From positions 255,581 to 319,580 of the forward strand of contig JANYES010000011.1 of assembly GCA_025362975.1 (NCBI GenBank): a stretch of DNA of 64,000 nucleotides, given 5' to 3'. Shown here in pieces: positions 1 to 64,000 of the stretch. The notes beneath the pieces are model-generated. The model was given only the letters and a program-made list of their open reading frames with translations, had not been told where the DNA came from and made no database searches. A program made the position numbers and the translations under genes. How positions within the stretch are numbered: the first letter of the stretch is position 1; every line of letters starts with the position of its first letter. Source of the DNA: Alphaproteobacteria bacterium (lineage in GTDB: Bacteria; Pseudomonadota; Alphaproteobacteria; Rickettsiales; SXRF01).

Positions 1-736
1 ACTCGCGCAATGTGCGGGTGATATATAAAATGGCGGTTTCCTGCGTAACCTCGCTGCGCGGCTTTGTAAAAATGATATTTACCATATTGTGCACTTTGGT
101 GATGGCGAGGCGCGCGCGCACCAGAGTTTGCGGCAAAATCAGTAAATCATCCTGGTCTTTGCCCTCCAGCGTCTGCCCCTTAGGCTTTAATACACCGATC
201 ACCTGCACACGCTGTTTGTTGAAGATTATAAACTTGCCGACAGGATTCACCTGCCCGAATATTTTCTTCGCGGCCGATTCGCCGATAAGTGTAACCGGGG
301 CCATGAGTTGGTTATCCATATCGTTGAACAAGGTGCCACGCGAGACACCCCATTCCCGTAAACCGAAATAGGACGGCGTCACCCCGATAACCGATGAATT
401 TAAAATAGTGCCGTTGTAAGTGACGATCAGGCTCTCAGGCGCAATCAGCATCGACGCGGCATTCTGGATAATCGGCAGTTTGCGCAACCGTTCGGCGTCG
501 CGTTCGAAGATCGTTGATTTATCTTGCGAGCCTGCGTCTACAGGCGTGATAAGCAACAGGTTGCTACCGAGGCTGGCAATCGTCTGTTTGATCGAACGCT
601 GACTGCCCTGGCCAATCGCCACCATGACAATCACCGATGCCACGCCGATTACCATGCCAAGCATGGTCAGCCCGCTGCGCATTTTATTGGCGGCAAGGGA
701 ATGCATGGCTTCAATGATGATGGCAAAAATCGGCAT
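1..736 (-). CDS. MacB/FtsX-type ABC transporter permease, 3' end beyond window
   Basis: This is the N-terminal 245 codons of an inner-membrane ABC permease of the MacB/FtsX type; the gene runs off the left edge. It begins MPIFAIIIEAMHSLAANKMR and continues into the first membrane helix (LTMLGMVIGVASVIVMVAIG). A periplasmic region follows with MacB-like stretches (SLGSNLLLITP, VIGVTPSYFGLREW, GRVLF-like FNDMD, VNPVGKFIIF). In canonical MacB the nucleotide-binding domain is fused to this part; here the ATPase is a separate gene at 1636-2322. It should form a tripartite exporter with the MacA-like and TolC-like proteins upstream. It is separated from that operon by an unrelated small gene and a terminator, so it may need its own promoter. 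The family call is confident; the substrate is unknown. Confidence 0.88.
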   Translation of the reverse strand, partial: MPIFAIIIEAMHSLAANKMRSGLTMLGMVIGVASVIVMVAIGQGSQRSIKQTIASLGSNLLLITPVDAGSQDKSTIFERDAERLRKLPIIQNAASMLIAPESLIVTYNGTILNSSVIGVTPSYFGLREWGVSRGTLFNDMDNQLMAPVTLIGESAAKKIFGQVNPVGKFIIFNKQRVQVIGVLKPKGQTLEGKDQDDLLILPQTLVRARLAITKVHNMVNIIFTKPRSEVTQETAILYITRTLRE

Positions 737-814
737 AGCTAATGCAAAAAGTTATTTCGACGCTTCTCTAAAGTATCAGCAAAATCTTAATGAAAGCTGG
801 AGAGGGCCGAAATA

Positions 815-846
815 AACAAGCCCGGCAATTGCTTGCCGGGCTTGTT
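815..846 (-). terminator. Rho-independent terminator of the small exported-protein gene
   Basis: A perfect 14-bp stem (815-828 with 833-846) encloses a TTGC loop. On the minus strand it is followed by a T-rich tract (TTTATTT). It lies just after the stop of the gene at 867-1448 and before the permease start at 736, so it should insulate that gene from the permease. Confidence 0.85.
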
Positions 847-866
847 AAAGAAAATTGTACAGAAGA

Positions 867-1448
867 TTAAAACAGCGTAAACGGAGCTACAACACTAAGC
901 TGATTCATATTCGGGTTAGTAGCGACGGTGTTGCCTTTGCATTTCTGCAAGTCATCTTGCGCTTTCTTCAGTTTCTCATTAGCGGCGTCCAGGTCTTTCT
1001 TTGCCTGATCCATCTTACCCTTATCAGTTTTAACCACAGCCTTGCCATTTTTAATTTTGGTCGTAAGATCAGCGATAATCGTCCTGATGGCTCGCACCTG
1101 CATAGCCGTCATCACCGGTTTTTGCGGTTTGGCTTTAGGATGGGCTATATTCCACTTAATTGCCGCGGTATTATTGGTAATTTTTTCTTCTTCCTTTGTT
1201 AAATCATTTTCGTAAGTCGTAAGAAGACCATCACTGGCCGTCCATGCAGCCTTTGCTGTCTTATAAAGCCCGTCCCTCATCTTAACCGCTTCCTCCGCGG
1301 CTGTGACAGCCGCTTTCTCTGCAGCACAATCATTCGTTACCGGAGCGTTTACAAAATTGTTCATCGGGTTGGCTGGAACCGCATTTGCAGCTGCAATCTG
1401 CATGAACGCACATACGCCAGTAAGAGCCATTAATTTGAAAGTCTGCAT
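867..1448 (-). CDS. Small exported coiled-coil protein of unknown function
   Basis: I do not recognise a family. The product is about 193 residues. It begins with a clear Sec signal peptide (MQTFKLMALTGVCAFMQIAA, then AANA before VPA), followed by a largely helical lysine/alanine-rich region (EKAAVTAAEEAVKMRDG, LDAANEKLKKAQDDLQKC) typical of coiled coils. Two Cys residues remain after cleavage. I chose the start at 1448 because GGGGGAG lies 7 nt upstream; an in-frame ATG five codons earlier has no such site. The gene sits between the ATPase and permease of the efflux system, has AT-rich upstream DNA and its own terminator, and looks inserted. A periplasmic accessory role is possible but unproven. 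Confidence 0.75.
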   Translation of the reverse strand: MQTFKLMALTGVCAFMQIAAANAVPANPMNNFVNAPVTNDCAAEKAAVTAAEEAVKMRDGLYKTAKAAWTASDGLLTTYENDLTKEEEKITNNTAAIKWNIAHPKAKPQKPVMTAMQVRAIRTIIADLTTKIKNGKAVVKTDKGKMDQAKKDLDAANEKLKKAQDDLQKCKGNTVATNPNMNQLSVVAPFTLF

Positions 1449-1635
1449 GCTAGTCTCCCCCATAGTATATTTGAATGATTATCAGTATATCAAAACAAGG
1501 CTTTTTGCCCCTAATAGTGTTAATTATAGACGCTCAATTGCTAACAATTTACTAATTTGATAACAATTAAAGTTAATTTTAATTAAAATGAGCAGTCTTA
1601 CTTAGTATCGATTACGTTGTATTATAAGTATTTAA

Positions 1636-2322
<687 letters not shown>

Positions 2323-2326
2323 AACG

Positions 2327-3445
2327 CTACTGGTGTGTCAGGCGAGGAATTTCTTCGACAATCACCTGATCGGCCTCTTTGAGGGTGTCAGACGTGACTT
2401 CCGTGTAGTCGATATCCACCACGCCCGTTTGCACCTCGAGCGGTTCCGGCTTGGCACCATGAAGCACATACACATGTTTAGGGCCTCCGTCTGTTGCATC
2501 GGAGGGCGGGCTATCAGAGGGTGTAAAACGCAAAGCAGGAGTTGGAACGCGCAATACGTCACTTTTCTCATTGATGATAACCTTCACGCTGGCCGTCATG
2601 CCCGGCAGCAGCCGGCCTTCCGTATTGTTTACATCTACCAGCATGCCATAGGTTACAGCGCCTTGCGGATTGGTGGGGCTGATATGGACTTTGCTCACTT
2701 TGCCTTTAAAGGTTTCCCCGGGGAAGGCTTCGACGTTGAATTCTGCCGTCTGGCCTTCTTTCACCTGACCGATGTCGCTTTCCACCAGTTCGATATTGAT
2801 CTGCATCTTGGTAAGGTCTGCTGCTATTTTGAAGATGTCAGGCGCCTGGAAGCTTGCCTGCAGCGTCTGCCCCACGCTCACCTCGCGTGAGATAACTACG
2901 CCGTCCACCGGCGAATGCAACTCAGCATAACTCAGGTTCACCTTATCGCGATCAAGCTGGGCTTTTGCAATTTCCATGTTCGTGCGCGCTGTGCGGGCAT
3001 CCTGTGTAGAGGTTTCCGACTGGTTGAGCGGAATATAGCCCGCCTTGTACAGGCGCCTGTTACGCTCTGCGTTAAGCTCTGCGAGCTTAGTTGCCGAGAT
3101 CGTATTGTCCACTTGTGCCTGACTTTGAGCGATTTGCGCTTTCAGCAATGATGTATCGATCTCCGCCAGTAGCTGGCCTTTAGTGACTTTGTCGTTGAAA
3201 TCCACATACAGTTTTTTGACTTCGCCCGACACCTGCGAGCCGATGCTTACCACGTTGACCGGTTTCAACTGCCCGCTGGTCACGACGGTCTGGCGTATGT
3301 CGCCCTTATCCACCGCCTCGGTTTTATAGTCCACCAGCACCGCCTGCATCACATTGCTCCTCGCCCCCAGCGCCCATGCGCCGATGATGGCAAGCACGAC
3401 CGTCAGCATCGTCAGCGATTTTTTGACTTTGCGGGTGAGGATCAT
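2327..3445 (-). CDS. MacA-type periplasmic adaptor (HlyD/RND membrane fusion family)
   Basis: A 372-residue membrane fusion protein linking the inner-membrane ABC exporter to the outer-membrane channel. Residues 1-35 hold one uncleaved membrane anchor (LTMLTVVLAIIGAWALGARS). Next come a barrel-sandwich half (VVSIGSQVSGEVKKLYVDFN), a helical hairpin (AQIAQSQAQVDNTISATKLA), the second lipoyl half (LHSPVDGVVISREVSVGQTL), a beta-barrel domain, and the MacA-like LPGMTASVKVIINEK segment. A serine/proline/aspartate-rich loop (FTPSDSPPSDATDGG) interrupts the C-terminal membrane-proximal domain. The start overlaps the stop of the TolC-like gene by 4 nt (ATGA), indicating translational coupling. Confidence 0.93.
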   Translation of the reverse strand: MILTRKVKKSLTMLTVVLAIIGAWALGARSNVMQAVLVDYKTEAVDKGDIRQTVVTSGQLKPVNVVSIGSQVSGEVKKLYVDFNDKVTKGQLLAEIDTSLLKAQIAQSQAQVDNTISATKLAELNAERNRRLYKAGYIPLNQSETSTQDARTARTNMEIAKAQLDRDKVNLSYAELHSPVDGVVISREVSVGQTLQASFQAPDIFKIAADLTKMQINIELVESDIGQVKEGQTAEFNVEAFPGETFKGKVSKVHISPTNPQGAVTYGMLVDVNNTEGRLLPGMTASVKVIINEKSDVLRVPTPALRFTPSDSPPSDATDGGPKHVYVLHGAKPEPLEVQTGVVDIDYTEVTSDTLKEADQVIVEEIPRLTHQ

Positions 3446-4872
3446 GGCGTGGCCTCCGTCATTTCATGTACTGCTTTGGTATCCAGCCCGCCGATGGCGC
3501 GGATGAAATCGGCGCGGCTGATCTGCACGCCGTAAACGGCGGCGATCAAATGTTCGCGCGCGGCGGTAAACTGCGCTTGGGCGTTCAGCACGTCGATAAA
3601 CGCCCCTACCCCTTCTTTATAACGCCCGAGGCTTACTTTCTGCACTGCCTGCGCGGAATTCAGGAATTCTTCGGAGGTAGTTACGCTTTTAAGCGCCGTA
3701 TCGTAGGCGTGCCACGTGTTGAAAGCGTCCAGCTCGGTGTCGCGCTCGGCCTTTTCGTAAGTGTATCTCTCCTGTTCGAGGGATTTCTCAGCGCTGGCCA
3801 CGTTGTATTTATGCCCGACCAGCGAAATCGGAATGCTGAGTGAAACACCGATGCTGTCGCTGCCAGCGTTGCGCTGGTTCAGGATGCCGTAATTGTTGTA
3901 ATTGCGCCCCGCGCTTAAATTCACGGTGGGCAGGTTTTCGCGCCTGCGCGAAGTAAGTTCAAGCTTTGCCTGCTCCACCTGCATACTGACGGCGGCCAGA
4001 TCCGGCCTTGCTTTCTTGGCGGCGGCGATAGCGTCGCTTGCCGAAATGTTGAAGGCTTTTTCCTGTTTTTTATCGCGCACGTAATCATCGATACTAAAAT
4101 CCGTATCCGGCGGCAGGCCCATTACGTTCGCGAGCGACCCTTTGGTCGTGATGACACTGTTCTTCGCCTGCGTTATTTCCAGCTCAGACTGGCTCAGGGC
4201 CGCCTTGGCCTGCAGCACATCGGCATAGGCCGCAAGGCCGTTCTTGTAGCGCAGCTGCGCTGCATTTAAGCTTTCATCACTGTATTTGTGGCTATCCTTG
4301 GCAGTCTGCAATGTCTGCACCGCCGCCTGATACCGGAAATACACGCTAATGGTCGCAAAGATCGTCCCCTGCAACACGCTGTCATAACCGAAATTCGCCG
4401 CGAGTAATGCCTGCCTCGACTGCTCGATAGAGATTTCGCGACGGCCGAAATCGTATAGCAGGTAGCCGAGGTTGAGCGAAGCACCGTTGCTGTAGCGATG
4501 CGTATTGCGCTCGTTGGCGGTGCGAGTTCGTGTGAAGGTGGTGCCGCCATCGACGCTGATGGTGGGCAGATAGCTGGTTTTTTGCACGCCATAAGCGTCG
4601 GCGCTTGCCAGTGCGCCTATCCATGTCGCATGGGTTTGCGGGTTGTTGCACAGCGCCAGTGTCACCGAATCGAACAGTGAGATAGGGTGGTCGAGCGTGT
4701 GCGGCGTATCGCAGGCGGCGTTGAGCTGGTGTTCGGGTGCCTGCGCGCGATATTTGTCGGTGCGCATCACATCCCCGATCAGCGAGCTGTCGGCGATGGC
4801 TTCTCCGAGCATTGTGCACAATGCAAGGTTCCATACGCAGACAAAATTAACGGATCGCAATGATCGCATCAT
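3442..4872 (-). CDS. TolC-family outer membrane efflux protein
   Basis: This should be the trimeric outer-membrane channel of the tripartite exporter. I place the start at 4872 (MMRSLRSVNFVCVWNLALCT), giving about 476 residues with a signal peptide ending near MLGEAIADS. A 26-codon upstream extension lacks signal-peptide character. TolC hallmarks include SLFDSVTLALCNNPQ, YGVQKTSYLPTISVDGG, LGYLLYDFGRR, and the repeated half GLAAYADVLQAKAALSQSELEITQ against GVGAFIDVLNAQAQFTAAR, reflecting the internal duplication of the family. It is the first gene of the minus-strand operon. The 238-nt gap to the divergent gene at 5111 should hold its promoter. Confidence 0.92.
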   Translation of the reverse strand: MMRSLRSVNFVCVWNLALCTMLGEAIADSSLIGDVMRTDKYRAQAPEHQLNAACDTPHTLDHPISLFDSVTLALCNNPQTHATWIGALASADAYGVQKTSYLPTISVDGGTTFTRTRTANERNTHRYSNGASLNLGYLLYDFGRREISIEQSRQALLAANFGYDSVLQGTIFATISVYFRYQAAVQTLQTAKDSHKYSDESLNAAQLRYKNGLAAYADVLQAKAALSQSELEITQAKNSVITTKGSLANVMGLPPDTDFSIDDYVRDKKQEKAFNISASDAIAAAKKARPDLAAVSMQVEQAKLELTSRRRENLPTVNLSAGRNYNNYGILNQRNAGSDSIGVSLSIPISLVGHKYNVASAEKSLEQERYTYEKAERDTELDAFNTWHAYDTALKSVTTSEEFLNSAQAVQKVSLGRYKEGVGAFIDVLNAQAQFTAAREHLIAAVYGVQISRADFIRAIGGLDTKAVHEMTEATP

Positions 4873-5110
4873 ACACCGCAAAAACAGATTAATACTCACG
4901 ATATAGTATGGCCCGCGTGCATTAAGCACTGGTGTAACAGCGATTAACAATTGGTAAATTAAGTCGCAATTTTACTTAATAAAACCTTACTTTAAGCTTG
5001 GGCAGATCCAGTTTTACGGAAAACTTATCTCCAAGGTGGCATTCACACTGTCTTTCTTATGCTCCCTTGGCCATAATTTCATATGCAAAACCACTATTTA
5101 GGAGAAAATC

Positions 5111-5500
5111 ATGAATAAACGAATCATCGGTTCAGGCGTCGCCACTATCGTGGTCTTAGCGGCCACAGCCGCCATCGCGTCCTACGCGACTCGCGAATCT
5201 ATAGAGTCTTCTCCGATTAAAACCGAGCAGGCTGTTATCGAGCACCACACTCAGGCCCATCAGGAGCAAAGGCTGGCCTCCACTGAACCCGCAAGGCAGC
5301 CCGTGCAACACACTGCTGCAAACCCCCCATGCGACGACAAAAACATTGTCGGCACTGTCGGCGGCGCGGCCGCAGGCGGCCTCGTCGGCAGCCAGATCGG
5401 TCACGGCACAGGCAAGACCGTGGCGGTCATCGGCGGCGTGCTCGGCGGCGGCTACCTAGGCAACCAATACATCCCCACCCGCAACGTCTCCTGCCGCTAA
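5111..5500 (+). CDS. Glycine-zipper envelope protein (17 kDa surface antigen-like)
   Basis: A 129-residue protein with an N-terminal signal or anchor segment (IIGSGVATIVVLAATAAIAS), a polar Gln/Glu/His linker, and a C-terminal glycine-zipper two-helix motif (VGTVGGAAAGGLVGSQIG, then VIGGVLGGGYLGNQ). This zipper is typical of the rickettsial 17 kDa antigen and of SlyB-like outer-membrane proteins. There is no lipobox cysteine; Cys occurs only near C-DDKN and at the C-terminus (VSCR), so it is not an obvious lipoprotein. A good ribosome site (AGGAG) precedes the ATG. It is a stand-alone gene, divergent from the efflux operon. A role in envelope integrity is inferred from the family only. Confidence 0.8.
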   Translation: MNKRIIGSGVATIVVLAATAAIASYATRESIESSPIKTEQAVIEHHTQAHQEQRLASTEPARQPVQHTAANPPCDDKNIVGTVGGAAAGGLVGSQIGHGTGKTVAVIGGVLGGGYLGNQYIPTRNVSCR

Positions 5501-5648
5501 CGACCGTTACCGCCTGTTCCAATCATTGTAATTCAAAGCCTTGGCTAATATTGCGTTCTGCCATATTCCTAATCATAGGATAAATTAGCGCAGCCTTAAG
5601 GTTTTACGCCCATAATGATAGAGTCAAACACTCTTGGAAACGTCAGGC

Positions 5649-6407
5649 ATGGAAGTCGTCTCTCGTCAGAATCACAAAGATTTGCTGGGTTATCTACCGC
5701 ACATCAAATCCTCGCTTATGGAATGGAAGCTCGTCGACATTCGCCTGACTGGTGATTCGGAGCGATTTTTCACCATCGGGCGCATGGCCGAACTCGTACA
5801 TTCCTTATTCAAGGACCGCGAAGGCAAAATCTATCTGTGCAACGACCGCGAAATTTTCCTGCTCATTCGCTGGGGGCTTGATGCCGACCCGCTACTGATC
5901 TCGCGCAAGATCGAAGAGCGCTGCTCAGCCGTCAGCTATGAAATCGTCGTGCACGAACCGACTTCGGAAGGCCTGCAGCAACTCGAAATGCTCATCCGTT
6001 ACGAAGTCTCCGACGCGCAATCCTTCGCCGACAAGCGTCACACGCGCCGCGAAAACGTGGTGCTGGTCGCCGCCGATGAAAAATACATGCAGGCATTGGT
6101 GAAAATGGGCATCCCGAATAAAATCACCGTGCATCAGGTCACCGACAGCAACGCCATCATGCCCAACTATCGCAAATACGTGCCCGACATTGTCTTCCTC
6201 GATGCGCAGTTGCAGGGACGCGCGGCATCGAGCGTGGTGCAGGAAATCATCGATATCGACCACGCTGCCTATGTCATCATGCTCACCGACAGTACGATGG
6301 AAAACCTGAATCAAAAAGGTTTAGGAGGCGCCAAAGGCTTCATCACCCGCCCGTTCAGCCCGAACCAGTTGATGGAATACCTCAAGAAATGCCCTACCCT
6401 CTCCTAG
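5649..6407 (+). CDS. Protein with C-terminal degenerate response-regulator receiver domain
   Basis: About 252 residues from the ATG at 5649; a TTG five codons earlier is also possible. Residues 1-135 are not recognisable. The last 110 residues match a CheY-like fold: VVLVAADEKY stands for the acidic first strand, DIVFLDAQLQG holds the phospho-acceptor-position Asp, YVIMLTDST the conserved Thr, and GFITRPFSPNQL the last loop. Only one acidic residue remains in the metal pocket (AAD instead of VDD), and the invariant Lys is Arg. Phosphorylation may therefore be weak or absent. It converges with the LRR gene, overlapping by 4 nt, and sits alone on its strand. Confidence 0.7.
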   Translation: MEVVSRQNHKDLLGYLPHIKSSLMEWKLVDIRLTGDSERFFTIGRMAELVHSLFKDREGKIYLCNDREIFLLIRWGLDADPLLISRKIEERCSAVSYEIVVHEPTSEGLQQLEMLIRYEVSDAQSFADKRHTRRENVVLVAADEKYMQALVKMGIPNKITVHQVTDSNAIMPNYRKYVPDIVFLDAQLQGRAASSVVQEIIDIDHAAYVIMLTDSTMENLNQKGLGGAKGFITRPFSPNQLMEYLKKCPTLS

Positions 6408-7981
6408 CCGCGGCTCGATTCGTCGCCGCCACGGCGCAGGCTTTTGACGGCGCCTTCGTTGGCGCGTGAGAGGCGTTCTTCGAAACTGAAATCGCCAAGC
6501 TGGCGTTTGACTTCCTCATCGCTGGCGATGGAATCGCGCACACGGCGCATGCCGCGCGGATTCTTCACCCATATGGCCGGGTCAAACAGATCTGGCAACT
6601 GCTGATACCGCATGGCGAGTTCGACCATGCTGGGCTCAGTCTCGCTGGGCTTGCGTGTCAGCTCCTCGGCGCTCAGCACTTCGCCGGTGTTTTTAATCAG
6701 CTCCTTGATCTGCGGAAACTGGCCGTTGCGAATGGCTTCGTACATCTTGCTCGTACCGCGTTTTTTGGCTTCGGGACTGATTGCGGGCTTGCGCAAATCG
6801 TCCAGCCCTTCTATTTCGCCCATATGAATCACATTGGCATCCGCCACTGCTGGCAGCAAGGATGCAGGTTCGACATCCTGTAAGAAAATAGGAGGAATCG
6901 GCAACGTCTTCACGATACCCTGTTCCAGCTGGCTTTTTTGCAGCTTTGCCAACGCATTTGCAATCTCGGCGAACGTTTTTTTTCCACGCTCCGAAACCGC
7001 GATAATGGCAGGCAGGCGCGCTGAAATTTCTCCATACTCATCGGCGCTGAATTCGCTATTATTGAATAATTTTTTAGCGTATTTTTCAGCATCGGCCTTG
7101 TTTTTTGTGCAGACCGCGTCCAGCGAGGTTTCCTCCGGCGAGAACTCAATCAGGTTTTTACTTTTGCTGAGTTCCGCGATCAAATCCCTGAATTTTCGTT
7201 CAATCGCACGTCCGACAATTGCAACCGAGATGCCGTGCGGGTCCACCTCTTCGAGGTGGACCACCGTCAGCGAGCTGTTACCGGTACGGGTTACGCCGGC
7301 CGCGAGCGCCTTGATGGCTTCGTGAGTCAGGTTGTTGCTGGTGAGGCGCAACTCACGCAGGTTGGTGCTGACTTTCATTATTTTCGCCACCATTTTGACA
7401 CCCTCTTCGGTCAGGGTGCTGCCTTTGAGGTTCACCTTTGCAATATTGGTGCCTATTACACTGGTAAGCAGCTCAACGATACCTTCATCGCCCGCGCCTG
7501 CGTTGAGCAGGCTCACATCATAAAGCGATTTATTCTGTGCGAGGGCTGCGGCGATTTTCGACATGCCATCGTCGTTGATGGGGTTGTTGACGCGAAGATT
7601 GCGCAAGGTTTTATTGTCTTCCAGCGCTTCGACGATGCCGACGATACCATTCGCCGTCAGGCCGTTATTGAACACCAGCAGCGTTTCGATGCTGGTGTTA
7701 TCGCGCATGGTATCACCCAGCGTCTGGGCGCCCACGTCCTGTAACGGATTATCGGACAGGTTTAGTATTTTAAGCTTTTTGGATTTTTTAATGCCTGCCG
7801 CCAACCGCTCAAGCTGTTGCGGCCCAGCGCCAGCGCCTTGCAAGGTCAAGGATTTGATCATCTCCTGCGCGGCCAGCTTGTCGCTGATCATACCCGTGTC
7901 ATCGATGCTCAAATTAGTATTGGCAATGCGAACATCGCCGCCAGCTTTGATCTGCTTATTGATATCGTCTTTGAAAGACAT
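6404..7981 (-). CDS. Leucine-rich-repeat protein, ribonuclease-inhibitor type
   Basis: A 525-residue soluble protein without a signal peptide. Residues about 40-245 contain roughly seven tandem LRRs of the long ribonuclease-inhibitor type, with cores such as LKILNLSDNPLQDVGAQTLG, LRNLRVNNPINDDGMSKIA, LYDVSLLNAGAGDEGIVEL, IAKVNLKGSTLTEEGVKMVA and LRELRLTSNNLTHEAIKALA. These form a curved binding scaffold. The remaining 280 residues are charged and mostly helical with no domain I recognise. It is the last gene of the minus-strand AAA+/VWA operon, 2 nt after the small gene at 7984-8289. A protein-recognition role is inferred. RI-type LRRs are common in eukaryotes and effectors and less common in bacterial housekeeping genes. 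Confidence 0.82.
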   Translation of the reverse strand: MSFKDDINKQIKAGGDVRIANTNLSIDDTGMISDKLAAQEMIKSLTLQGAGAGPQQLERLAAGIKKSKKLKILNLSDNPLQDVGAQTLGDTMRDNTSIETLLVFNNGLTANGIVGIVEALEDNKTLRNLRVNNPINDDGMSKIAAALAQNKSLYDVSLLNAGAGDEGIVELLTSVIGTNIAKVNLKGSTLTEEGVKMVAKIMKVSTNLRELRLTSNNLTHEAIKALAAGVTRTGNSSLTVVHLEEVDPHGISVAIVGRAIERKFRDLIAELSKSKNLIEFSPEETSLDAVCTKNKADAEKYAKKLFNNSEFSADEYGEISARLPAIIAVSERGKKTFAEIANALAKLQKSQLEQGIVKTLPIPPIFLQDVEPASLLPAVADANVIHMGEIEGLDDLRKPAISPEAKKRGTSKMYEAIRNGQFPQIKELIKNTGEVLSAEELTRKPSETEPSMVELAMRYQQLPDLFDPAIWVKNPRGMRRVRDSIASDEEVKRQLGDFSFEERLSRANEGAVKSLRRGGDESSRG

Positions 7982-7983
7982 GG

Positions 7984-8289
7984 CTATACTTCCCAGAAAA
8001 TGGTTTTAGCAAGGCTCGTGCGTTTCAACACGCGGCCAAGCACTTCCCAGCAGAACCCGCCCTTTGGCGCGAGGATGGAAGCAATGTTTACGTCATTCAA
8101 CGCGTCTTCCAATTGGACCGGCGTCATCACAGTGGCCATATCTTTTTCCTGCTTCAGCAATTCCACCTGCCATGCGGCTTTGACGAGGTAGACGCCGCAT
8201 CCCTCCACATTGCCGTAATGCTCCGCCGAAAGCCGGGTAACCAGCGGAAGCAGCGATGCGGCCATAGTATTCAAGCTTGCATGGTTCAT
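7984..8289 (-). CDS. Small protein of unknown function in AAA+/VWA operon
   Basis: A 101-residue protein beginning MNHASLNTMAASLLPLVTRL. The ATG at 8289 lies 1 nt after the AAA+ gene stop and 2 nt before the LRR gene, so it is transcribed with both. An open frame extends 56 codons further upstream, but only as an out-of-frame overlap of the AAA+ gene with shadow-like composition. No domain is recognised. The middle (GVYLVKAAWQVELLKQEKDM) and end (GGFCWEVLGRVLKRTSLAKT) look like helices. Its conserved tight position suggests an adaptor or subunit for the neighbouring ATPase, which is inference only. Confidence 0.7.
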   Translation of the reverse strand: MNHASLNTMAASLLPLVTRLSAEHYGNVEGCGVYLVKAAWQVELLKQEKDMATVMTPVQLEDALNDVNIASILAPKGGFCWEVLGRVLKRTSLAKTIFWEV

Positions 8290-8290
8290 G

Positions 8291-11017
8291 TTATGACACT
8301 CCGTGTGAGCCGCTGCCGTCGCGGTTGAAGCTTTTATACGCCTGGGTGAAATCGCCCACTGACATGTTATACGCATAAACCGGCATGATCGGCGGCACGC
8401 GTTCGGGCGTGGTGAGCAACGTGCCGAGCTGTTTCTTGCGATTCGCGCCGGTTTCACTATCGATGCCGTTGCGCAGCAGCAGCGCGCCCTTGATATCTTG
8501 CAGCAGCATCGTTTTATTGCCCTTGAAGCCCGCCATCAAATCGTCGACCGCTTCATTGGCCCGCCCGGCGGAATCCGCCTCATGGTAATTGACATAGCGG
8601 ATACCGTTCTGGTTCAGCAAGCGTGCGAGGTTGTCGTTGATATCCCCGCCAACGGCAACGATCTTCTTGCTTTCAAAATTCGTGACCAGATGCAGCGGCT
8701 CGGCGCTGCCGTTATCGTTTTTGACCATCAGCGTCGTCATGCCGATTTTGCTGTCGGAGCGGTTTTCGGAGATTTTGACCGATTCATCCGAAGGCTCGGT
8801 ATGCACCGAAGGTGCAGTATTGAACAGCATCGTCGCATTTTTCTTCAGCAGCGTCGGCACGGACAGTGCAATCAGCACCGCCTCATTGCTCTCTAATTGC
8901 TCCGCCGGAAACTCCGCCGGATTGTTCTTCTTATCCGCTGGCAACGAATCTTTGAGCGTCATGCGCTTGAATAATGCATTCGTTTTGCCTGACGGCACCA
9001 CCATCTGCCGCACGTCCGCAGGCTGGGCTGCTCCTTGCAAATCCACCTGTTCCGCCTGTTTAAGCGCAGCCTGCACCAACTGCGGCGTCACGGTGGCGCG
9101 GATGTCCTCATCGCTGCCCGTGGGCGCCGCGCTGATTGTATGATCAATAAGCACTTCTTGCAGCTTCTTGGCCTGATAGGTTGGGTTCAGCAGCAGGTTC
9201 ACATCGTAAAGCGAGGCGATGGAAGCGCGCCTGTTGGCCGCCGCGTCCTTAAAATCTGCCTTTCCGATACCGTGTTTGGCCGCCAGTTGCAGCGCCATTT
9301 TATACACTTCATCGGTTTCATTTTCCGGGATTTTCAGCGTCACATGATCGGCAGGCACGACCACGTCATGCAACCAGTTTAGCACAAACTGCTCTAAGCG
9401 CTTGCCGCGACTGCCCAGGCGTTCTTCCAGCGCCACCTTATGCGGCGTGGCGTTGGGCGTGCGCCCTTCGGCGAAGCCCGCGTAGCTCACGTTGTCGGAT
9501 TTTTTGCCTTCCGGCATCATGATGCTGGATTTCTGCAACATCTTGGTGACGAGGCGAAGGTCGATTTCAATTTTCGACAGATAATCCGCATATTCAGGGC
9601 TGATCGAGGTTTCCGCCGTTTTATACGCTTCTGATTCAGGGTCGGTAAGCTGGCGCAGGCCATTGAAAAACTCACCGAGCTGCTCGGACATCTGCAAAAT
9701 CTTTTTTGCACTTTGGATATTGATAATTTCTTCCTGCGGCACGTTCTTCTTTTCACTATCGTCTAGCGCGGCGGTGCGGTATTTTTTCAGCACCTTGGCG
9801 AACAATTCCGGGTTGGCGTCGAATTCCTTTTTGGCGGAATAGTAGATCTGCGCCAGTGGCACGCCGGTAATAGCCTGTGCAATCCTGTCAGTATAATCGG
9901 CGATGGTGGCATCCGGCACTTTCTTGAAATCGAGCGCTTCCCCGGCGCGGGATTTGAGCGCGCGGTCGAACGAATCGCGGTTTTCAAGTCCCTTGGATTT
10001 CGGGTTCGACGTGGAATTCACGCGATACGTCAGCGGCAATTTTTCCCGTTTAAAGTGGAACGGCTTGTTCTGCCCGCCAATCACGTCAAGGTTATTCTCA
10101 TCCGAGTTAGACAGGAACGCCACGAAATCGTACAGCTTCGGCAATGTACCTGCTTTGGCGAGGTTGATTTCATCGAGCAGGATGGGCCGTCCATAATCCG
10201 CCGAGGTCGGATCGGCGGCGCGGATGGCGATGCCGTCGCGGGTGGTAATCCCGATTTTGCTGATGTCGCTGGTCACCGCGATGCCTTCAATTTCGCACAC
10301 GCGCAGGATGATGCTTTGCATCACTTTCTTAAACTGCTCCTGTTCTTCCACCGACTCACCCTGCACGCGCACGGCGTTCCAGTCGATACTCACGACACCC
10401 GGCCGGTTAGGCTCGCCTTTTTCTTCATCACCTTCATGGAAAGCATCGCCCAGCACGCGCTTCAGCAACTGCTTGCTATCGTCTGACAGCCCTCGTTTCG
10501 GGTTGACGTTACCTTCGTAAATCTTAGCGTCGATCGCCGCTTTTTCCTTATTGGCCGCCGAGGTATCGAACACGATTTCGCAGAAAATGCTGCTCATGTC
10601 CGTGCCGGTGCAGTTCAAAATCAGCGCGCCCTTCGGGTGCGCCAGCTTGCCGAGCATTTTATTCATAAAACTTTTGCCTGCGCCCGGGGGGCCTTCGTAG
10701 TGGCAGTAATAACTATGCTTGTCCCAGTCGTCGCGGTAGGGGTCGCGTTCGGCGAGTTCGTGTTTCAAATATGGCAGCATGCTGCGCGTCGGCAGCAGGC
10801 GCATCAGCTCCGCGTACAGGCGGTCCTGCGCGGTGATGCGGTCGTCTTCGCTTTCAATAGCGGTGTTGCCGCTGCGGCTGCGATCTTCGCGGTAGGTATT
10901 GAAAAATATTTTATCCGCTTCGCTTTGCAGCGCATGCATGTGGCCGGTGACTTTATCCTGCATCGGCACGGGCGTGCTGGTTTCACCGAATACGACTTGC
11001 TCTGGGCGTTTTGCCAT
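8291..11017 (-). CDS. Large MoxR-like AAA+ ATPase
   Basis: A 908-residue soluble AAA+ protein from the ATG at 11017. Walker A is GPPGAGKS (about 109-116), Walker B ILLDEINLA (about 279-287), sensor-1 region VNSTSNP (about 333-339), then FDRALKSRAG, which carries the likely arginine-finger region. The Walker A to B distance of about 165 residues is far longer than in ordinary MoxR proteins (about 60), so there is an insertion of roughly 100 residues (about 155-255, charged). About 550 C-terminal residues have no recognisable domain. MoxR ATPases usually work with VWA proteins, and an HExxH/VWA gene lies directly upstream in the same operon. A chaperone-like remodelling role is inferred from that pairing. 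Confidence 0.85.
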   Translation of the reverse strand: MAKRPEQVVFGETSTPVPMQDKVTGHMHALQSEADKIFFNTYREDRSRSGNTAIESEDDRITAQDRLYAELMRLLPTRSMLPYLKHELAERDPYRDDWDKHSYYCHYEGPPGAGKSFMNKMLGKLAHPKGALILNCTGTDMSSIFCEIVFDTSAANKEKAAIDAKIYEGNVNPKRGLSDDSKQLLKRVLGDAFHEGDEEKGEPNRPGVVSIDWNAVRVQGESVEEQEQFKKVMQSIILRVCEIEGIAVTSDISKIGITTRDGIAIRAADPTSADYGRPILLDEINLAKAGTLPKLYDFVAFLSNSDENNLDVIGGQNKPFHFKREKLPLTYRVNSTSNPKSKGLENRDSFDRALKSRAGEALDFKKVPDATIADYTDRIAQAITGVPLAQIYYSAKKEFDANPELFAKVLKKYRTAALDDSEKKNVPQEEIINIQSAKKILQMSEQLGEFFNGLRQLTDPESEAYKTAETSISPEYADYLSKIEIDLRLVTKMLQKSSIMMPEGKKSDNVSYAGFAEGRTPNATPHKVALEERLGSRGKRLEQFVLNWLHDVVVPADHVTLKIPENETDEVYKMALQLAAKHGIGKADFKDAAANRRASIASLYDVNLLLNPTYQAKKLQEVLIDHTISAAPTGSDEDIRATVTPQLVQAALKQAEQVDLQGAAQPADVRQMVVPSGKTNALFKRMTLKDSLPADKKNNPAEFPAEQLESNEAVLIALSVPTLLKKNATMLFNTAPSVHTEPSDESVKISENRSDSKIGMTTLMVKNDNGSAEPLHLVTNFESKKIVAVGGDINDNLARLLNQNGIRYVNYHEADSAGRANEAVDDLMAGFKGNKTMLLQDIKGALLLRNGIDSETGANRKKQLGTLLTTPERVPPIMPVYAYNMSVGDFTQAYKSFNRDGSGSHGVS

Positions 11018-11128
11018 AAAAGCTGCTTCCAAAAAGTTATAGGGGACTATACCCCGTTTTAGCTTAACTGCCAGTAAATATTAATATTTTTTAACTAATT
11101 TTGCCCTTAAATAGTCCGTTCCGTCAGC

Positions 11129-13804
11129 TTATCTTGCCGTACAAGCCGATAACCCGGCACGGCCGATCAGGCCCTCCAGCTCACGCTTCTTTTCAACAAA
11201 GGGTATCCCTCTGCTGATGCTGGTGTTGGCGCGGCGCTTGAGCAGTTCAAGCAATTTTTCATGCATCTCTTCGGCGTTAGAAATATTGACGATATCGATG
11301 TTGCGGTTGCGCCCGGGCCTGTTCACCTCAGCGGCGAATTTTTTAATATCTGGCGCCATCGTAGGCGGCATGTGTTTACCGGCAGCGCCAAGCGCTTCAC
11401 GGTCTACGGTTAAGGCGCAAAAATCGATGGTGACGTTGGGTGCCTGCTCGCCCAGCGCTTTGAGTATTTCTACCCCGCGGCGCTGGTCATTATGGGCCGT
11501 GTCGGAAATGACGAACAAATGCGTTTTGCCGACGAGAAACTTAGAATCGTGTTTTCCCGCAGCGATCAGCCCCAGCGTCTCCTGCATGGCAGGTACTAAG
11601 AAATCCTGTCCCCCACCCTGCGTTTCACGAATACCCGCAATGGCGCGCCCAATGCTGCTCGTGCGGTCGCCGGGTTTGGCAATAACTGTAGGCATGGGCT
11701 GGCCCATCGCAGTGATATACACATTGAAGCCCTCGGACTTGGCCTCCTCATACAAAATACTGCTGATCGCCAGCGCGTTTTCCAGCGGCGCACCTTCCAT
11801 GCTGCCCGATACGTCGATCAGGATGCCAAGGTCAATCGGCGGCGGCACGGTGCGCACCTGCTGCTCTTCATGATAATGCTCGTAATCATTAGGGAACGAC
11901 AGCGGTATGCCCAGGCTTTCTTTCTGCAACCGCTCCGTCACCGAATCCACATCGAGCCGCGATAAATCACCGTCCGGCGGTGTTAGACTATACCCTCCCC
12001 GGGTTTCGACCTCGGTAATCTGCTTGCGCTTGATCTCGCGCAGCATGGCGCGCACTTTGCGGCGCGTAGCCGTGTGCGGGGCGAGGATTTCGTGGTATTC
12101 ATTGATATCAGCCAGCATAATGCCCGCCGCTTCCTCATTGGCTGGCGCACCACCTCCCCCGCTTTTGCCCCCCCTGCCGGAGCCATGCGGCAAATGCTCC
12201 ATCGCGTCGTTCACCAGATCGTCGAGGCTTTCGCTGCCATCATCTTTTTTCTTTTCGTTGTCTTTCTTTTTGTCCTTGCCGTCCTGGCCTTCGTCCTCGC
12301 CTTTTTCACCGCCCTTGCCGTCTTTGCCATCGCGGATTTCACCCGGCGTGGCGCCGGGAATCGGGCAATCGTCGATCTTGATGCCGCCCGGCCCGAAGGT
12401 GATTTCAATCTCATCGCCATCGCCCGGCGGCCCGGGATCCTTGCCCGCTTGTTTATCGGCCATGCGCTTGAGGGCCTTGCGGACCTTGGCGATCATTTTG
12501 CGTAGCTCTTCTTCCTGCTGTTTTTGCATCTCGGGCATCAAATGCGCCATGTAACGATCGAACATGTCTTCAATCACCGCCGCACGCTGCTTAGAAGACT
12601 GAATCAATTGCTCGCGGTATACTGAAGCCCCATGTGTACGCAGCACGCTCGGCTGCAGCTGCAATTCTTCAAGCTTCTTGCAGTTTTCCAACAAATCGCG
12701 CAGCGCCGCCTGCCCGGTGATAAACGTGCCGTCGCCCTCGGGCGATCTAGCTTTCAGCCAGTCGACATTGATACCGATGCTTTTCCATCCCTCGGAGGTA
12801 TTCGGAAAGTAATCGTTATTGCTGTAAAACGCATTACGGATAGCGAATTTCAAGTACGTAACCAGTTCCCCCGTCGTCGGCTTTCCCTTGGACTGCATGC
12901 GCTTGGCATGCGCCACATGCATATCGTGAAGAAGCGTCGTTTCGAAATTATTCACCGACACGCCGTGGTCCTGCATCGAATAGGCGCCGGAATTTACCGC
13001 GAAACGGTTGGCGTAATTATTCTCTGCCTCGTCGAAAATGATAAATCGCATCTGGTGTTCGAGTTCGAGTTTTTTCATCTCGATATAGTCGTTCTCGTCC
13101 CGCGCGCCGGGCTGTTTCTGCATTTCGATCATCTGGTCGCGCAAAGCATCGATCTTGTCGCCGAGGCTGACCGTGCCCATGCCGTGGGCGATTTCGTGCA
13201 TAATAATCGTGCTGGAATGCTCCAGCCCGCAAATCAAACTCCACACAAGGTCGGTATGAATGAAATTGCGCCCCGGCTCGTAAGAGAACCCCACCGCCGG
13301 ATACCCGCCCTGGGGTATCGACCAGCCGATGCGCGTACCGCTGCGGCCCACGCTGTTGGCGATTTCCAACGCATGGTTTCGCAAAAAATCTTTGATTTCC
13401 TTCGGCCGTTCTTCCCGGCTGGTGAATTGCTGCCAGATGCGGCTTTCGGTGAACTCCACATCGCGCACCACTTTCGGCCACGTCATCGATACGTTTTTAT
13501 CCATCTGCACCGTGCCAATCGCCGCACCCCACATCAGCTGCATCAGCGGCGTATCCAATCGCGGGGTTTTCGGAACGGCGCCGCTTTTGAGCATTTCGTT
13601 GGCGTTCAGAATCTCTTCATACAGCGCCGACACCTCTCCGGGAAAATGCCGGTTGGCCGTTTTTAAAATCTCATCGCACAGTTTTTTGAAAGTTTTTTTG
13701 GTAAGCGTCTTCGTCATCATAAGCTCCGCCGCCATGTTGCGACAGGGCTGGGTCGGCTGGTCGGATATATATTGCAGGCTTTTATAATTCGTTGCCGTTG
13801 ACAT
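11129..13804 (-). CDS. HExxH metallopeptidase-like plus VWA domain protein
   Basis: About 891 residues from the ATG at 13804 (GGGTGG 5 nt upstream). Residues 25-250 form a putative metallopeptidase-like domain with HEIAHGMG at about 203-210. A long charged, low-complexity Gly/Lys/Asp/Glu linker follows at about 455-580. The C-terminal VWA domain has an intact MIDAS start DVSGSM at about 664-669 and downstream elements FVISDTAHNDQ and IDFCALTVD. Metallopeptidase-like plus VWA architectures (the DUF2201 type) are known partners of MoxR AAA+ ATPases, and the next gene is such an ATPase. This protein is much larger than typical members. Whether it cleaves peptides is unknown; a third zinc ligand is not obvious, though acidic residues follow. 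Confidence 0.85.
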   Translation of the reverse strand: MSTATNYKSLQYISDQPTQPCRNMAAELMMTKTLTKKTFKKLCDEILKTANRHFPGEVSALYEEILNANEMLKSGAVPKTPRLDTPLMQLMWGAAIGTVQMDKNVSMTWPKVVRDVEFTESRIWQQFTSREERPKEIKDFLRNHALEIANSVGRSGTRIGWSIPQGGYPAVGFSYEPGRNFIHTDLVWSLICGLEHSSTIIMHEIAHGMGTVSLGDKIDALRDQMIEMQKQPGARDENDYIEMKKLELEHQMRFIIFDEAENNYANRFAVNSGAYSMQDHGVSVNNFETTLLHDMHVAHAKRMQSKGKPTTGELVTYLKFAIRNAFYSNNDYFPNTSEGWKSIGINVDWLKARSPEGDGTFITGQAALRDLLENCKKLEELQLQPSVLRTHGASVYREQLIQSSKQRAAVIEDMFDRYMAHLMPEMQKQQEEELRKMIAKVRKALKRMADKQAGKDPGPPGDGDEIEITFGPGGIKIDDCPIPGATPGEIRDGKDGKGGEKGEDEGQDGKDKKKDNEKKKDDGSESLDDLVNDAMEHLPHGSGRGGKSGGGGAPANEEAAGIMLADINEYHEILAPHTATRRKVRAMLREIKRKQITEVETRGGYSLTPPDGDLSRLDVDSVTERLQKESLGIPLSFPNDYEHYHEEQQVRTVPPPIDLGILIDVSGSMEGAPLENALAISSILYEEAKSEGFNVYITAMGQPMPTVIAKPGDRTSSIGRAIAGIRETQGGGQDFLVPAMQETLGLIAAGKHDSKFLVGKTHLFVISDTAHNDQRRGVEILKALGEQAPNVTIDFCALTVDREALGAAGKHMPPTMAPDIKKFAAEVNRPGRNRNIDIVNISNAEEMHEKLLELLKRRANTSISRGIPFVEKKRELEGLIGRAGLSACTAR

Positions 13805-13851
13805 GACCACCCAAGCGCTTCTATTTGCGCCTTATTATATATTAACGCATG

Positions 13852-13885
13852 TTAATAATCCATCGATGACTCAATGGATTATTAA
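13852..13885. promoter_or_regulatory. AT-rich inverted repeat between membrane-protein and VWA genes
   Basis: A perfect 12-bp inverted repeat (TTAATAATCCAT at 13852-13863 against 13874-13885) with a 10-nt spacer. It lies in the 110-nt gap between the stop of the 13915 gene and the start of the VWA gene. It has no adjacent T-run long enough to be a textbook terminator. It could be an operator, a weak terminator or an mRNA-stabilising hairpin. Confidence 0.5.
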
Positions 13886-13914
13886 CAAATAAGATCAATG
13901 GGTTGAATTATTGG

Positions 13915-15924
13915 TTACGTCATAAGCGGATCGAACGACCCCGAACCGCCGAACGCAGCCGCCGGTGAGAACAGCATATCCATCGGCACGTCCTTGAAAG
14001 CGAACCCCGGGAAAGCCGGGCCGGATTTCTTGAGCAGCGCTCCAAAATCCACATCGCGTTTGACATCCGGCACGGGCTTCGCATCCAACACCTGCTCCGC
14101 CTCATTCACCTTGGCAAGCATAGGCGCGGCGCTGCGCAATTGCTCCGGCGTCACTTTAAACGGCGCCACCGCCTTGAACTGGTCTTCATTGAGCGCCACG
14201 CCCGGCTTGCTTTCGGCAATATGTGTCACCTGCAAATTGTTCATATCGGTAAAATCGACACGGAATACAATGGTGCGTGCCGCCGCTGCACCATTGCGTG
14301 AATCCTTTACGGCCATGTTCCATATCTGCTTGCCCGGGGTCGCCAGCGTGCCGCCGAGCATGGCGATTTTATGCGTCTGCAAATCCTCAACCTGAATTTT
14401 TTCCGCATCCATCGCGCGGTTATATTTCGGGAATTCCGTTTTGTGGAATTCCCGCAGGCGCTTATCCAGATCGGAAATGTTGATACGCTCGAAACTCTGC
14501 ACTTCCTGCAACTCCAGCTTCAACGACGCATAATTATGCATCTCCTGCATGATCGCTTTCAAATGCTCGGGAATCTGGTCCTTTGTCGTCATTTCCGTAA
14601 TCGCATCGCGCACCCCGCGCCAGCCGGAATTGCCGAGGTTCTGGTCGGAAATCAGGATATCCAGATCGCTACGGTCCGGCGCATTAGCGTAAGCCAGCGT
14701 TAACCTGCGTTCGATTTCCGGCGCGCTTAAGCGGTCGGGTGCCGGTGGTGGCGCGGGCAACAGGCGCGAGCCAATCGGCCCCAACATCATCTTCGCGTTG
14801 AACTGCATGAGCTGCGCGCCCTTTGACTTCGCCTCATCCACGAAACCGCCGGTCAGCGTGCCGATGCTGATCTTGCCATCCTTCAGCGTCACCAGCTGGC
14901 GGTCGGCGATCTCACGCATGTTTTCGAGAATATACTGCTCCAGGCGCGTCACTTTTTCCGAGAGCTGCGTGTGCTTGTTGGTTTTTCGCTCCACGTGGTT
15001 AGACTCTTCAATTTTGCGTTTCAGATTCGCATCCAGCGTTGGCGTCAGATCTGTAAACGATGTGCCGTCATTACGCGTAAACATCTGCGGCACATTTTCC
15101 GCCGCGCGCAACGTTGAGGTTTCCGCTTCGCTATCGGTGTAGCCGAAGCCTGTGCGTTTCTTGGTTTTCAGCAACTCACGGTCACCCGCGTTATATTTAT
15201 GCGCCTCGCGCCCAAACGCATGCATATGTTCTATGAACACCGAAATCGCCTGCGTCTTCTGGCGCAGATCCTTGTTTTCGGGTTTATTGATATTCAGCAG
15301 CATGCGCGCATTATCGTCCATCGCGTGCCATTTTTTATACAGCTCAGAAGCCGCCGTATCCGGCATCGCCATACCGTCTCGCCCCGTCTGAGGCGAGGGC
15401 ACCGTGGTCGAAGTTTTTGGCGGATTCACCGTCAAATCCTGCAATTTGATTTTCTGCGTAGCAATCGGTACGACCTGAATCGTGCCACCATCGGGCATTT
15501 TGCCCGGAATCGGCTTAAAATTTCCCAGCCCGTCCTTGCTAAACATGTTGATCGCCGCATACCCCAGAAATCCAAGCAGCCCAACCCCCGACACAACCGA
15601 CAGCGTCGCCGAACCCGCCAACGCTCCGCCAAACGCGCCCGCACCTAGCAACGCTAAGCCGCCCAGCAGCCCCGTACTTCCGTATTTGCTAGCCGCCTCA
15701 TCGTTCATGCCGATCGCCTTGAGCAGTTTCGAGCCGATGGTGCCGATCATGTCCATCAACGAATTCTTGTGCGCTTCACGCGCCTTTTTATCCTCTTCCG
15801 ATTCCTTATTGGTACCGGTGATTTTTTCCAGCCAGCTAAGCCCGCGGCCACTATTGGCGTCCTTATCCACGATCCCTGCCCCAACTATGGTTGCTCCTGC
15901 TGCAATTACGACCGGCAAAACCAT
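13915..15924 (-). CDS. Glycine-rich membrane protein of unknown function, first gene of AAA+/VWA operon
   Basis: About 669 residues from the ATG at 15924, chosen because GAGGGA lies 8 nt upstream. The N-terminus is hydrophobic (MVLPVVIAAGATIVGAGIV). A glycine/alanine-rich pair of likely membrane helices lies at about 90-140 (LLGGLALLGAGAFGGALAGS, VVSGVGLLGFLGYAAINMF). The remaining 530 residues are soluble, charged and largely helical, with a coiled-coil-prone stretch (LSEKVTRLEQYILENMREIA). No known domain was found. It is the promoter-proximal gene of the five-gene minus-strand operon and could anchor the VWA/AAA+ complex to the membrane; that role is inferred. Confidence 0.75.
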   Translation of the reverse strand: MVLPVVIAAGATIVGAGIVDKDANSGRGLSWLEKITGTNKESEEDKKAREAHKNSLMDMIGTIGSKLLKAIGMNDEAASKYGSTGLLGGLALLGAGAFGGALAGSATLSVVSGVGLLGFLGYAAINMFSKDGLGNFKPIPGKMPDGGTIQVVPIATQKIKLQDLTVNPPKTSTTVPSPQTGRDGMAMPDTAASELYKKWHAMDDNARMLLNINKPENKDLRQKTQAISVFIEHMHAFGREAHKYNAGDRELLKTKKRTGFGYTDSEAETSTLRAAENVPQMFTRNDGTSFTDLTPTLDANLKRKIEESNHVERKTNKHTQLSEKVTRLEQYILENMREIADRQLVTLKDGKISIGTLTGGFVDEAKSKGAQLMQFNAKMMLGPIGSRLLPAPPPAPDRLSAPEIERRLTLAYANAPDRSDLDILISDQNLGNSGWRGVRDAITEMTTKDQIPEHLKAIMQEMHNYASLKLELQEVQSFERINISDLDKRLREFHKTEFPKYNRAMDAEKIQVEDLQTHKIAMLGGTLATPGKQIWNMAVKDSRNGAAAARTIVFRVDFTDMNNLQVTHIAESKPGVALNEDQFKAVAPFKVTPEQLRSAAPMLAKVNEAEQVLDAKPVPDVKRDVDFGALLKKSGPAFPGFAFKDVPMDMLFSPAAAFGGSGSFDPLMT

Positions 15925-16392
15925 TTCACATCCCTCATAGATTTTTTCATTACGCACATGCTACCACCGGCCTTTCAGCGATGGTGTGATGCTTGAATGA
16001 ATTGCAGATGACAGAATTAAGTAAGGGAAAATGACGGAACTGAAATAATCTACAACCAATTATAAAATCTAAATTATTTACCAGATTACAACGCCATCGA
16101 GATACGGTATTTTAAGATTATGCTGGATTACCACGAAGTCGAAACCGGCGCAATTTGCGCGCAAGATGCCAAGGATGCCATACTCGGCGCGGGTGCAAGC
16201 AGGTAAACAACCCGTGAGAGGCGAGTATGTGCGAATTACTCGCAACTGTAATCCTGTTATTTTAATCAATTTTTGTCCTGCGCATGTTGAATCCGGCCAT
16301 AAATTACGCCATTTGCGGTAAATGTTAACAGTAATTACATGGTTTAACGGGTAATATTAACCATCATAATCGGACATATGACGGGGGTTCTA
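15925..16392. promoter_or_regulatory. Divergent intergenic region between the two halves of the accessory cluster
   Basis: This 468-nt gene-poor, AT-rich stretch separates the minus-strand AAA+/VWA operon from the four-gene plus-strand operon and must hold both promoters. Three TTAAC/GTTAA motifs cluster at about 16323-16362, just before the plus-strand start; two are separated by 9 nt, which does not fit the 7-nt CtrA spacing. A 28-codon ORF at 16120-16206 (start MLDYHEV) stays open upstream to about 16066. It could be a gene remnant but has no ribosome site. I see no convincing RNA gene here. Confidence 0.4.
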
Positions 16393-17541
16393 ATGCCTGC
16401 TCACAAAAATATCCACTCTCCTGCTTTCCAGTTTCCGGTCAACCCAGCCAAAGACGCCAGCGGCACACCCGCCGCCGAGACGGCGAGTTTCGTCGTCGCC
16501 AGCGAACCCGCCCAGGGTGTCGTGTCCCCCGACGAGTTGAAAGCCATGATCGCCGGTTTGAAAACTTTCTGTAAAACTTTCGAAGACGAAATTACCGCCC
16601 CGATCAAAGCTCGCGTGTCCGGCAAAGAGTTCGGCGCACAGAAAAACGCCGCCCTCGCCCCATATAAAGCCCAGTTCGACAGCTGGGACGCCCAGATCAA
16701 AACCGCCGAAGAAGCCGCCAAAACCTACGATGCCTTGAAAGATCACGACGATCAGCGCATCAAGCTCGAAGCCGCGCTCACGGGCGCTAAAACCCTCGGC
16801 GAAGCCTTGCCGGAAACCTTCGCCGCGCTGGAAACGGCGTACGCCGACAGCACCGCCAAAGCGCTGATTCCCAAAATCGCCGCGCTTCCCGTGACCGTCG
16901 ACAACGTCGTCGTGCTGGCGGAAATGAGCAACACCAGCGCCAAACTCGTGGCCGATCAAGCCAAGCAATCCGCGCCTGCGCAAAAGAAAATCCTGCTCGA
17001 AGTCAGCAGCGACCTCATGAAAACCGCCAAGAACATCGGCCTGCAAGGCGCGATGGTACTCGGTGCTGTGGCATACGCCTCCACCGACGATGAAGACAAA
17101 ACCGTCACCATCTTAAAAACCGACCGCCAGCAGATCGGCCTGCATCAGGTGCCCGTCGCCGTACGCGACACCTTCGCGCTTGCCAGCGACCACGCAGTCA
17201 AACACAATGGCTCGCGCCGCCAGTGGCTTGCGCCGATCACGATGGCGGCACTGACCAGCGGCAACGAAGCCGTCGCCGACGCCATCATGGGCGCTTCCAG
17301 CGATGCGGCGCGCGCCGACGCCATGAACGAAGCGCTGATGAAACTCTCCGGCGAAGCCACGCTCGACGGCGCGGTTAAAGCGCTCACCCCCGGCGTGCTA
17401 GCCTCCATCAAACCCGACGGCACGCTCGACGCCAGTTCGAAGCTAGTACAAGCGCTGGAAGCACAGTCGCTCTCCACCGTCGTGCAGGCAGGTACGCTTG
17501 AAATCACCTCCCCCACCGCCGACAAGCGGGCCGCGAGGTAA
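16393..17541 (+). CDS. Helical protein of unknown function, first gene of plus-strand accessory operon
   Basis: About 382 residues from the ATG at 16393, which has GGGGG 7 nt upstream; an ATG five codons earlier has no such site. No signal peptide or membrane segment is seen. Composition is alanine/lysine-rich and almost wholly helical, with a coiled-coil-like region (WDAQIKTAEEAAKTYDALKD). A mid-protein segment, LQGAMVLGAVAYASTDDEDK, may be a short buried helix. No family is recognised. It begins a run of four tightly packed genes (gap of 2 nt to the next) facing away from the AAA+/VWA operon, which suggests a shared regulatory region and shared process. Confidence 0.72.
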   Translation: MPAHKNIHSPAFQFPVNPAKDASGTPAAETASFVVASEPAQGVVSPDELKAMIAGLKTFCKTFEDEITAPIKARVSGKEFGAQKNAALAPYKAQFDSWDAQIKTAEEAAKTYDALKDHDDQRIKLEAALTGAKTLGEALPETFAALETAYADSTAKALIPKIAALPVTVDNVVVLAEMSNTSAKLVADQAKQSAPAQKKILLEVSSDLMKTAKNIGLQGAMVLGAVAYASTDDEDKTVTILKTDRQQIGLHQVPVAVRDTFALASDHAVKHNGSRRQWLAPITMAALTSGNEAVADAIMGASSDAARADAMNEALMKLSGEATLDGAVKALTPGVLASIKPDGTLDASSKLVQALEAQSLSTVVQAGTLEITSPTADKRAAR

Positions 17542-17543
17542 TT

Positions 17544-18278
17544 ATGCCCATCATCAGCAAAGACGACATCGAAGACCGCGTGCTGGAAGCCAGCGATATC
17601 GTTTCGCGCATCAACAACGTCGCGACCAGCGAAGACTACCTGCCGCTCATCCGTGACGGCGAACACGTGAAGGATAAAGACCTCTCTGGCGCAAACCTCG
17701 TCACCTATAACAACTTCACCATTGATGACGGCGACAGCTGGGAAGAACACACCGACCGCCTGCAATTCGACCTCTCGCGCACCGACCTCAGCGGTTATAA
17801 GTTCAACGGCGCCAGAATCGGCGACCTCGCCATCGCCACCGCCCGCGACGCCGATTTTTCCAACGCCGAAATTCACGAGCTTGAACTCAGCGGCGACGCC
17901 CGCGGCGCGCTTTTCATCGGCACAAAATTTGACGATTTCTGTCCCGACCATAACACCGATGTCGACGGTGCCGTGTTCATCGGCGCCGAATTCAAATATC
18001 CCTCGGTAAAAAACCACCTGCCCGCCACTACCATCGTCACGACCGCCCAACTCGCCGGAGCACTTCCCGGCATGGGCGAAGACAAAATCATCGCCATCGC
18101 CGAAGCGCTGGAAACACTTAGCGAACGCCACTCCAAAGGCTCCCCCGCCCTCGCCGAATGCGACGAAGCTTTGGCGCTGTGCAAAGGAGCCCTCCACTTG
18201 CATACCCCCGACGGCGCAGGCTATACTGACGGCATGAATATCAAATCCCCACAGGAACCGCAGAGGGGAATTCAGTAA
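17544..18278 (+). CDS. Pentapeptide-repeat-like protein
   Basis: A 244-residue soluble protein. Between about 40 and 150 it shows pentapeptide-repeat-like A(D/N)LxX units: DLSGANL, LQFDLSRTDLSGYKFNGARI, ARDADFSNAEIHELELSGDA, RGALFIGTKF and DGAVFIGAEF. Such repeats build a right-handed quadrilateral beta-helix. The repeats are irregular, so the solenoid may be short. The C-terminal 90 residues are helical (DKIIAIAEALETLSERH). It starts 2 nt after the previous gene, and its stop overlaps the next start by 1 nt (TAATG). Together with the LRR protein it gives this locus two repeat-scaffold proteins. Partner and function are unknown. Confidence 0.72.
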   Translation: MPIISKDDIEDRVLEASDIVSRINNVATSEDYLPLIRDGEHVKDKDLSGANLVTYNNFTIDDGDSWEEHTDRLQFDLSRTDLSGYKFNGARIGDLAIATARDADFSNAEIHELELSGDARGALFIGTKFDDFCPDHNTDVDGAVFIGAEFKYPSVKNHLPATTIVTTAQLAGALPGMGEDKIIAIAEALETLSERHSKGSPALAECDEALALCKGALHLHTPDGAGYTDGMNIKSPQEPQRGIQ

Positions 18279-18547
18279 TGCCAACTGCCCCCTCATTCGT
18301 ACAAAAAATCAAACGCGACATCCCCATCCATTTCGTCGTCTGCCGCGACGGTAAGAACCGCCTGTGCCATTATTTCCTCATGGCCCGCCCGGAAAAGATC
18401 AAGCTGCTGAAAGCTGTCAAAACCGGCCTCGTCGACATGAAGGATTACGGCACCATCCTCGCCTCCGGCTTCGGCACCCAGCCCTCCGCCGCCACGCGCC
18501 GCAAGCTCATGGAGCTGTATAATTTCGATTGCGAAACGCTGGAGTAG
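18278..18547 (+). CDS. Small protein of unknown function
   Basis: An 89-residue protein, MPTAPSFVQKIKRDIPIHFV onward, with no signal peptide, membrane segment or recognised domain. It contains FVVCRDGKNRLCHYFLMARP and a helical C-terminus (ATRRKLMELYNFDCETLE). Its ATG overlaps the preceding stop (TAATG), and its stop lies 3 nt before the GTG of the kinase-fold gene, so translation is probably coupled on both sides. Coupling to the kinase-like gene makes a regulator or substrate role plausible but untested. Confidence 0.68.
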   Translation: MPTAPSFVQKIKRDIPIHFVVCRDGKNRLCHYFLMARPEKIKLLKAVKTGLVDMKDYGTILASGFGTQPSAATRRKLMELYNFDCETLE

Positions 18548-18550
18548 CCT

Positions 18551-19381
18551 GTGGCTTACCAATCGCTGGACGAAATCGTAGCCAACACCCGCCAACGCCA
18601 AGCCTATCTCACCGGCAGTTACGACAACACCATCGCTGTCGCCGGCGCGCTCAAGCGCATGGGCCTTGGCGAGCGTTTTGAATATGTCGGCTCCGGCGAC
18701 GCCGCCCTCGTCATCGCCCCCGAAGGCCACAAGGACATCGTCATTCGCCTCGGCACCGAGTTCGAAGAGCCTGACAAATGGTGCTACAATCCCATGACCG
18801 GCACCGAAGAAAAAATGTTCCGCGCGCAAATCCCGCAGGTGCTGCAAGCACTTCACACCGAAAAACTCCGCGTCATCCACAACCCCGAATTTTCCACCAC
18901 GCGCACCACGCAGATGCGCATCGAAATCCTCCCCCGCGTGCAAACCATCCGAGACAATGACGATCAGGGAAAATGGGAAAAATACGGCACACGCCTGATG
19001 CAGGAACTCTGGGTCTCAGGCTATAAAATCCACGACCCGAAAGTGCGGAATATAGGCCTGCTCACCAACCGCACCAAAAGCCCGCTCTTCATCGACCCCG
19101 GCGAGATCGAGCAGCTCACCCGCAAGGAAAAAATCTTCTCCAAAGCCGACATCCTAAGCCACGCCGCCACCAGCTTCAAACGCCGCACCACGGGTTATCA
19201 GTGGGCCTTCGAAGACCAGACGGCGGGCCTCACCCGAAACTGGAAAAAATACATCGTCGACCACCAGAAAATCTACGATACGGAGATGCAGGAACTTTTC
19301 GACCGCATGATCCAGCCGAGCGAAAAACACGCCGAGAAATACCGCGAACGCACGCCTGACGGCAACCCGATTGCGCGTTAA
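18551..19381 (+). CDS. Divergent protein-kinase-fold protein
   Basis: A 276-residue protein starting at GTG. Although no close family comes to mind, the core reads as a kinase. A glycine-containing strand pair (EYVGSGDAALVI, about 44-55) and VIRLG stand in for the N-lobe, with Arg at the usual Lys position. MRIEILPRV resembles a hinge. HDPKVRNIGLL (161-171) gives a D-x-K-x-x-N catalytic loop (D162, K164, N167), and FIDPGEIE gives a D-x-G motif (D182). A helical tail follows. It could phosphorylate protein or a small molecule, or merely bind nucleotide. It is the last gene of the plus-strand accessory operon and converges with ogt (4-nt overlap). Confidence 0.65.
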   Translation: MAYQSLDEIVANTRQRQAYLTGSYDNTIAVAGALKRMGLGERFEYVGSGDAALVIAPEGHKDIVIRLGTEFEEPDKWCYNPMTGTEEKMFRAQIPQVLQALHTEKLRVIHNPEFSTTRTTQMRIEILPRVQTIRDNDDQGKWEKYGTRLMQELWVSGYKIHDPKVRNIGLLTNRTKSPLFIDPGEIEQLTRKEKIFSKADILSHAATSFKRRTTGYQWAFEDQTAGLTRNWKKYIVDHQKIYDTEMQELFDRMIQPSEKHAEKYRERTPDGNPIAR

Positions 19382-19893
19382 GCGTGCTTCGCCAGCGGGC
19401 GTTTGCTATCCGCCACGGTTTTTTCAAGCTTCAGCAAAAATTCCTTCACCGGCAGCCCACCGCCAAACCCGACTAACTTACCGTCCGCCCCCACCACCCG
19501 GTGGCACGGCACGATGACCGGCAGCGGATTGCGGTTATTGGCCATGCCCACGGCGCGCGCCTTGTTGGCATCGCCCACATTGCGCGCCTGCTCGGCATAA
19601 GAAATCGTGCCCCCATACGGGATCTTCTGCAATTGCTTCCACGCCATCAATTGAAAAACCGTGCCGCGCATGTCAAGCTTCACTTCGAAGCGCTGGCGGT
19701 CACCCGCGAAATATTCCTTCAACTGCAGCTCTGCTTTGGCAAGCGTCGCGTTGTCCTCCGGCGCTTCTGCCATCTCGTCAAACACGAGCTTGGATTGCTC
19801 ACCGTCGTTGAACAACACCGCACGCAAGCCTTTATCACCCGCGATCAGGCGCAGCCTGCCAATCGGCGAATCGACGGTTTTATATTGCAGCAT
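19378..19893 (-). CDS. ogt: Methylated-DNA--protein-cysteine methyltransferase
   Basis: A suicide DNA-repair enzyme that moves the alkyl group from O6-methylguanine or O4-methylthymine to its own cysteine. It has 171 residues from the ATG at 19893, chosen for AAGGA 7 nt upstream and the family-typical N-terminus MLQYKTVDSPIGRLRL. The N-terminal RNase-H-like domain is followed by the helix-turn-helix alkyltransferase domain with TISYAEQARNVG, the AVGMANNRNPLPVIVPCHRV active site (PCHR cysteine) and GFGGGLPVKEFLLKLE. All key residues are present. It is monocistronic and converges with the kinase-fold gene. Confidence 0.95.
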   Translation of the reverse strand: MLQYKTVDSPIGRLRLIAGDKGLRAVLFNDGEQSKLVFDEMAEAPEDNATLAKAELQLKEYFAGDRQRFEVKLDMRGTVFQLMAWKQLQKIPYGGTISYAEQARNVGDANKARAVGMANNRNPLPVIVPCHRVVGADGKLVGFGGGLPVKEFLLKLEKTVADSKRPLAKHA

Positions 19894-19984
19894 GGGAGTT
19901 CCTTCCAACGTCGTTGCCAATAATGCGTGCCAAGAATGCGTAAAAGGGCGATTATACTAGGCCCGAAGCCAGATACCACTGAAA

Positions 19985-20128
19985 TTACGCGAGCACGCGC
20001 TCTTGTTTCGGAACCTGCTGGACACGCTCAAGGAACGTAATGGGACGATTGATTTCGCGCCCGCCGGTCTGGTTACTCAACGGGTCGACGCCGGTTTCTT
20101 CAATCGAGATTTGTAGGAATTTCAGCAA
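19985..20128 (-). CDS. Possible 47-codon ORF downstream of sulfate-binding gene
   Basis: Between ogt and the terminator at 20136-20172, the minus strand holds an open frame starting at TTG (20128) and ending at 19985, with reasonable coding-like residues (MLKFLQISIEETGVDPLSNQ, then TGGREINRPITFLERVQ). There is no ATG and no ribosome site, and it starts only 7 nt beyond the terminator stem. It may be a real small protein, a decayed gene end or chance. Apart from this and the terminator, the 303-nt gap holds nothing else that I can see. Confidence 0.25.
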   Translation of the reverse strand: MLKFLQISIEETGVDPLSNQTGGREINRPITFLERVQQVPKQERVLA

Positions 20129-20135
20129 GTTTATA

Positions 20136-20172
20136 AAAAAAGCCGCCCGGGTTGCCCACGGGCGGCTTTTTT
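20136..20172 (-). terminator. Rho-independent terminator after sulfate-binding gene
   Basis: A 14-bp stem (20136-20149 with 20159-20172, AAAAAAGCCGCCCG against its complement) has a 9-nt loop and flanking A/T tracts on both sides. It lies 24 nt after the stop at 20197 and terminates the porin/sbp operon. Its symmetry would also allow activity on the plus strand. Confidence 0.9.
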
Positions 20173-20196
20173 GAGGGCGCTTACTGTTTGCCCCAG

Positions 20197-21210
20197 TTAC
20201 TTACCATAGATCTGGTCGAACGTGCCGCCATCGTCGAAATGCTTTTTCTGCACATCTTTCCATCCGCCGAAATCGTTAATGGTTGCCATGCTGAGTTTCG
20301 GGAAGCGGTCGGTATATTTCGCCGCCACTTTAGGGTCTGACGGACGATAATAGTATTTCGCCGCCAGCTCCTGCGCCTCAGGCGTATAGAGGTATTGCAG
20401 GTAAGCCTTCGCCATTTCCAGCGTGCCTTTGCGCGTTGCATTCTTCTCGATCACGGCCACCGGCGGTTCCGCTAGAATGCTCACCGACGGCAGCACCACT
20501 TCGAACTTGCCCTTGCCGGTCTCTTTTTCCGCGAGATACGCTTCGTTTTCCCACGCGATCATCACATCGCCGATATTGCGCTGCACGAAGGTCGTGGTGG
20601 CACCGCGCGCACCGGTATCGAGCACTGGCACGTTTTTATACAGCTTGCCCATGAATTCCTTGATCTTGTCTTCATCGCCGTTAAAGGCTTTCTTGGCATA
20701 GGCCCATGCCGCCAAATAATTCCAGCGCGCACCGCCTGAAGTTTTCGGGTTCGGCGTAATCACCTGCACATCTGAGCGGATCAAATCTTCCCAATCCTTG
20801 ATATGTTTCGGGTTGCCCTTATGCACGAGAAACACCACCGTCGACGTATACGGCGACGAATTGTTAGGCAACTGACTCTGCCAGTCATACGGCAGCAGCT
20901 TCGCTTTTTCCGCGATCACGTCGATATCGTAGGCCAACGCAAGCGTCACCACGTCGGCTTTCAACCCGTCGATCACCGCCCTCGCCTGCTTGCCCGAGCC
21001 CGCATGCGACTGGTTGATCGTTACGTCCTGCCCGGATTTCTGTTTCCAGTAACTGACAAACTGCTTGTTGAAATCATCGTAAAATTCGCGCGTCGGGTCG
21101 TAGGACACGTTGAGCAATTCGAGCTTGTCGTCGGCCACCGCAACCGGCGCAGTGCCAAGCGTGATGGCGAGCGCCGCCACTAAGGAAAGCTTATGTACTA
21201 ACTTCATCAT
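20197..21210 (-). CDS. Sulfate/thiosulfate-type periplasmic binding protein
   Basis: A 337-residue periplasmic solute receptor of the Sbp/CysP family. The signal peptide ([20 protein letters not shown]) is cleaved near AVADDK. Family hallmarks are [104 protein letters not shown] and [17 protein letters not shown] strong AAGGAG precedes the ATG. It follows the porin gene by 17 nt in the same operon. The cognate ABC permease and ATPase (cysTWA) are not in the window, so they must lie elsewhere or this receptor serves another purpose. Confidence 0.93.
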
Positions 21211-21227
21211 ATTTCTCCTTAAATAGA

Positions 21228-22712
21228 TTAAAAGCGGAACTGGGCGCGGGTAAACACGGCCTTTTCGTCCGGATGGTCACGTAAGCCCGAGAAGCCACCT
21301 TCGAACGTCGTGCGCGTCAAATCGACATTGAGCTTAACCGCACGGCTGAAGTACCAGTTAACACCCAGTGTGGTTTCAAACGCCTCGCGTGACGACACCA
21401 GCGGATTGGCAAAAAGCGAGCCGAGGAACGCTTTATTATCGACATTCAATTCGCTCACGCGCCCTGTGATTTCGAACGCACCCCACTGGTTGCTTTTCGG
21501 ATCGAAGTTATGCACTGGCGTCACGCCGTCGAAGCTCGCGTCTTCACCGGTAATAACATACGAACCGGCCACTTCCCACGCGGTATTGTTAAGCCTGCGG
21601 TTGGTGTTGGTATTCCTGACTTCCTGCGAGTTATACACGTATTCGCCCAATACACCGAAGGGTCCATAATAATACATGGCTTGCGGGTTCAAACGCACCT
21701 GCGGCCCATTGGCGTAGCTGTTCGCCGCATAGGTAAAGTACGTGCGCTGGCCAAAGCTGCTGTAACCCGTCACGAGGTTCGGCGTCGCCACCGTCCCCTG
21801 ATGGATGCCGTAGCTGCCCGCAAAGCCAAGGCCAAAGCCCTCAAGCGCACGCACGCCCATCCACGTAAACGGCTTCACAAACACGCGACCGACCACGTCT
21901 TTATTGTTATCGTTATCCCCGGTTGCCGCAAGCAAATCCGGGCTGCCATTGGTCAGGCCTATATGGTATTCGAGCTGGTCAGGAATAATCTGCCCATACA
22001 GCATCACGCCGATGTCGCGATATGGCACAAGGTTGGTCGTCTGCCCGCGCTCGACGAACATGACATCCGACTCGGACTGCCAACGCTCGATACCGATCGG
22101 CAATTTAAATTCACCCATGCGCAGATTGACCAGCTTGCTACCCGGCATCGGATGGAAATCGCCATACGCGTCCAGCAACGTCGTCGCGCCGCGCCCGAAA
22201 TCCACCATGCCGCGCATGTCGAAATAATCGGTCAGCTTCGCTTCAACCACCGGTCGCGCACTACGAATCAGGAATTGATTGGTCGTGCCCGCCGCGCCCG
22301 AATCGAAAAACGTGCGGTTGTCGGCCTGAACATAACCCGCAATCTTAAGCGCATACTGGTTATCCGGCGTGGTGAACGTCACGCCCTTGCCGGGTTTATA
22401 ATCGAATTTCGGCGTTTTTTCGTCGCGGGCTTTTTGCGTTTCCTGCGCCACTTCCTGATTGCGCTCGACAATCGCTAAACGCTTATCCAACGAACCGCTG
22501 GGCTTGTATGAGGTAGCAGGGCCTGCGGTGGGTTCAAGGCTTGCGGCTTTGGCTTCCTGCTTATGCGCTTTTTCGCGGGCTTCTAGCTGTTCGATGCGTG
22601 CGGCCAGCGCTTTTACCTGCTTTTTCAGCAAATCGGTTTCTTCATCGGCAAAAGCTGGCTGCGCCATTGCGGCGAAGCCAATAGCGGTCGTAATCAGCAA
22701 TAGATTTTTCAT
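21228..22712 (-). CDS. OprP/OprO-type outer membrane porin
   Basis: A 494-residue outer-membrane channel of the phosphate-selective porin O/P family. I chose the second ATG (22712) because GGGGG lies 7 nt upstream. Its signal peptide ([20 protein letters not shown], then FADEE) precedes an N-terminal coiled coil ([20 protein letters not shown]), common in trimeric porins, then a beta-barrel with family elements [56 protein letters not shown] and [20 protein letters not shown], ending in Phe (AQFRF). Co-transcription with an sbp-like gene suggests an oxyanion (sulfate or phosphate) uptake route. Confidence 0.9.
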
Positions 22713-23035
22713 TAGCATCCCCCATCTGGAGCGTTTGTTGATAAAATTGCCTCCAGTGGACCAGTCGGCAAATCAGGATTTTTTTGACCATAGTGGATTT
22801 ATAGGGATTACTCAAGCGAATGTTTTTTTACGCAGAGTTATCGTCCCTTTTACGGAATATTTCTTTTGCCTGTACGCTTTCCATTGAACGATTTTCAATC
22901 GCGATGCTGCATTCGCCAATGTCAATGAATGTCAAGCAATCCGGGTTTTCACGGAAACTTGACATGGATGTTTTTAGTATTGTTTTTGGCATGGAATTCG
23001 CTTAACCTTGCGCTGTCCCATAACGCCTTGGCCTC
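22713..23035. promoter_or_regulatory. Divergent promoter region between porin and phosphatase genes
   Basis: A 323-nt AT-richer spacer. It must hold the promoters for the minus-strand porin operon and the plus-strand phosphatase operon. A TTGACA hexamer at about 22960 has no well-spaced -10 box. A short repeated motif (AATGTCAA, AATGTCAAG) occurs around 22918-22935. I see no ORF, RNA gene or terminator with confidence. Confidence 0.35.
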
Positions 23036-23527
23036 ATGTATAAAATCCTGTTCGTCTGCACCGGAAATATCTGCCGCTCCCCCACCGCTGAAGGCGCGCT
23101 GCGCCACCGCGCGCAAAGCTTAGGCGTCGGCAATAAAATACACGTCGATTCCGCTGGCACCCACGCCTACCATATCGGCGAAGTTCCCGACGCGCGCTCC
23201 GTCGCCACCGCCAAAAAACGCGGCATCCTCATCGGGGATTTACGCGCCCGCAAACTGGCCCTCGAAGATTTTAACGAATTCGACCTCATCCTCGGCCTCG
23301 ACAACGAACACATGCAGCACATCGAGCGCTTAGTGCCGAAAAACGCGCACGCCACCACCGCCTTGTTCCTCGACTACGCGGGACAAACCGGCAAAGAAGT
23401 ACCCGACCCCTACTACAGCGACCAGCAACATTTTGAATATGTGCTTGACTTGATCGAGTCTGGGGTTGAACCTTTAATCGAAAAACTGAAACCAGAATTA
23501 CATCTAAACAGAAATTGGGGGGGATAA
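23036..23527 (+). CDS. Low-molecular-weight protein-tyrosine phosphatase
   Basis: A 163-residue cytoplasmic phosphatase. The P-loop CTGNICRS starts at residue 8 (Cys8 nucleophile, Arg14), followed by PTAEGALRHRA. The general-acid loop is VPDPYYSDQQHFEYVLDLIE with the DPYY aspartate. Length and both active-site elements fit the family, so it should hydrolyse phosphotyrosine or similar phosphomonoesters. It lies 4 nt before the nnrDE gene, starting a three-gene operon with acylphosphatase. No tyrosine kinase of the BY type is nearby, so its substrate is unknown. Confidence 0.93.
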   Translation: MYKILFVCTGNICRSPTAEGALRHRAQSLGVGNKIHVDSAGTHAYHIGEVPDARSVATAKKRGILIGDLRARKLALEDFNEFDLILGLDNEHMQHIERLVPKNAHATTALFLDYAGQTGKEVPDPYYSDQQHFEYVLDLIESGVEPLIEKLKPELHLNRNWGG

Positions 23528-23531
23528 ACTC

Positions 23532-25145
23532 ATGTCACAAGCAGCGCTCTTGCTCGAAGTCAGCGAAAAACCAAAAGAAAAAGAAGCAGTCAAGGAAACC
23601 GTGAAGGAACCCAGGGAGCCGAAAGAACCCGTGAAAGCCAAGGTTTCCGTGCCTCTGCATCCCGCGGCGCTTCTGACCGCCGACGAATGTCGCGCTGCCG
23701 AAAAAGACGCCATCACCGGCGACATCACCGGCGAAACACTCATGGAAAACGCTGGTAAGGCGCTCCTCGACCTCATCACCCACAAGTTCAAGCCCCGTCC
23801 GGTCCTCATCGTCTGCGGCACCGGCAATAACGGCGGCGACGGCTTTATCCTCGCCCGCATGTTGAAAGAAAAAAACTGGCAGGTGACGCTTGCCATCCTC
23901 GGCAACGCCGAGGGCATCAAAGGCGACGCTAAAAAATCCCGCGACAAATGGAACATGTCCGGGGGTGCCCCGCGCACCTTCGCCCCCGACCTGCTCAAAG
24001 AATCGCAACTCGTCGTCGATGCCATTTTCGGCACCGGCCTTGACCGCCCCATCGAAGGCGACATCAAAAAAGCTATCGACGCCATCAACGCCAGCAAACA
24101 GCCGGTCGTGTCCGTCGACATCGCCAGCGGCATCAACACCGACACTGGCATCGTCATGGGCACCGCCATCAAAGCGACCCACACGGTTACGTTCGTTCGC
24201 GCCAAACCCGGCCACATCCTGCTTCCGGGCAAAGCCAACATGGGCGAATTGCATGTCTACGATATCGGCATCGCCGGCGATAAAATTTTGCCGACCTGCT
24301 ACCTCAACGCCCCGGCCCTGTGGAAAAACGAATTCCCCACCTTAGCTCCCGACGCCCATAAATACAGCCGTGGCCATAGCCTCGTCATCGGCGGCGGCAT
24401 GAACACCACCGGTGCTTCGCGCCTTGCCGCACTCTCCGCGCTTCGCGTCGGGTCCGGCCTCGTCAGCGTCGCCTGCACACAAAGCGCGCTTCCGATCTAC
24501 GCCATGACCCTCACCGCCGTCATGACACAGCTCTACAGCAACGCCAGCCAGCTCGCCGCCCTGCTCGACGACAGCCACATCACCGCCACTCTCGTCGGCC
24601 CGGGGTGCGGCGTCAGCGACACCACCAAAGAACAGGTGCTCCAACTCCTCGCCACCAACAAGGCTTGCGTGATCGACGCCGACGGCATCAGCGTCTTCCA
24701 CAACGACCCGAAGGAACTTTTCACCGCCATCGCCACGCGTCCTTGCGTGTCGGAAACCGGTTCCAAAACCGTGCTCACCCCGCATGAAGGGGAATTCGCC
24801 CGCATTTTTGATTTCGCCGGTTCGCGCACGCAACGCGTCAAACAAGCCGCCAAACTCAGCAAATCCGTCGTCCTGCTCAAAGGTAATGACACGGTGATCG
24901 CATCCCCGGACGGCCGCGTCGCCATTAACGCCAACGCGCCGGTGTGGCTTGCCACCGCCGGTTCGGGGGATACGCTCGCGGGCATCGTCACCGGCCTGAT
25001 GGGACAAGGCATGCCAGCCTTCGAAGCGGCGTGTGCGGGTGTGTGGATTCACGGCGAAGCCGCCATGCAGTTCGGCCCCGGCCTCATCGCCGAAGACCTG
25101 CCCGACCTCATCCCCCACGTACTCAAAAACCTATACAATGATTAA
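23532..25145 (+). CDS. nnrDE: Bifunctional NAD(P)HX epimerase / ADP-dependent NAD(P)HX dehydratase
   Basis: This enzyme repairs hydrated NADH and NADPH: the N-terminal YjeF domain epimerises NAD(P)HX and the C-terminal ribokinase-fold domain dehydrates it with ADP. It has 537 residues. The epimerase domain (about 55-270) has CGTGNNGGDGFILARML and VDAIFGTGLDRPIEG; the dehydratase (about 280-535) has LVIGGGMNTTGASRLAALSA, VGPGCGVS, VLTPHEGEFARIF and GSGDTLAGIVTGLMGQG. An unusual 40-residue Lys/Glu/Pro-rich N-terminal extension (KPKEKEAVKETVKEPREPKE) precedes the epimerase. It overlaps the acylphosphatase gene by 8 nt. Confidence 0.94.
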   Translation: MSQAALLLEVSEKPKEKEAVKETVKEPREPKEPVKAKVSVPLHPAALLTADECRAAEKDAITGDITGETLMENAGKALLDLITHKFKPRPVLIVCGTGNNGGDGFILARMLKEKNWQVTLAILGNAEGIKGDAKKSRDKWNMSGGAPRTFAPDLLKESQLVVDAIFGTGLDRPIEGDIKKAIDAINASKQPVVSVDIASGINTDTGIVMGTAIKATHTVTFVRAKPGHILLPGKANMGELHVYDIGIAGDKILPTCYLNAPALWKNEFPTLAPDAHKYSRGHSLVIGGGMNTTGASRLAALSALRVGSGLVSVACTQSALPIYAMTLTAVMTQLYSNASQLAALLDDSHITATLVGPGCGVSDTTKEQVLQLLATNKACVIDADGISVFHNDPKELFTAIATRPCVSETGSKTVLTPHEGEFARIFDFAGSRTQRVKQAAKLSKSVVLLKGNDTVIASPDGRVAINANAPVWLATAGSGDTLAGIVTGLMGQGMPAFEAACAGVWIHGEAAMQFGPGLIAEDLPDLIPHVLKNLYND

Positions 25146-25422
25146 TACGATCCGGGTGATTATTTCAGGCCGTGTCCAGGGCGTGGGTTACCGTGCGTGG
25201 GCGGTGGAAAACGCAACCCATCTGGGCCTCGGCGGCTGGGTTCGCAACCGCAACGACGGCTCCGTGGAAGCCGTTTTCAGCGGCGAAGACGCCGCCATCG
25301 CCAACATGATCGACCTCTGCAAAACCGGCCCCGGCGCCGCGCTAGTCGATTCGATCGAAACCTACACCTGCAAAGAAGAAATCACCGGCCTGTTCACAGC
25401 CAAGCCCAACGTAAAAATTTAA
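25138..25422 (+). CDS. Acylphosphatase
   Basis: A 94-residue enzyme hydrolysing acyl phosphates such as acetyl phosphate or carbamoyl phosphate. The ATG at 25138 overlaps the nnrDE stop by 8 nt (ATGATTAA), implying translational coupling. The catalytic signature is intact: GRVQGVGYRAWA with the anion-binding loop and Arg, and GGWVRNRNDGSVEAVFSGE with the catalytic Asn in VRN. Length fits the family of about 90-100 residues. Confidence 0.94.
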   Translation: MINTIRVIISGRVQGVGYRAWAVENATHLGLGGWVRNRNDGSVEAVFSGEDAAIANMIDLCKTGPGAALVDSIETYTCKEEITGLFTAKPNVKI

Positions 25423-25448
25423 ATATCCCGTCATGCACTTTAATTTTC

Positions 25449-25582
25449 CGTCATTCCCGCGAAGGCGGGACCATACTTAATGGCGGCGAAGTCAATCCAA
25501 TGGGGAGGCGCGTCTGCGCCGGGTAAGCTGATACCCTCGCTATCGCGAGGTGGATTAGATACCCGCCTTCGCGGGTATGACG
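25449..25582. repeat. Dispersed palindromic repeat, copy 1
   Basis: This 134-nt element has terminal inverted repeats: left CGTCATTCCCGCGAAGGCGG (from 25449), right arm ending in TTCGCGGGTATGACG (25582). An inner hairpin (CCTCGCTATCGCGAGG) lies about 25530-25550, followed by TGGATTAGATAC. A related element lies at 34504-34612, sharing the outer arms, the GCGTCTGCGC core and the GGTGGATT-GATAC segment. Both sit in intergenic DNA right after a gene end. It is REP/MITE-like and non-coding, and may act as a transcript-end hairpin. Confidence 0.85.
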
Positions 25583-25591
25583 ATACTAAAA

Positions 25592-26395
25592 CTAGCGGAT
25601 ATGCGGCTGAGCCACCGAATGCTCATCGGTCTTTTCAATAATGCCCTGCAATGAAAACCTGGTCTTTTCCGCGCTGAAACTTTTTCCCTGCGCTTGTTCA
25701 ATCTCCGGCGCAAGTGCTGCTTCCACCGGCTTTTCCTGGACATGCGCCATAACGGGTGTTTCGATCTTCTTCTCCGGCGACTTGCCGGTAATCACCTTAT
25801 AATAAAAATCCGTCATCTTGTTCGTGATATACGCATTCGGAATCCCGATAATCGCGCCGAACATGCTCATCACACCCGCCGACGCGCCAATACCCGCGCT
25901 CGTGCCAGCGGCAAATCCCATATGCCCGACCAAAATCGGCGCCGTCACCGGATTCATGCCCAGAATCGCCCCAAACGCCGCGAAGGTCGGCAGCGTCACC
26001 AGCAACGTCTGCCAGCGGAACGGTTTAGGTTTATGATCTTCGGAAGCGGTAATTCTCAACTCGGCATCTTTCGCGCTCAAGCCCTGCGCCTCAAGCGCGG
26101 CCACTTTTTCGCGGCGCTCTTTTTCCGTAAATCCCGCCGACACCGCGCCCGAATCCGAGCCCACCGTCGCCACCGCCGCGAAGCCCATCAGCCCGGCCAC
26201 ACCGGCCAGAATCCCCGCCGCCGCGGCCACCGCGCCGAAGGTCGGCAACGCAACGCCCGCCGCAATCACACCAAGCCCGCTAAGCGCCACCGGTATAAAG
26301 GCGCTGATCGCGCCGATCACCATCCCATAGCCAGCACCGACTGTCGCACCCGCGATAAACGCAGCCGTACGCCTGCCCCATGCCGCCTGGTGCAC
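25592..26395 (-). CDS. Glycine/alanine-rich membrane protein of unknown function
   Basis: At least 267 residues from a GTG at 26395. The frame stays open upstream to about 26463 with coding-like residues (ATFKPETSPKPPVIEVEDYY), so the true N-terminus is probably further upstream. No ATG, GTG or TTG is available there, which suggests a rare start codon or a sequence error. Likely membrane segments are AAFIAGATVGAGYGMVIGAI, IPVALSGLGVIAAGVALPTF, AAAAGILAGVAGLMGFAAVA, TLLVTLPTFAAFGAILGMN and a further Gly-rich stretch near 165-195. The C-terminal 60 residues are soluble. No family is recognised. Confidence 0.65.
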   Translation of the reverse strand: MHQAAWGRRTAAFIAGATVGAGYGMVIGAISAFIPVALSGLGVIAAGVALPTFGAVAAAAGILAGVAGLMGFAAVATVGSDSGAVSAGFTEKERREKVAALEAQGLSAKDAELRITASEDHKPKPFRWQTLLVTLPTFAAFGAILGMNPVTAPILVGHMGFAAGTSAGIGASAGVMSMFGAIIGIPNAYITNKMTDFYYKVITGKSPEKKIETPVMAHVQEKPVEAALAPEIEQAQGKSFSAEKTRFSLQGIIEKTDEHSVAQPHIR

Positions 26396-26574
26396 TTTGT
26401 CGTAGTAATCCTCGACCTCGATAACGGGAGGTTTCGGGCTGGTTTCGGGTTTAAAGGTAGCGACTATTGCTGTTACAAATCAGAGTTATCCAACCTGTAT
26501 AGTAGCTTACTTGCGCTTTGGGAATAAGTGACATTTCCATGACAACGGAAACGCCTTATAACCACCTGATTTTC

Positions 26575-26802
26575 CTAGAAACCAAACTCGTTATGGCCAC
26601 GCGCCAGCTCTTCCCGGCGCACGCACCAGTCCATCGTGGCATAGCCGTAATTGGCTCCCATCGCCTGACACGTCACCTCGGCGCTATACTGGCCGTTGGC
26701 TGGCGCCATCGTGGTGTTTGTCTTGAAGAACGTAAAATACTGGCAGCCGCTGAGGCTGAGCAGCACGGCGATATGCAAGGCGATGCGGATGGTCGTTTTC
26801 AT
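26575..26802 (-). CDS. Small lipoprotein of unknown function
   Basis: A 75-residue protein with a type II signal peptide: MKTTIRIALHIAVLLSLSGC places the lipobox LSGC at residues 17-20, so Cys20 should be lipidated and the mature part of about 56 residues anchored in the envelope. Three further Cys, including VTCQAMGANYGY and MDWCVRREE, may form a disulfide. The opposite-strand open frame here lacks coding features. No family is recognised beyond the lipoprotein signal. Confidence 0.75.
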   Translation of the reverse strand: MKTTIRIALHIAVLLSLSGCQYFTFFKTNTTMAPANGQYSAEVTCQAMGANYGYATMDWCVRREELARGHNEFGF

Positions 26803-26910
26803 AAGGCTCTCCCCTTATTGTCTATCGTCTATCCTACGCCTCAGAGATTACGATGGCGCTAAGGTTTGATGAAGATAGCCTAAGCGAAGCCCGGAGCCAT
26901 TAACCGGCGG

Positions 26911-27156
26911 TTAAGGTTTGTCGTCGGTGATGTCGCGATAGTCCGCATCAATGATCGTCAGCGAGGGAGTATGCGGTTTTTTATTGGCATTCCTGAGGAA
27001 TAGCCAGCGCTGCATCACCTCCCGGAACTTCAAATAAACCGTCAGCGCAATCCCGGCCGCGATAATCCAGATTAGAATCGTAAAGCCGAGCGCAAGGGCG
27101 CAGGTAATCACCAGCCCTATGAACAACACCGAGAAAAACGATAATATATATTCCAT
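26911..27156 (-). CDS. Small inner-membrane protein of unknown function
   Basis: An 81-residue protein with a long hydrophobic N-terminal half, probably two membrane helices (MEYILSFFSVLFIGLVITCA and LGFTILIWIIAAGIALTVYL), then a basic cytoplasmic tail (KFREVMQRWLFLRNANKK). The stop lies in a short palindrome (TTAACCGGCGGTTAA, 26900-26914). It is divergent from the gene at 27209. No domain is recognised. Confidence 0.65.
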   Translation of the reverse strand: MEYILSFFSVLFIGLVITCALALGFTILIWIIAAGIALTVYLKFREVMQRWLFLRNANKKPHTPSLTIIDADYRDITDDKP

Positions 27157-27208
27157 TAACTCTACCTTACACTTTTTTTCTTAGGATAAAAGCCACAACG
27201 GAGGGGTA

Positions 27209-27940
27209 ATGTGGAATTTTGCCAGAGTTTTCCTGATGGCGTCCCTGCTGGGATGGGTGGTCACCTGCGTGCTGATGACAAGCCAGCCGCCGATGGACGC
27301 GTTATATAAGGAAGTCCACGCCGCCCCGGTGCAAAAATTCCATCCCCAGACCAACCGCGAATTCACCTATAAGGGCCAGAAAATCAAACTCATCGAAATG
27401 GCCGATTATGAAATCGCCGGCATCGTCGTTTCCCATAACGACCCCGGCGCATGGTATCGCATGGACATGACCCACGACGCCAGATCTGTCGAGACCCGCA
27501 ACATCTGCCTGATGTGGGGCGCCAATATGCTCAAAAACATTTACCGCGACACGCCCGTGCACAACGACGACACGGCCTGCGTCTTCGGCTCGCCCAGCGT
27601 CGAGGACATAAACCCCGACGATATCGCCAACCACCGCCTGCTGACCGATAACGATGCCCTTCGCCAGCGTATCGCCAACATCCACACCGGTGACCAGATC
27701 ATCTTCAAAGGCTCGCTCGTCAGCTACGGCGAAGAACGCTGGGGCGGGCACAATACCGTCAACGTCGTTTCCCACGGCAGCAACGACATCGCCAGAAGCG
27801 TAACCCTCCTGGTCACGGACCTCACCATCCTCTACTCCCCCAACGAGCGCTGGGCGGTCACCAACCAGATATTCCTGTTTTTATCCTTCACCGCCGCAGT
27901 ACTATGCCTAGGGATGCGTTTCCTGAACGCCAATTACTAG
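27209..27940 (+). CDS. Membrane-anchored periplasmic protein of unknown function
   Basis: A 243-residue protein with a membrane helix at each end (FLMASLLGWVVTCVLM at about 8-24 and IFLFLSFTAAVLCLGMRFL at about 220-240) and a soluble domain of about 190 residues between, presumably periplasmic. That domain has two Cys (ICLMWG, ACVFGS) that could pair. GGAGGGG lies 6 nt before the ATG. It converges with fliP, overlapping its stop by 4 nt. A link to flagella is possible only by position. Confidence 0.72.
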   Translation: MWNFARVFLMASLLGWVVTCVLMTSQPPMDALYKEVHAAPVQKFHPQTNREFTYKGQKIKLIEMADYEIAGIVVSHNDPGAWYRMDMTHDARSVETRNICLMWGANMLKNIYRDTPVHNDDTACVFGSPSVEDINPDDIANHRLLTDNDALRQRIANIHTGDQIIFKGSLVSYGEERWGGHNTVNVVSHGSNDIARSVTLLVTDLTILYSPNERWAVTNQIFLFLSFTAAVLCLGMRFLNANY

Positions 27941-28683
27941 ACGGTGCCGAAGCTTTTAATCAGGCTGCCGCAAATCATATACCAGCCATCGACCAGCACG
28001 AAAAAAATCAGCTTGAACGGCAATGAAATCTGCACCGGCGGCAGCGTAATCATGCCCATCGCCATCAACACCGACGCCACGAGCATGTCGATAATCACAA
28101 ACGGAATAAACACTAAAAACCCTATTTCAAAGGCACGTTTCAACTCGCTGATCGTATACGCCGGCACCAGAATGCGAAACGGCGTATCCTCCGGCTTTTC
28201 GATTTCGACTTTAGGGGCCATGCTCACAAACAGCGCCAGATCCTTCTCGCGCACGTGCTTCAACATAAACGCATGGAACGGCATGCTGATTTTTTCAATC
28301 GCCTCTTCCTGTGTGATGGTTTCTTCCATCAGCGGTTTCACGCCTTCATTATAAGATTCCTCGAACACCGGAGCCATGATGAACATGGTCAGAAACAGCG
28401 CCAGCCCAACTAATACCTGATTCGGCGGCGTCTGCTGCAATCCCATGGCGCTACGCAAAAACGACAGCACAATGACGATGCGCATAAACGACGTGGTCAT
28501 AATCAAAATCGACGGCGCCAGCGAAATCACCGTCATCAGCACCACGAGTTCTATCAGTCGCGCGGTTGCCGTGCCGCCCGGTGCGGATTTGCCGAGATCA
28601 AGCGTCACGGCCTGCGCGAAGCTATGCTCCGGCACACACGCGACCAGCGCAATCAGCAATAATGGCAGGATAAATTTACGCAT
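27937..28683 (-). CDS. fliP: Flagellar type III secretion protein FliP
   Basis: The FliP subunit of the flagellar export gate, which assembles with FliQ and FliR in the inner membrane. It has 248 residues with a cleavable signal peptide (MRKFILPLLLIALVACVPEH, then SFAQ), as in FliP. Signature segments include SLAPSILIMTTSFMRIVIVL, LRSAMGLQQTPPNQVLVGLA, LFLTMFIMAPVFEESYNEG and IGFLVFIPFVIIDMLVASVL followed by MAMGMITLPP. It is the last gene of the csrA-flhX-orf-fliO-fliP operon and overlaps fliO by 8 nt. Confidence 0.97.
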   Translation of the reverse strand: MRKFILPLLLIALVACVPEHSFAQAVTLDLGKSAPGGTATARLIELVVLMTVISLAPSILIMTTSFMRIVIVLSFLRSAMGLQQTPPNQVLVGLALFLTMFIMAPVFEESYNEGVKPLMEETITQEEAIEKISMPFHAFMLKHVREKDLALFVSMAPKVEIEKPEDTPFRILVPAYTISELKRAFEIGFLVFIPFVIIDMLVASVLMAMGMITLPPVQISLPFKLIFFVLVDGWYMICGSLIKSFGTV

Positions 28684-28984
28684 GCGGCGTGTCCGTGCTT
28701 GGAATGATGTTCGACTCTACCACCAGTTCGCGGTTGTCGGCGAGCAATAATAAATGCTCGACATTGTCGCGGCGCACCAGCATCAGCCGCCGCCGCTGGT
28801 CAATCCGGCGAACTTCCACTACCTGCAACCGCGTGCTCGTCGGCGATTGATTCACCACCTGCCCGAGCAACAACGCCCCACCTGCCGTGCGGCTATATCG
28901 TTTCAGCGCGAATGCACTCAGGCCGATCAGCCCGATCACGAACAGGAACGCAAACACAAAGCGCAGCGGGTCGACCGTATCCAT
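28676..28984 (-). CDS. fliO: Flagellar biosynthesis protein FliO
   Basis: A 102-residue single-pass membrane protein: one N-terminal helix (FVFAFLFVIGLIGLSAFAL), then a small cytoplasmic domain with the FliO-like pattern LQVVEVRRIDQRRRLMLVRR, DNVEHLLLL. FliO assists assembly of the FliP pore. Sequence conservation in this family is low, so the call leans on topology, length and immediate position before fliP (8-nt overlap). Its start abuts the stop of the preceding orf. Confidence 0.85.
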   Translation of the reverse strand: MDTVDPLRFVFAFLFVIGLIGLSAFALKRYSRTAGGALLLGQVVNQSPTSTRLQVVEVRRIDQRRRLMLVRRDNVEHLLLLADNRELVVESNIIPSTDTPHA

Positions 28985-29337
28985 TATTCATCATCCCCGT
29001 CGGGGTCGCGCTCATGATACCCGTCGCTGGCATCCACCTTGCGATACGCCACATTGGCTTTCTGATGACTAGGCATGCCGCGAATCTCATCGGCCACCAG
29101 ATCGCGCTGCACCACCAGCTCATCGCCCAGCGTCTTCAAATCGCCGAGCAATTCCTGCAACCAATCCGCATAGATAATACGCTCTTCCTGCGTCAGTTGC
29201 AGCACCGTTTCGCATAAAATCTTCACCTGATCGTCCAGCCCGTTCAGCTCCATGATCTTGCCTTCGCGCATCAGTGTGCGCCCCACGCTTACGAACTTGT
29301 GGATATCGGAAAACAGCTTTTCGGTTTCAGTCGTCAT
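28984..29337 (-). CDS. Small helical protein in flagellar operon, unknown function
   Basis: A 117-residue soluble, highly acidic, all-helical protein (ETEKLFSDIHKFVSVGRTLM, YADWLQELLGDLKTLGDELV), ending in an Asp/Glu-rich tail. Start and stop overlap both neighbours by 1 nt, placing it firmly in the csrA-flhX-fliO-fliP operon. The helical profile resembles flagellar export chaperones of the FlgN/FliT kind, but I see no diagnostic motif. Treat it as a flagellum-associated protein of unknown role. Confidence 0.75.
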   Translation of the reverse strand: MTTETEKLFSDIHKFVSVGRTLMREGKIMELNGLDDQVKILCETVLQLTQEERIIYADWLQELLGDLKTLGDELVVQRDLVADEIRGMPSHQKANVAYRKVDASDGYHERDPDGDDE

Positions 29338-29645
29338 CAGGGCGCTCCGGGTTTGCGGCGGGACTTGTCGTTGGTTCTATAAATATAGGCGAGGATTTCC
29401 GCCACGGCGGCATACGCCTCCAGCGGAATCGGCATATTGATATCGAGTTTGGCGAGGATGGTGACGAGGTCGCTGTCCTGCCGGATTTCAATGTTGTTCT
29501 GCTTGGCCAGCGCGATGATCGCCTCGGCCATCAGCCCCTTGCCCTTGGCGGCAAGAATTGGTGCCGGGGATTTTTCCTGATCGTAGGTCAGCGCGACGGC
29601 TAGTTTATTTTTATCGAACTGTTTCGGTTCGTCATCCTGTGCCAT
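29337..29645 (-). CDS. flhX: FlhB C-terminal-domain homologue (FlhX-type)
   Basis: About 102 residues homologous to the cytoplasmic C-terminal domain of FlhB: AVALTYDQEKSPAPILAAKG, GLMAEAIIALAKQNNIEI, then PLEAYAAVAEILAYIYRTN. The autocleavage motif NPTH of full FlhB is absent and replaced by a different strand (LTYDQEKSP), as expected for FlhX proteins, which supply only the cleaved C-domain. I prefer the ATG at 29645 (MAQDDEPKQ) over one six codons upstream. It overlaps csrA by 14 nt. Full-length FlhB is encoded at 33413-34480. Confidence 0.88.
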   Translation of the reverse strand: MAQDDEPKQFDKNKLAVALTYDQEKSPAPILAAKGKGLMAEAIIALAKQNNIEIRQDSDLVTILAKLDINMPIPLEAYAAVAEILAYIYRTNDKSRRKPGAP

Positions 29646-29901
29646 CGTCACCGCCCTTGGCATCCGGCTTGGCGTTCACATCGACATTGAATTCCATTTC
29701 CAGCAGTTCGGCTTCGGCGCCTGCCGATGCGGCCATGTTCTGGTCCCTGATTTTCGCGTGCAGTTCCTTGCGCAGGATGGTGGCTTCCTTGGGGAACAGG
29801 AAGCCGAGCTTCACCGTCTTGCCGCGCACTTCGACGACGGTCAGTTCGATATTATTATTAATAATGATCGATTCGCCGATTTTTCGGGTCAAATAGAGCA
29901 T
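29632..29901 (-). CDS. csrA: Carbon storage regulator CsrA
   Basis: An RNA-binding translational regulator that binds GGA motifs in mRNA leaders. It has 89 residues beginning MLYLTRKIGESIIINNNIEL. The core beta-strands (LTVVEVRGKTVKLGFLFPKE) and helix (ATILRKELHAKIRDQN) are typical, with the N-terminal Arg6 needed for RNA binding; the C-terminal tail is longer than the 61-residue E. coli protein. It is first in an operon with flagellar genes, which fits its known control of flagellin and motility. Its promoter lies in the 185-nt gap shared with flgB. Confidence 0.94.
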   Translation of the reverse strand: MLYLTRKIGESIIINNNIELTVVEVRGKTVKLGFLFPKEATILRKELHAKIRDQNMAASAGAEAELLEMEFNVDVNAKPDAKGGDDGTG

Positions 29902-29995
29902 TGAAAAGAGGCGTCCTTCGATGGTACATGCGAATGGTTTCCATTAGTGTCGCATCTCGCTAATAAATGCAAATTGTTTGGAGCGTTCAACCACG

Positions 29996-30012
29996 TTGGC
30001 ATAAATTTAGCT
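29996..30012 (+). promoter_or_regulatory. Candidate sigma-54 (RpoN) promoter of flgB operon
   Basis: TTGGCATAAATTTAGCT matches the -24/-12 layout: GG and GC are spaced 12 nt apart, with TTGGCA intact and the downstream element T-GCT. Three consensus positions differ. It lies 75 nt before the flgB ATG. Flagellar rod genes in several alphaproteobacteria use sigma-54, which makes the match plausible; I have no experimental support. Confidence 0.45.
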
Positions 30013-30086
30013 AGTATGCGTAGGAGAAATGCGCTACATTATAGTTGCTAACTAGGTAAATATTGCCTGCATATCGGGTTTTAGAC

Positions 30087-30512
30087 ATGGACTACGCTGG
30101 TATACCGCTGTTTAACTTAATGAAAAGCAAGCTGGACTTCATGTCCCAGCGTCAGGCCGTGCTTGCCCAGAACATCGCCAATGCCGACACGCCGGGCTAT
30201 AAGGCCAAGGATATCAAGGAACCGAATTTCTATAAGCTGATCTCCGCCAACGGTGCACCGCCCAATACACTCAAGCTCGCCGCAACGACGGCGGGCCATA
30301 TCCTGACCAGCGCCACAAACGGGAGTGACTTTAAAATTGTGAAGCGCCACAGCACAGACGAGCTAAATCCCAATGGCAACAACGTCGCCATTGAAGACGA
30401 AATGTCCAAAGTGGGCCAGAACCAGGCCGAGTACCAAAAAGTGCTCAACCTGTATTCCAAGGCGATCAGCTTGTTCAAAGTCGCCATCGGCAACCCCAAT
30501 ACTGGATCGTGA
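30087..30512 (+). CDS. flgB: Flagellar basal-body rod protein FlgB
   Basis: A proximal rod subunit exported through the flagellar type III system. I set the start at 30087 (MDYAGIPLFNLMKSKLDFMS), giving 141 residues, close to the family length. The flagellar rod signature RQAVLAQNIANADTPGYKAK is present, and the C-terminal helix (EYQKVLNLYSKAISLFKVAI) is the conserved D0 coiled coil. An in-frame TTG eight codons earlier is less likely. First gene of the flgB-flgC-fliE run, 6 nt before flgC. Confidence 0.95.
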   Translation: MDYAGIPLFNLMKSKLDFMSQRQAVLAQNIANADTPGYKAKDIKEPNFYKLISANGAPPNTLKLAATTAGHILTSATNGSDFKIVKRHSTDELNPNGNNVAIEDEMSKVGQNQAEYQKVLNLYSKAISLFKVAIGNPNTGS

Positions 30513-30518
30513 TAAGTT

Positions 30519-30932
30519 ATGGCTGATCTAACCGACACATTGGCAATCTCAACCTCCGGCATGAAAGCCCAAGGAGATCGCCTGCGCCTCGTCGCCGAAA
30601 ACATCGCCAACGCCGACTCCACCTCCTCGACTCCCGGCGGCGCCCCGTACCGCCGCAAAGTCATCCTGTTCAAGGACGTGCTCGACAAGCAGACCGGCGC
30701 CTCGATGGTCAAAATCGCCAAGCGCACCACCGACAATTCCGCCTTCCAGAAAAAATACGACCCCAGCCACCCCGCAGCCGACGCGCAAGGATACGTCACC
30801 TTCCCCAACGTCAATCCCATTGTAGAAATGATGGACATGCGCGAAGCGCGCCGGGGCTACGAAGCCAATCTGAACGTCGTCGAAGCCTCCAAAGCCATGC
30901 TGACGCAAACCATCGCGCTACTCAAACAATAA
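30519..30932 (+). CDS. flgC: Flagellar basal-body rod protein FlgC
   Basis: A 137-residue rod protein. It has the N-terminal motif AISTSGMKAQGDRLRLVAENIANADST, the central PYRRKVILFKDVL region, GYVTFPNVNPIVEMMDMREA, and the C-terminal ANLNVVEASKAMLTQTIALL helix diagnostic of FlgC. It forms the rod with FlgB, FlgF and FlgG outside the membrane. It lies 6 nt after flgB and 10 nt before fliE in the same transcript. Confidence 0.97.
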   Translation: MADLTDTLAISTSGMKAQGDRLRLVAENIANADSTSSTPGGAPYRRKVILFKDVLDKQTGASMVKIAKRTTDNSAFQKKYDPSHPAADAQGYVTFPNVNPIVEMMDMREARRGYEANLNVVEASKAMLTQTIALLKQ

Positions 30933-30942
30933 TAGGTGAACC

Positions 30943-31254
30943 ATGTCCGTTGATGTTCTAAGCGCCGCCAATGCCTACCGCAACCAGCTAAAGCTGATGC
31001 AGCAGGACAAGAATACCGATTCGTCCGATGGCACCTCGCCCTTCGCCCAGCTCCTGCAAAACACCCTCGGCGACGCCGCCAACGCGCAAGGCAAAAGTGA
31101 AGCCCTGCAAACCCAGTCGCTCACCGGCGGCAAAGTGGAGCTGTCGGATTTAGTCGCCGCCGTCACCAACGCGGAACTCTCCTTAAACACCGTCGTCGCC
31201 ATCCGCGACCGAGTCATCAACGCGTATAACGACATCATCAAGATGGCGATTTGA
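30943..31254 (+). CDS. fliE: Flagellar hook-basal body complex protein FliE
   Basis: A 103-residue export-apparatus/rod junction protein that connects the MS ring to the rod. Conserved features are FAQLLQNTLGDAANAQGKSE and the C-terminal LSDLVAAVTNAELSLNTVVA, IRDRVINAYNDIIKM. Its last 17 nt are overlapped on the opposite strand by the 3' end of the AT-rich gene at 31238-32176, which separates it from fliQ. Confidence 0.95.
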   Translation: MSVDVLSAANAYRNQLKLMQQDKNTDSSDGTSPFAQLLQNTLGDAANAQGKSEALQTQSLTGGKVELSDLVAAVTNAELSLNTVVAIRDRVINAYNDIIKMAI

Positions 31255-32176
31255 CTGATTCGTAGTAAGCTTCAAATAATGTATCAGCAAGCGGTACTAT
31301 AGTTCTTGCAATAAGTAGTGCATGACTAGTTGCAATTGCGAATGATTGATTCTGAGCAAACATTTTTATTGATTCTAGCCTATCTAAAAGTGGATCTGAA
31401 TAGGGATCAAAATGAGACGCGGTGGCATCAGCTAATGTTCTTATTAATTCATTTTGCGTAAACTCGTTCCCTGCATAGATACCCGCGCGGCTATTTAACC
31501 AAACATCTAAATCTATGCAACATAGACTGAGATTATCTTTGTTGCTTGGCTGAATAGTAAAATTATAGTCTTCTGTTGGAGATAGTTCCTGAGGCGAGTG
31601 CAAACTTGCATATACCAATATGGGTTTATCGAGACGACCAACTACTCTTTGTAATAAGGGGCGAAAATTCTTTTTACCCTTAGCAATCAATGAGCGTATC
31701 AATGCCGTGCAAGCGTGAATATGGTAATGTTTTCCTGATTCAATTAAGCTGATAAGATCAACTAATTGCTTCATTGCTCGATCTAAATGTACAACCTCTT
31801 CCTCAAGTGTACGAAGTCGTTTGCCATTTTCTGGCTGAAGCTCATTTGCAGACTTAGTACGCAATTTTTGGGCTTGATCATTTTCTTGACTATAATTTCT
31901 TAAGAATTTTGGCCATTCAACAATTGGGAATTCAATAAATTCAGGAAGTTTTTCTTTGAGATCTGCAATTTTTTGGCCATTAGCGACTACTTGTAATTTT
32001 TCAGGAAATCTACATGTAACCCCAATTTTTAAAAATCGATTTGGGACTGAAACTCTAGCAGACTGAACTGATATTTTTTTACCGTTGTGGTCAGCAACAG
32101 TGAAGTACAATGAACCATCTGTTTGTATTTCTACATGAATGTAACCTTTATTGACTCTATTGGCATTTCTAGCCAT
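31238..32176 (-). CDS. AT-rich gene inserted in flagellar operon, unknown function
   Basis: A 312-residue soluble protein on the strand opposite the flanking flagellar genes, with visibly lower GC. The N-terminal 75 residues look like a beta-rich domain (GYIHVEIQTDGSLYFTVADH). A coiled-coil-like helix follows (LRTLEEEVVHLDRAMKQLVD), then a helical/beta domain with FTQNELIRTLADATASHFDP. The last motif resembles R-x-A-x-x-x-G/S-H-x-D-P segments I recall from mobile-DNA-associated proteins, but I cannot assign a family. Its final codons and stop lie inside the fliE 3' end. Codon use, strand and position point to horizontal acquisition. Confidence 0.75.
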   Translation of the reverse strand: MARNANRVNKGYIHVEIQTDGSLYFTVADHNGKKISVQSARVSVPNRFLKIGVTCRFPEKLQVVANGQKIADLKEKLPEFIEFPIVEWPKFLRNYSQENDQAQKLRTKSANELQPENGKRLRTLEEEVVHLDRAMKQLVDLISLIESGKHYHIHACTALIRSLIAKGKKNFRPLLQRVVGRLDKPILVYASLHSPQELSPTEDYNFTIQPSNKDNLSLCCIDLDVWLNSRAGIYAGNEFTQNELIRTLADATASHFDPYSDPLLDRLESIKMFAQNQSFAIATSHALLIARTIVPLADTLFEAYYESVKSPS

Positions 32177-32309
32177 GTTACAGCTTTCTCAAGTGGCCAA
32201 ATTGAAGGCATATTGTACTCTGCTAGAAAGTAAAATTTAAATGGCTCGGACATTAGGGGGCTTTCTTTTTAATTATTTGTGCGTATTAATATTATATCTG
32301 AGACTTCAG

Positions 32310-32315
32310 TATAAT
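32310..32315 (+). promoter_or_regulatory. Candidate -10 box (TATAAT) upstream of fliQ
   Basis: A perfect TATAAT lies 31 nt before the fliQ ATG in the AT-rich flank of the inserted gene; the matching -35 region is weak. A promoter here could restore transcription of fliQ-fliR-flhB after the insertion. The AT-rich context makes chance occurrence quite possible. Confidence 0.35.
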
Positions 32316-32346
32316 TACATGAACTAAGCAACTAGGATTTATAATT

Positions 32347-32613
32347 ATGGAAGCGGCTGAAGTCGTCGATATCATCCGGCAGGCGATTTACATCCTCATC
32401 ATTACTTCCGCGCCGCTGATGGCCACGGCGCTCATCGTGGGTCTCAGCATTTCGCTCGTGCAGGCGTTGACGCAGATTCAGGAATCCACCCTAACCTTCG
32501 TGCCCAAAGTCCTTGCCATGCTCGCCATGCTCGCCTTCACCCTGCCTTTCATCGTACAGCAACTCACGGATTTCACCATGAAGCTGCAGGACAAAATCGT
32601 CCACCTCGAATGA
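32347..32613 (+). CDS. fliQ: Flagellar biosynthetic protein FliQ
   Basis: An 88-residue export-gate subunit with two membrane helices (AIYILIITSAPLMATALIVG and FVPKVLAMLAMLAFTLPFIV) joined by the conserved LSISLVQALTQIQESTLTFVPK loop. It assembles with FliP and FliR into the helical export pore. It resumes the plus-strand flagellar operon after the AT-rich insertion and is followed 28 nt later by fliR. Confidence 0.96.
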   Translation: MEAAEVVDIIRQAIYILIITSAPLMATALIVGLSISLVQALTQIQESTLTFVPKVLAMLAMLAFTLPFIVQQLTDFTMKLQDKIVHLE

Positions 32614-32641
32614 GGGCCAAAAAACTTTAGTGATATAGGCT

Positions 32642-33403
32642 ATGCTAACCCAGATCGCCGCCGCGCAACTTTTCGCTTTTTTATTGATCTTCTGCCGCGT
32701 CGGCATGGCGATGATGCTGCTACCCGGTTTTTCTGAATCCTATGTGTTCGCCCGCGTGCGCCTCGCTTTAGCCGCCGGCATGAGCATCCTGCTCGCGCCG
32801 GTCCTCACCAACATCCCGCACGCGCCCAGCCATGTAAGCGCGCTATTCATCCTCATCATCAGCGAAATCCTGACCGGCCTGTTTTTAGGCGGCTTAAGCC
32901 GCATCCTCATTTCCGCCATGCACACGGCAGGCGCCATCATCGCCTACCAGTCCGGCCTATCCGCCTCGCTCACCCTCGGCATCAGCCAGCAAGGGCAGGA
33001 CACGGCGCTGGGTAATATCCTGAGCTTTACTTCCGTCGTGCTACTATTCGTGATGGACCTGCACCATCTCATGCTGCGCGGCCTCTCCGACAGCTACAGC
33101 CTGTTCATCCCCGGCGAATTCCCCTCCCTCGGCGATTTCGCCGACCACGCCGCCCACATGGTTAACGGCGCATTTCACGCCGCCATGCAAATGTCTGCAC
33201 CCAGCCTTGTCGTCGGCACCATCATGAACTTGGGCGCGGGTATCCTGTCGCGCCTCATGCCCAACCTGCAAATCTTCTTCATCATGATTTCACCCCAGCT
33301 CGTGGTGAGTTTCCTTGTCCTCATGGTCACCTTCAGCTCCATCATGCTATGGTACATGCAGTATTTCCAGGACACGCTCGCCACCTTCCTGCCGCCCCCG
33401 TAA
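32642..33403 (+). CDS. fliR: Flagellar biosynthetic protein FliR
   Basis: A 253-residue polytopic export-gate protein. Family landmarks are FLLIFCRVGMAMMLLPGFSE, RVRLALAAGMSILLAPVL, IISEILTGLFLGGLSRILIS, GAIIAYQSGLSASLTLG and LMPNLQIFFIMISPQLVVSF. It has about six membrane segments and normal length. It lies between fliQ and flhB, 9 nt before the latter. Confidence 0.97.
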   Translation: MLTQIAAAQLFAFLLIFCRVGMAMMLLPGFSESYVFARVRLALAAGMSILLAPVLTNIPHAPSHVSALFILIISEILTGLFLGGLSRILISAMHTAGAIIAYQSGLSASLTLGISQQGQDTALGNILSFTSVVLLFVMDLHHLMLRGLSDSYSLFIPGEFPSLGDFADHAAHMVNGAFHAAMQMSAPSLVVGTIMNLGAGILSRLMPNLQIFFIMISPQLVVSFLVLMVTFSSIMLWYMQYFQDTLATFLPPP

Positions 33404-33412
33404 GGAGCCTGC

Positions 33413-34480
33413 ATGTCAGATGAAGATCAAGAGCAAAAAACAGAACAACCCACGCAAAAGCGTTTAGACGAAGCCTATAAAAAAGGCAACGTTCCCTTCT
33501 CGCGCGAGATCGGCAATTTCCTCATCATCATGATGGTGGCGCTCACCGTGGCGTGGTTTTCACCCGACATGCTGAAAAAAACCGCTTCCCTACTCACCCC
33601 CATCCTCTCCGAAGCAGGCACCACCCCTGTCGACGGCACCACCGTCGGCCTGATTTTTTATAAGGTCATCATCGGCTCGGCTGGCATCATCGCCGCACCG
33701 GTCATCGGCGTGATGGTGGCGGCAATTGCCGCCAGCGTGCTGCAAAACGGCCTTGTCATCAGCAGCGAGCCGCTGATGCCACAGTTCAGCCGCATTTCGA
33801 TCTTCAAGGGTCTGGGCCGCATGTTTTCCATGCGCTCCGTCGTGGAGATGCTCAAAAGCCTGCTCAAGATCGGCGTCGTCGGTTACGCGTGTTTCGTCTC
33901 GGTTTACCCCGACATGGTCCATATCCGCCAGCTCCCCAACAGCACCACCTCCGCCATGCTGCTTTACCTGATGCTGCTCGCCCAGCGCGTGACCATCGCC
34001 GCTGCGCTAATCATGTTCTTCATCGCCTTGATGGATTTAGCGTGGCAGCGCTTCCAGTTCACCAAATCCTTACGTATGAGCAAGCAGGAAATCCGCGACG
34101 AATACAAGCAGTCCGAAGGCGACCCGGTCATCAAGCAGCGCCTTCGCCGCCTACGCATGGAACGCGCCAAAAACCGTATGATGCAGAACGTCCCCAAAGC
34201 CGACGTGGTCATCACCAACCCAACCCATTTCGCCGTCGCGCTGAAATACGAGCAAGGCGCGATGAAAGCTCCGGTGGTTCTAGCCAAAGGCATGGACCTC
34301 GTGGCGCTGCGCATCCGCGAACTGGCCAAGGACAACGACATCCCCGTCATCGAAAACCCGCCGCTGGCGCGCGCCCTGTTCGACTCCACCGAGATCGATC
34401 AGGAAATCCCCTCCACCCATTACGAAGCCGTGGCCAAAATCATCTCCTATGTCTATCAACTCAAGGGCAGGAAGTTGTAA
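33413..34480 (+). CDS. flhB: Flagellar export switch protein FlhB
   Basis: A 355-residue protein controlling substrate specificity of flagellar export. The N-terminus has EDQEQKTEQPTQKRLDEAYK. Four membrane helices span about 30-210, and the cytoplasmic domain contains the autocleavage site in ADVVITNPTHFAVALKYE (NPTH). The C-domain continues ARDL-like IRELAKDNDIPVIENPPLAR and ALFDSTEIDQEIPSTHYEAV. It begins 9 nt after fliR. The dispersed repeat copy 2 starts 23 nt after its stop. Confidence 0.97.
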   Translation: MSDEDQEQKTEQPTQKRLDEAYKKGNVPFSREIGNFLIIMMVALTVAWFSPDMLKKTASLLTPILSEAGTTPVDGTTVGLIFYKVIIGSAGIIAAPVIGVMVAAIAASVLQNGLVISSEPLMPQFSRISIFKGLGRMFSMRSVVEMLKSLLKIGVVGYACFVSVYPDMVHIRQLPNSTTSAMLLYLMLLAQRVTIAAALIMFFIALMDLAWQRFQFTKSLRMSKQEIRDEYKQSEGDPVIKQRLRRLRMERAKNRMMQNVPKADVVITNPTHFAVALKYEQGAMKAPVVLAKGMDLVALRIRELAKDNDIPVIENPPLARALFDSTEIDQEIPSTHYEAVAKIISYVYQLKGRKL

Positions 34481-34503
34481 CCGTCATCGCCGCCCCCTTC
34501 TTT

Positions 34504-34612
34504 CGTCATCCCCGCGAAGGCGGGGATCCAATGCGGAGCGCGTCTGCGCGGGGAGAGTTCTTGCCCTTGCTACCGCAAGGTGGATTGGATACACGCCTAC
34601 GCGGGTATGACG
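34504..34612. repeat. Dispersed palindromic repeat, copy 2
   Basis: A 109-nt element with outer inverted arms CGTCATCCCCGCGAAGGCGG (from 34504) and ACGCGGGTATGACG at the right end (34612). It shares AGCGCGTCTGCGC, the CAAGGTGGATTGGATAC segment and overall layout with copy 1 at 25449-25582. It lies between flhB and cckA and may end or attenuate the flagellar transcript. Confidence 0.85.
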
Positions 34613-34656
34613 ATCTAACATTTCACTGTACATCCGGGCCGTTATCGGCCTAGATA

Positions 34657-35691
34657 ATGCGCATGGCCATTCGCTACACCGACTTTATCACCAATGAAGA
34701 TTCCCGCTCGGACTTCCTCCCGCGCGGTCGCAAGCCGACCATGTTCGCGCTGGCGCTGCTGTTTGCCGTCTCGCTCGCCGCCGGCATCGCGCTGCCCGCC
34801 CTAGTGCTCAATAAAATGATCCTCATCGGCTGGCTGTGCCTCATAATCAGCGTCAGCGGCTGGTACGTGATGCTGGAAATCACCCGCTCGCGCGATTTGA
34901 TTCTCGCCACCGAATTCCAAAACGCCCTGTTCGCCTCGGCGCTCGGTTTCAACAATACTTTCTGCCTCATCATCAAGCGCGAAGGCTCCATCGTCTACAT
35001 GGACACCGGCTTCCAGAAAATGTTCCCGGACCTCATCAAGGAACGTGTCATCTCCATCGCGGGCATGCTCAAGCACGGCAAAGTCACCACCGTCGACAAA
35101 GAAAAAATCTTCGCCGCCATCGACCGTGGCGTCTACGACAAAATCATCTTCGAAATCCGCGGCCCCGACAACTTGACCCTCAAAGTCGTGATGTCGCTGG
35201 AACCCATCATCCGCCCTTCAGGCTTCATCCTCCTTCGCGCCCGCGAATTCGTCGAGCAACGCACGCGCGACGGCGCCCCGGAGATGAAAACCGGCGCTCC
35301 CACCAACCCGCTGCTCACCAAATCCAGCATCACGCTTTTCGCCTACATCATGGACCGCATGAACACCGGCGTCTACATGACCGACCCGCGCGGCGCCATC
35401 ATCTACGCCAACCGCCTGATCGAACAATGGCTCGGCTACCGCGACTCTGAAATCATCCTGACCAGCCTCTCGCTCAAAGACATCGTCCACCAAGGCAGCT
35501 CCCACCCCGGCACCATTTCCCCCGATAATTTCGAAGGCGAAGTGACCTTGCGCAAAAAAGAAGGCGGCCTCACCAAGGCCTTCATCAACCAGAAGGTGAT
35601 CATGGGCGAGGACAATAAATCCCTCGGCTGCGTCGCCATTATCAACAACATCGTCGAAAAAGACCCCAGCATAAAGAAAACCTTATGGTAG
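34657..35691 (+). CDS. CckA-type histidine kinase, N-terminal membrane/PAS half
   Basis: 344 residues corresponding to the sensory half of CckA. Two membrane helices (PTMFALALLFAVSLAAGIAL and MILIGWLCLIISVSGWYVML) lie at about 28-75. A PAS domain follows (FNNTFCLIIKREGSIVYMDT), then a second PAS (MDRMNTGVYMTDPRGAIIYA). No kinase domain is present: the frame ends TAG inside ATGGTAG, while the kinase half starts at the overlapping ATG in another frame. In most alphaproteobacteria CckA is one chain. Here it is a natural split, a programmed frameshift or a sequence error. Its position after flhB supports the assignment. Confidence 0.82.
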   Translation: MRMAIRYTDFITNEDSRSDFLPRGRKPTMFALALLFAVSLAAGIALPALVLNKMILIGWLCLIISVSGWYVMLEITRSRDLILATEFQNALFASALGFNNTFCLIIKREGSIVYMDTGFQKMFPDLIKERVISIAGMLKHGKVTTVDKEKIFAAIDRGVYDKIIFEIRGPDNLTLKVVMSLEPIIRPSGFILLRAREFVEQRTRDGAPEMKTGAPTNPLLTKSSITLFAYIMDRMNTGVYMTDPRGAIIYANRLIEQWLGYRDSEIILTSLSLKDIVHQGSSHPGTISPDNFEGEVTLRKKEGGLTKAFINQKVIMGEDNKSLGCVAIINNIVEKDPSIKKTLW

Positions 35692-37271
35692 CCGAAGCTA
35701 ACAAACTCGATCATTTTATTGAAACCTCCCCCATCGCCATTGTTGGCCTCAACAGCAACGGCCTGATCGTTCAAGGCAACGCCGCCTTCCACGCGCTCAC
35801 CCAGCAAACCCTCATGGGCCGCCTGCCCGCGCCGCTTTCCGAGCTGCTCGCTCCGGCTAAAAAAACCGAAGCCGAAGCGATCTTGAAAAAAGCTACCGGC
35901 GGCCAGATTCCCGGCGACGCCGAAACCATCGAACTCGTCCTGCCCAACGGCGTCGAAGTCATCGTCTCGTGTTATTTCAGCCCCGTCGAAGACGGCGGCA
36001 CCGGCATTTCGCTGATCGTCCACCTGATCGACATCACCGAAGAAAAAAACCTCGAATTGCGCTTCGCCCATTCGCAGAAAATGCAGGCCGTCGGCCAGCT
36101 TGCCGGTGGCGTCGCCCACGACTTCAACAACCTGCTCACCGCCATGATCGGCTTCTGCGATCTGCTTCTGATGCGCCATCCCGCCGGTGACCAGTCCTTC
36201 GCCGACATCATGCAGATCAAGCAAAATGCCAACCGCGCCGCCAACCTCGTGCGCCAGCTACTCGCCTTCTCGCGCCGCCAGACGCTGCAACCCAAAGTCC
36301 TCGACCTCACCGACGTACTGGCCGAGTTATCGAACCTCATCCGCCGCCTCATCGGCGAAAACATCGAACTGAAAATGATTCACGGCCGCGATATCGGCCA
36401 TGTCCGCGCCGATCAGGGCCAGCTAGAACAGGTTCTCATCAACCTAGCCGTCAACGCCCGCGACGCAATGGCCACCGGGGGTGTTCTCACCATCGCCACC
36501 CACCGCACCACCATCAGCCGCGCCAACCCGCTGCCGCGCGACCTGATCGCCCCCGCCGAAGAAGACACCATGATTCCTAACGGCGACTATGTCCTCGTCG
36601 AAGTCATCGACACCGGCACAGGCATCCCGCGCGCCATTGTGCAGAAAATCTTCGAGCCGTTCTTCTCTACTAAAGCCGTCGGCTCCGGTACGGGCCTCGG
36701 GCTTTCCACCGTCTACGGCATTATCAAACAATCCGGCGGCTATGTTTACGTGTCCAGCAAAGAACACGGCGAACCCGGCCAAAATGGAACAAATTCCGGT
36801 ACTAATTTCTCGCTCTACTTCCCCGGCGTGCAAGCCGAAGAAGTCGCCGCCGCCGCCGCCGAAACCGTCGCCGAAGAAAAATCCGCGCCGCTCGACCTCA
36901 CCGGCAAAGGCACCATCTTGCTCGTCGAAGACGAAACCCCGGTGCGCATTTTCGCCGCCCGCGCGCTTCGCAACAAAGGCTACACGATTCTGGAAGCCGA
37001 CTGCGGCGAAACTGCCATCAACCTCATGAACGAGCACGGCAGCGAAGTCGAAGTCATCGTCACCGACGTCATCATGCCCGGCATGAACGGCCCCACCATG
37101 ATCGACAAAATCACGCCCCAATATCCCAACGTCAAAGTCATCTTCATCTCCGGCTATGCCGAGGACGTCTTCGTCAACAATTACGGCGCCGAACGCAGCT
37201 TCAACTTCCTGGCCAAACCGTTTACGCTAAAGCAGCTTGCGAGCAAGATCAAGGAAGTGGCTGGGAAATAG
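35685..37271 (+). CDS. cckA: CckA-type hybrid histidine kinase, catalytic half
   Basis: 528 residues: a PAS domain (about 10-120), the DHp helix with AVGQLAGGVAHDFNNLLTAM (phospho-acceptor His145), an HATPase domain (LINLAVNARDAM; DTGTGIP; GSGTGLGLSTVYGIIKQSGG) and a C-terminal receiver (ILLVEDETPVR, phospho-Asp461 in VTDVIMPG, Lys in FLAKPF). CckA passes phosphate through ChpT to CtrA in alphaproteobacteria to control cell cycle and motility. The ATG overlaps the upstream half by 7 nt, so translation is likely coupled. A Glu/Ala-rich linker joins kinase and receiver. Confidence 0.9.
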   Translation: MVAEANKLDHFIETSPIAIVGLNSNGLIVQGNAAFHALTQQTLMGRLPAPLSELLAPAKKTEAEAILKKATGGQIPGDAETIELVLPNGVEVIVSCYFSPVEDGGTGISLIVHLIDITEEKNLELRFAHSQKMQAVGQLAGGVAHDFNNLLTAMIGFCDLLLMRHPAGDQSFADIMQIKQNANRAANLVRQLLAFSRRQTLQPKVLDLTDVLAELSNLIRRLIGENIELKMIHGRDIGHVRADQGQLEQVLINLAVNARDAMATGGVLTIATHRTTISRANPLPRDLIAPAEEDTMIPNGDYVLVEVIDTGTGIPRAIVQKIFEPFFSTKAVGSGTGLGLSTVYGIIKQSGGYVYVSSKEHGEPGQNGTNSGTNFSLYFPGVQAEEVAAAAAETVAEEKSAPLDLTGKGTILLVEDETPVRIFAARALRNKGYTILEADCGETAINLMNEHGSEVEVIVTDVIMPGMNGPTMIDKITPQYPNVKVIFISGYAEDVFVNNYGAERSFNFLAKPFTLKQLASKIKEVAGK

Positions 37272-37280
37272 TATACCCCC

Positions 37281-37937
37281 ATGTCCCTCTTCGACCCCAT
37301 CCGCCACTACTGCGAACGCTCCGGCCCAGGCCTGTTCGACGAGCCTCTGAACGCCATTTCAAATCTCGCCTTCTTCATCGCTGCTTATGTGCTATGGAAA
37401 CGCTATAAACAAATCCCCGATCCGCAAGCTGCCTGGCTCATCACCCTGCTCGCCACCGTCGGCCTCGGCTCAACCCTCTTCCACACTTTCGCCAACGGCC
37501 TCACCATGCTCGGCGACGTCATCCCGATTGCGTTTCTCACCTTGACCTATCTATGGACCGCGATGCGCCGTTTCCTGTGCCTCTCCAGACTCAAAGCAAC
37601 CGCTTTCCTCATTGCCTTCGCGTTCCTCGCCTTCCTCGCCGAAACCGCCCCGCCCGCTCTCAGGTTCAACGGATCGGTCAGCTATTTCCCCTGCCTGCTT
37701 GCAGTTTTCCTGCTCGCCTTCTTCGCTCGCAAACGCAGCCCTCAGGCCGCCAGCACGATCTTTCGCGCCAGCTGCTGGTTCTGCGTCTCGCTGACCTACC
37801 GCTCCATCGACATGACGTTGTGTCCGACCATCGCCATCGGCACGCATTTCATCTGGCATATCACGAACGGCTGGGTGCTTTATCTGCTGATTTCGGCCCT
37901 CCTGCCGAAGCCAGCCACCGCCGCAAATGCCGCCTGA
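37281..37937 (+). CDS. Ceramidase-family (CREST superfamily) membrane protein
   Basis: A 218-residue polytopic protein with about seven membrane helices. CREST/alkaline ceramidase landmarks are present: ERSGPGLFDEPLNAISNLAF, GLGSTLFHTFAN (the S-x-x-x-H metal-site pattern), LGDVIPIAFL (conserved Asp) and THFIWHITNGW (H-x-x-x-H), consistent with a zinc hydrolase acting on lipid amides. The substrate is unproven, and many bacterial members are uncharacterised. Its last 77 nt overlap the 3' end of the convergent gene at 37861-39666, unusual for two coding sequences. Confidence 0.85.
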   Translation: MSLFDPIRHYCERSGPGLFDEPLNAISNLAFFIAAYVLWKRYKQIPDPQAAWLITLLATVGLGSTLFHTFANGLTMLGDVIPIAFLTLTYLWTAMRRFLCLSRLKATAFLIAFAFLAFLAETAPPALRFNGSVSYFPCLLAVFLLAFFARKRSPQAASTIFRASCWFCVSLTYRSIDMTLCPTIAIGTHFIWHITNGWVLYLLISALLPKPATAANAA

Positions 37938-39666
37938 ACCTCGCCACCGCCCAGCAACTAAATACCAGCATCAGAATATTGCGGCGCATCCAGTAGGGTG
38001 GCCCTGCATATTCCACACTCACCGCATAACTCCCCGGCTCTAAAAACGACAACTGAATCAACCCATTGCGCGACAGCTCGTAGCTGACATTCTCCACCGT
38101 CTTATTCAGCGGCAACCTCTGCCCGTTAACGGTTATCTCCCACCCCGGAAAATAAAGCTGGTTGACCACCATCGTCACCGGCTCTTCCACCGTTTTCACC
38201 TCCACCGAAATCGCAATCTCGCCTTTCGTCTCCAGCGGCCGATAACTAAACCTGGCATCCTTCCGCGACGGCATCTGCACCAGCGGAACATGCTGTTCAA
38301 AACGATTGGGCAGCCCGCGCATATTCGACGTTATCGGCTGGAAAATATCCGATCCCTGAAACGTCTCCAGCCCATGACCGATATAAAAATCCCGACGCGC
38401 CTTATATTGATAGACGACCCGCGCGCCGATAAAATCCTGCTCCATCTGCGGCTTGTAATAATCGAAACACACCAGCAGCAACATCGCCGCCAGCACACCG
38501 TACGCCGCATGCTCCTTACGCCCCTGCCATACGATGCCGATACATTTGACCAGCAGCAGAATCTCCACCGTCATGCGCAGATAGGTAAACCGCCACGTAT
38601 ATTGCAGATAGCTCAGCGTATGGAAACTATGCCACACTGGCAGCGACGCTGGCCGCATCATGAACGTCGCCAGCACGAACAAAACCGCCAGCCCGATCAC
38701 CACCAGCCTATCCCGACACCGCACGATCATCGCCAGCACGATCAGCGGAAACCCATACCACTGGAAATAATAATACAGCGCACTGCGCGGGCTACCGCCG
38801 ATCCAGCGGTCGATAAACTCCCCGCGCCCAAACGAAGCATCGGGAGTCAAAAACCCGACCATACCCCTGCGATACGTCACCTTATCGCTGAAATACCACG
38901 CCTCGAACCAGTAAGGCGCCGTCGCCGACGCTATCACCACGCACGCCGCCAGGCAAGCGCGCGCGAACATGATCTTATCCATGTTTCGATAGGAAAAAAC
39001 CCGCCCGAACGCCAGTGCCCCAATCGTCATGATATAAAAAACCGACACGAACGGATGCGTGTACAACACCGCCACCGACGCTGCCACAAACCCGCCCCAC
39101 AGCCTGAAAAACCGTTCCCGCCGCTCAATCGCACGTGCCATTTCAAGGAAAAAATAAACGCCCCAGAAGCCGAAACTATACGCATAATTCTGCCCCGTCC
39201 CGGGCGTATCCACCAGCGGCTCATATTGCGCAAACACCGTCACTATCAGCACCGTCGCCGCATAGGCGATCATCGGCGGCAGGCAATGAAACCGCGCGAT
39301 CCTGTAAATCGCCCCCACCCACAGCCAGATAACCGCCAGCCCACTCAGCTTGAACGCCGCTACCGGCGAGCCCACCAGCCAGATAAACGGCAGCGAGAAA
39401 AACCAGAACCCCGGCTGATACAGCAGAAACGTGGGATAGCCATACCCGCCGTAAAGCTGGTGCAGCCAGCGCGGATACCACACGCCCACCGCCACATAAT
39501 AGCGAAAAACTTCCAGCAGATACGCGTAGCGAAGCCAGTGATCGCCGTTGCTGTTGGTGTAATAGCCTTCGTGGAAAAGAACGCGCCCGCAGATAATCAG
39601 CGACAACATACCCAGCATCGCAACGACAGCGATGGAATGCAGCAGATTTTTGTCACGCAGTTTCAT
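37861..39666 (-). CDS. Large polytopic membrane protein, glycosyltransferase-like
   Basis: A 601-residue protein with about 10-11 membrane helices followed by a C-terminal soluble domain. The N-terminus resembles GT-C/YfhO-type proteins: a first helix, then a periplasmic loop with EGYYTNSNGDHWLRYAYLLE and the pattern PRWLHQLYGGYGYPTFLLYQ. The last 150 residues read as a beta-rich domain (VVNQLYFPGWEITVNGQRLP), similar to the YfhO C-terminal region. A role in transferring sugars from lipid carriers is inferred from the fold. The long antisense frame here is Arg/His-rich and not coding. It overlaps the ceramidase-family gene by 77 nt. Confidence 0.8.
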   Translation of the reverse strand: MKLRDKNLLHSIAVVAMLGMLSLIICGRVLFHEGYYTNSNGDHWLRYAYLLEVFRYYVAVGVWYPRWLHQLYGGYGYPTFLLYQPGFWFFSLPFIWLVGSPVAAFKLSGLAVIWLWVGAIYRIARFHCLPPMIAYAATVLIVTVFAQYEPLVDTPGTGQNYAYSFGFWGVYFFLEMARAIERRERFFRLWGGFVAASVAVLYTHPFVSVFYIMTIGALAFGRVFSYRNMDKIMFARACLAACVVIASATAPYWFEAWYFSDKVTYRRGMVGFLTPDASFGRGEFIDRWIGGSPRSALYYYFQWYGFPLIVLAMIVRCRDRLVVIGLAVLFVLATFMMRPASLPVWHSFHTLSYLQYTWRFTYLRMTVEILLLVKCIGIVWQGRKEHAAYGVLAAMLLLVCFDYYKPQMEQDFIGARVVYQYKARRDFYIGHGLETFQGSDIFQPITSNMRGLPNRFEQHVPLVQMPSRKDARFSYRPLETKGEIAISVEVKTVEEPVTMVVNQLYFPGWEITVNGQRLPLNKTVENVSYELSRNGLIQLSFLEPGSYAVSVEYAGPPYWMRRNILMLVFSCWAVARFRRHLRRWLASAGGPKSADKAPSRS

Positions 39667-39749
39667 ACGGAATTAGTAATTGCATAGAGTGGCGTTCCGT
39701 GTAAAGTCATGGTTAAATATTTATTACTTACCTCTCACAGGAGCGCCCC

Positions 39750-40790
<1,041 letters not shown>

Positions 40791-40811
40791 GCTCTTTCCA
40801 AGGAGTCGCGT

Positions 40812-41243
40812 ATGGCAAAGCCTAAAAAAGGCGTGAGCCCGCAAACGCTCGATGACCTCGTTAAAGCCGTCGACGATCCCGCGCAAGCGGCGGCGGCCGG
40901 TGTGCTGCGCGCCAAGCTTCCCTTCGAAGCCGACCCGTCCGTAGCGCAGGGCGATCGCGCCTCCGCGCCGCTCATCGCCACAATTCCTTACGCCAACGGC
41001 CACAAAGCCGCAATCACCGACGACCCGGCCGACCCACACCATTTCGGCTTCTCCGTCACCAATCCGCACGGCCAGCCCGTCAACGTCCCTAACATCCCCG
41101 ACATGGACGACGGCCACGCCACGCTCAACCCAACCCAGATTCCCGAGGCCCTCAAAGAAGTTGAAAAACTAGACCGCAAAACGGCTTTAAGCTTCACCGA
41201 CCGCATCGCCCGCCCGCCCAGCTCTGAGTTGGAAGTCAGCTAA
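40812..41243 (+). CDS. Small soluble protein of unknown function after recA
   Basis: A 143-residue hydrophilic protein beginning MAKPKKGVSPQTLDDLVKAV, with no signal peptide or membrane helix. A Pro/Asp/His-rich middle (ITDDPADPHHFGFSVTNPHG) looks unstructured or beta-rich. AAGGAG lies 6 nt before the ATG, and recA ends 21 nt upstream, so it may share the recA transcript. A strong terminator follows. No family is recognised. Confidence 0.7.
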   Translation: MAKPKKGVSPQTLDDLVKAVDDPAQAAAAGVLRAKLPFEADPSVAQGDRASAPLIATIPYANGHKAAITDDPADPHHFGFSVTNPHGQPVNVPNIPDMDDGHATLNPTQIPEALKEVEKLDRKTALSFTDRIARPPSSELEVS

Positions 41244-41260
41244 ACCTGAATTCCACGCAT

Positions 41261-41298
41261 AAAAAACCACCCGCCCGGAATTCCGGGGGTGGTTTTTT
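41261..41298 (+). terminator. Rho-independent terminator of recA transcript
   Basis: A stem of AAAAAACCACCC with GGGTGGTTTTTT (41261 to 41298) has an inner GCCCGGAATTCCGGG region forming a further paired loop, then a T-run on the plus strand. It ends the recA/40812 unit; the A-run on the left allows activity in both directions. Confidence 0.9.
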
Positions 41299-41440
41299 AT
41301 GGGCAAAACGCCTGATTTACCAAGTGTCCGTCATAGCCATTTGCCAATGTTTGGCAATAAAAATATTAATGCGATTTAACCATTGGCATTGCTAGATAAA
41401 TATTTATGATGACCCGCAACATTCCGACTAAAGGACCGCT

Positions 41441-41740
41441 ATGCAATTCCTCCTCATCGCCTACGACGCAACCGACGATAAAGCCTTAGAGCGCCGCATC
41501 GCCGCGCGCGATGCGCACCTCGCCCTCATCAAACAGAACCACTCTGAAGGCCACGCGCGCTACGGTGCCGCCATCCTAAGCGACGACGGCAAGATGGTCG
41601 GCTCCATGATGGTGCTGGAATATCCCTCGCGCGCCGAGCTTGAGCAATGGCTCGCCGCTGAACCGTATGTTTTACAGGAAGTCTGGGCCAACCTGCAAAT
41701 CACCGAATGTAAAATCGCGCCATCGTTCGCGCCCGCGTAA
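41441..41740 (+). CDS. YciI-like domain protein
   Basis: A 99-residue protein of the YCII family, a ferredoxin-like fold seen alone or fused to other enzymes. Matching elements are MQFLLIAYDATDDKALERR, RDAHLALIKQN (the conserved His of the putative active site), GAAILSDDGKMVGSMMVLEY and the C-terminal WLAAEPYVLQEVW. The biochemical role in most species is unclear. It is a stand-alone gene with its own AAGGA site. Confidence 0.88.
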   Translation: MQFLLIAYDATDDKALERRIAARDAHLALIKQNHSEGHARYGAAILSDDGKMVGSMMVLEYPSRAELEQWLAAEPYVLQEVWANLQITECKIAPSFAPA

Positions 41741-41834
41741 CTGCGCGGTTGCCTGAACATCGGTTTTGCATTACAACATCTTACAGAGGCATGGGGGAAT
41801 CGCATGCCGAACACCTAACCATATGAGACGCGCT

Positions 41835-42110
41835 ATGAAAAATGTTTTGTTTGCTACCGCCGCCCTCCTGCTCACCACAACTGCTGCTTACGCCGCGCCA
41901 CATACCTATCAGGTAACCGGTTCCGTGCTCGAATTGACCGACAAGAAAATCGTCGTTTCCAAAGGCAACGCCAATTGGGAAATTGCCCGCGATTCCGCTT
42001 CCAAAGTGCCCGCCGCCGTAAAAGTCGGCTCGAAAGTCACCATCGAATACACGATGACCGCCGTTGACGTGACCGACAAAACAAGCAACAAGGCCACGAA
42101 AAAGAAATAA
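41835..42110 (+). CDS. Small exported protein, tandem paralogue 1
   Basis: A 91-residue exported protein: signal peptide MKNVLFATAALLLTTTAAYA, then a small beta-rich domain (TYQVTGSVLELTDKKIVVSK, KVGSKVTIEYTMTAVDV) and a Lys-rich tail (NKATKKK). The fold looks like an OB-like or DUF5666-type small barrel, but this is not certain. It is 26 nt before a similar gene (42137), and both share the layout of signal peptide, GxVxELTxxKI, RDS, KVGxxV and a basic tail. The ATG at 41823 is an alternative start. Confidence 0.75.
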   Translation: MKNVLFATAALLLTTTAAYAAPHTYQVTGSVLELTDKKIVVSKGNANWEIARDSASKVPAAVKVGSKVTIEYTMTAVDVTDKTSNKATKKK

Positions 42111-42136
42111 TACTGCCATTCACCAAGGAGATTTCC

Positions 42137-42448
42137 ATGCATAAACTCGTACTCGCCTCCGCCGCGCTGGCGCTGCTGGCCACGCCAGCGTTCGCTGCCG
42201 ATAAAACCGTGCCGCTGGCTGGCAAAGTCATCGAACTGACCCCGACCAAAATCACGACGCAAGACGCTAAAAACCACCGTTTCGAATTCGCCCGAGACTC
42301 CGCCACCCCGGCCCCGGCTAATCTGAAAGTCGGCGACAGCGTCGTCATCCAGACCAAGCTGGTCGCAATGGCCATCGCCGCGCTGCCCCCTAAAGGCACC
42401 GCCAAAGCCCCAGCCAGCGCCACCAAAACCAAGAAAAAAGCGAAATAA
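42137..42448 (+). CDS. Small exported protein, tandem paralogue 2
   Basis: A 103-residue exported protein with signal peptide MHKLVLASAALALLATPAFA and a domain like that of the preceding gene (VPLAGKVIELTPTKITTQDA, FARDSATPAPANLKVGDSVV), ending in a basic tail (TKTKKKAK). AAGGAG precedes the ATG. Tandem duplication followed by divergence explains the pair. The conserved strand pattern suggests a small barrel in the periplasm; ligand unknown. Confidence 0.75.
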   Translation: MHKLVLASAALALLATPAFAADKTVPLAGKVIELTPTKITTQDAKNHRFEFARDSATPAPANLKVGDSVVIQTKLVAMAIAALPPKGTAKAPASATKTKKKAK

Positions 42449-42471
42449 CCACGCTCTTTTAATTCACTGAC

Positions 42472-42507
42472 AAAAAGCATGCGGCTTGCATAGTCGCATG
42501 CTTTTTT
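42472..42507 (+). terminator. Rho-independent terminator upstream of alaS
   Basis: A perfect 12-bp stem (AAAAAGCATGCG, 42472-42483, with 42495-42506) encloses an 11-nt loop and is followed by a T-run on the plus strand. It ends the tandem paralogue transcript and separates it from alaS, which starts 36 nt later. Confidence 0.9.
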
Positions 42508-42542
42508 GTATGGTGCCTTTTTACCACGATTTTTTGGGCGAT

Positions 42543-45350
42543 ATGCAAAGCACGAACGATATAAGATCCGGGTTTTTAGACTTTTTCAAACGCGGCGGCC
42601 ACGAGGCAGTCCCCTCCAGCTCGCTCGTCCCGCAAAACGACCCGACGCTGATGTTCTCCAACGCGGGCATGAACCAGTTCAAAAATGTCTTCACGGGTGC
42701 AGAAAAACTCCCCTTCGTGCGTGCTGCCAGCTCACAAAAATGCGTGCGCGCCGGAGGCAAGCATAACGACCTCGACAACGTCGGTTACACCACCCGCCAC
42801 CACACGTTTTTCGAAATGCTTGGCAACTTTTCCTTCGGCGATTATTTCAAGGAAGACGCCATCGAATTCGCATGGAATCTGCTCACTAAAGAATTCGGCC
42901 TGAACAAAGAAAAACTCAGCTTCACCGTCTACCACACCGACGACGAAGCCTACGCCCTGTGGAAAAAAATCACTGGCTGCCACGACAGCAAAATCCTGCG
43001 CATTCCCACCAAAGATAATTTCTGGGTGATGGGCGACACCGGCCCCTGCGGCCCGTGCTCCGAAATCTTCTACGACCACGGCACCGCCGGTGGCAACGGC
43101 GAATGGGCGCTCAAGGCCGACGGTTCCGATAAGTTCGACGCGCGCTTCGTAGAAATCTGGAACCTCGTCTTCATGCAATACGAGCAGGTCGATCTGGAAA
43201 CCCGCGTCGACCTCCCCAAACCCTCCATCGACACCGGCATGGGCCTGGAGCGCATCACCGCAGTCATGCAAGGCGTACACGATAATTACGACATCGATCT
43301 ATTCAAAAACCTGATCGCCAATATCAAAGAACAGGTAATGCTACAAACTACAGTGCTTGGCGGCCAAAACGCAGATGCGGCTCCATACAAAGTGCTCGCC
43401 GACCATTTGCGTTCCTCCTGTTTCCTCATCGCCGACGGCGTACTGCCCTCCAACGAAGGCCGCGGCTATGTGCTTCGCCGCATCATGCGCCGCGCCATGC
43501 GCTACGCCCACCAGCTCGGATGCAAAGATCCGCTGATGTACCATCTCGTCCCCGCGCTCGTCACCGAAATGGGCACCGCCTATCCCGAACTCAAACGCGC
43601 CCAAGCCACCATCACCGACAACTTAAAACAAGAAGAAGAGCGCTTCAAACTCACCCTAGAGCGCGGCCTCAAGCTCCTCGAAGAAGAAACCGCCAAACTT
43701 TCCAAAGGCCAGAAACTCGCGGGCGACGCCGCCTTCAAACTCTACGACACCTACGGCTTCCCTCTCGACTTAACGCAAGACATCCTGCGCGCCCGCGGCA
43801 TGGAAGTTGACACCGACGGCTTCGAAAAATCGATGGAAGGCCAGCGCGATATGGCGCGTGCCGCGCATAAAGGCTCCGGCGATATCGCCATTGGCAAAAT
43901 CTGGTTCGAAGTCAAAGAAAAAACCGGCGCAACCGAGTTCACCGGCTACGATGTTGACGATCAGGACGCAAAAGTCGTGGCCATCGTCAAAGGCAGCGAA
44001 ACCATCACCAACGCCCACGCGGGCGACGACGTTTTCATCGTCCTCGACAAAACCCCGTTCTACGGCGAATCCGGCGGCCAAGCCGGCGACACCGGCCGTT
44101 TCGAGCGCAACGGCATGGTCGCAGCCCACATCTCCGACACGCAAAAACCCATCGACGAACTCCACGTCCACAAAGCCAAACTCGATTTCGACCTGAGCGT
44201 CGGCGACACCGTGCGCGCTGTGATCGACACGCCTTTGCGCAATTCCACCCGCGCCAATCACTCCGCCACCCACTTACTGCACAAAGCATTGCGCGAGGCG
44301 CTGGGCGACCACGTCACGCAAAAAGGCTCCCTAGTCGAATCTTCCGCGCTTCGTTTCGACTTCAGCCATCCTAAAGCCGTCACAACTGAAGAACTCACCA
44401 AAATCGAAGCCCGCGTCAACGCGCTCGTCGCTCGCAACACGCCCGTCTCCACCGACGTCAAAACCCCGAATGAAGCCATCGAATCCGGCGCAATGGCCCT
44501 CTTCGGCGAAAAATACGGCGACAAAGTCCGCATGCTCTCAATGGGCGACGACGACGGCAAGCACTACTCCGTCGAGCTCTGCGGCGGCACCCATGTGCGC
44601 TCCACCGGCGAGATCGGCCTGTTCAAAGTCACCTCCGAAGGCTCCGTCGCCTCCGGCATCCGCCGCATCGTCGCTGTCACCGGCGAAGGCGTGCGCCATT
44701 ACTTCGAGCATACCCTAGCCGAGCAGGAAAAACGCCTGCACAAGCTCGAAGACGATTCCAACAAGCTTGAAACCGACCTGCTCGACGCGCAAAGCAAACT
44801 CGGCAAAACCCCGCCCGCGCCCGTGCCTAAACAAAGCTACGAAATGCTCGCCGGGCTTTTAGAAAATAAAGCCTACAACGAGCTGCAAGCCTTGTTCATG
44901 AAGGAATCCGAAAAGCAACTCGCCCTTATCGACCAGCTACAGGAAGCCAACAAAAAACTTCAAAAAGACGTAGCCGAAGCCAAAAAACAACTGGCCCTAG
45001 GCGCCAGCGGCGAAGTCAAACCCGAAACCATCGGCAGCATCACCTTCATCGGCAAAGTTTTCGACGGCCTCGACCCGAAAGAACTCCGCCCGCTCATGGA
45101 AGGCTACGCCAAGCAAGCCCAAGTCGTCGTCGTCGGCACCAATGTCGAAGGCAAGGCCTCGGTTGCCGCTGCCGTATCCAAACCGCTATCGGAAAAACTC
45201 AGCGCCGTCACGCTCGTCCAGGCCGCTGTCGCCGAACTCGGCGGCAAAGGCGGCGGTGGCCGCCCCGAAATGGCACAGGGCGGTGGCCCCGACGCCGACA
45301 AATTCGACGCCGCGCTCGACAAAATCAAATCCCTCGTTGCCGCCGCCTGA
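42543..45350 (+). CDS. alaS: Alanine--tRNA ligase
   Basis: Charges tRNA-Ala and edits mischarged Ser/Gly. It has about 935 residues from the ATG at 42543 (MQSTNDIRSGFLDFFKRGGH), the conserved N-terminus; upstream in-frame starts are unlikely because they lie in the terminator. The class II core has PSSSLVPQNDPTLMFSNAGM (motif region) and GNFSFGDYFK. The editing domain has NHSATHLLHKALR and the zinc-type CGGTHVRSTGEIG, and the C-Ala domain follows (LGGKGGGGRPEMAQGGG). All hallmarks are intact. Confidence 0.98.
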   Translation: MQSTNDIRSGFLDFFKRGGHEAVPSSSLVPQNDPTLMFSNAGMNQFKNVFTGAEKLPFVRAASSQKCVRAGGKHNDLDNVGYTTRHHTFFEMLGNFSFGDYFKEDAIEFAWNLLTKEFGLNKEKLSFTVYHTDDEAYALWKKITGCHDSKILRIPTKDNFWVMGDTGPCGPCSEIFYDHGTAGGNGEWALKADGSDKFDARFVEIWNLVFMQYEQVDLETRVDLPKPSIDTGMGLERITAVMQGVHDNYDIDLFKNLIANIKEQVMLQTTVLGGQNADAAPYKVLADHLRSSCFLIADGVLPSNEGRGYVLRRIMRRAMRYAHQLGCKDPLMYHLVPALVTEMGTAYPELKRAQATITDNLKQEEERFKLTLERGLKLLEEETAKLSKGQKLAGDAAFKLYDTYGFPLDLTQDILRARGMEVDTDGFEKSMEGQRDMARAAHKGSGDIAIGKIWFEVKEKTGATEFTGYDVDDQDAKVVAIVKGSETITNAHAGDDVFIVLDKTPFYGESGGQAGDTGRFERNGMVAAHISDTQKPIDELHVHKAKLDFDLSVGDTVRAVIDTPLRNSTRANHSATHLLHKALREALGDHVTQKGSLVESSALRFDFSHPKAVTTEELTKIEARVNALVARNTPVSTDVKTPNEAIESGAMALFGEKYGDKVRMLSMGDDDGKHYSVELCGGTHVRSTGEIGLFKVTSEGSVASGIRRIVAVTGEGVRHYFEHTLAEQEKRLHKLEDDSNKLETDLLDAQSKLGKTPPAPVPKQSYEMLAGLLENKAYNELQALFMKESEKQLALIDQLQEANKKLQKDVAEAKKQLALGASGEVKPETIGSITFIGKVFDGLDPKELRPLMEGYAKQAQVVVVGTNVEGKASVAAAVSKPLSEKLSAVTLVQAAVAELGGKGGGGRPEMAQGGGPDADKFDAALDKIKSLVAAA

Positions 45351-45552
45351 AAATGTCCGACACGCTCATCCCTCCTGCTGCCGTCCAACGCGCCTTCACC
45401 CTTCTTTAAGATCGAGGCCGTTAATCATTGGCTCAAAGGCTGAAAAACCGTCCCAACCGGTGCCGCAAAGGGAATTTCCGCCTAAAATTTAACCAATTAG
45501 AAACGGTTAACCGCTAGATTTCTACTCAAACCATTAACCTTGCGAGTAGACA

Positions 45553-46992
45553 ATGACCACCTCCATCACAGTAGCGTACGGCGACGGCATCGGCCCGGAA
45601 ATCATGGAAGCCACCCTGCATATCCTCAAAGAAGCCGGCGCGGACATCGCCATCGAAACCATCGAAGTCGGCGAGCGCGTTTACAACATGGGCGCCACCT
45701 CGGGCATCCTGCCCACCGCCTGGGAATCCCTTCGCCGCACCAAAGTGCTGCTCAAAGCCCCGATCACCACGCCGCAGGGCAAAGGCTACAAATCCCTCAA
45801 CGTCACCATGCGCAAAACCCTTGGCATGTACGCCAACATCCGCCCCACCAAAAGCTACCACCCGATGGTCAAAACCAACCATCCGAAAATGGACCTCGTC
45901 ATCGTCCGCGAAAACGAAGAAGACCTCTACGCCGGCATCGAACACCGCCAGAGCGAAGACGTGCTGCAATGCCTGAAACTCATCACCCGCTCCGGCTCCG
46001 AGCGCATCATCCGCTACGCCTTTGACTACGCGGTGGCCAACGGCCGCAAAAAAATCACCTGCATGACCAAAGACAACATCATGAAACTCGCCGACGGCAC
46101 CTTCCACAAGCTGTTCGACGAAATCGCCGCTGAATACCCTGCCGTGGAAAAAGACCACTACATTATCGATATCGGCGCCGCCCGCATCGCCTCCAAACCC
46201 GAAATTTTCGACGTCATCGTCACCCTCAACCTCTACGGCGACATCATCTCCGACATCGCCGCCGAAGTCTCCGGGTCGGTGGGCCTCGCAGGTTCTTCCA
46301 ACATCGCCGAAGATTTCGCCATGTTTGAAGCCATTCACGGTTCCGCCCCCGACATCGCGGGCAAGAACATAGCCAATCCCTCGGGCATCTTGCAATCCGC
46401 CATTATGATGCTCATCCATATTGGCCAGCCAGATATCGCCAGCAAAATCCAGAACGCATGGCTCAAAACCTTAGAAGACGGCATTCACACCGGCGACATC
46501 TACCGCAAAGAGCTAAGCAAAGAAAAAGTCGGCTGTAAGGAATTCGCCGACGCGGTCGTCAAGCGTCTCGGCAAAAAACCCTCCGAGTTCGCAAGCGTCG
46601 CTTACGTCAAAACCGAACGTCAGGCCACCAAAGCCAACACCGCCAAAGCCAAAGCGAAAAAAGAACTCGTCGGCGTCGATCTCTTCGTCGCATGGGACGG
46701 CTCGCTCGACGAGCTGGGCGCCAAAGTCACCGCACTCGCCGGTGACGGTCTGGAGCTGAAAACACTCGCCAACAAAGGCCTCAAAGTCTGGCCGGATGTC
46801 GATATCAGCGGCATCCACATCACCGACCAGTGCCATTGCCGCTTCCGCATGTCCGAAGGTAAAACCACCACGCACGCCGCCATCGCAGCACTCATGGACC
46901 GCGCCCAGAAAGCTGGCCTCGATTTCACCAAAACCGAAAACCTCTACCTGTTCGACGGCCAGCTCGGCTTCAGTCTCGGTCAAGGCGAATGA
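45553..46992 (+). CDS. icd: Isocitrate dehydrogenase with C-terminal extension
   Basis: Converts isocitrate to 2-oxoglutarate in the TCA cycle. It has 479 residues. The dehydrogenase core (1-335) shows ITVAYGDGIGPEIMEATL, VRENEEDLYAGIEHRQ, the Lys/Asp active-site region around MTKDNIMKLADG and NLYGDIISDIAAEV, and GSAPDIAGKNIANPSGIL. About 140 further residues form an extra C-terminal domain (VGVDLFVAWDGSLDELGAKV through CHCRFRMSEGKTTTHAAIAA). Extensions like this are known from Thermus and rickettsial enzymes. Coenzyme choice needs structure-based inspection. It has a monocistronic appearance. Confidence 0.93.
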   Translation: MTTSITVAYGDGIGPEIMEATLHILKEAGADIAIETIEVGERVYNMGATSGILPTAWESLRRTKVLLKAPITTPQGKGYKSLNVTMRKTLGMYANIRPTKSYHPMVKTNHPKMDLVIVRENEEDLYAGIEHRQSEDVLQCLKLITRSGSERIIRYAFDYAVANGRKKITCMTKDNIMKLADGTFHKLFDEIAAEYPAVEKDHYIIDIGAARIASKPEIFDVIVTLNLYGDIISDIAAEVSGSVGLAGSSNIAEDFAMFEAIHGSAPDIAGKNIANPSGILQSAIMMLIHIGQPDIASKIQNAWLKTLEDGIHTGDIYRKELSKEKVGCKEFADAVVKRLGKKPSEFASVAYVKTERQATKANTAKAKAKKELVGVDLFVAWDGSLDELGAKVTALAGDGLELKTLANKGLKVWPDVDISGIHITDQCHCRFRMSEGKTTTHAAIAALMDRAQKAGLDFTKTENLYLFDGQLGFSLGQGE

Positions 46993-47163
46993 GCAAAAAT
47001 AGGGCGCTTCCTGACTTGATTGCTATGGCTTACTATCTGAATTAGCATAAGTAAAAAATGGCGATGTCAAGAAATGTCAAGAGAACGCAAGTAAAAACGC
47101 CTCGAATTGACGTCCCGCGCAGCGATAAAATACCTAACCTTCTGTAATTTAAAAGTAAATATT

Positions 47164-48672
47164 ATGGCTAGAGCCCCAAAACCATTAATTCCTACGGTCC
47201 CGAACGGTCCCGCTAGCACGCCCAGCTACCGCGAATCGCTCTGGATGGTCCCGGTCATGTTCTTAGCCACCCTCATCGCCTATTACCGCCTGGCTTACCC
47301 ACTTTTAAACGACAACGACGTGCCGTGGCACATCGCCATCGGGCGCTTGCTCGTGGACACCCATCACCTCCCCGAACACGACATCTGGGCTTACGGCAAC
47401 GATAACCACCCGTGGTACATCCTGTCATGGGTCTGGAACCTGATGCTCGGCATCGCCGACCGTCTGTTCGGCGAACTCGGCGTGTTTATCTTCAGCCTCT
47501 CAGTCGCCGCCGGATTAGTCGCCGCCACCACCGCGCGCATGCTCAAGCTCGGCATCGCCCTTCCCGCCGTCATGCTCACCGCCATCATGTCGGCGCTCTG
47601 CATGCTCGACTACGTCACCGCCCGTCCGCAACTCGCCGGTTATGCGCTCGCATTTTCCTTCTACGCCCTCATGCACAAAAGCCGCACCGACACCGGCTAC
47701 CGTTCCCTCCGTTGGCTGCCCCCGCTCATGGCCCTATGGCCCAACACGCATGGCAGCTTCATGGTCGGCTTCGTGATCATGGGCACCTATGCCGTGGAAG
47801 CATGGTTCACCAAGCGTTTCGACTGGCTGAAACACATAGTCATCATCGGCTGTTTGTGCGCCATCTGCCTGCTCATCAACCCTTACGGCCCGAAAGTCGC
47901 CATCGCCGCGATGGTCTCCTTCACCAGCCCGGCCACGCGCTACACCTCCGAATGGCTGCCCTTCAACTTCGGCACCAGCACCGGCCTGTCGCTCTGGCTC
48001 ATCATGTTCATCTTCGCTTCAAACTTACGCGGCGCAAGAATCTTCGCCGCCGATAAAATCCTCGCGATGGGCACGCTGATCGCCACCATGTTCTCCATCC
48101 GCAACGGCGCCTTCTTCATCCTGATGTCCGCCCCGTATCTCGCCACCTGCCTCGACGAAGTCACCCGCGATTTGCGCAAACCCCAACCGGAATCGCCGCT
48201 CGCAAAATTCATGGCCAAACAATCCCTGAAAACCGTCTGGGCAGCGTCCGCCGCCATCCTCCTCATCCTCTGCCTCACCGCCAAAGCGCTGCCGCATGAC
48301 GACAAAATCGAAAGCGAAGATTTCTCCGCCAACGACGCCATCCAATATGCGCTCGCCCACTACCCCGAGCATCATTTTTTCAGCGACTACAATCTCGGCG
48401 GTCAGATAGTCTACCGCACGGCAGGCAAGCTCTCCTATTTCATGGACAGCCGCGCCTCCACCGCCTACGACCCCGAAGCAGTCGAAGAAGCGATGGGTTT
48501 CCTCAAGCTTACCGACGGCTGGCAGGACCGCATAAAAAAGCGCGGTCTTAACGGCCTGATTATGGCCAAAGGCACCAATTTCGGCGAAGCTTACGAAAAA
48601 GGCCTCTACCATGACCATTGGAAGCTAGTGTTTGCAGGAAAGCGGGCGAACGTGTATATTGCGCGTCCTTAA
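47164..48672 (+). CDS. Polytopic membrane protein, GT-C glycosyltransferase-like
   Basis: About 502 residues from the ATG at 47164, with 10-11 predicted membrane helices. Early loop residues NDNDVPWHIAIGRLLVDTHH, HDIWAYGNDNHPWYILSW and the later WPNTHGSFMVGFVIMG and LLINPYGPKVAI patterns recur in bacterial GT-C-like membrane proteins whose catalytic acids lie in the first periplasmic loop. The C-terminal 100 residues are soluble (DKIESEDFSANDAIQYALAH). No ribosome site is obvious; an upstream TTG at 47107 is an alternative start. The substrate is unknown. Confidence 0.75.
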   Translation: MARAPKPLIPTVPNGPASTPSYRESLWMVPVMFLATLIAYYRLAYPLLNDNDVPWHIAIGRLLVDTHHLPEHDIWAYGNDNHPWYILSWVWNLMLGIADRLFGELGVFIFSLSVAAGLVAATTARMLKLGIALPAVMLTAIMSALCMLDYVTARPQLAGYALAFSFYALMHKSRTDTGYRSLRWLPPLMALWPNTHGSFMVGFVIMGTYAVEAWFTKRFDWLKHIVIIGCLCAICLLINPYGPKVAIAAMVSFTSPATRYTSEWLPFNFGTSTGLSLWLIMFIFASNLRGARIFAADKILAMGTLIATMFSIRNGAFFILMSAPYLATCLDEVTRDLRKPQPESPLAKFMAKQSLKTVWAASAAILLILCLTAKALPHDDKIESEDFSANDAIQYALAHYPEHHFFSDYNLGGQIVYRTAGKLSYFMDSRASTAYDPEAVEEAMGFLKLTDGWQDRIKKRGLNGLIMAKGTNFGEAYEKGLYHDHWKLVFAGKRANVYIARP

Positions 48673-48775
48673 CTTGGTTTTGCAATCGGATAGCTAGGTT
48701 TTCCGCGCATCTGCGCACGCAATCCGTATCGAAACTTTACGCCACTTTGCTTTAACTCCCATTATGAGGGCGAAC

Positions 48776-49492
48776 ATGTCTAACCCAGATAACCACCTGC
48801 TTGAAACCATCAAGAGCGTCATGGTCCCCATCCACCCGGCCGGCTGGATGTTCATCACTATTTTCGCCGTGGTATCGCTCATCCTCGCGCTTATCTGGTC
48901 GCCGCTAGGCTGGATCGGCCTCATCCTCACCGCATGGTGCGTCTACTTCTTCCGCGACCCGCACCGCATCACCCCCACCCGCGAAGACCTGGTCGTCTCT
49001 CCTGCCGACGGCGTCGTCCAGACCATCCGCAAATGCGTGCCGCCCGCCGAACTCGAAATCGGCACCGAAGAGCGCTTCCGCATCAGCATTTTCCTAAATG
49101 TTTTCAACGTGCACGTGAACCGCGTGCCGATGGAAGGCACTATCACCAAAATGCATTACCACGCCGGTAAGTTCTTAAACGCCGCTCTCGATAAAGCCAG
49201 CGAAGAAAACGAACGCCAGTCCATCCAGATCACGCTTCCGTCCGGCAAAAAAATGGGCGTGGTGCAGATCGCAGGCTTAGTCGCCCGCCGCATCCTGTGC
49301 GACCTGAAAGAAGGCCAGTCGGTCAAAACCGGCGAGCGCTTCGGCATCATCCGTTTCGGCAGCCGCACTGATGTGTATTTGCCGCCGGAAATTATCCCGC
49401 TCGTCATCGAAGGCCAGACCGCCGTCGGCGGTGAAACAATTCTCGCCGACATAAAAAGCGCCGAACCCCAACGCGTAGGAACCAAACATTGA
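48776..49492 (+). CDS. psd: Phosphatidylserine decarboxylase proenzyme
   Basis: Makes phosphatidylethanolamine by decarboxylating phosphatidylserine at the inner membrane. It has about 238 residues from the ATG at 48776, which has GAGGG 8 nt upstream. The N-terminal membrane anchor is WMFITIFAVVSLILALIW. Conserved segments are VVSPADGVVQTI, NVFNVHVNRVPMEG and IRFGSRTDVYLPPEI, where the Ser of GSR is the autocleavage site that yields the pyruvoyl group. This is the short alphaproteobacterial form. Its stop overlaps the pssA start (TTGA). Confidence 0.95.
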   Translation: MSNPDNHLLETIKSVMVPIHPAGWMFITIFAVVSLILALIWSPLGWIGLILTAWCVYFFRDPHRITPTREDLVVSPADGVVQTIRKCVPPAELEIGTEERFRISIFLNVFNVHVNRVPMEGTITKMHYHAGKFLNAALDKASEENERQSIQITLPSGKKMGVVQIAGLVARRILCDLKEGQSVKTGERFGIIRFGSRTDVYLPPEIIPLVIEGQTAVGGETILADIKSAEPQRVGTKH

Positions 49493-50265
49493 GACACGAA
49501 CAGGACCGCCGCCGCCGCAGGCTTCGTAAAAGCGAACAGCCCATCAGCCGTTTGTTCCCCAACATGGTGACCATCGCGGGCCTGTGCTGCGGCCTGTCCG
49601 CCATCCGCTTCGCGATGACCCCGCGCTGGGAAATCGCCGTCGCCTTTATCATCGCCGCCGCGCTGATCGACGGCATGGACGGGCGCCTGGCCCGCATGCT
49701 GGGAGCCACCAGCGTTTTCGGCGCACAGCTCGATTCCCTGTCGGATTTCGTCTGCTTCGGCGTCTCTCCAGCGCTCGTGATGTATATGTGGACACTTCAC
49801 GACATCAAAGGTTTCGGCTGGGCCGCGGTCCTATTCTTCAGCGTCTGCACCGCCCTTCGCCTTGCACGTTTCAACACCGGTTTATTCGAAGAAAAACAAC
49901 CGTGGGAGAAGCAATTCTTCACCGGCGTGCCCTCACCCGCTGGCGGCATCCTCTGCCTGTTGCCGCTGATGATCAGCTTCCAGTTCGACAACATCACCAT
50001 CCCACCTTTCGTGGTAGCAATCCATTTGCTCGTCGTCGGCACGCTGATGTCCAGCCGCATCCCCACCTTCGCGGGCAAGCATATCCGTATCAAGCACGAC
50101 TGGATTCCCATGTTCATGCTGACCGCCACCGCACTGCTGGTGCTGTTCATCATCGAGCCGTGGCTGTCGTTGATCGTCATCAGCGTCGTCTATTTGGTAT
50201 CGATTCTTTTCAGCGTGCAGCGCCATCGCCGCTTAAGCCGCCAGACTCCCACCGAACCGGCCTAG
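49489..50265 (+). CDS. pssA: CDP-diacylglycerol--serine O-phosphatidyltransferase
   Basis: Makes phosphatidylserine, the substrate for the psd product encoded just upstream. It has 258 residues from a TTG that overlaps the psd stop. An Arg-rich N-terminus (RHEQDRRRRRLRKSEQPISR) precedes about seven membrane helices. The CDP-alcohol phosphatidyltransferase motif is intact: DGMDGRLARMLGATSVFGAQ followed by LDSLSD. Together psd and pssA complete phosphatidylethanolamine synthesis. Its stop overlaps the convergent gene at 50262 by 4 nt. Confidence 0.95.
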   Translation: MRHEQDRRRRRLRKSEQPISRLFPNMVTIAGLCCGLSAIRFAMTPRWEIAVAFIIAAALIDGMDGRLARMLGATSVFGAQLDSLSDFVCFGVSPALVMYMWTLHDIKGFGWAAVLFFSVCTALRLARFNTGLFEEKQPWEKQFFTGVPSPAGGILCLLPLMISFQFDNITIPPFVVAIHLLVVGTLMSSRIPTFAGKHIRIKHDWIPMFMLTATALLVLFIIEPWLSLIVISVVYLVSILFSVQRHRRLSRQTPTEPA

Positions 50266-50780
50266 CCGATCTGCATTCCGCTAGACTCCACGTGCTGGCA
50301 GAATAAAATAGCCCGCGCGAGGTTATCAAACGTCCAGTGCGTCTGGTTGTTATGCTCGTTAACACAGGCGCCGACCAGCTCATAAGCCCGCTCCATCGAC
50401 GGCGCTTTTTCATACGCCGCCAGCGCCATGCCCATTTCGGTTTCCGGGTGCGGTCGGCAGATTCCACCTTCCGGGCCCGTGGTAATTTCATACACTAAGA
50501 ACGTCACCATCGTCGGAATGGAAAGTTTCAAACGGCGCCCCGCGGTTTCCGCGTCGATATTGCCTGCTTTGAATTTCGTCGCCGTATCCTTGATGCAGCG
50601 AATGCTTTTGCTGACATTATCCATCAGGAAAGGATCGAACAGATCGTGGTTGCGCACGGTAGTGGGCATGACCATTTCGCTTAAGCGCATCCGCTTCAGG
50701 GTGTTGAGCATGTCGTCGGCGAGACGATGCAGGTAAGCATCGTTCCCTTCGGGTCTGGTGAGCGCCTTTTGGAATGTCAT
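50262..50780 (-). CDS. Soluble protein of unknown function
   Basis: A 172-residue cytoplasmic helical protein. Features: MTFQKALTRPEGNDAYLHRL at the start, a central KLSIPTMVTFLVYEITTGPE segment and a C-terminal THWTFDNLARAILFCQHVES. No signal peptide, membrane helix or recognised domain. It is a single gene convergent with pssA; the next minus-strand gene upstream (50848) is separated by 67 nt. Confidence 0.7.
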   Translation of the reverse strand: MTFQKALTRPEGNDAYLHRLADDMLNTLKRMRLSEMVMPTTVRNHDLFDPFLMDNVSKSIRCIKDTATKFKAGNIDAETAGRRLKLSIPTMVTFLVYEITTGPEGGICRPHPETEMGMALAAYEKAPSMERAYELVGACVNEHNNQTHWTFDNLARAILFCQHVESSGMQIG

Positions 50781-50847
50781 AGTGCCTGCGTTTTATTTTC
50801 TTGCCTGCAGATTTAAAGCCAGCGCGGCCCCCGCCGCAACCTCAAAG

Positions 50848-51099
50848 TTAACCATGCTTAATTTTCATGATCAAAATCGTCAGCGCCATAAAGAAAGTCA
50901 GTCCGTTAGCCCACAGCATCGAAGGCGACTCGATCATATACCCATACAACGCCCACGCCGCCAGCCCCGAGGTAATCATGATATACATGCCCAGCGAAAT
51001 ACTCTTGGTATGCTTGTGTTTGAGCACCCGGTGCACCTGTGGGATGTACGCCACGGTGGTGAGGAATGCAGCGATGGAACCGACGATTTCAGGATTCAT
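50848..51099 (-). CDS. SemiSWEET / PQ-loop small transporter
   Basis: An 83-residue protein with three membrane helices, the size of bacterial SemiSWEETs that dimerise to carry sugars. The PQ-loop motif is present in AAFLTTVAYIPQVHRVLKHK (IPQ), followed by the SISLGMYIMITSGLAAWALY helix and the NGLTFFMALTILIMKI helix. Substrate is not readable from sequence. Hairpin DNA at 51155-51203 lies upstream. Confidence 0.9.
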   Translation of the reverse strand: MNPEIVGSIAAFLTTVAYIPQVHRVLKHKHTKSISLGMYIMITSGLAAWALYGYMIESPSMLWANGLTFFMALTILIMKIKHG

Positions 51100-51154
51100 A
51101 TTACGGCACGATAAGGGTTATTCCTTCAAGTATACCGATAATCCCCGCAAACGC

Positions 51155-51203
51155 AAAGGGAGCGATTCACGGTTGTTTTCACAATCCGCAAATCGCTCCC
51201 TTT
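51155..51203. terminator. Intergenic hairpin, possible terminator of minus-strand gene 51242
   Basis: A perfect 13-bp stem (AAAGGGAGCGATT, 51155-51167, with 51191-51203) has a 23-nt loop. It lies 39 nt after the stop of the minus-strand gene at 51242-51739. The flanking tract is only weakly T-rich, so it could be a terminator or a processing/stability hairpin. Confidence 0.55.
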
Positions 51204-51241
51204 ACTTAGTTGACGCATGCGCTGGTGTTGTCACCGCGCGC

Positions 51242-51739
51242 TTACTTCTTATCCGCCTTTTTCTTGGCGGTCGGCTTCAGCTTTTTCTTAGCTGCGGCCT
51301 TTTTCTTGATGTCATCCACCTTGCCTTTAATGGCTTCGAGGATGGGGCTGCCGCTTTCCGCTTCTTCCTCCTCGCCCTTGACGGGTTTGGCGGTTTTATC
51401 GGCGGGCTCGGCCTGCTTGTTGAGCTTGTTGAGCTTGGCCTTGAGCAGCTTGTAACCCGCGGTGTCCGACTTCTTGAACGCTTCGGCCACCTGTTGGGCG
51501 TCGAGCAGGAACGCGACGAATGTCGGGTCTTGCTTGAGTTCCTTGATGGAGGCCGCGACGCCGTCGGGGTCGTCGACGAGATGGGTCACCAGGGCCACAC
51601 CCTTAACGAAGAGGCCCGGGGCCTCTTCGATGATGAGCTGGATGATGGCCTCGTCGATCGTGAACCCGGTGGTAAAGTTGAAGCCGAGCTGGGTTCCGAC
51701 CTTGGCCGAAACCGTGACGCTTTTGACGGAAAACAACAT
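51242..51739 (-). CDS. Soluble protein with Lys-rich tail, unknown function
   Basis: About 165 residues from the ATG at 51739, chosen because GGAG lies 8 nt upstream; the open frame extends 44 codons further without coding character. The N-terminus is beta-like (MLFSVKSVTVSAKVGTQLGF), followed by helical stretches and a Lys/Ala-rich C-terminus (KKKAAAKKKLKPTAKKKADK), as seen in nucleic-acid-binding tails. A 23-nt near-perfect palindrome lies within the coding region at 51607-51629. No family is recognised. Confidence 0.68.
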   Translation of the reverse strand: MLFSVKSVTVSAKVGTQLGFNFTTGFTIDEAIIQLIIEEAPGLFVKGVALVTHLVDDPDGVAASIKELKQDPTFVAFLLDAQQVAEAFKKSDTAGYKLLKAKLNKLNKQAEPADKTAKPVKGEEEEAESGSPILEAIKGKVDDIKKKAAAKKKLKPTAKKKADKK

Positions 51740-51754
51740 GGTCATCTCCGAGAA

Positions 51755-51780
51755 ACCTACGCTCGGGGGAATGCGTAGGT
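51755..51780 (-). promoter_or_regulatory. 5' leader hairpin upstream of gene 51242-51739
   Basis: ACCTACGC (51755-51762) pairs with GCGTAGGT (51773-51780) around a 10-nt loop that reads C-rich on the minus-strand RNA. The hairpin ends 16 nt before the ATG and just before the ribosome site, where it could modulate initiation. Its function is not known. Confidence 0.45.
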
Positions 51781-52055
51781 TGTATCGCTTGAAAAGACTT
51801 CCCGTAAAGTCTTCTTCTGCTCCTGTTAGATCTTCAAAGTTGAAGGTAACAAGTGCAAAACAGGCCCACATTATGGGGTAAGCGGCGTAAAGTAAAGGAA
51901 GTCGATTAAATTAAATTAACCAATGCGACGATAATTTTAAATATTCAACTACTTAAAAATCGCCTTACCTTCCCGAAACAGCTAAGTTTTTAGTGCAATA
52001 TCAGAAATTTCCTATAATTTGACTGCTTCCTTTAGCCCTAACCATAGACCACCGC

Positions 52056-53198
52056 ATGTCGAAAACCCTTCTTCCCACGGGATGTTATGACTTGCTGCCG
52101 CCACAGGCGCGGCAGGAGTCGGAGTTGTCGGCAGCCCTTCTGTCGGTGTTCGAAAGCTACGGCTATGAGCAGGTCGCGCCGCCGCTGCTCGAGTACAGCG
52201 AAAACCTCCTTGCGGGCCGCGGCGCGGCACTCTCGCCGCAAACCTTCCGCGTGATGGACCCGACCGCGCATAAAGTCATGGGCATCCGCGCCGATATTAC
52301 GTTGCAAATCGCCCGCATTGCCGCCGGGCGTTTGGCCCATGCGGCGCGTCCCTTGCGCCTGTGCTATAACGGCCTCATCCTGCGCATGCAGGGTGAGCAG
52401 TTGAAAAATGAACGCCAGTTGCGCCAAGCGGGTATCGAACTTATCGGCGCCGCTAGCGCCGAGTCCGACGCCGAAGTGATTTTAGTCGCCGCCAAAGCAC
52501 TCAAGAAAGCCGGCGTTACCACGCTGTCTATTGATTTAAACCTGCCCGGTATCGTCTCTTCCTTACTCGCCGACGAAAAGCTCTCCAACGAGGAGCTGAA
52601 AACCCTCTTCGAAGCCGTCGCCTGCAAGGACGTTTCCACCCTCACCACCTTCTCCTTCGCCGCCCGCGATACGCTGATCGGCCTGTTACAATCAGCCGGT
52701 CCGGCCACGTCGGCGCTTGCCGCCATTTCCAAACTTAAACTCCCCGACAACGCCCGCGCGCAGCTTAAAGATTTGCAGGACGTCGTTTCCATCCTCACCA
52801 ATGCCAGCAGCCCCGGCTGGTCGCTGACCGTCGACATCACCGAAAATCGCGGGCTGGATTACCATAGCGGCATCAACTTCTCGATCTTCATTCCGGGCGC
52901 TGCCTGCGAAGTCGGCCGCGGCGGCCGTTACCTCATCGAAAACGATTCCGGCCCCGGCACCGAAGCTACGGGCTTCACGCTCTACGTCGAAACCCTTCGC
53001 AATCTCCTTCCGGAACCTAAACGCCACAAGCGCATCTTCATCGCCGAAGCGGTCACTGAAGAACAAGCGGAAAAATTACAAGCCGATGGCTACGTCACCA
53101 TCTTCGCCCTGTCCGATTACGGCAACGGCGAAGACGAAGCGCGCCGCTTAGGCTGCGAATGGATGTTAAAAAACGGTATCACAGAAAAGTTGAAATAA
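52056..53198 (+). CDS. hisZ: ATP phosphoribosyltransferase regulatory subunit HisZ
   Basis: A class II histidyl-tRNA-synthetase-like paralogue that activates short-form HisG in histidine biosynthesis. It has 380 residues. [40 protein letters not shown] and [15 protein letters not shown] replace the catalytic motifs of true HisRS, and the anticodon-binding domain is missing or truncated, as typical of HisZ. The Tyr/His motif near the end ([15 protein letters not shown]) fits the family. It is 13 nt before purA, a pairing common in proteobacteria. Confidence 0.93.
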
Positions 53199-53211
53199 AG
53201 GAACAGGCGTC

Positions 53212-54504
53212 ATGACAAACGTTGCGGTAATCGGCTCCCAATGGGGCGACGAAGGTAAAGGTAAAGTAGTAGACTGGCTAAGCGAACGCGCCGACGTTGT
53301 CGTGCGTTTCCAAGGCGGCCATAACGCCGGTCACACGCTCGTCATCGACGGCGTCACCTACAAGCTGTCGCTGCTGCCATCGGGCATCGTGCGTCCCAAC
53401 AAAATGTCTATCATCGGCAACGGCGTGGTCATCGACCCATACGCGCTACTGAGCGAAATCGAAACCGTGGGCAAACTGGGCGTTAAAGTCACACCCGATA
53501 ATTTGCGCATCGCCGAAAACGCGCCGCTCATCCTGCCGGTGCACCGCATGGTCGACCAGTCCGCCGAAGCCATTCGCGGCAAAGGCAAAATCGGCACCAC
53601 GGGTCGTGGCATCGGCCCGGCTTATGAAGATAAAGTAGCACGCCGCGCCGTTCGCGTCTGCGACCTCGCTGACGAAGACCTGCTTCGCGACAAGCTCGAA
53701 AACCTGCTGGTGTACAACAACGCCCTTCTCGTCGCCGCCGGTGCACCGCCTATGCAGGTTGATGAAATCCTGAAGCCGCTGCTCGAAGTCGCGCCGAAAA
53801 TCCTGAGCTTCGCCACGCCCGTTTGGCTGCTGCTCGACAAGCTCCGCCGCGAAGGCAAGCGCATCCTGTTTGAAGGCGCGCAAGGCGCCATGCTCGACGT
53901 CGACCACGGCACATACCCTTACGTCACCTCCTCCAACACGCTGGCGGGCGCGGCCACCATCGGTTCCGGCATGGGGCTCGGCGGCATCGGCTACACGCTC
54001 GGCATCACCAAAGCGTACACCACCCGCGTCGGCTCCGGCCCGTTCCCAACCGAACTGACCGATGGAATCGGCGCAAAAATCGGCAAGATCGGCCATGAAT
54101 TCGGCACCGTCACGGGACGACCGCGCCGCTGCGGATGGTTTGACGCCGTGCTGGTTCGCCAGGCTGTCAAAATCTGCGGCATCAATGGCATTGCGCTGAC
54201 CAAGCTCGACATCCTCGACGGGTTCGATACGCTCAAAATCTGCGTCGGCTACAAGCATCAGGGCAAAACCTACGACTATCTGCCCGCCTCGATGAAAATC
54301 CAAGCCGAAGTCGAACCGATCTACGAAGAAATGCCCGGCTGGAACGAAACCACCCACGGCAAGCGCAGTTGGATCGACCTGCCCGCTCAGGCGATCAAGT
54401 ATATACGCCGCATCGAAGAGCTGATCGAGTGTCAGGTCGCCCTGCTGTCGACCAGCCCGAAACGCGAAGATACCATTCTCGTTCGCGACCCGTTTATCGA
54501 CTGA
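53212..54504 (+). CDS. purA: Adenylosuccinate synthetase
   Basis: Joins IMP and aspartate with GTP in adenine nucleotide synthesis. It has 430 residues, the usual length. The P-loop-like [20 protein letters not shown], the catalytic [47 protein letters not shown] and [11 protein letters not shown] are all present. It is the last gene before a strong terminator and is probably co-transcribed with hisZ. Confidence 0.98.
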
Positions 54505-54538
54505 ATAGTTTAAGTTATTAAAATACATAAACTTGTCA

Positions 54539-54574
54539 TTTTTAGCGCCCTGCCATTGCTCAGGGTGCTAAAAA
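54539..54574 (+). terminator. Rho-independent terminator after purA
   Basis: A 14-bp stem with one G-T pair (TTTTTAGCGCCCTG at 54539-54552 with 54561-54574) has an 8-nt loop and A/T tracts on both sides. A second small hairpin (ACCCTT-TTTT-AAGGGT) lies at 54620-54635, within the promoter region of the pseudokinase gene. Confidence 0.9.
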
Positions 54575-54682
54575 GCGCCGTTTCAAGTAGGATATCTCCC
54601 CGTTACAGCAGTTTCTTTTACCCTTTTTTAAGGGTGCGCATCTAAGATTGATAATTAGCATTTATCAAACGGTTCGGGTCGG

Positions 54683-56839
54683 ATGGCTAAGGAAAATTCT
54701 TCACCAGCAGGCGATAGGGCAAGCACGCAGACAGCGATAGAGTCCGGTTTGGTCGAGGATAAAAAGGCCAATGCGCCCCTGCTCGCCAAGCTTCGTGACA
54801 CCCTGAAAAACTACAAATCCCCGCACGACACCTGCCAGATCGACTCGATCAAAGACCGTTTCAAGATCGACCTTATGCAGCCGCTGCCCGATTTCGACAT
54901 CACGCAGGCGAAGGCCTATGCCGCCAGCGACACAGTCGAGCCGAGCAAACAGCTGGTCGCGCATGTGTGCGAATGGGGAAAAAGCCAGCGCTATACCGCC
55001 ATCGGGCAGTTGTTCAATTTCGAGCACCGCGCCATCGCCCAGCTCGTGGCAGCCGGGAATATGCGCCTGTCGACCACGCAGGAAGAGCGCTACGTGCTGG
55101 TCTACGAACGCCCGCCGGGCATTCGCTTAGGCGAACTCATCCGCCGCAAAAAACTGCCGGTCAACACCACCTTCATCTACGAACACATCCTGACACCCGT
55201 TGTGGGCGCCATCGCACAGCTCAGCGAGCTTGGCATTTCGCACGGCATGATCAACATCGACACCATCTACATCAGCGACACCGCCGTGCTCGCGCCGTGC
55301 CTGAGCGAACCGTGCGGCCTGTCCCAGCCCTACTGGTACGAGTCCATAGAGCGCATGCAGGCGCTGCCGCACGCCAAAGGCGAAGGCTCCGTTGGGCATG
55401 ATTATTACGCGCTGGCCGTGGTGCTGCTTGAAATCGTCCACGGGCATGAACATTTGTCCACGATTTCGCGCGCCGACCTTGAAATACTGATGCTGCGCCA
55501 AGGCGCATGCAACGCGCTGATGCGCGAAAAGGACGTGCCGGAAGTATTCTACGATTTCTTCCGCGGCGCGCTCACCTTAAGCAACGAAGAGCGTTGGACG
55601 GGAAAACAGGTCGCCTTATGGCTGGGCGGCAAGCGTTTCAACGTATTGCCGCCGCCGGTTCCCGGCGATGCCGTGCGCCCTTACGAATTCGGCGAAAAAC
55701 ACGCCAACACCCGCCGCGAACTCGCGTATCTGTTCTCCTCCGACTGGGAGCACATGATCGCTTCGCTCAACAACAACCAGCTCGCGCACTGGGTCTCGGT
55801 GTCGCTTCGCAACAAAGAGCTTTCCGACATTGTCAGCCGCTTGAGCCGCACCGCCTTCGACTTAAGCGCCAAGAACGAAGGGCAGACCTACGAAGCGCTG
55901 ATGAACATCATTTTACTGCTTGACCCGCAAGGCCCGATACGCATCCGCCAGCTGTCGATGAACATTGACGGTATGGACGGGCTTGCCGTGGAGCTTTACT
56001 CCAAAAAACAAAATCCCGAGCTGCAACTCATCGCCCGCTTCATCGAGCTGAACATGGTGAATTACTGGGTCGAGCTGCAAAACAAAGTCCACAAGGGCGA
56101 GTATCAGGTTTCGACGCTGCTCAACAATCTCAACATGCGCCTCGACCGCCTGCGCGGCTGCATCCGCAATACCGGCATGGGCTTCGGGTTAGAACGCATG
56201 ATGTATGAGCTTAACCCCGAAATGCCCTGCGTCAGCCCGCTCTTTATCAATGCTAATGTGACCTCGCTCGGCCAATTGCTCATCCAGCTTGACCGCCTCG
56301 CCAGCCAGCTCGGCGATGACGACGAAACCATCGACCGCCACATCGCCTCGTTCATCGCCAGTAAACTTTTAATCCTGCACGAAATCCGCCTCGACGAACT
56401 CGCTGGCATCCCCGAACTCGCCACCAATAAAACCATTATGGCGATTTACCTCCTCGGCTCCGCACAGCTCAAGGTCAACCAGCTTCGCGTGCCGGGGCTT
56501 ACCAACTGGCTCGTGCTTCGCACCTTGCCGCTGATGGACTTCATCCACAGCCGCACCCTGCGCCAGAAATATAAAAACGCCCTGCTCGCCGTTGCGCCCA
56601 CGGGCTACATTCCCAAACTCGCCGAACTCGTCGTCAGCGCCGATTATGCCGTCAACGACGAAGTCGGATTCAAGCAAGCGCTCGCCACTTTCCGCAGCAA
56701 TAGGGATTCCATCCGCTACTACGAAGCCGCCCACAACATCGAGGCCGAAAGCCAGACGATGGGCTACAATATCGCCAAGATGGTGGCGTATATCTGCCTG
56801 TGCGGCTCGATTTATTTCCTGACGCGGGGAGGTTTATAA
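54683..56839 (+). CDS. Membrane-anchored pseudokinase-like protein
   Basis: A 718-residue protein. Residues about 75-330 resemble a Ser/Thr kinase fold, but catalytic residues are gone: the beta-3 Lys position reads LVAHV, the catalytic loop is HGMINIDTIYI (about 187-197, lacking the D, K and N), and no DFG is seen. The alpha-F Asp survives in GHDYYALAVVLLEIVHGHEH. A long helical region follows, and a single C-terminal helix (VAYICLCGSIYFLTRGGL) anchors it in the membrane. The next gene, 1 nt away, is a small membrane protein. A scaffold or regulatory role is inferred. Confidence 0.75.
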   Translation: MAKENSSPAGDRASTQTAIESGLVEDKKANAPLLAKLRDTLKNYKSPHDTCQIDSIKDRFKIDLMQPLPDFDITQAKAYAASDTVEPSKQLVAHVCEWGKSQRYTAIGQLFNFEHRAIAQLVAAGNMRLSTTQEERYVLVYERPPGIRLGELIRRKKLPVNTTFIYEHILTPVVGAIAQLSELGISHGMINIDTIYISDTAVLAPCLSEPCGLSQPYWYESIERMQALPHAKGEGSVGHDYYALAVVLLEIVHGHEHLSTISRADLEILMLRQGACNALMREKDVPEVFYDFFRGALTLSNEERWTGKQVALWLGGKRFNVLPPPVPGDAVRPYEFGEKHANTRRELAYLFSSDWEHMIASLNNNQLAHWVSVSLRNKELSDIVSRLSRTAFDLSAKNEGQTYEALMNIILLLDPQGPIRIRQLSMNIDGMDGLAVELYSKKQNPELQLIARFIELNMVNYWVELQNKVHKGEYQVSTLLNNLNMRLDRLRGCIRNTGMGFGLERMMYELNPEMPCVSPLFINANVTSLGQLLIQLDRLASQLGDDDETIDRHIASFIASKLLILHEIRLDELAGIPELATNKTIMAIYLLGSAQLKVNQLRVPGLTNWLVLRTLPLMDFIHSRTLRQKYKNALLAVAPTGYIPKLAELVVSADYAVNDEVGFKQALATFRSNRDSIRYYEAAHNIEAESQTMGYNIAKMVAYICLCGSIYFLTRGGL

Positions 56840-56840
56840 C

Positions 56841-57293
56841 ATGGGTTTAGTCGCGTTCCTCATCATCTGCCTTGTCGGCATCGTCGTGCTTCAGTTCGGC
56901 TTCATCTTCATCATGCTGGCCATGATGCCAGCCATCGTCGCGTGGTACACCGACACCGACCGCAAGCACTCCGTATTCAAAATCATAGGCTGCGGCAATC
57001 TGGCCGCGGGCCTGTCCACTTTCGCGCCCATCGTCCAGTCCGCGTTCCACTCGAAGCGCTTCGATGTCGAAAGCGTCATCACCGACCCGAGCGTGTGGCT
57101 GTTCATCTATCTCGGCGCCGGTTCCGGTTGGGGCATGATTTACCTCTGCCGCTTCATTTCGCGCTTTGTAGTCACCATGACCTACGAATATAACATCAGC
57201 ACGCTCAAGAAACAGCAGCAACGCCTCATCGCCGAATGGGGCCCGGAAATAGCGCTCACCGACGAATCCGAGCAGGACAACATCGAGTACTAA
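56841..57293 (+). CDS. Small membrane protein partnered with the pseudokinase
   Basis: A 150-residue protein with about three membrane helices (FLIICLVGIVVLQFGFIFIM, a segment near NLAAGLSTFAPI, and WLFIYLGAGSGWGMIYL) and a charged C-terminal tail (LKKQQQRLIAEWGPEIALTD). It starts 1 nt after the pseudokinase stop, so the two are certainly co-transcribed and probably interact. No family is recognised. Confidence 0.72.
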   Translation: MGLVAFLIICLVGIVVLQFGFIFIMLAMMPAIVAWYTDTDRKHSVFKIIGCGNLAAGLSTFAPIVQSAFHSKRFDVESVITDPSVWLFIYLGAGSGWGMIYLCRFISRFVVTMTYEYNISTLKKQQQRLIAEWGPEIALTDESEQDNIEY

Positions 57294-57444
57294 TCCCCCG
57301 TAAAATTATTCTGCTGGCACTTTACGCTTTGTTAATCAAAAATAATTAGGTTGTACTTATATTTAATTTTACAGTTTAATGTTGTGCCGCTCCGGGAAAC
57401 TGGATATAACTGGCATAAATATAAGAAAAATGGAGGGAATAACA

Positions 57445-57762
57445 ATGGCTACAACCGTCGATCAAATACAACCCTCGATTGTACTCCCTGCCTGCATGGA
57501 CGTAGTGGCCTGCGGCCCTATCGCTACCACCGTGCTCAAACAGCTCAACAGCCAAACCCGCATCGGCATCGATGCTTCGGCCCTCGAGCGCGTGTCGACG
57601 CCCGGCGTGCAGCTTCTGATGAGCGCCATCAAAACCGCCGAAAACGACGGCAAGCGCCTTGTGGTTCTCTGGGCGTCGCCCGCGCTAATGCAGGCCGTCA
57701 ACGATCTCGGCCTCAGTCAGCATTTCCATCCTTATCTCGATAACAGAAAGGCCATCCAATGA
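57445..57762 (+). CDS. STAS-domain protein (anti-anti-sigma/chemotaxis type)
   Basis: About 105 residues from the ATG at 57445, which has GGAGGG 8 nt upstream. The STAS fold core is clear: QPSIVLPACMDVVACGPIAT, IGIDASALERVSTPGVQLLM (with the conserved Ser/Thr of the phosphorylation loop in VSTPGV) and KRLVVLWASPALMQAVNDLG. Such genes often open alphaproteobacterial chemotaxis operons before cheY and cheA. Its stop overlaps the cheY start (ATGA). Confidence 0.88.
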   Translation: MATTVDQIQPSIVLPACMDVVACGPIATTVLKQLNSQTRIGIDASALERVSTPGVQLLMSAIKTAENDGKRLVVLWASPALMQAVNDLGLSQHFHPYLDNRKAIQ

Positions 57763-58124
57763 AACGCGCACTCGCCGTTGACGATTCAAAAACCATGCGC
57801 GACATGGTGTCTTTCACGCTCAAGGGCGCGGGATTCGAAGTCATCGAAGCCGAAGATGGCAAGGACGCCATCGCCAAGCTCGGCGACAGCAAGGTCGACG
57901 TGGTCATCACAGATCTGAACATGCCCAACATGAACGGCTTCGAACTCATCCGTAACCTCCGCAATCAGGAAAACCACAAATTCACTCCTATCCTCATGCT
58001 CACCACCGAAGGTGACGAAACCAAAAAACAAGAAGGCAAAACCGCGGGTGCCACGGGTTGGATCATCAAGCCCTTCAACCCGGAAAAACTGATTCAAGTC
58101 ATCAACAAAGTCTGCGGAGCTTAA
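57759..58124 (+). CDS. cheY: Chemotaxis response regulator CheY
   Basis: A 121-residue single receiver domain that binds the flagellar motor when phosphorylated by CheA. The acidic pair is in ALAVDDSKTMRD, the phospho-acceptor Asp52 in VVITDLNMPNMNGFE, Thr82 in MLTTEGDE, and Lys104 in IIKPFNPEKL; all five signature residues are intact, unlike the degenerate receiver at 5649. It overlaps the STAS gene by 4 nt and lies 4 nt before cheA. Confidence 0.97.
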   Translation: MKRALAVDDSKTMRDMVSFTLKGAGFEVIEAEDGKDAIAKLGDSKVDVVITDLNMPNMNGFELIRNLRNQENHKFTPILMLTTEGDETKKQEGKTAGATGWIIKPFNPEKLIQVINKVCGA

Positions 58125-58128
58125 AGTT

Positions 58129-60117
58129 ATGCATGATGAGCTGCAACAATTCAAAGCGACCTACATCAACGAGTGCCTTGAGCTGCTCGCGTCAATGGAA
58201 GAGAGCCTGATGCAGCTTGACGAAAACAATGCCAGCTCCGAAGAGCTAAACGCCATTTTCCGCTGCGCGCATTCGATCAAAGGCGGTGCGGGCGCGTTCG
58301 GTTTCACCAGCATCGCCAGCTTTACTCATATTTTAGAAGCCCTGCTCGACCAACTCCGCGAAGGCAAAATCGCCGCGTCGCGCCTTGTCATCGACACGCT
58401 GCTTAAATCCAAAGACATTGTGCTCACGATGGTCATGACTGCGCGCGATGACGGTGAGCTTGCCGCCGGGTACGGCGACGACATCGCCGCTCAGCTCGCC
58501 GAAATCTGCAATATGCCGCAACCCGCCAGCAAAGCTGAAACCGCCAAACCTGCCAGCGGCACCAACACCGGTTACACCATTCATTTCGTGCCGCACCCCG
58601 CTATGATCGCCCACGGCTCCGACCCGCTGCTGCTCTTGCGCGAGCTTCGCCGTTTAGGGATGTGCACCATCAGCACCGACGCCATGCGCATTCCGCTGCT
58701 CGACAGCTTCAACTACGAGCATTCGTATCTGGGCTGGGACATCACCATCATCACCGACAAGCCAAAATCTGCGCTGGAAGAAGTCTTCGAATTCGTCGAC
58801 GGCGAATGCGAACTCACCATCACCAGCGACGCGGTGGAAGAAACCGCCGAGCCTACTCCCGCCGCCATCATCGAGCCCATCGCCCCCACTCAGCAGGGCG
58901 GCAAAGAACCCGCCATACAGGCCACCAACTCCATCCGCGTCGATATCGACAAGGTGGACCGCCTTATCAACATGGTGGGCGAAATCGTCATCATTCAAGC
59001 AATGCTCTCCATGCAGACCCGCGATCTTGCCGCGCAGGAACACATCGAACTCGTCGGCGGCATTACCGAACTAAACACCCACACCCGCGAGCTGCAAGCC
59101 GCCGTCATGGCCATCCGCATGCAGCCGGTGAAGTCCATTTTCTCGCGCATGCCGCGCCTCGTGCGCGATCTTTCCAGCCAGCTTGGCAAAAATATTCGCT
59201 TGGAAATGGAAGGTGAAAACACCGAGGTCGACAAAACCATCATCGAACAACTCTCCGACCCCCTCACCCACATGATCCGCAATTCCATCGACCACGGGTT
59301 GGAAATGCCCGACCAACGCGTCGCCAACGGCAAACTGGCGCAGGGCACCATCCATCTTGCCGCCTCACATCGCGGCGGGCGCATTGTCATCGAAATAACC
59401 GATGACGGCGCGGGCATCAACCGCGAGCGCGTGCTCGCCAAAGCCAAGGAAAAAGGCCTCGTTGCGCAAGACGCGCAGATGACACCCGAAGAAATCGACC
59501 AGCTCATTTTCGCGCCGGGCTTCTCTACCGCCGAAACCGTCACCAGCATTTCGGGGCGCGGTGTCGGAATGGATGTGGTTAAGCGCAACATCGAAGGCAT
59601 TGGTGGCACCGTCACCGTCACCAACACCCCCGGCAAAGGCGCGCACTTCACCACCTCCCTGCCGCTCACGCTTGCCATCCTCGACGGCATGATCGTGCGC
59701 GTGAACACCGAATGCTACATCATCCCCATCGCCAACATTATCGAAACCCTTCGCCCCAAACCCGAAGAAGTGCGCGATATCGCCGATGGTCAATCAGTCA
59801 TCAACGTCCGCGGCAATTTCGTGCCGGTGCTCTATCTGCACCCCCTATTTTCTATTCCCGGCGCTGTGCGCGACGCGAGCAAAGCCCTCGTCGTCCTCGT
59901 TGAAAACGGCCATGAACAAATCGGCCTCGTCGTCGACGAGTTGGTGGGCCAGCAGCAGGTCGTCATTAAAACGCTTGAAGACAATGCCGACCCCGTCGCC
60001 GGTGTGTCGGGCGCCACCATCCTCGGCGACGGCAAAGTCTCGCTCATACTCGATATCGCCGGATTACGCCGCATGAAACACAAGCTTGTGCCCGAAACCG
60101 AATTACAAGCCGCATGA
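58129..60117 (+). CDS. cheA: Chemotaxis histidine kinase CheA
   Basis: The receptor-coupled kinase that phosphorylates CheY. It has 662 residues: the P1 Hpt domain with phospho-acceptor His48 in RCAHSIKGGAGAFGF; a P2-like CheY-binding region (about 145-245); P3 dimerisation helices (QATNSIRVDIDKVDRLINMV); the P4 ATPase (HMIRNSIDHGLEMPDQRV, DDGAGINRERV, GFSTAETVTSISGRGVGMDV); and the P5 CheW-like domain (LPLTLAILDGMIVRVNTECY). All domains are intact. Confidence 0.98.
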   Translation: MHDELQQFKATYINECLELLASMEESLMQLDENNASSEELNAIFRCAHSIKGGAGAFGFTSIASFTHILEALLDQLREGKIAASRLVIDTLLKSKDIVLTMVMTARDDGELAAGYGDDIAAQLAEICNMPQPASKAETAKPASGTNTGYTIHFVPHPAMIAHGSDPLLLLRELRRLGMCTISTDAMRIPLLDSFNYEHSYLGWDITIITDKPKSALEEVFEFVDGECELTITSDAVEETAEPTPAAIIEPIAPTQQGGKEPAIQATNSIRVDIDKVDRLINMVGEIVIIQAMLSMQTRDLAAQEHIELVGGITELNTHTRELQAAVMAIRMQPVKSIFSRMPRLVRDLSSQLGKNIRLEMEGENTEVDKTIIEQLSDPLTHMIRNSIDHGLEMPDQRVANGKLAQGTIHLAASHRGGRIVIEITDDGAGINRERVLAKAKEKGLVAQDAQMTPEEIDQLIFAPGFSTAETVTSISGRGVGMDVVKRNIEGIGGTVTVTNTPGKGAHFTTSLPLTLAILDGMIVRVNTECYIIPIANIIETLRPKPEEVRDIADGQSVINVRGNFVPVLYLHPLFSIPGAVRDASKALVVLVENGHEQIGLVVDELVGQQQVVIKTLEDNADPVAGVSGATILGDGKVSLILDIAGLRRMKHKLVPETELQAA

Positions 60118-60130
60118 GAAAGGAACCCAC

Positions 60131-60619
60131 ATGAGCACCGCCACCGCACTACCTCTGAGCAGCGTATCGACCATGCAATTTCTCACCTTCACCGTAGGCA
60201 AGGAAGAGTTCGGCGTCGATATCATGATGGTTCGCGAAGTCAAAGGCTGGTCCGAAACCACGCACCTTCCCAACACGCCGGAATACCTCCGTGGGGTACT
60301 TAACCTGCGCGGCATCATCATTCCCATCTTCGATTTACGCGCCCGCTTCGGCGGCGGCCTGACCGATGCCAATGAAAAGAACGTCGTGGTCATCATCGCC
60401 GTCGGCAACCGCACTTTAGGCATTCTTGTCGACACCGTGTCTGACATCCTGACGGTGGGCGGTTCCGACATCAAGCCGTCGCCCGAAACCAGCATCGGCA
60501 TTAATGAAAAATTCGTCTCCGGCCTCATCGCCGTCGAAGGCCGCATGGTGGTTCTGCTCGACATCGAAGTGCTGCTTTCCGGCGACGTCCAGCTCATCAA
60601 TGACAACGTAAAGGCTTGA
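60131..60619 (+). CDS. cheW: Chemotaxis coupling protein CheW
   Basis: Links chemoreceptors to CheA. It has about 162 residues from the ATG at 60131 (MSTATALPLSSVSTMQFLTF), preceded by AAGGA. Two SH3-like halves are recognisable: FTVGKEEFGVDIMMVREVKG and LPNTPEYLRGVLNLRGIIIP with IFDLRARFGGGL, then LGILVDTVSDILTVGGSDIK and FVSGLIAVEGRMVVLLDIEV. It follows cheA by 13 nt. Confidence 0.97.
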   Translation: MSTATALPLSSVSTMQFLTFTVGKEEFGVDIMMVREVKGWSETTHLPNTPEYLRGVLNLRGIIIPIFDLRARFGGGLTDANEKNVVVIIAVGNRTLGILVDTVSDILTVGGSDIKPSPETSIGINEKFVSGLIAVEGRMVVLLDIEVLLSGDVQLINDNVKA

Positions 60620-60673
60620 TCCATGCAGCTCACCGCCTATACTCCCAGCATCGCCCCACCACCCGGAGACGCC

Positions 60674-61423
60674 ATGCTCGCCCGCCATATCCTGCTGCTA
60701 TCCACCCTGCTATTGCCCGGCATCGCGCACGCCCAGCCGCAGAAACCCGTCATCTGGGGCTATCAGGGCGGCGGCAACGACGATGAAGGCTGGGGCACGC
60801 TCTCGCACGACTTCATCACCTGCGACACCGGCAACAACCAATCCCCCGTCGCCATCAACGAGCCTAAACAATCCGCCATGCCCCCGCTCGACGTGCATTA
60901 TCACAGCGCCACCATGAGCATGGAGCGCAAGGACCGCACTATCGTCATCACCATGACCGGCGCGGGCTATCTCGAAGACAGCGGCAAACGCTACAAGCTC
61001 ATCGAAATGCGCATGCATTCGCCCGCCGAGCACGAAGTTGTCGGCGAAGTCAAACCCGCCGAAATCCACCTCATCCATAAAAGCGCCGACGGCAAGATCC
61101 TCATCCTCGGCATTTTCGCCGACATCCGCGCCAAGGAAAACCCGGCCCTGCAACTCATTCTCGATAAAGCCCCCGCCAAAACCGGCATCAAACCGCTCGT
61201 CACTTTCAACCCCGCCGATCTTCTCCCCGAGTCTAAAGGCTACTACGCCTATACCGGCTCGCTCAGCTGGCCGCCCTGCACCGAAGGCGTCGAATGGCGC
61301 GTGATGAAAGACGACATGGCCATCACGCAGGGCCAAATGAAAGCAATCGGAAAACTGCTCGGCCGCAACGCGCGGCTGCTGCAACCGCTCTACCTTCGCC
61401 CCGTCAAACAAACATTGAATTAA
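60674..61423 (+). CDS. Alpha-carbonic-anhydrase-like exported protein lacking one zinc ligand
   Basis: About 249 residues from the ATG at 60674 (GGAG 6-7 nt upstream) with signal peptide MLARHILLLSTLLLPGIAHA. The alpha-CA fold is clear (NNQSPVAINEP; LIEMRMHSPAEHEVVGEVKP; AEIHLIHKSADG; TGSLSWPPCTEGVEW). The metal site is not canonical: family F-H-F-H-x-P-S-E-H reads MRMHSPAEH, so the first zinc His is Arg113; His115 and His132 remain. The SLTTPP gatekeeper reads SLSWPP. CO2 hydration is therefore doubtful, and it may be a carbonic-anhydrase-related protein. It sits between cheW and a chemoreceptor gene. Confidence 0.85.
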   Translation: MLARHILLLSTLLLPGIAHAQPQKPVIWGYQGGGNDDEGWGTLSHDFITCDTGNNQSPVAINEPKQSAMPPLDVHYHSATMSMERKDRTIVITMTGAGYLEDSGKRYKLIEMRMHSPAEHEVVGEVKPAEIHLIHKSADGKILILGIFADIRAKENPALQLILDKAPAKTGIKPLVTFNPADLLPESKGYYAYTGSLSWPPCTEGVEWRVMKDDMAITQGQMKAIGKLLGRNARLLQPLYLRPVKQTLN

Positions 61424-61537
61424 GCATATGAAAAACACAGCAGGATTCAACGCGCCTATCTATACAACCACAACGAGCTTTAGTGAAAACAAACTCTCGT
61501 TTAACGAGATAAAACGTAATGCAACCAAGGAGGTTTT

Positions 61538-64000
61538 ATGAAGTCTTTTTTCCGCAGCGGCGATTCCCAATGCCTGAGCATGCTCAACAATCTGTCCATG
61601 CCGGTGCTGGTCGCGGATAGGGATTTTACCATCACGTTTGCCAACAAAGCGTCGCTGGATGTACTCAACACGCTGTCGCCCTACCTACCCGTGCCGGTGG
61701 ATAAAATCGTCGGCTCCAACCTCGACGTGCTCAACAAGCGCAGTTTCGCCGACGGCAAAACCTCGCATATCGAGTTCAAGCTCGGCAACCAGTGGCTTTC
61801 CATGAGCGCTACCATGCTGCGCGACAAACGCGGCGAATTCAATGGTGCTTTCATCAACTGGGCCGTCATCACCCAGGCCAAATACGATAGCCTGAATTTC
61901 AACGGCCAGTTGGCCGCCATTTCCAAAACCCAAGCCGTTATTGAATTCAACATGGACGGCACCATCATCAACGCCAACGAAAATTTCCTTGCCGCGCTGG
62001 ACTACACGCTCGACGAAATTAAAGGCAAGCATCACGCCATCTTCCTCGACCCCAGCTACCGTTCCAGCCCGGAATACGCGCAGTTCTGGGAGTCGCTCAA
62101 CCGCGGCCAGTATCAACAAACTGAATACAAGCGCTTCGGCAAAAACAACAAAGAGGTCTGGATTCTGGCCTCCTACAACCCCATACTCGACGACGAAGGC
62201 AAGCCTTTCAAAGTCGTCAAATACGCCACCGACATCAGCAAACAAAAACTGCAAGTCGCCGATTTTTCCGGCCAGATTAAAGCCATCGGCAAGGCGCAGG
62301 CCGTCATCGAATTCAACATGGACGGCACCATCATCAACGCCAACCTCAACTTCCTGCACACACTGGGTTACACGCTCGATGAAATCAAGGGCCGTCACCA
62401 CTCGATTTTCGTCGACCCTTCCTATCGCTCCAGCCCTGAATACACGCAGTTCTGGGATACGCTGGCTCGCGGACAGTATCAGCAAGCCGAGTATAAACGC
62501 TTCGGTAAGGGCGGCAAGGAAGTGTGGATTCAGGCGTCATATAACCCGATTCTCGATTTAAACGGAAAGCCGTTCAAGGTTGTCAAATACGCGACCGACA
62601 TCACCAAACAGAAGCTGCAATCCGCCGACTTCTCCGGCCAGATCGACGCCATCGGTAAATCCCAAGCCGTCATCGAATTCAACATGGACGGAACCATCGC
62701 CAACGCCAACCCGAATTTCTTGGGCGCCGTGGGTTACAACCTCGATGAAATCAAAGGCAAGCACCATTCTATGTTTGTCGAACCGGCTTATAAAAATAGC
62801 ACCGAATATAAGCAATTCTGGGACACGCTCAATCGCGGCGAATTCCAGCAGGCCGAGTACAAACGCATGGGCAAGGGCGGTAAGGAAATCTGGATTCAGG
62901 CCTCCTACAACCCGATCATGGACATGAACGGCAAGCCATTCAAAGTCGTCAAATACGCCACCGACGTCACGCAGATGGTCACCAACCGCACCGAAAACGA
63001 AATGGGCATGAACGAAGCCGTCAGCGTACTCACGGGCCTCTCCGAAGGCAACCTCACCCGCCAGATGGATAAGGAATACAAAGGCACTTTCAGCCAGATC
63101 AAAGGCGCGTTGAATGCCACCATCGAACGCCTGAAAGACACCGTTCTGCGCATCAAGGAATCGGCCGAGTCGGTCAATTCCGCTTCCAGCGAAATCTCCG
63201 CCGGCAGCACCAATCTGTCACAGCGCACCGAGGAACAAGCCTCGTCGCTAGAAGAAACCGCCGCCTCAATGGAACAGCTCACCGGCACCGTGCGCCAGAA
63301 CTCCGAAAACGCGCGTAACGCCAACTCGCTTTCGTCCGAAGCCCAGAATGTCGCCGAGCGCGGCGGCCAGGTGGTCGGCGAAGCGGTGAACGCCATGAAT
63401 AGCATCGAAAAATCCTCGAAGAAAATTTCCGACATCATCAGCGTGATCGACGAAATCGCCTTCCATACCAACCTGCTCGCCCTCAACGCCGCCGTGGAAG
63501 CGGCGCGCGCCGGTGATGCTGGTAAAGGTTTCGCGGTGGTCGCTTCCGAAGTTCGCTCGCTCGCGGGCCGTTCGGCGACAGCTTCCAAGGAGATCAAAGC
63601 CCTCATCATGGAAAGTTCCTCGCAGGTCAAAACCGGCGCGGAACTCGTCAATCAAGCGGGTTCGACCCTTAAGGACATCGTCGGCTCCGTTAAAAAAGTC
63701 GCCCAGATCATCTCCGAAATCGCCAATGCCAGCGCCGAACAATCCACAGGCATCGACGAAATCAACACCGCCGTGTCGCAGATGGATGAAATGACCCAGC
63801 AAAACGCCGCGCTCGTGGAACAAAACACCGCCGCCGCGCAGTCGCTTGTGCAACAGGCGCAGTCGCTGGGCAACATGGTGTCCTTCTTTAAAGTTGACGA
63901 GCGCGACACCGCCCCTTCGGCGCACCACGCGTTCGAGCCGGTCATTGTGAAACCATCCGCCAAGCCGCGCCCCGTTGCCAAGCCGCGCACGCCGCCACCG
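61538..64000 (+). CDS. Cytosolic methyl-accepting chemoreceptor with repeated PAS domains, 3' end beyond window
   Basis: At least 821 codons, open at the right edge, with a perfect AAGGAGG before the ATG. There is no membrane helix, so the receptor is soluble. A first divergent PAS (about 10-110) is followed by three near-identical PAS domains with a 366-nt (122-residue) period, starting about 61898, 62264 and 62630 and each containing [12 protein letters not shown] and [13 protein letters not shown]-like segment follows ([20 protein letters not shown]), then the MCP signalling hairpin with tip [20 protein letters not shown], which binds CheA and CheW. A Pro/Ala/Lys-rich tail continues past the window. 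PAS domains of this type often hold heme or FAD; the cofactor is unknown. Confidence 0.92.

Follow-up and report, generated by a model that had tools for sequence, protein, structure and literature searches.

A probable carbonic anhydrase pseudoenzyme encoded in a chemotaxis operon of a Rickettsiales family

The 64,000-nucleotide stretch of contig JANYES010000011.1 analysed here (the window) carries a chemotaxis operon in which a gene for an α-carbonic anhydrase (α-CA)-like protein lies between cheW and a receptor gene. This protein is referred to below as a carbonic anhydrase-related protein (CARP). The genes of the locus are as follows:

54683..56839, forward strand: 718-aa protein, weakly kinase-like (PF00069 E 0.0076, below the cut-off; PDB kinase chains, E 0.0024 at best)
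56841..57293, forward strand: 150-aa membrane protein by hydropathy, a recurrent CARP neighbour by synteny
57379..57762, forward strand: STAS-domain protein (PF13466, 9.5e-11)
57759..58124, forward strand: cheY, a single receiver domain (PF00072, 9.5e-30)
58129..60117, forward strand: cheA (Hpt, dimerisation, HATPase and CheW domains)
60131..60619, forward strand: cheW, directly upstream of the CARP gene (PF01584, 1.9e-37)
60674..61423, forward strand: probable exported α-CA-related pseudoenzyme (CARP), 249 aa, with R113 (codon 61010-61012) and S198/W199
61538..64000, forward strand, running off the window: receptor gene (PAS-PAS-PAS-MCP), no transmembrane segment found

Past the receptor, and on the same strand, lie cheR, cheD and cheB, then genes for a short MCP-domain protein, a STAS protein (read by eye), an RsbW-like ATPase and a receiver-SpoIIE phosphatase (locus L104, with domains named on the orthologues of genome G002, record JANYBV010000028.1; the window genome is G000). 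A module of short soluble MCP, STAS, RsbW-like ATPase and receiver-SpoIIE genes was observed at L104 3180-6488, L018 457-3870 and L024 9908-12020 (the last without receiver-SpoIIE), adjoining or inside a che cluster, a hybrid of chemosensory and partner-switching parts. A terminal ELF is common to the short MCP proteins of G000, G002 and G006. In the 718-aa protein the HRD-like stretch reads HGMIN and the usual catalytic Asp is missing, so that it is perhaps a pseudokinase. Nothing in the window matched Rfam at the gathering threshold. Between 57200 and 61700 there were three promoter-like sites (2.2 expected), one of them (60616-60643) just before the CARP gene, and 12 terminator-like sites (6.7 expected, sd 2.8), all but one on the minus strand.

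The CARP gene encodes 249 aa plus a stop and has no internal stops; an alternative in-frame ATG at 60623 would give a longer reading frame, and GGAGA lies a few bases 5' of the start at 60674. The product matched PF00194 over residues 45-233 (E 1.4e-27; 97.4 bits against the curated cut-off of 27), was matched by no NCBIfam model, and aligned over nearly its full length with its closest solved structure, 4c3t (E 1.2e-44). It was the sole PF00194 match in the 3.26 Mb window genome. A structure model built from two sequences had a mean pLDDT of 52.5. A signal peptide was read by eye at the N-terminus (MLARHILLLSTLLLPGIAHA, with Q as the next residue), in agreement with the proposed export of the protein in a previous sequence-only reading of this DNA; it was not flagged by a coarse scan of hydropathy over 19 residues at a threshold of 1.6.

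In human CA II numbering, used hereafter, the zinc ligand His94 corresponds to Arg113 of the window protein (codon CGC, 61010-61012), Thr199 to Ser198, Thr200 to Trp199, Q92 to E111, F95 to M114 and H64 to Arg; H96 (H115), E106 (E119) and H119 (H132) are retained. An active α-CA has His94, His96 and His119 along with Thr199 and Thr200, and the window protein has Arg, His and His along with Ser198 and Trp199. With an α-CA fold and at least one zinc histidine missing, it falls among the CARPs. The replaced zinc histidine and the Ser/Trp pair had both been noted in the sequence-only reading, whose expected motif of the F-H-F-H type was also right in substance, Phe95 being present in 37/37 three-histidine sequences. 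That reading had asked for a check of the CGC codon; a sequencing error was ruled out because both other genomes of the genus (G001 and G002) also have CGC and all 11 orthologues in the family lack His94. The three genus genomes share Arg94 and an SLSWPPC loop, with an E92/R94 pair in G000 and G002 and Q92/R94 in G001. Among the family orthologues position 94 was R, E, I, T or A (Arg, Ile, Thr or Ala in 6/10 copies), and Arg was confined to the genus, which rules out a family-wide anion-binding arginine. His96 and Trp209 were invariant in the family, His119 was kept in 8/10 copies and replaced by Gln in 2/10, Thr199/Thr200 were altered in most copies and E106 in 4/10.

A family-profile search of the order (E 1e-10) matched 49 of 343 genomes. 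The Rickettsia 120-kDa antigen family occurred in 6 of 88 genomes sampled from this order, all six in family f12, and in 0 of 14 controls, which points to Rickettsiales. Eleven of the 16 genomes of the window family had a match, all without His94; ten copies were full-length and that of G009 ended at a contig edge just after position 94. His94 was also missing from the single match in family f6 (G020) and from 26/26 readable copies of f15, a third family with matches in 28 genomes (G256 was not fetched, and G260 was split and unreadable at position 94). Over these three groups the residue at position 94 was R, E, I, T, A, V, S, K, Y, L or Q, and His119 was replaced by Gln in G020 and in all 26 readable copies of f15, as in the two family copies, three f15 copies also having Arg at His96. 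In the other nine matching genomes of the order, ten copies kept the three zinc histidines and one further copy (G039b) had lost His96. In a class (alphaproteobacterial) sample, 31 of 385 genomes matched and 34 further copies were read, six of which lacked His94 (G577, G567, G614, G505, G576 and G476), a count that may be favoured by a profile built from His94-less copies; two more lacked another ligand (G464, without His119, and G567b). A phylum sample searched with PF00194 gave matches in 62 of 398 genomes (G971, with the same match coordinates as G828, and G000, G006, G379 and G584 were not fetched), and of 65 sequences read from 64 loci, 58 had three histidines, two were too partial and five of the 63 readable had His94 replaced by N, E, K, Q or R (G800, G1019, G997, G884 and G731b). 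A scan of viral contigs for further relatives confirmed none.

In a quick tree of 75 rows with the ligand columns removed (the 11 omitted rows being the partial G009 and G260 and nine f15 copies), the ten full-length family copies formed one group (support 98) and 17 f15 copies another (support 100), and the state at position 94 changed at least seven times. A single clade for all 34 His94-replaced bacterial rows was rejected (AU p 1.4e-26); clades of the family with G020, and of these with f15, were not rejected and scored slightly above the free tree. By this comparison of sequences, loss of His94 in bacterial α-CA proteins arose more than once.

Between G000 and G002 the CARP gene had a pN of 0.25 and a pS of 0.81 (dS was saturated), a clear sign of purifying selection, and internal stops were absent from 11/11 family copies; the gene has been retained under selection despite loss of the site, and a decaying pseudogene is ruled out. 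The protein changed at the pace of its 718-aa and 150-aa neighbours (identity 0.64, 0.63 and 0.63, respectively) and was less constrained than CheW (0.88) and CheA (0.78), with dN/dS values of 0.069 for cheW, 0.095 for cheA and 0.029 for purA. Sixteen columns that we take to form the pocket, chosen by reference to the CA II structure, had a mean pairwise identity of 0.433 in the ten family copies versus 0.397 elsewhere (P 0.32), and of 0.867 versus 0.383 (P < 0.0001) in 36 intact-ligand proteins, a group selected by three of these 16 columns, which inflates its pocket identity somewhat. At Q92, V121, V143, T199 and T200, which were not selection columns, the values were 0.94 to 1.00 in the intact-ligand group versus 0.09 to 0.36 in the family. 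In the f15 copies the pocket columns had an identity of 0.546 versus 0.570 elsewhere. Outside the pocket, R231 was present in 10/10 family copies and Y240 and L143 each in 9/10, all three in 0/37 intact-ligand proteins, and L235 in 9/10 at a position where 34/37 intact-ligand proteins have Pro; R231 and Y240 were missing from the f6 copy G020.

Because the gene is under purifying selection, yet conservation of the pocket is at background in the family and high in intact-ligand relatives, we regard the window protein as a probable pseudoenzyme that corresponds in bacteria to the CARPs of eukaryotes. Its enzyme function is very probably gone, given the Arg in place of a zinc ligand, the altered Thr199/Thr200 pair, the drifting pocket and the β-CA family match in 15 of the 16 family genomes, that of the window included, by which CA activity is probably covered. 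We infer that zinc would not be bound and that activity would be absent, in keeping with the non-catalytic protein proposed previously. The β-CA matches of the window genome (G000:C20:90431-91423) are three pieces in a 408-aa frame, perhaps a tandem two-domain β-CA, and those of G002 are two pieces in a 411-aa frame.

The CARPs described to date come from animals, from viruses and from one protist (PMC5437132 and PMC2873310, in excerpt). CARP VIII, X and XI keep the α-CA fold, have lost at least one zinc histidine and reuse the fold for protein binding, and the window protein likewise combines the fold with ligand loss (excerpts of PMC7215520, PMC2873310 and PMC13253706). CARP VIII, according to excerpts of PMC7215520 and PMC13253706, carries Arg in place of His94, retains the fold and acts on the IP3 receptor, and its activity was reportedly restored when His was put back (PMC7215520). 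In its Glu114-Val115-Arg116 stretch, as given in excerpt, Arg116 is position 94 and Glu is 92 by offset, matching the E111/R113 pair of the window protein. In contrast to the vertebrate CARPs, which are animal proteins, the window protein is bacterial, carries a signal peptide and has also exchanged Thr199/Thr200 for Ser/Trp. The acatalytic TgCA_RP of Toxoplasma has lost the first and the third of its zinc histidines, with Gln in place of the third, as have the bacterial f15 copies, but is close to the Plasmodium eta class, GPI-anchored and linked to a rhoptry role (PMC5437132, in excerpt). Bacterial α-CAs such as 4c3t belong to the same family and share cysteines C50 and C202 with the window protein, but keep H94/H96/H119, Q92, T199 and T200, a set that the window protein does not keep.

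The genes flanking the relatives were called with a simple longest-ORF script and compared by phmmer with 20 query proteins, so that small genes can be missed. The CARP gene was directly beside a same-strand chemosensory or partner-switching gene in eight of the 11 loci with a readable flank. It is immediately preceded by cheW in G000, G001, G002 and also in G020 of family f6, and in G004, G005, G006 and G010 it immediately precedes a short MCP-domain protein followed by an RsbW-like gene; a STAS gene separates these two in G005, G006 and G010 (none was seen in G004), and the loci of G004 and G005 also have a receiver-SpoIIE gene. The placement in a chemotaxis operon that had been read from the window alone thus recurs in relatives as a chemosensory/partner-switching link. 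No such gene was found next door at the loci of G007, G011 and G013, and that of G009 ends at a contig edge. The 718-aa and 150-aa genes were near or adjoined the CARP gene in G000, G002, G004, G005, G007 and G009, and the 718-aa gene alone in G011.

No che, MCP, STAS or RsbW gene was adjacent at 27 f15 loci or at 10 intact-ligand copies of the order, several of them on short contigs; three f15 loci had a receiver-domain protein three to seven genes away. None directly adjoined the 11 His94-replaced copies of other orders, one of which (G800) had a receiver-domain protein two genes away, and these copies rule out a che link as a general trait of dead α-CAs. Outside the order, the flanks compared were those of these 11 copies and of G464, which lacks His119. 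By eye, the His94-replaced gene of G884 (L238 6314-9860) lies one gene from motA/motB lookalikes, and those of G1019 and G997, of one family (L236 and L237), are followed by a lipoprotein-like gene and a putative sodium symporter. Also by eye, the f15 α-CA-like proteins with His94 replaced and Gln at His119 look like lipoproteins (Cys after a hydrophobic stretch), and several of their genes (at loci such as L076 8974-9669 and L078 3209-3898) precede a UvrD-like helicase gene.

Chemotaxis genes are known in basal Rickettsiales (PMC9352585 and PMC10847448, in excerpt), the main texts of both papers being free of the word 'carbonic'. CheA frames in the family were of two sizes, about 670 and about 920 aa, and no chemotaxis-type CheA was found in five of the 11 CARP-bearing genomes: G004, G007, G009 and G010 had only the long CheA (G007 and G009 judged by length alone), and that of G005, a fragment at the end of a contig, had the gene surroundings of the long CheA of G004 and G010. 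A chemotaxis operon is therefore not required for CARP. In G006, G011 and G013 the chemotaxis cluster lies elsewhere, with cheW directly before the receptor gene and no CARP between them, and G015 has a chemotaxis cluster and no CARP. A simple hydropathy scan found no transmembrane segment in the window receptor or in seven to eight short MCP-domain proteins, and direct contact between the exported CARP and the window receptor is therefore unlikely. The clustered receptors of G002, G006 and G015 had two transmembrane segments and the G013 one had none; membrane segments are likely in three further receptors of the window genome.

The fold and the new surface residues persist, and the CARP is most likely used to bind a protein or a ligand in the periplasm. 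A protein that is still an enzyme, holding zinc through two histidines and another residue or using another metal or substrate, is very improbable: His96 is invariant, His119 persists in 8/10 copies and human CA II with Asn replacing His94 had reduced activity left (PMC5437132, in excerpt), but Arg, Ile, Thr and Ala, found at position 94 in 6/10 copies, are none of them likely zinc ligands, and the changes at Thr199/Thr200 and E106 and the lost pocket constraint point the same way. The sequence-only reading had suggested a possible bicarbonate or pH sensor or binding protein. In a sensor of bicarbonate, CO2 or pH, the old active site with Arg113 would bind an anion or respond to pH and signal to the receptor; the signal peptide and the adjoining receptor gene suit this, and the shared Arg94 and SLSWPPC loop make it possible for the genus. 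It is nevertheless unlikely, since other family genomes have E, I, T or A at position 94, conservation of the pocket columns does not exceed that of the remaining protein, the adjacent receptor has no membrane segment in the hydropathy scan, and abstracts of the open-access literature yielded no bacterial carbonic anhydrase chemoreceptor. The interpretation given earlier was thus supported for a non-catalytic, exported protein encoded in a chemotaxis operon, but not for sensing through the old active site.

We put at roughly 0.5 the probability that the window protein is an exported bacterial CARP kept for binding, most likely as a periplasmic partner or accessory of a chemosensory/partner-switching system; of all single roles it is the one that the recurring neighbours favour most, with about equal chances for and against. 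The α-CA-fold protein would be exported, would no longer build the zinc site or hydrate CO2, and would owe its retention in one Rickettsiales family to selection for binding, most likely in the periplasm as a partner of the system of STAS, CheYAW, receptors, the RsbW-like kinase and the receiver-SpoIIE phosphatase, or as an accessory that presents a ligand to it. Speculatively, it might contact a transmembrane receptor or other membrane protein through a C-terminal region with R231, L235 and Y240. The periplasmic location and functional coupling that we infer have to be set against the three of 11 loci with no chemosensory neighbour, the five of 11 genomes with no chemotaxis-type CheA found, the CARP-free G015, the window receptor and short MCP-domain proteins with no transmembrane segment in the scan, a pace of change of the CARP that matches the 718-aa and 150-aa neighbours and not CheW or CheA, the low pLDDT of the structure model and the missing R231 and Y240 in G020. 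That the CARP was recruited as an envelope regulatory subunit of this system, apart from CARP VIII (an IP3 receptor modulator), with two species having the same two active-site changes, is put forward more tentatively. A non-catalytic envelope protein with a structural or binding role, for example toward glycans or a periplasmic protein, and with no signalling tie, its adjacency being accidental in one lineage, is a somewhat less likely alternative. The lipoprotein-like f15 copies beside unrelated genes such as that of the UvrD-like helicase speak for it, as do the 11 His94-replaced loci of other orders and the upstream 718-aa gene, which accompanies the CARP gene about as regularly as the che genes do; against it, the adjacency recurs as cheW-CARP-MCP, cheW-CARP-RsbW and CARP-short MCP across two families, and occurs in 0/10 intact-ligand copies of the order.

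At the level of abstracts, the open-access literature yielded no report of a bacterial CARP, nor any that links a carbonic anhydrase to chemoreceptors or to chemotaxis in Rickettsiales, and to our knowledge carbonic anhydrase pseudoenzymes have been treated as a eukaryotic and viral matter. α-CA proteins without His94 occur in bacteria beyond the window family too, in 6/34 class and 5/63 phylum copies. In the Rickettsiales, an order in which the origin of host association is debated, one lineage appears to have tied its CARP copy to chemosensory and partner-switching genes. Such a lineage would let one follow, as a natural experiment, the passage of a dead enzyme into signalling, a role in which animals likewise keep dead carbonic anhydrases.
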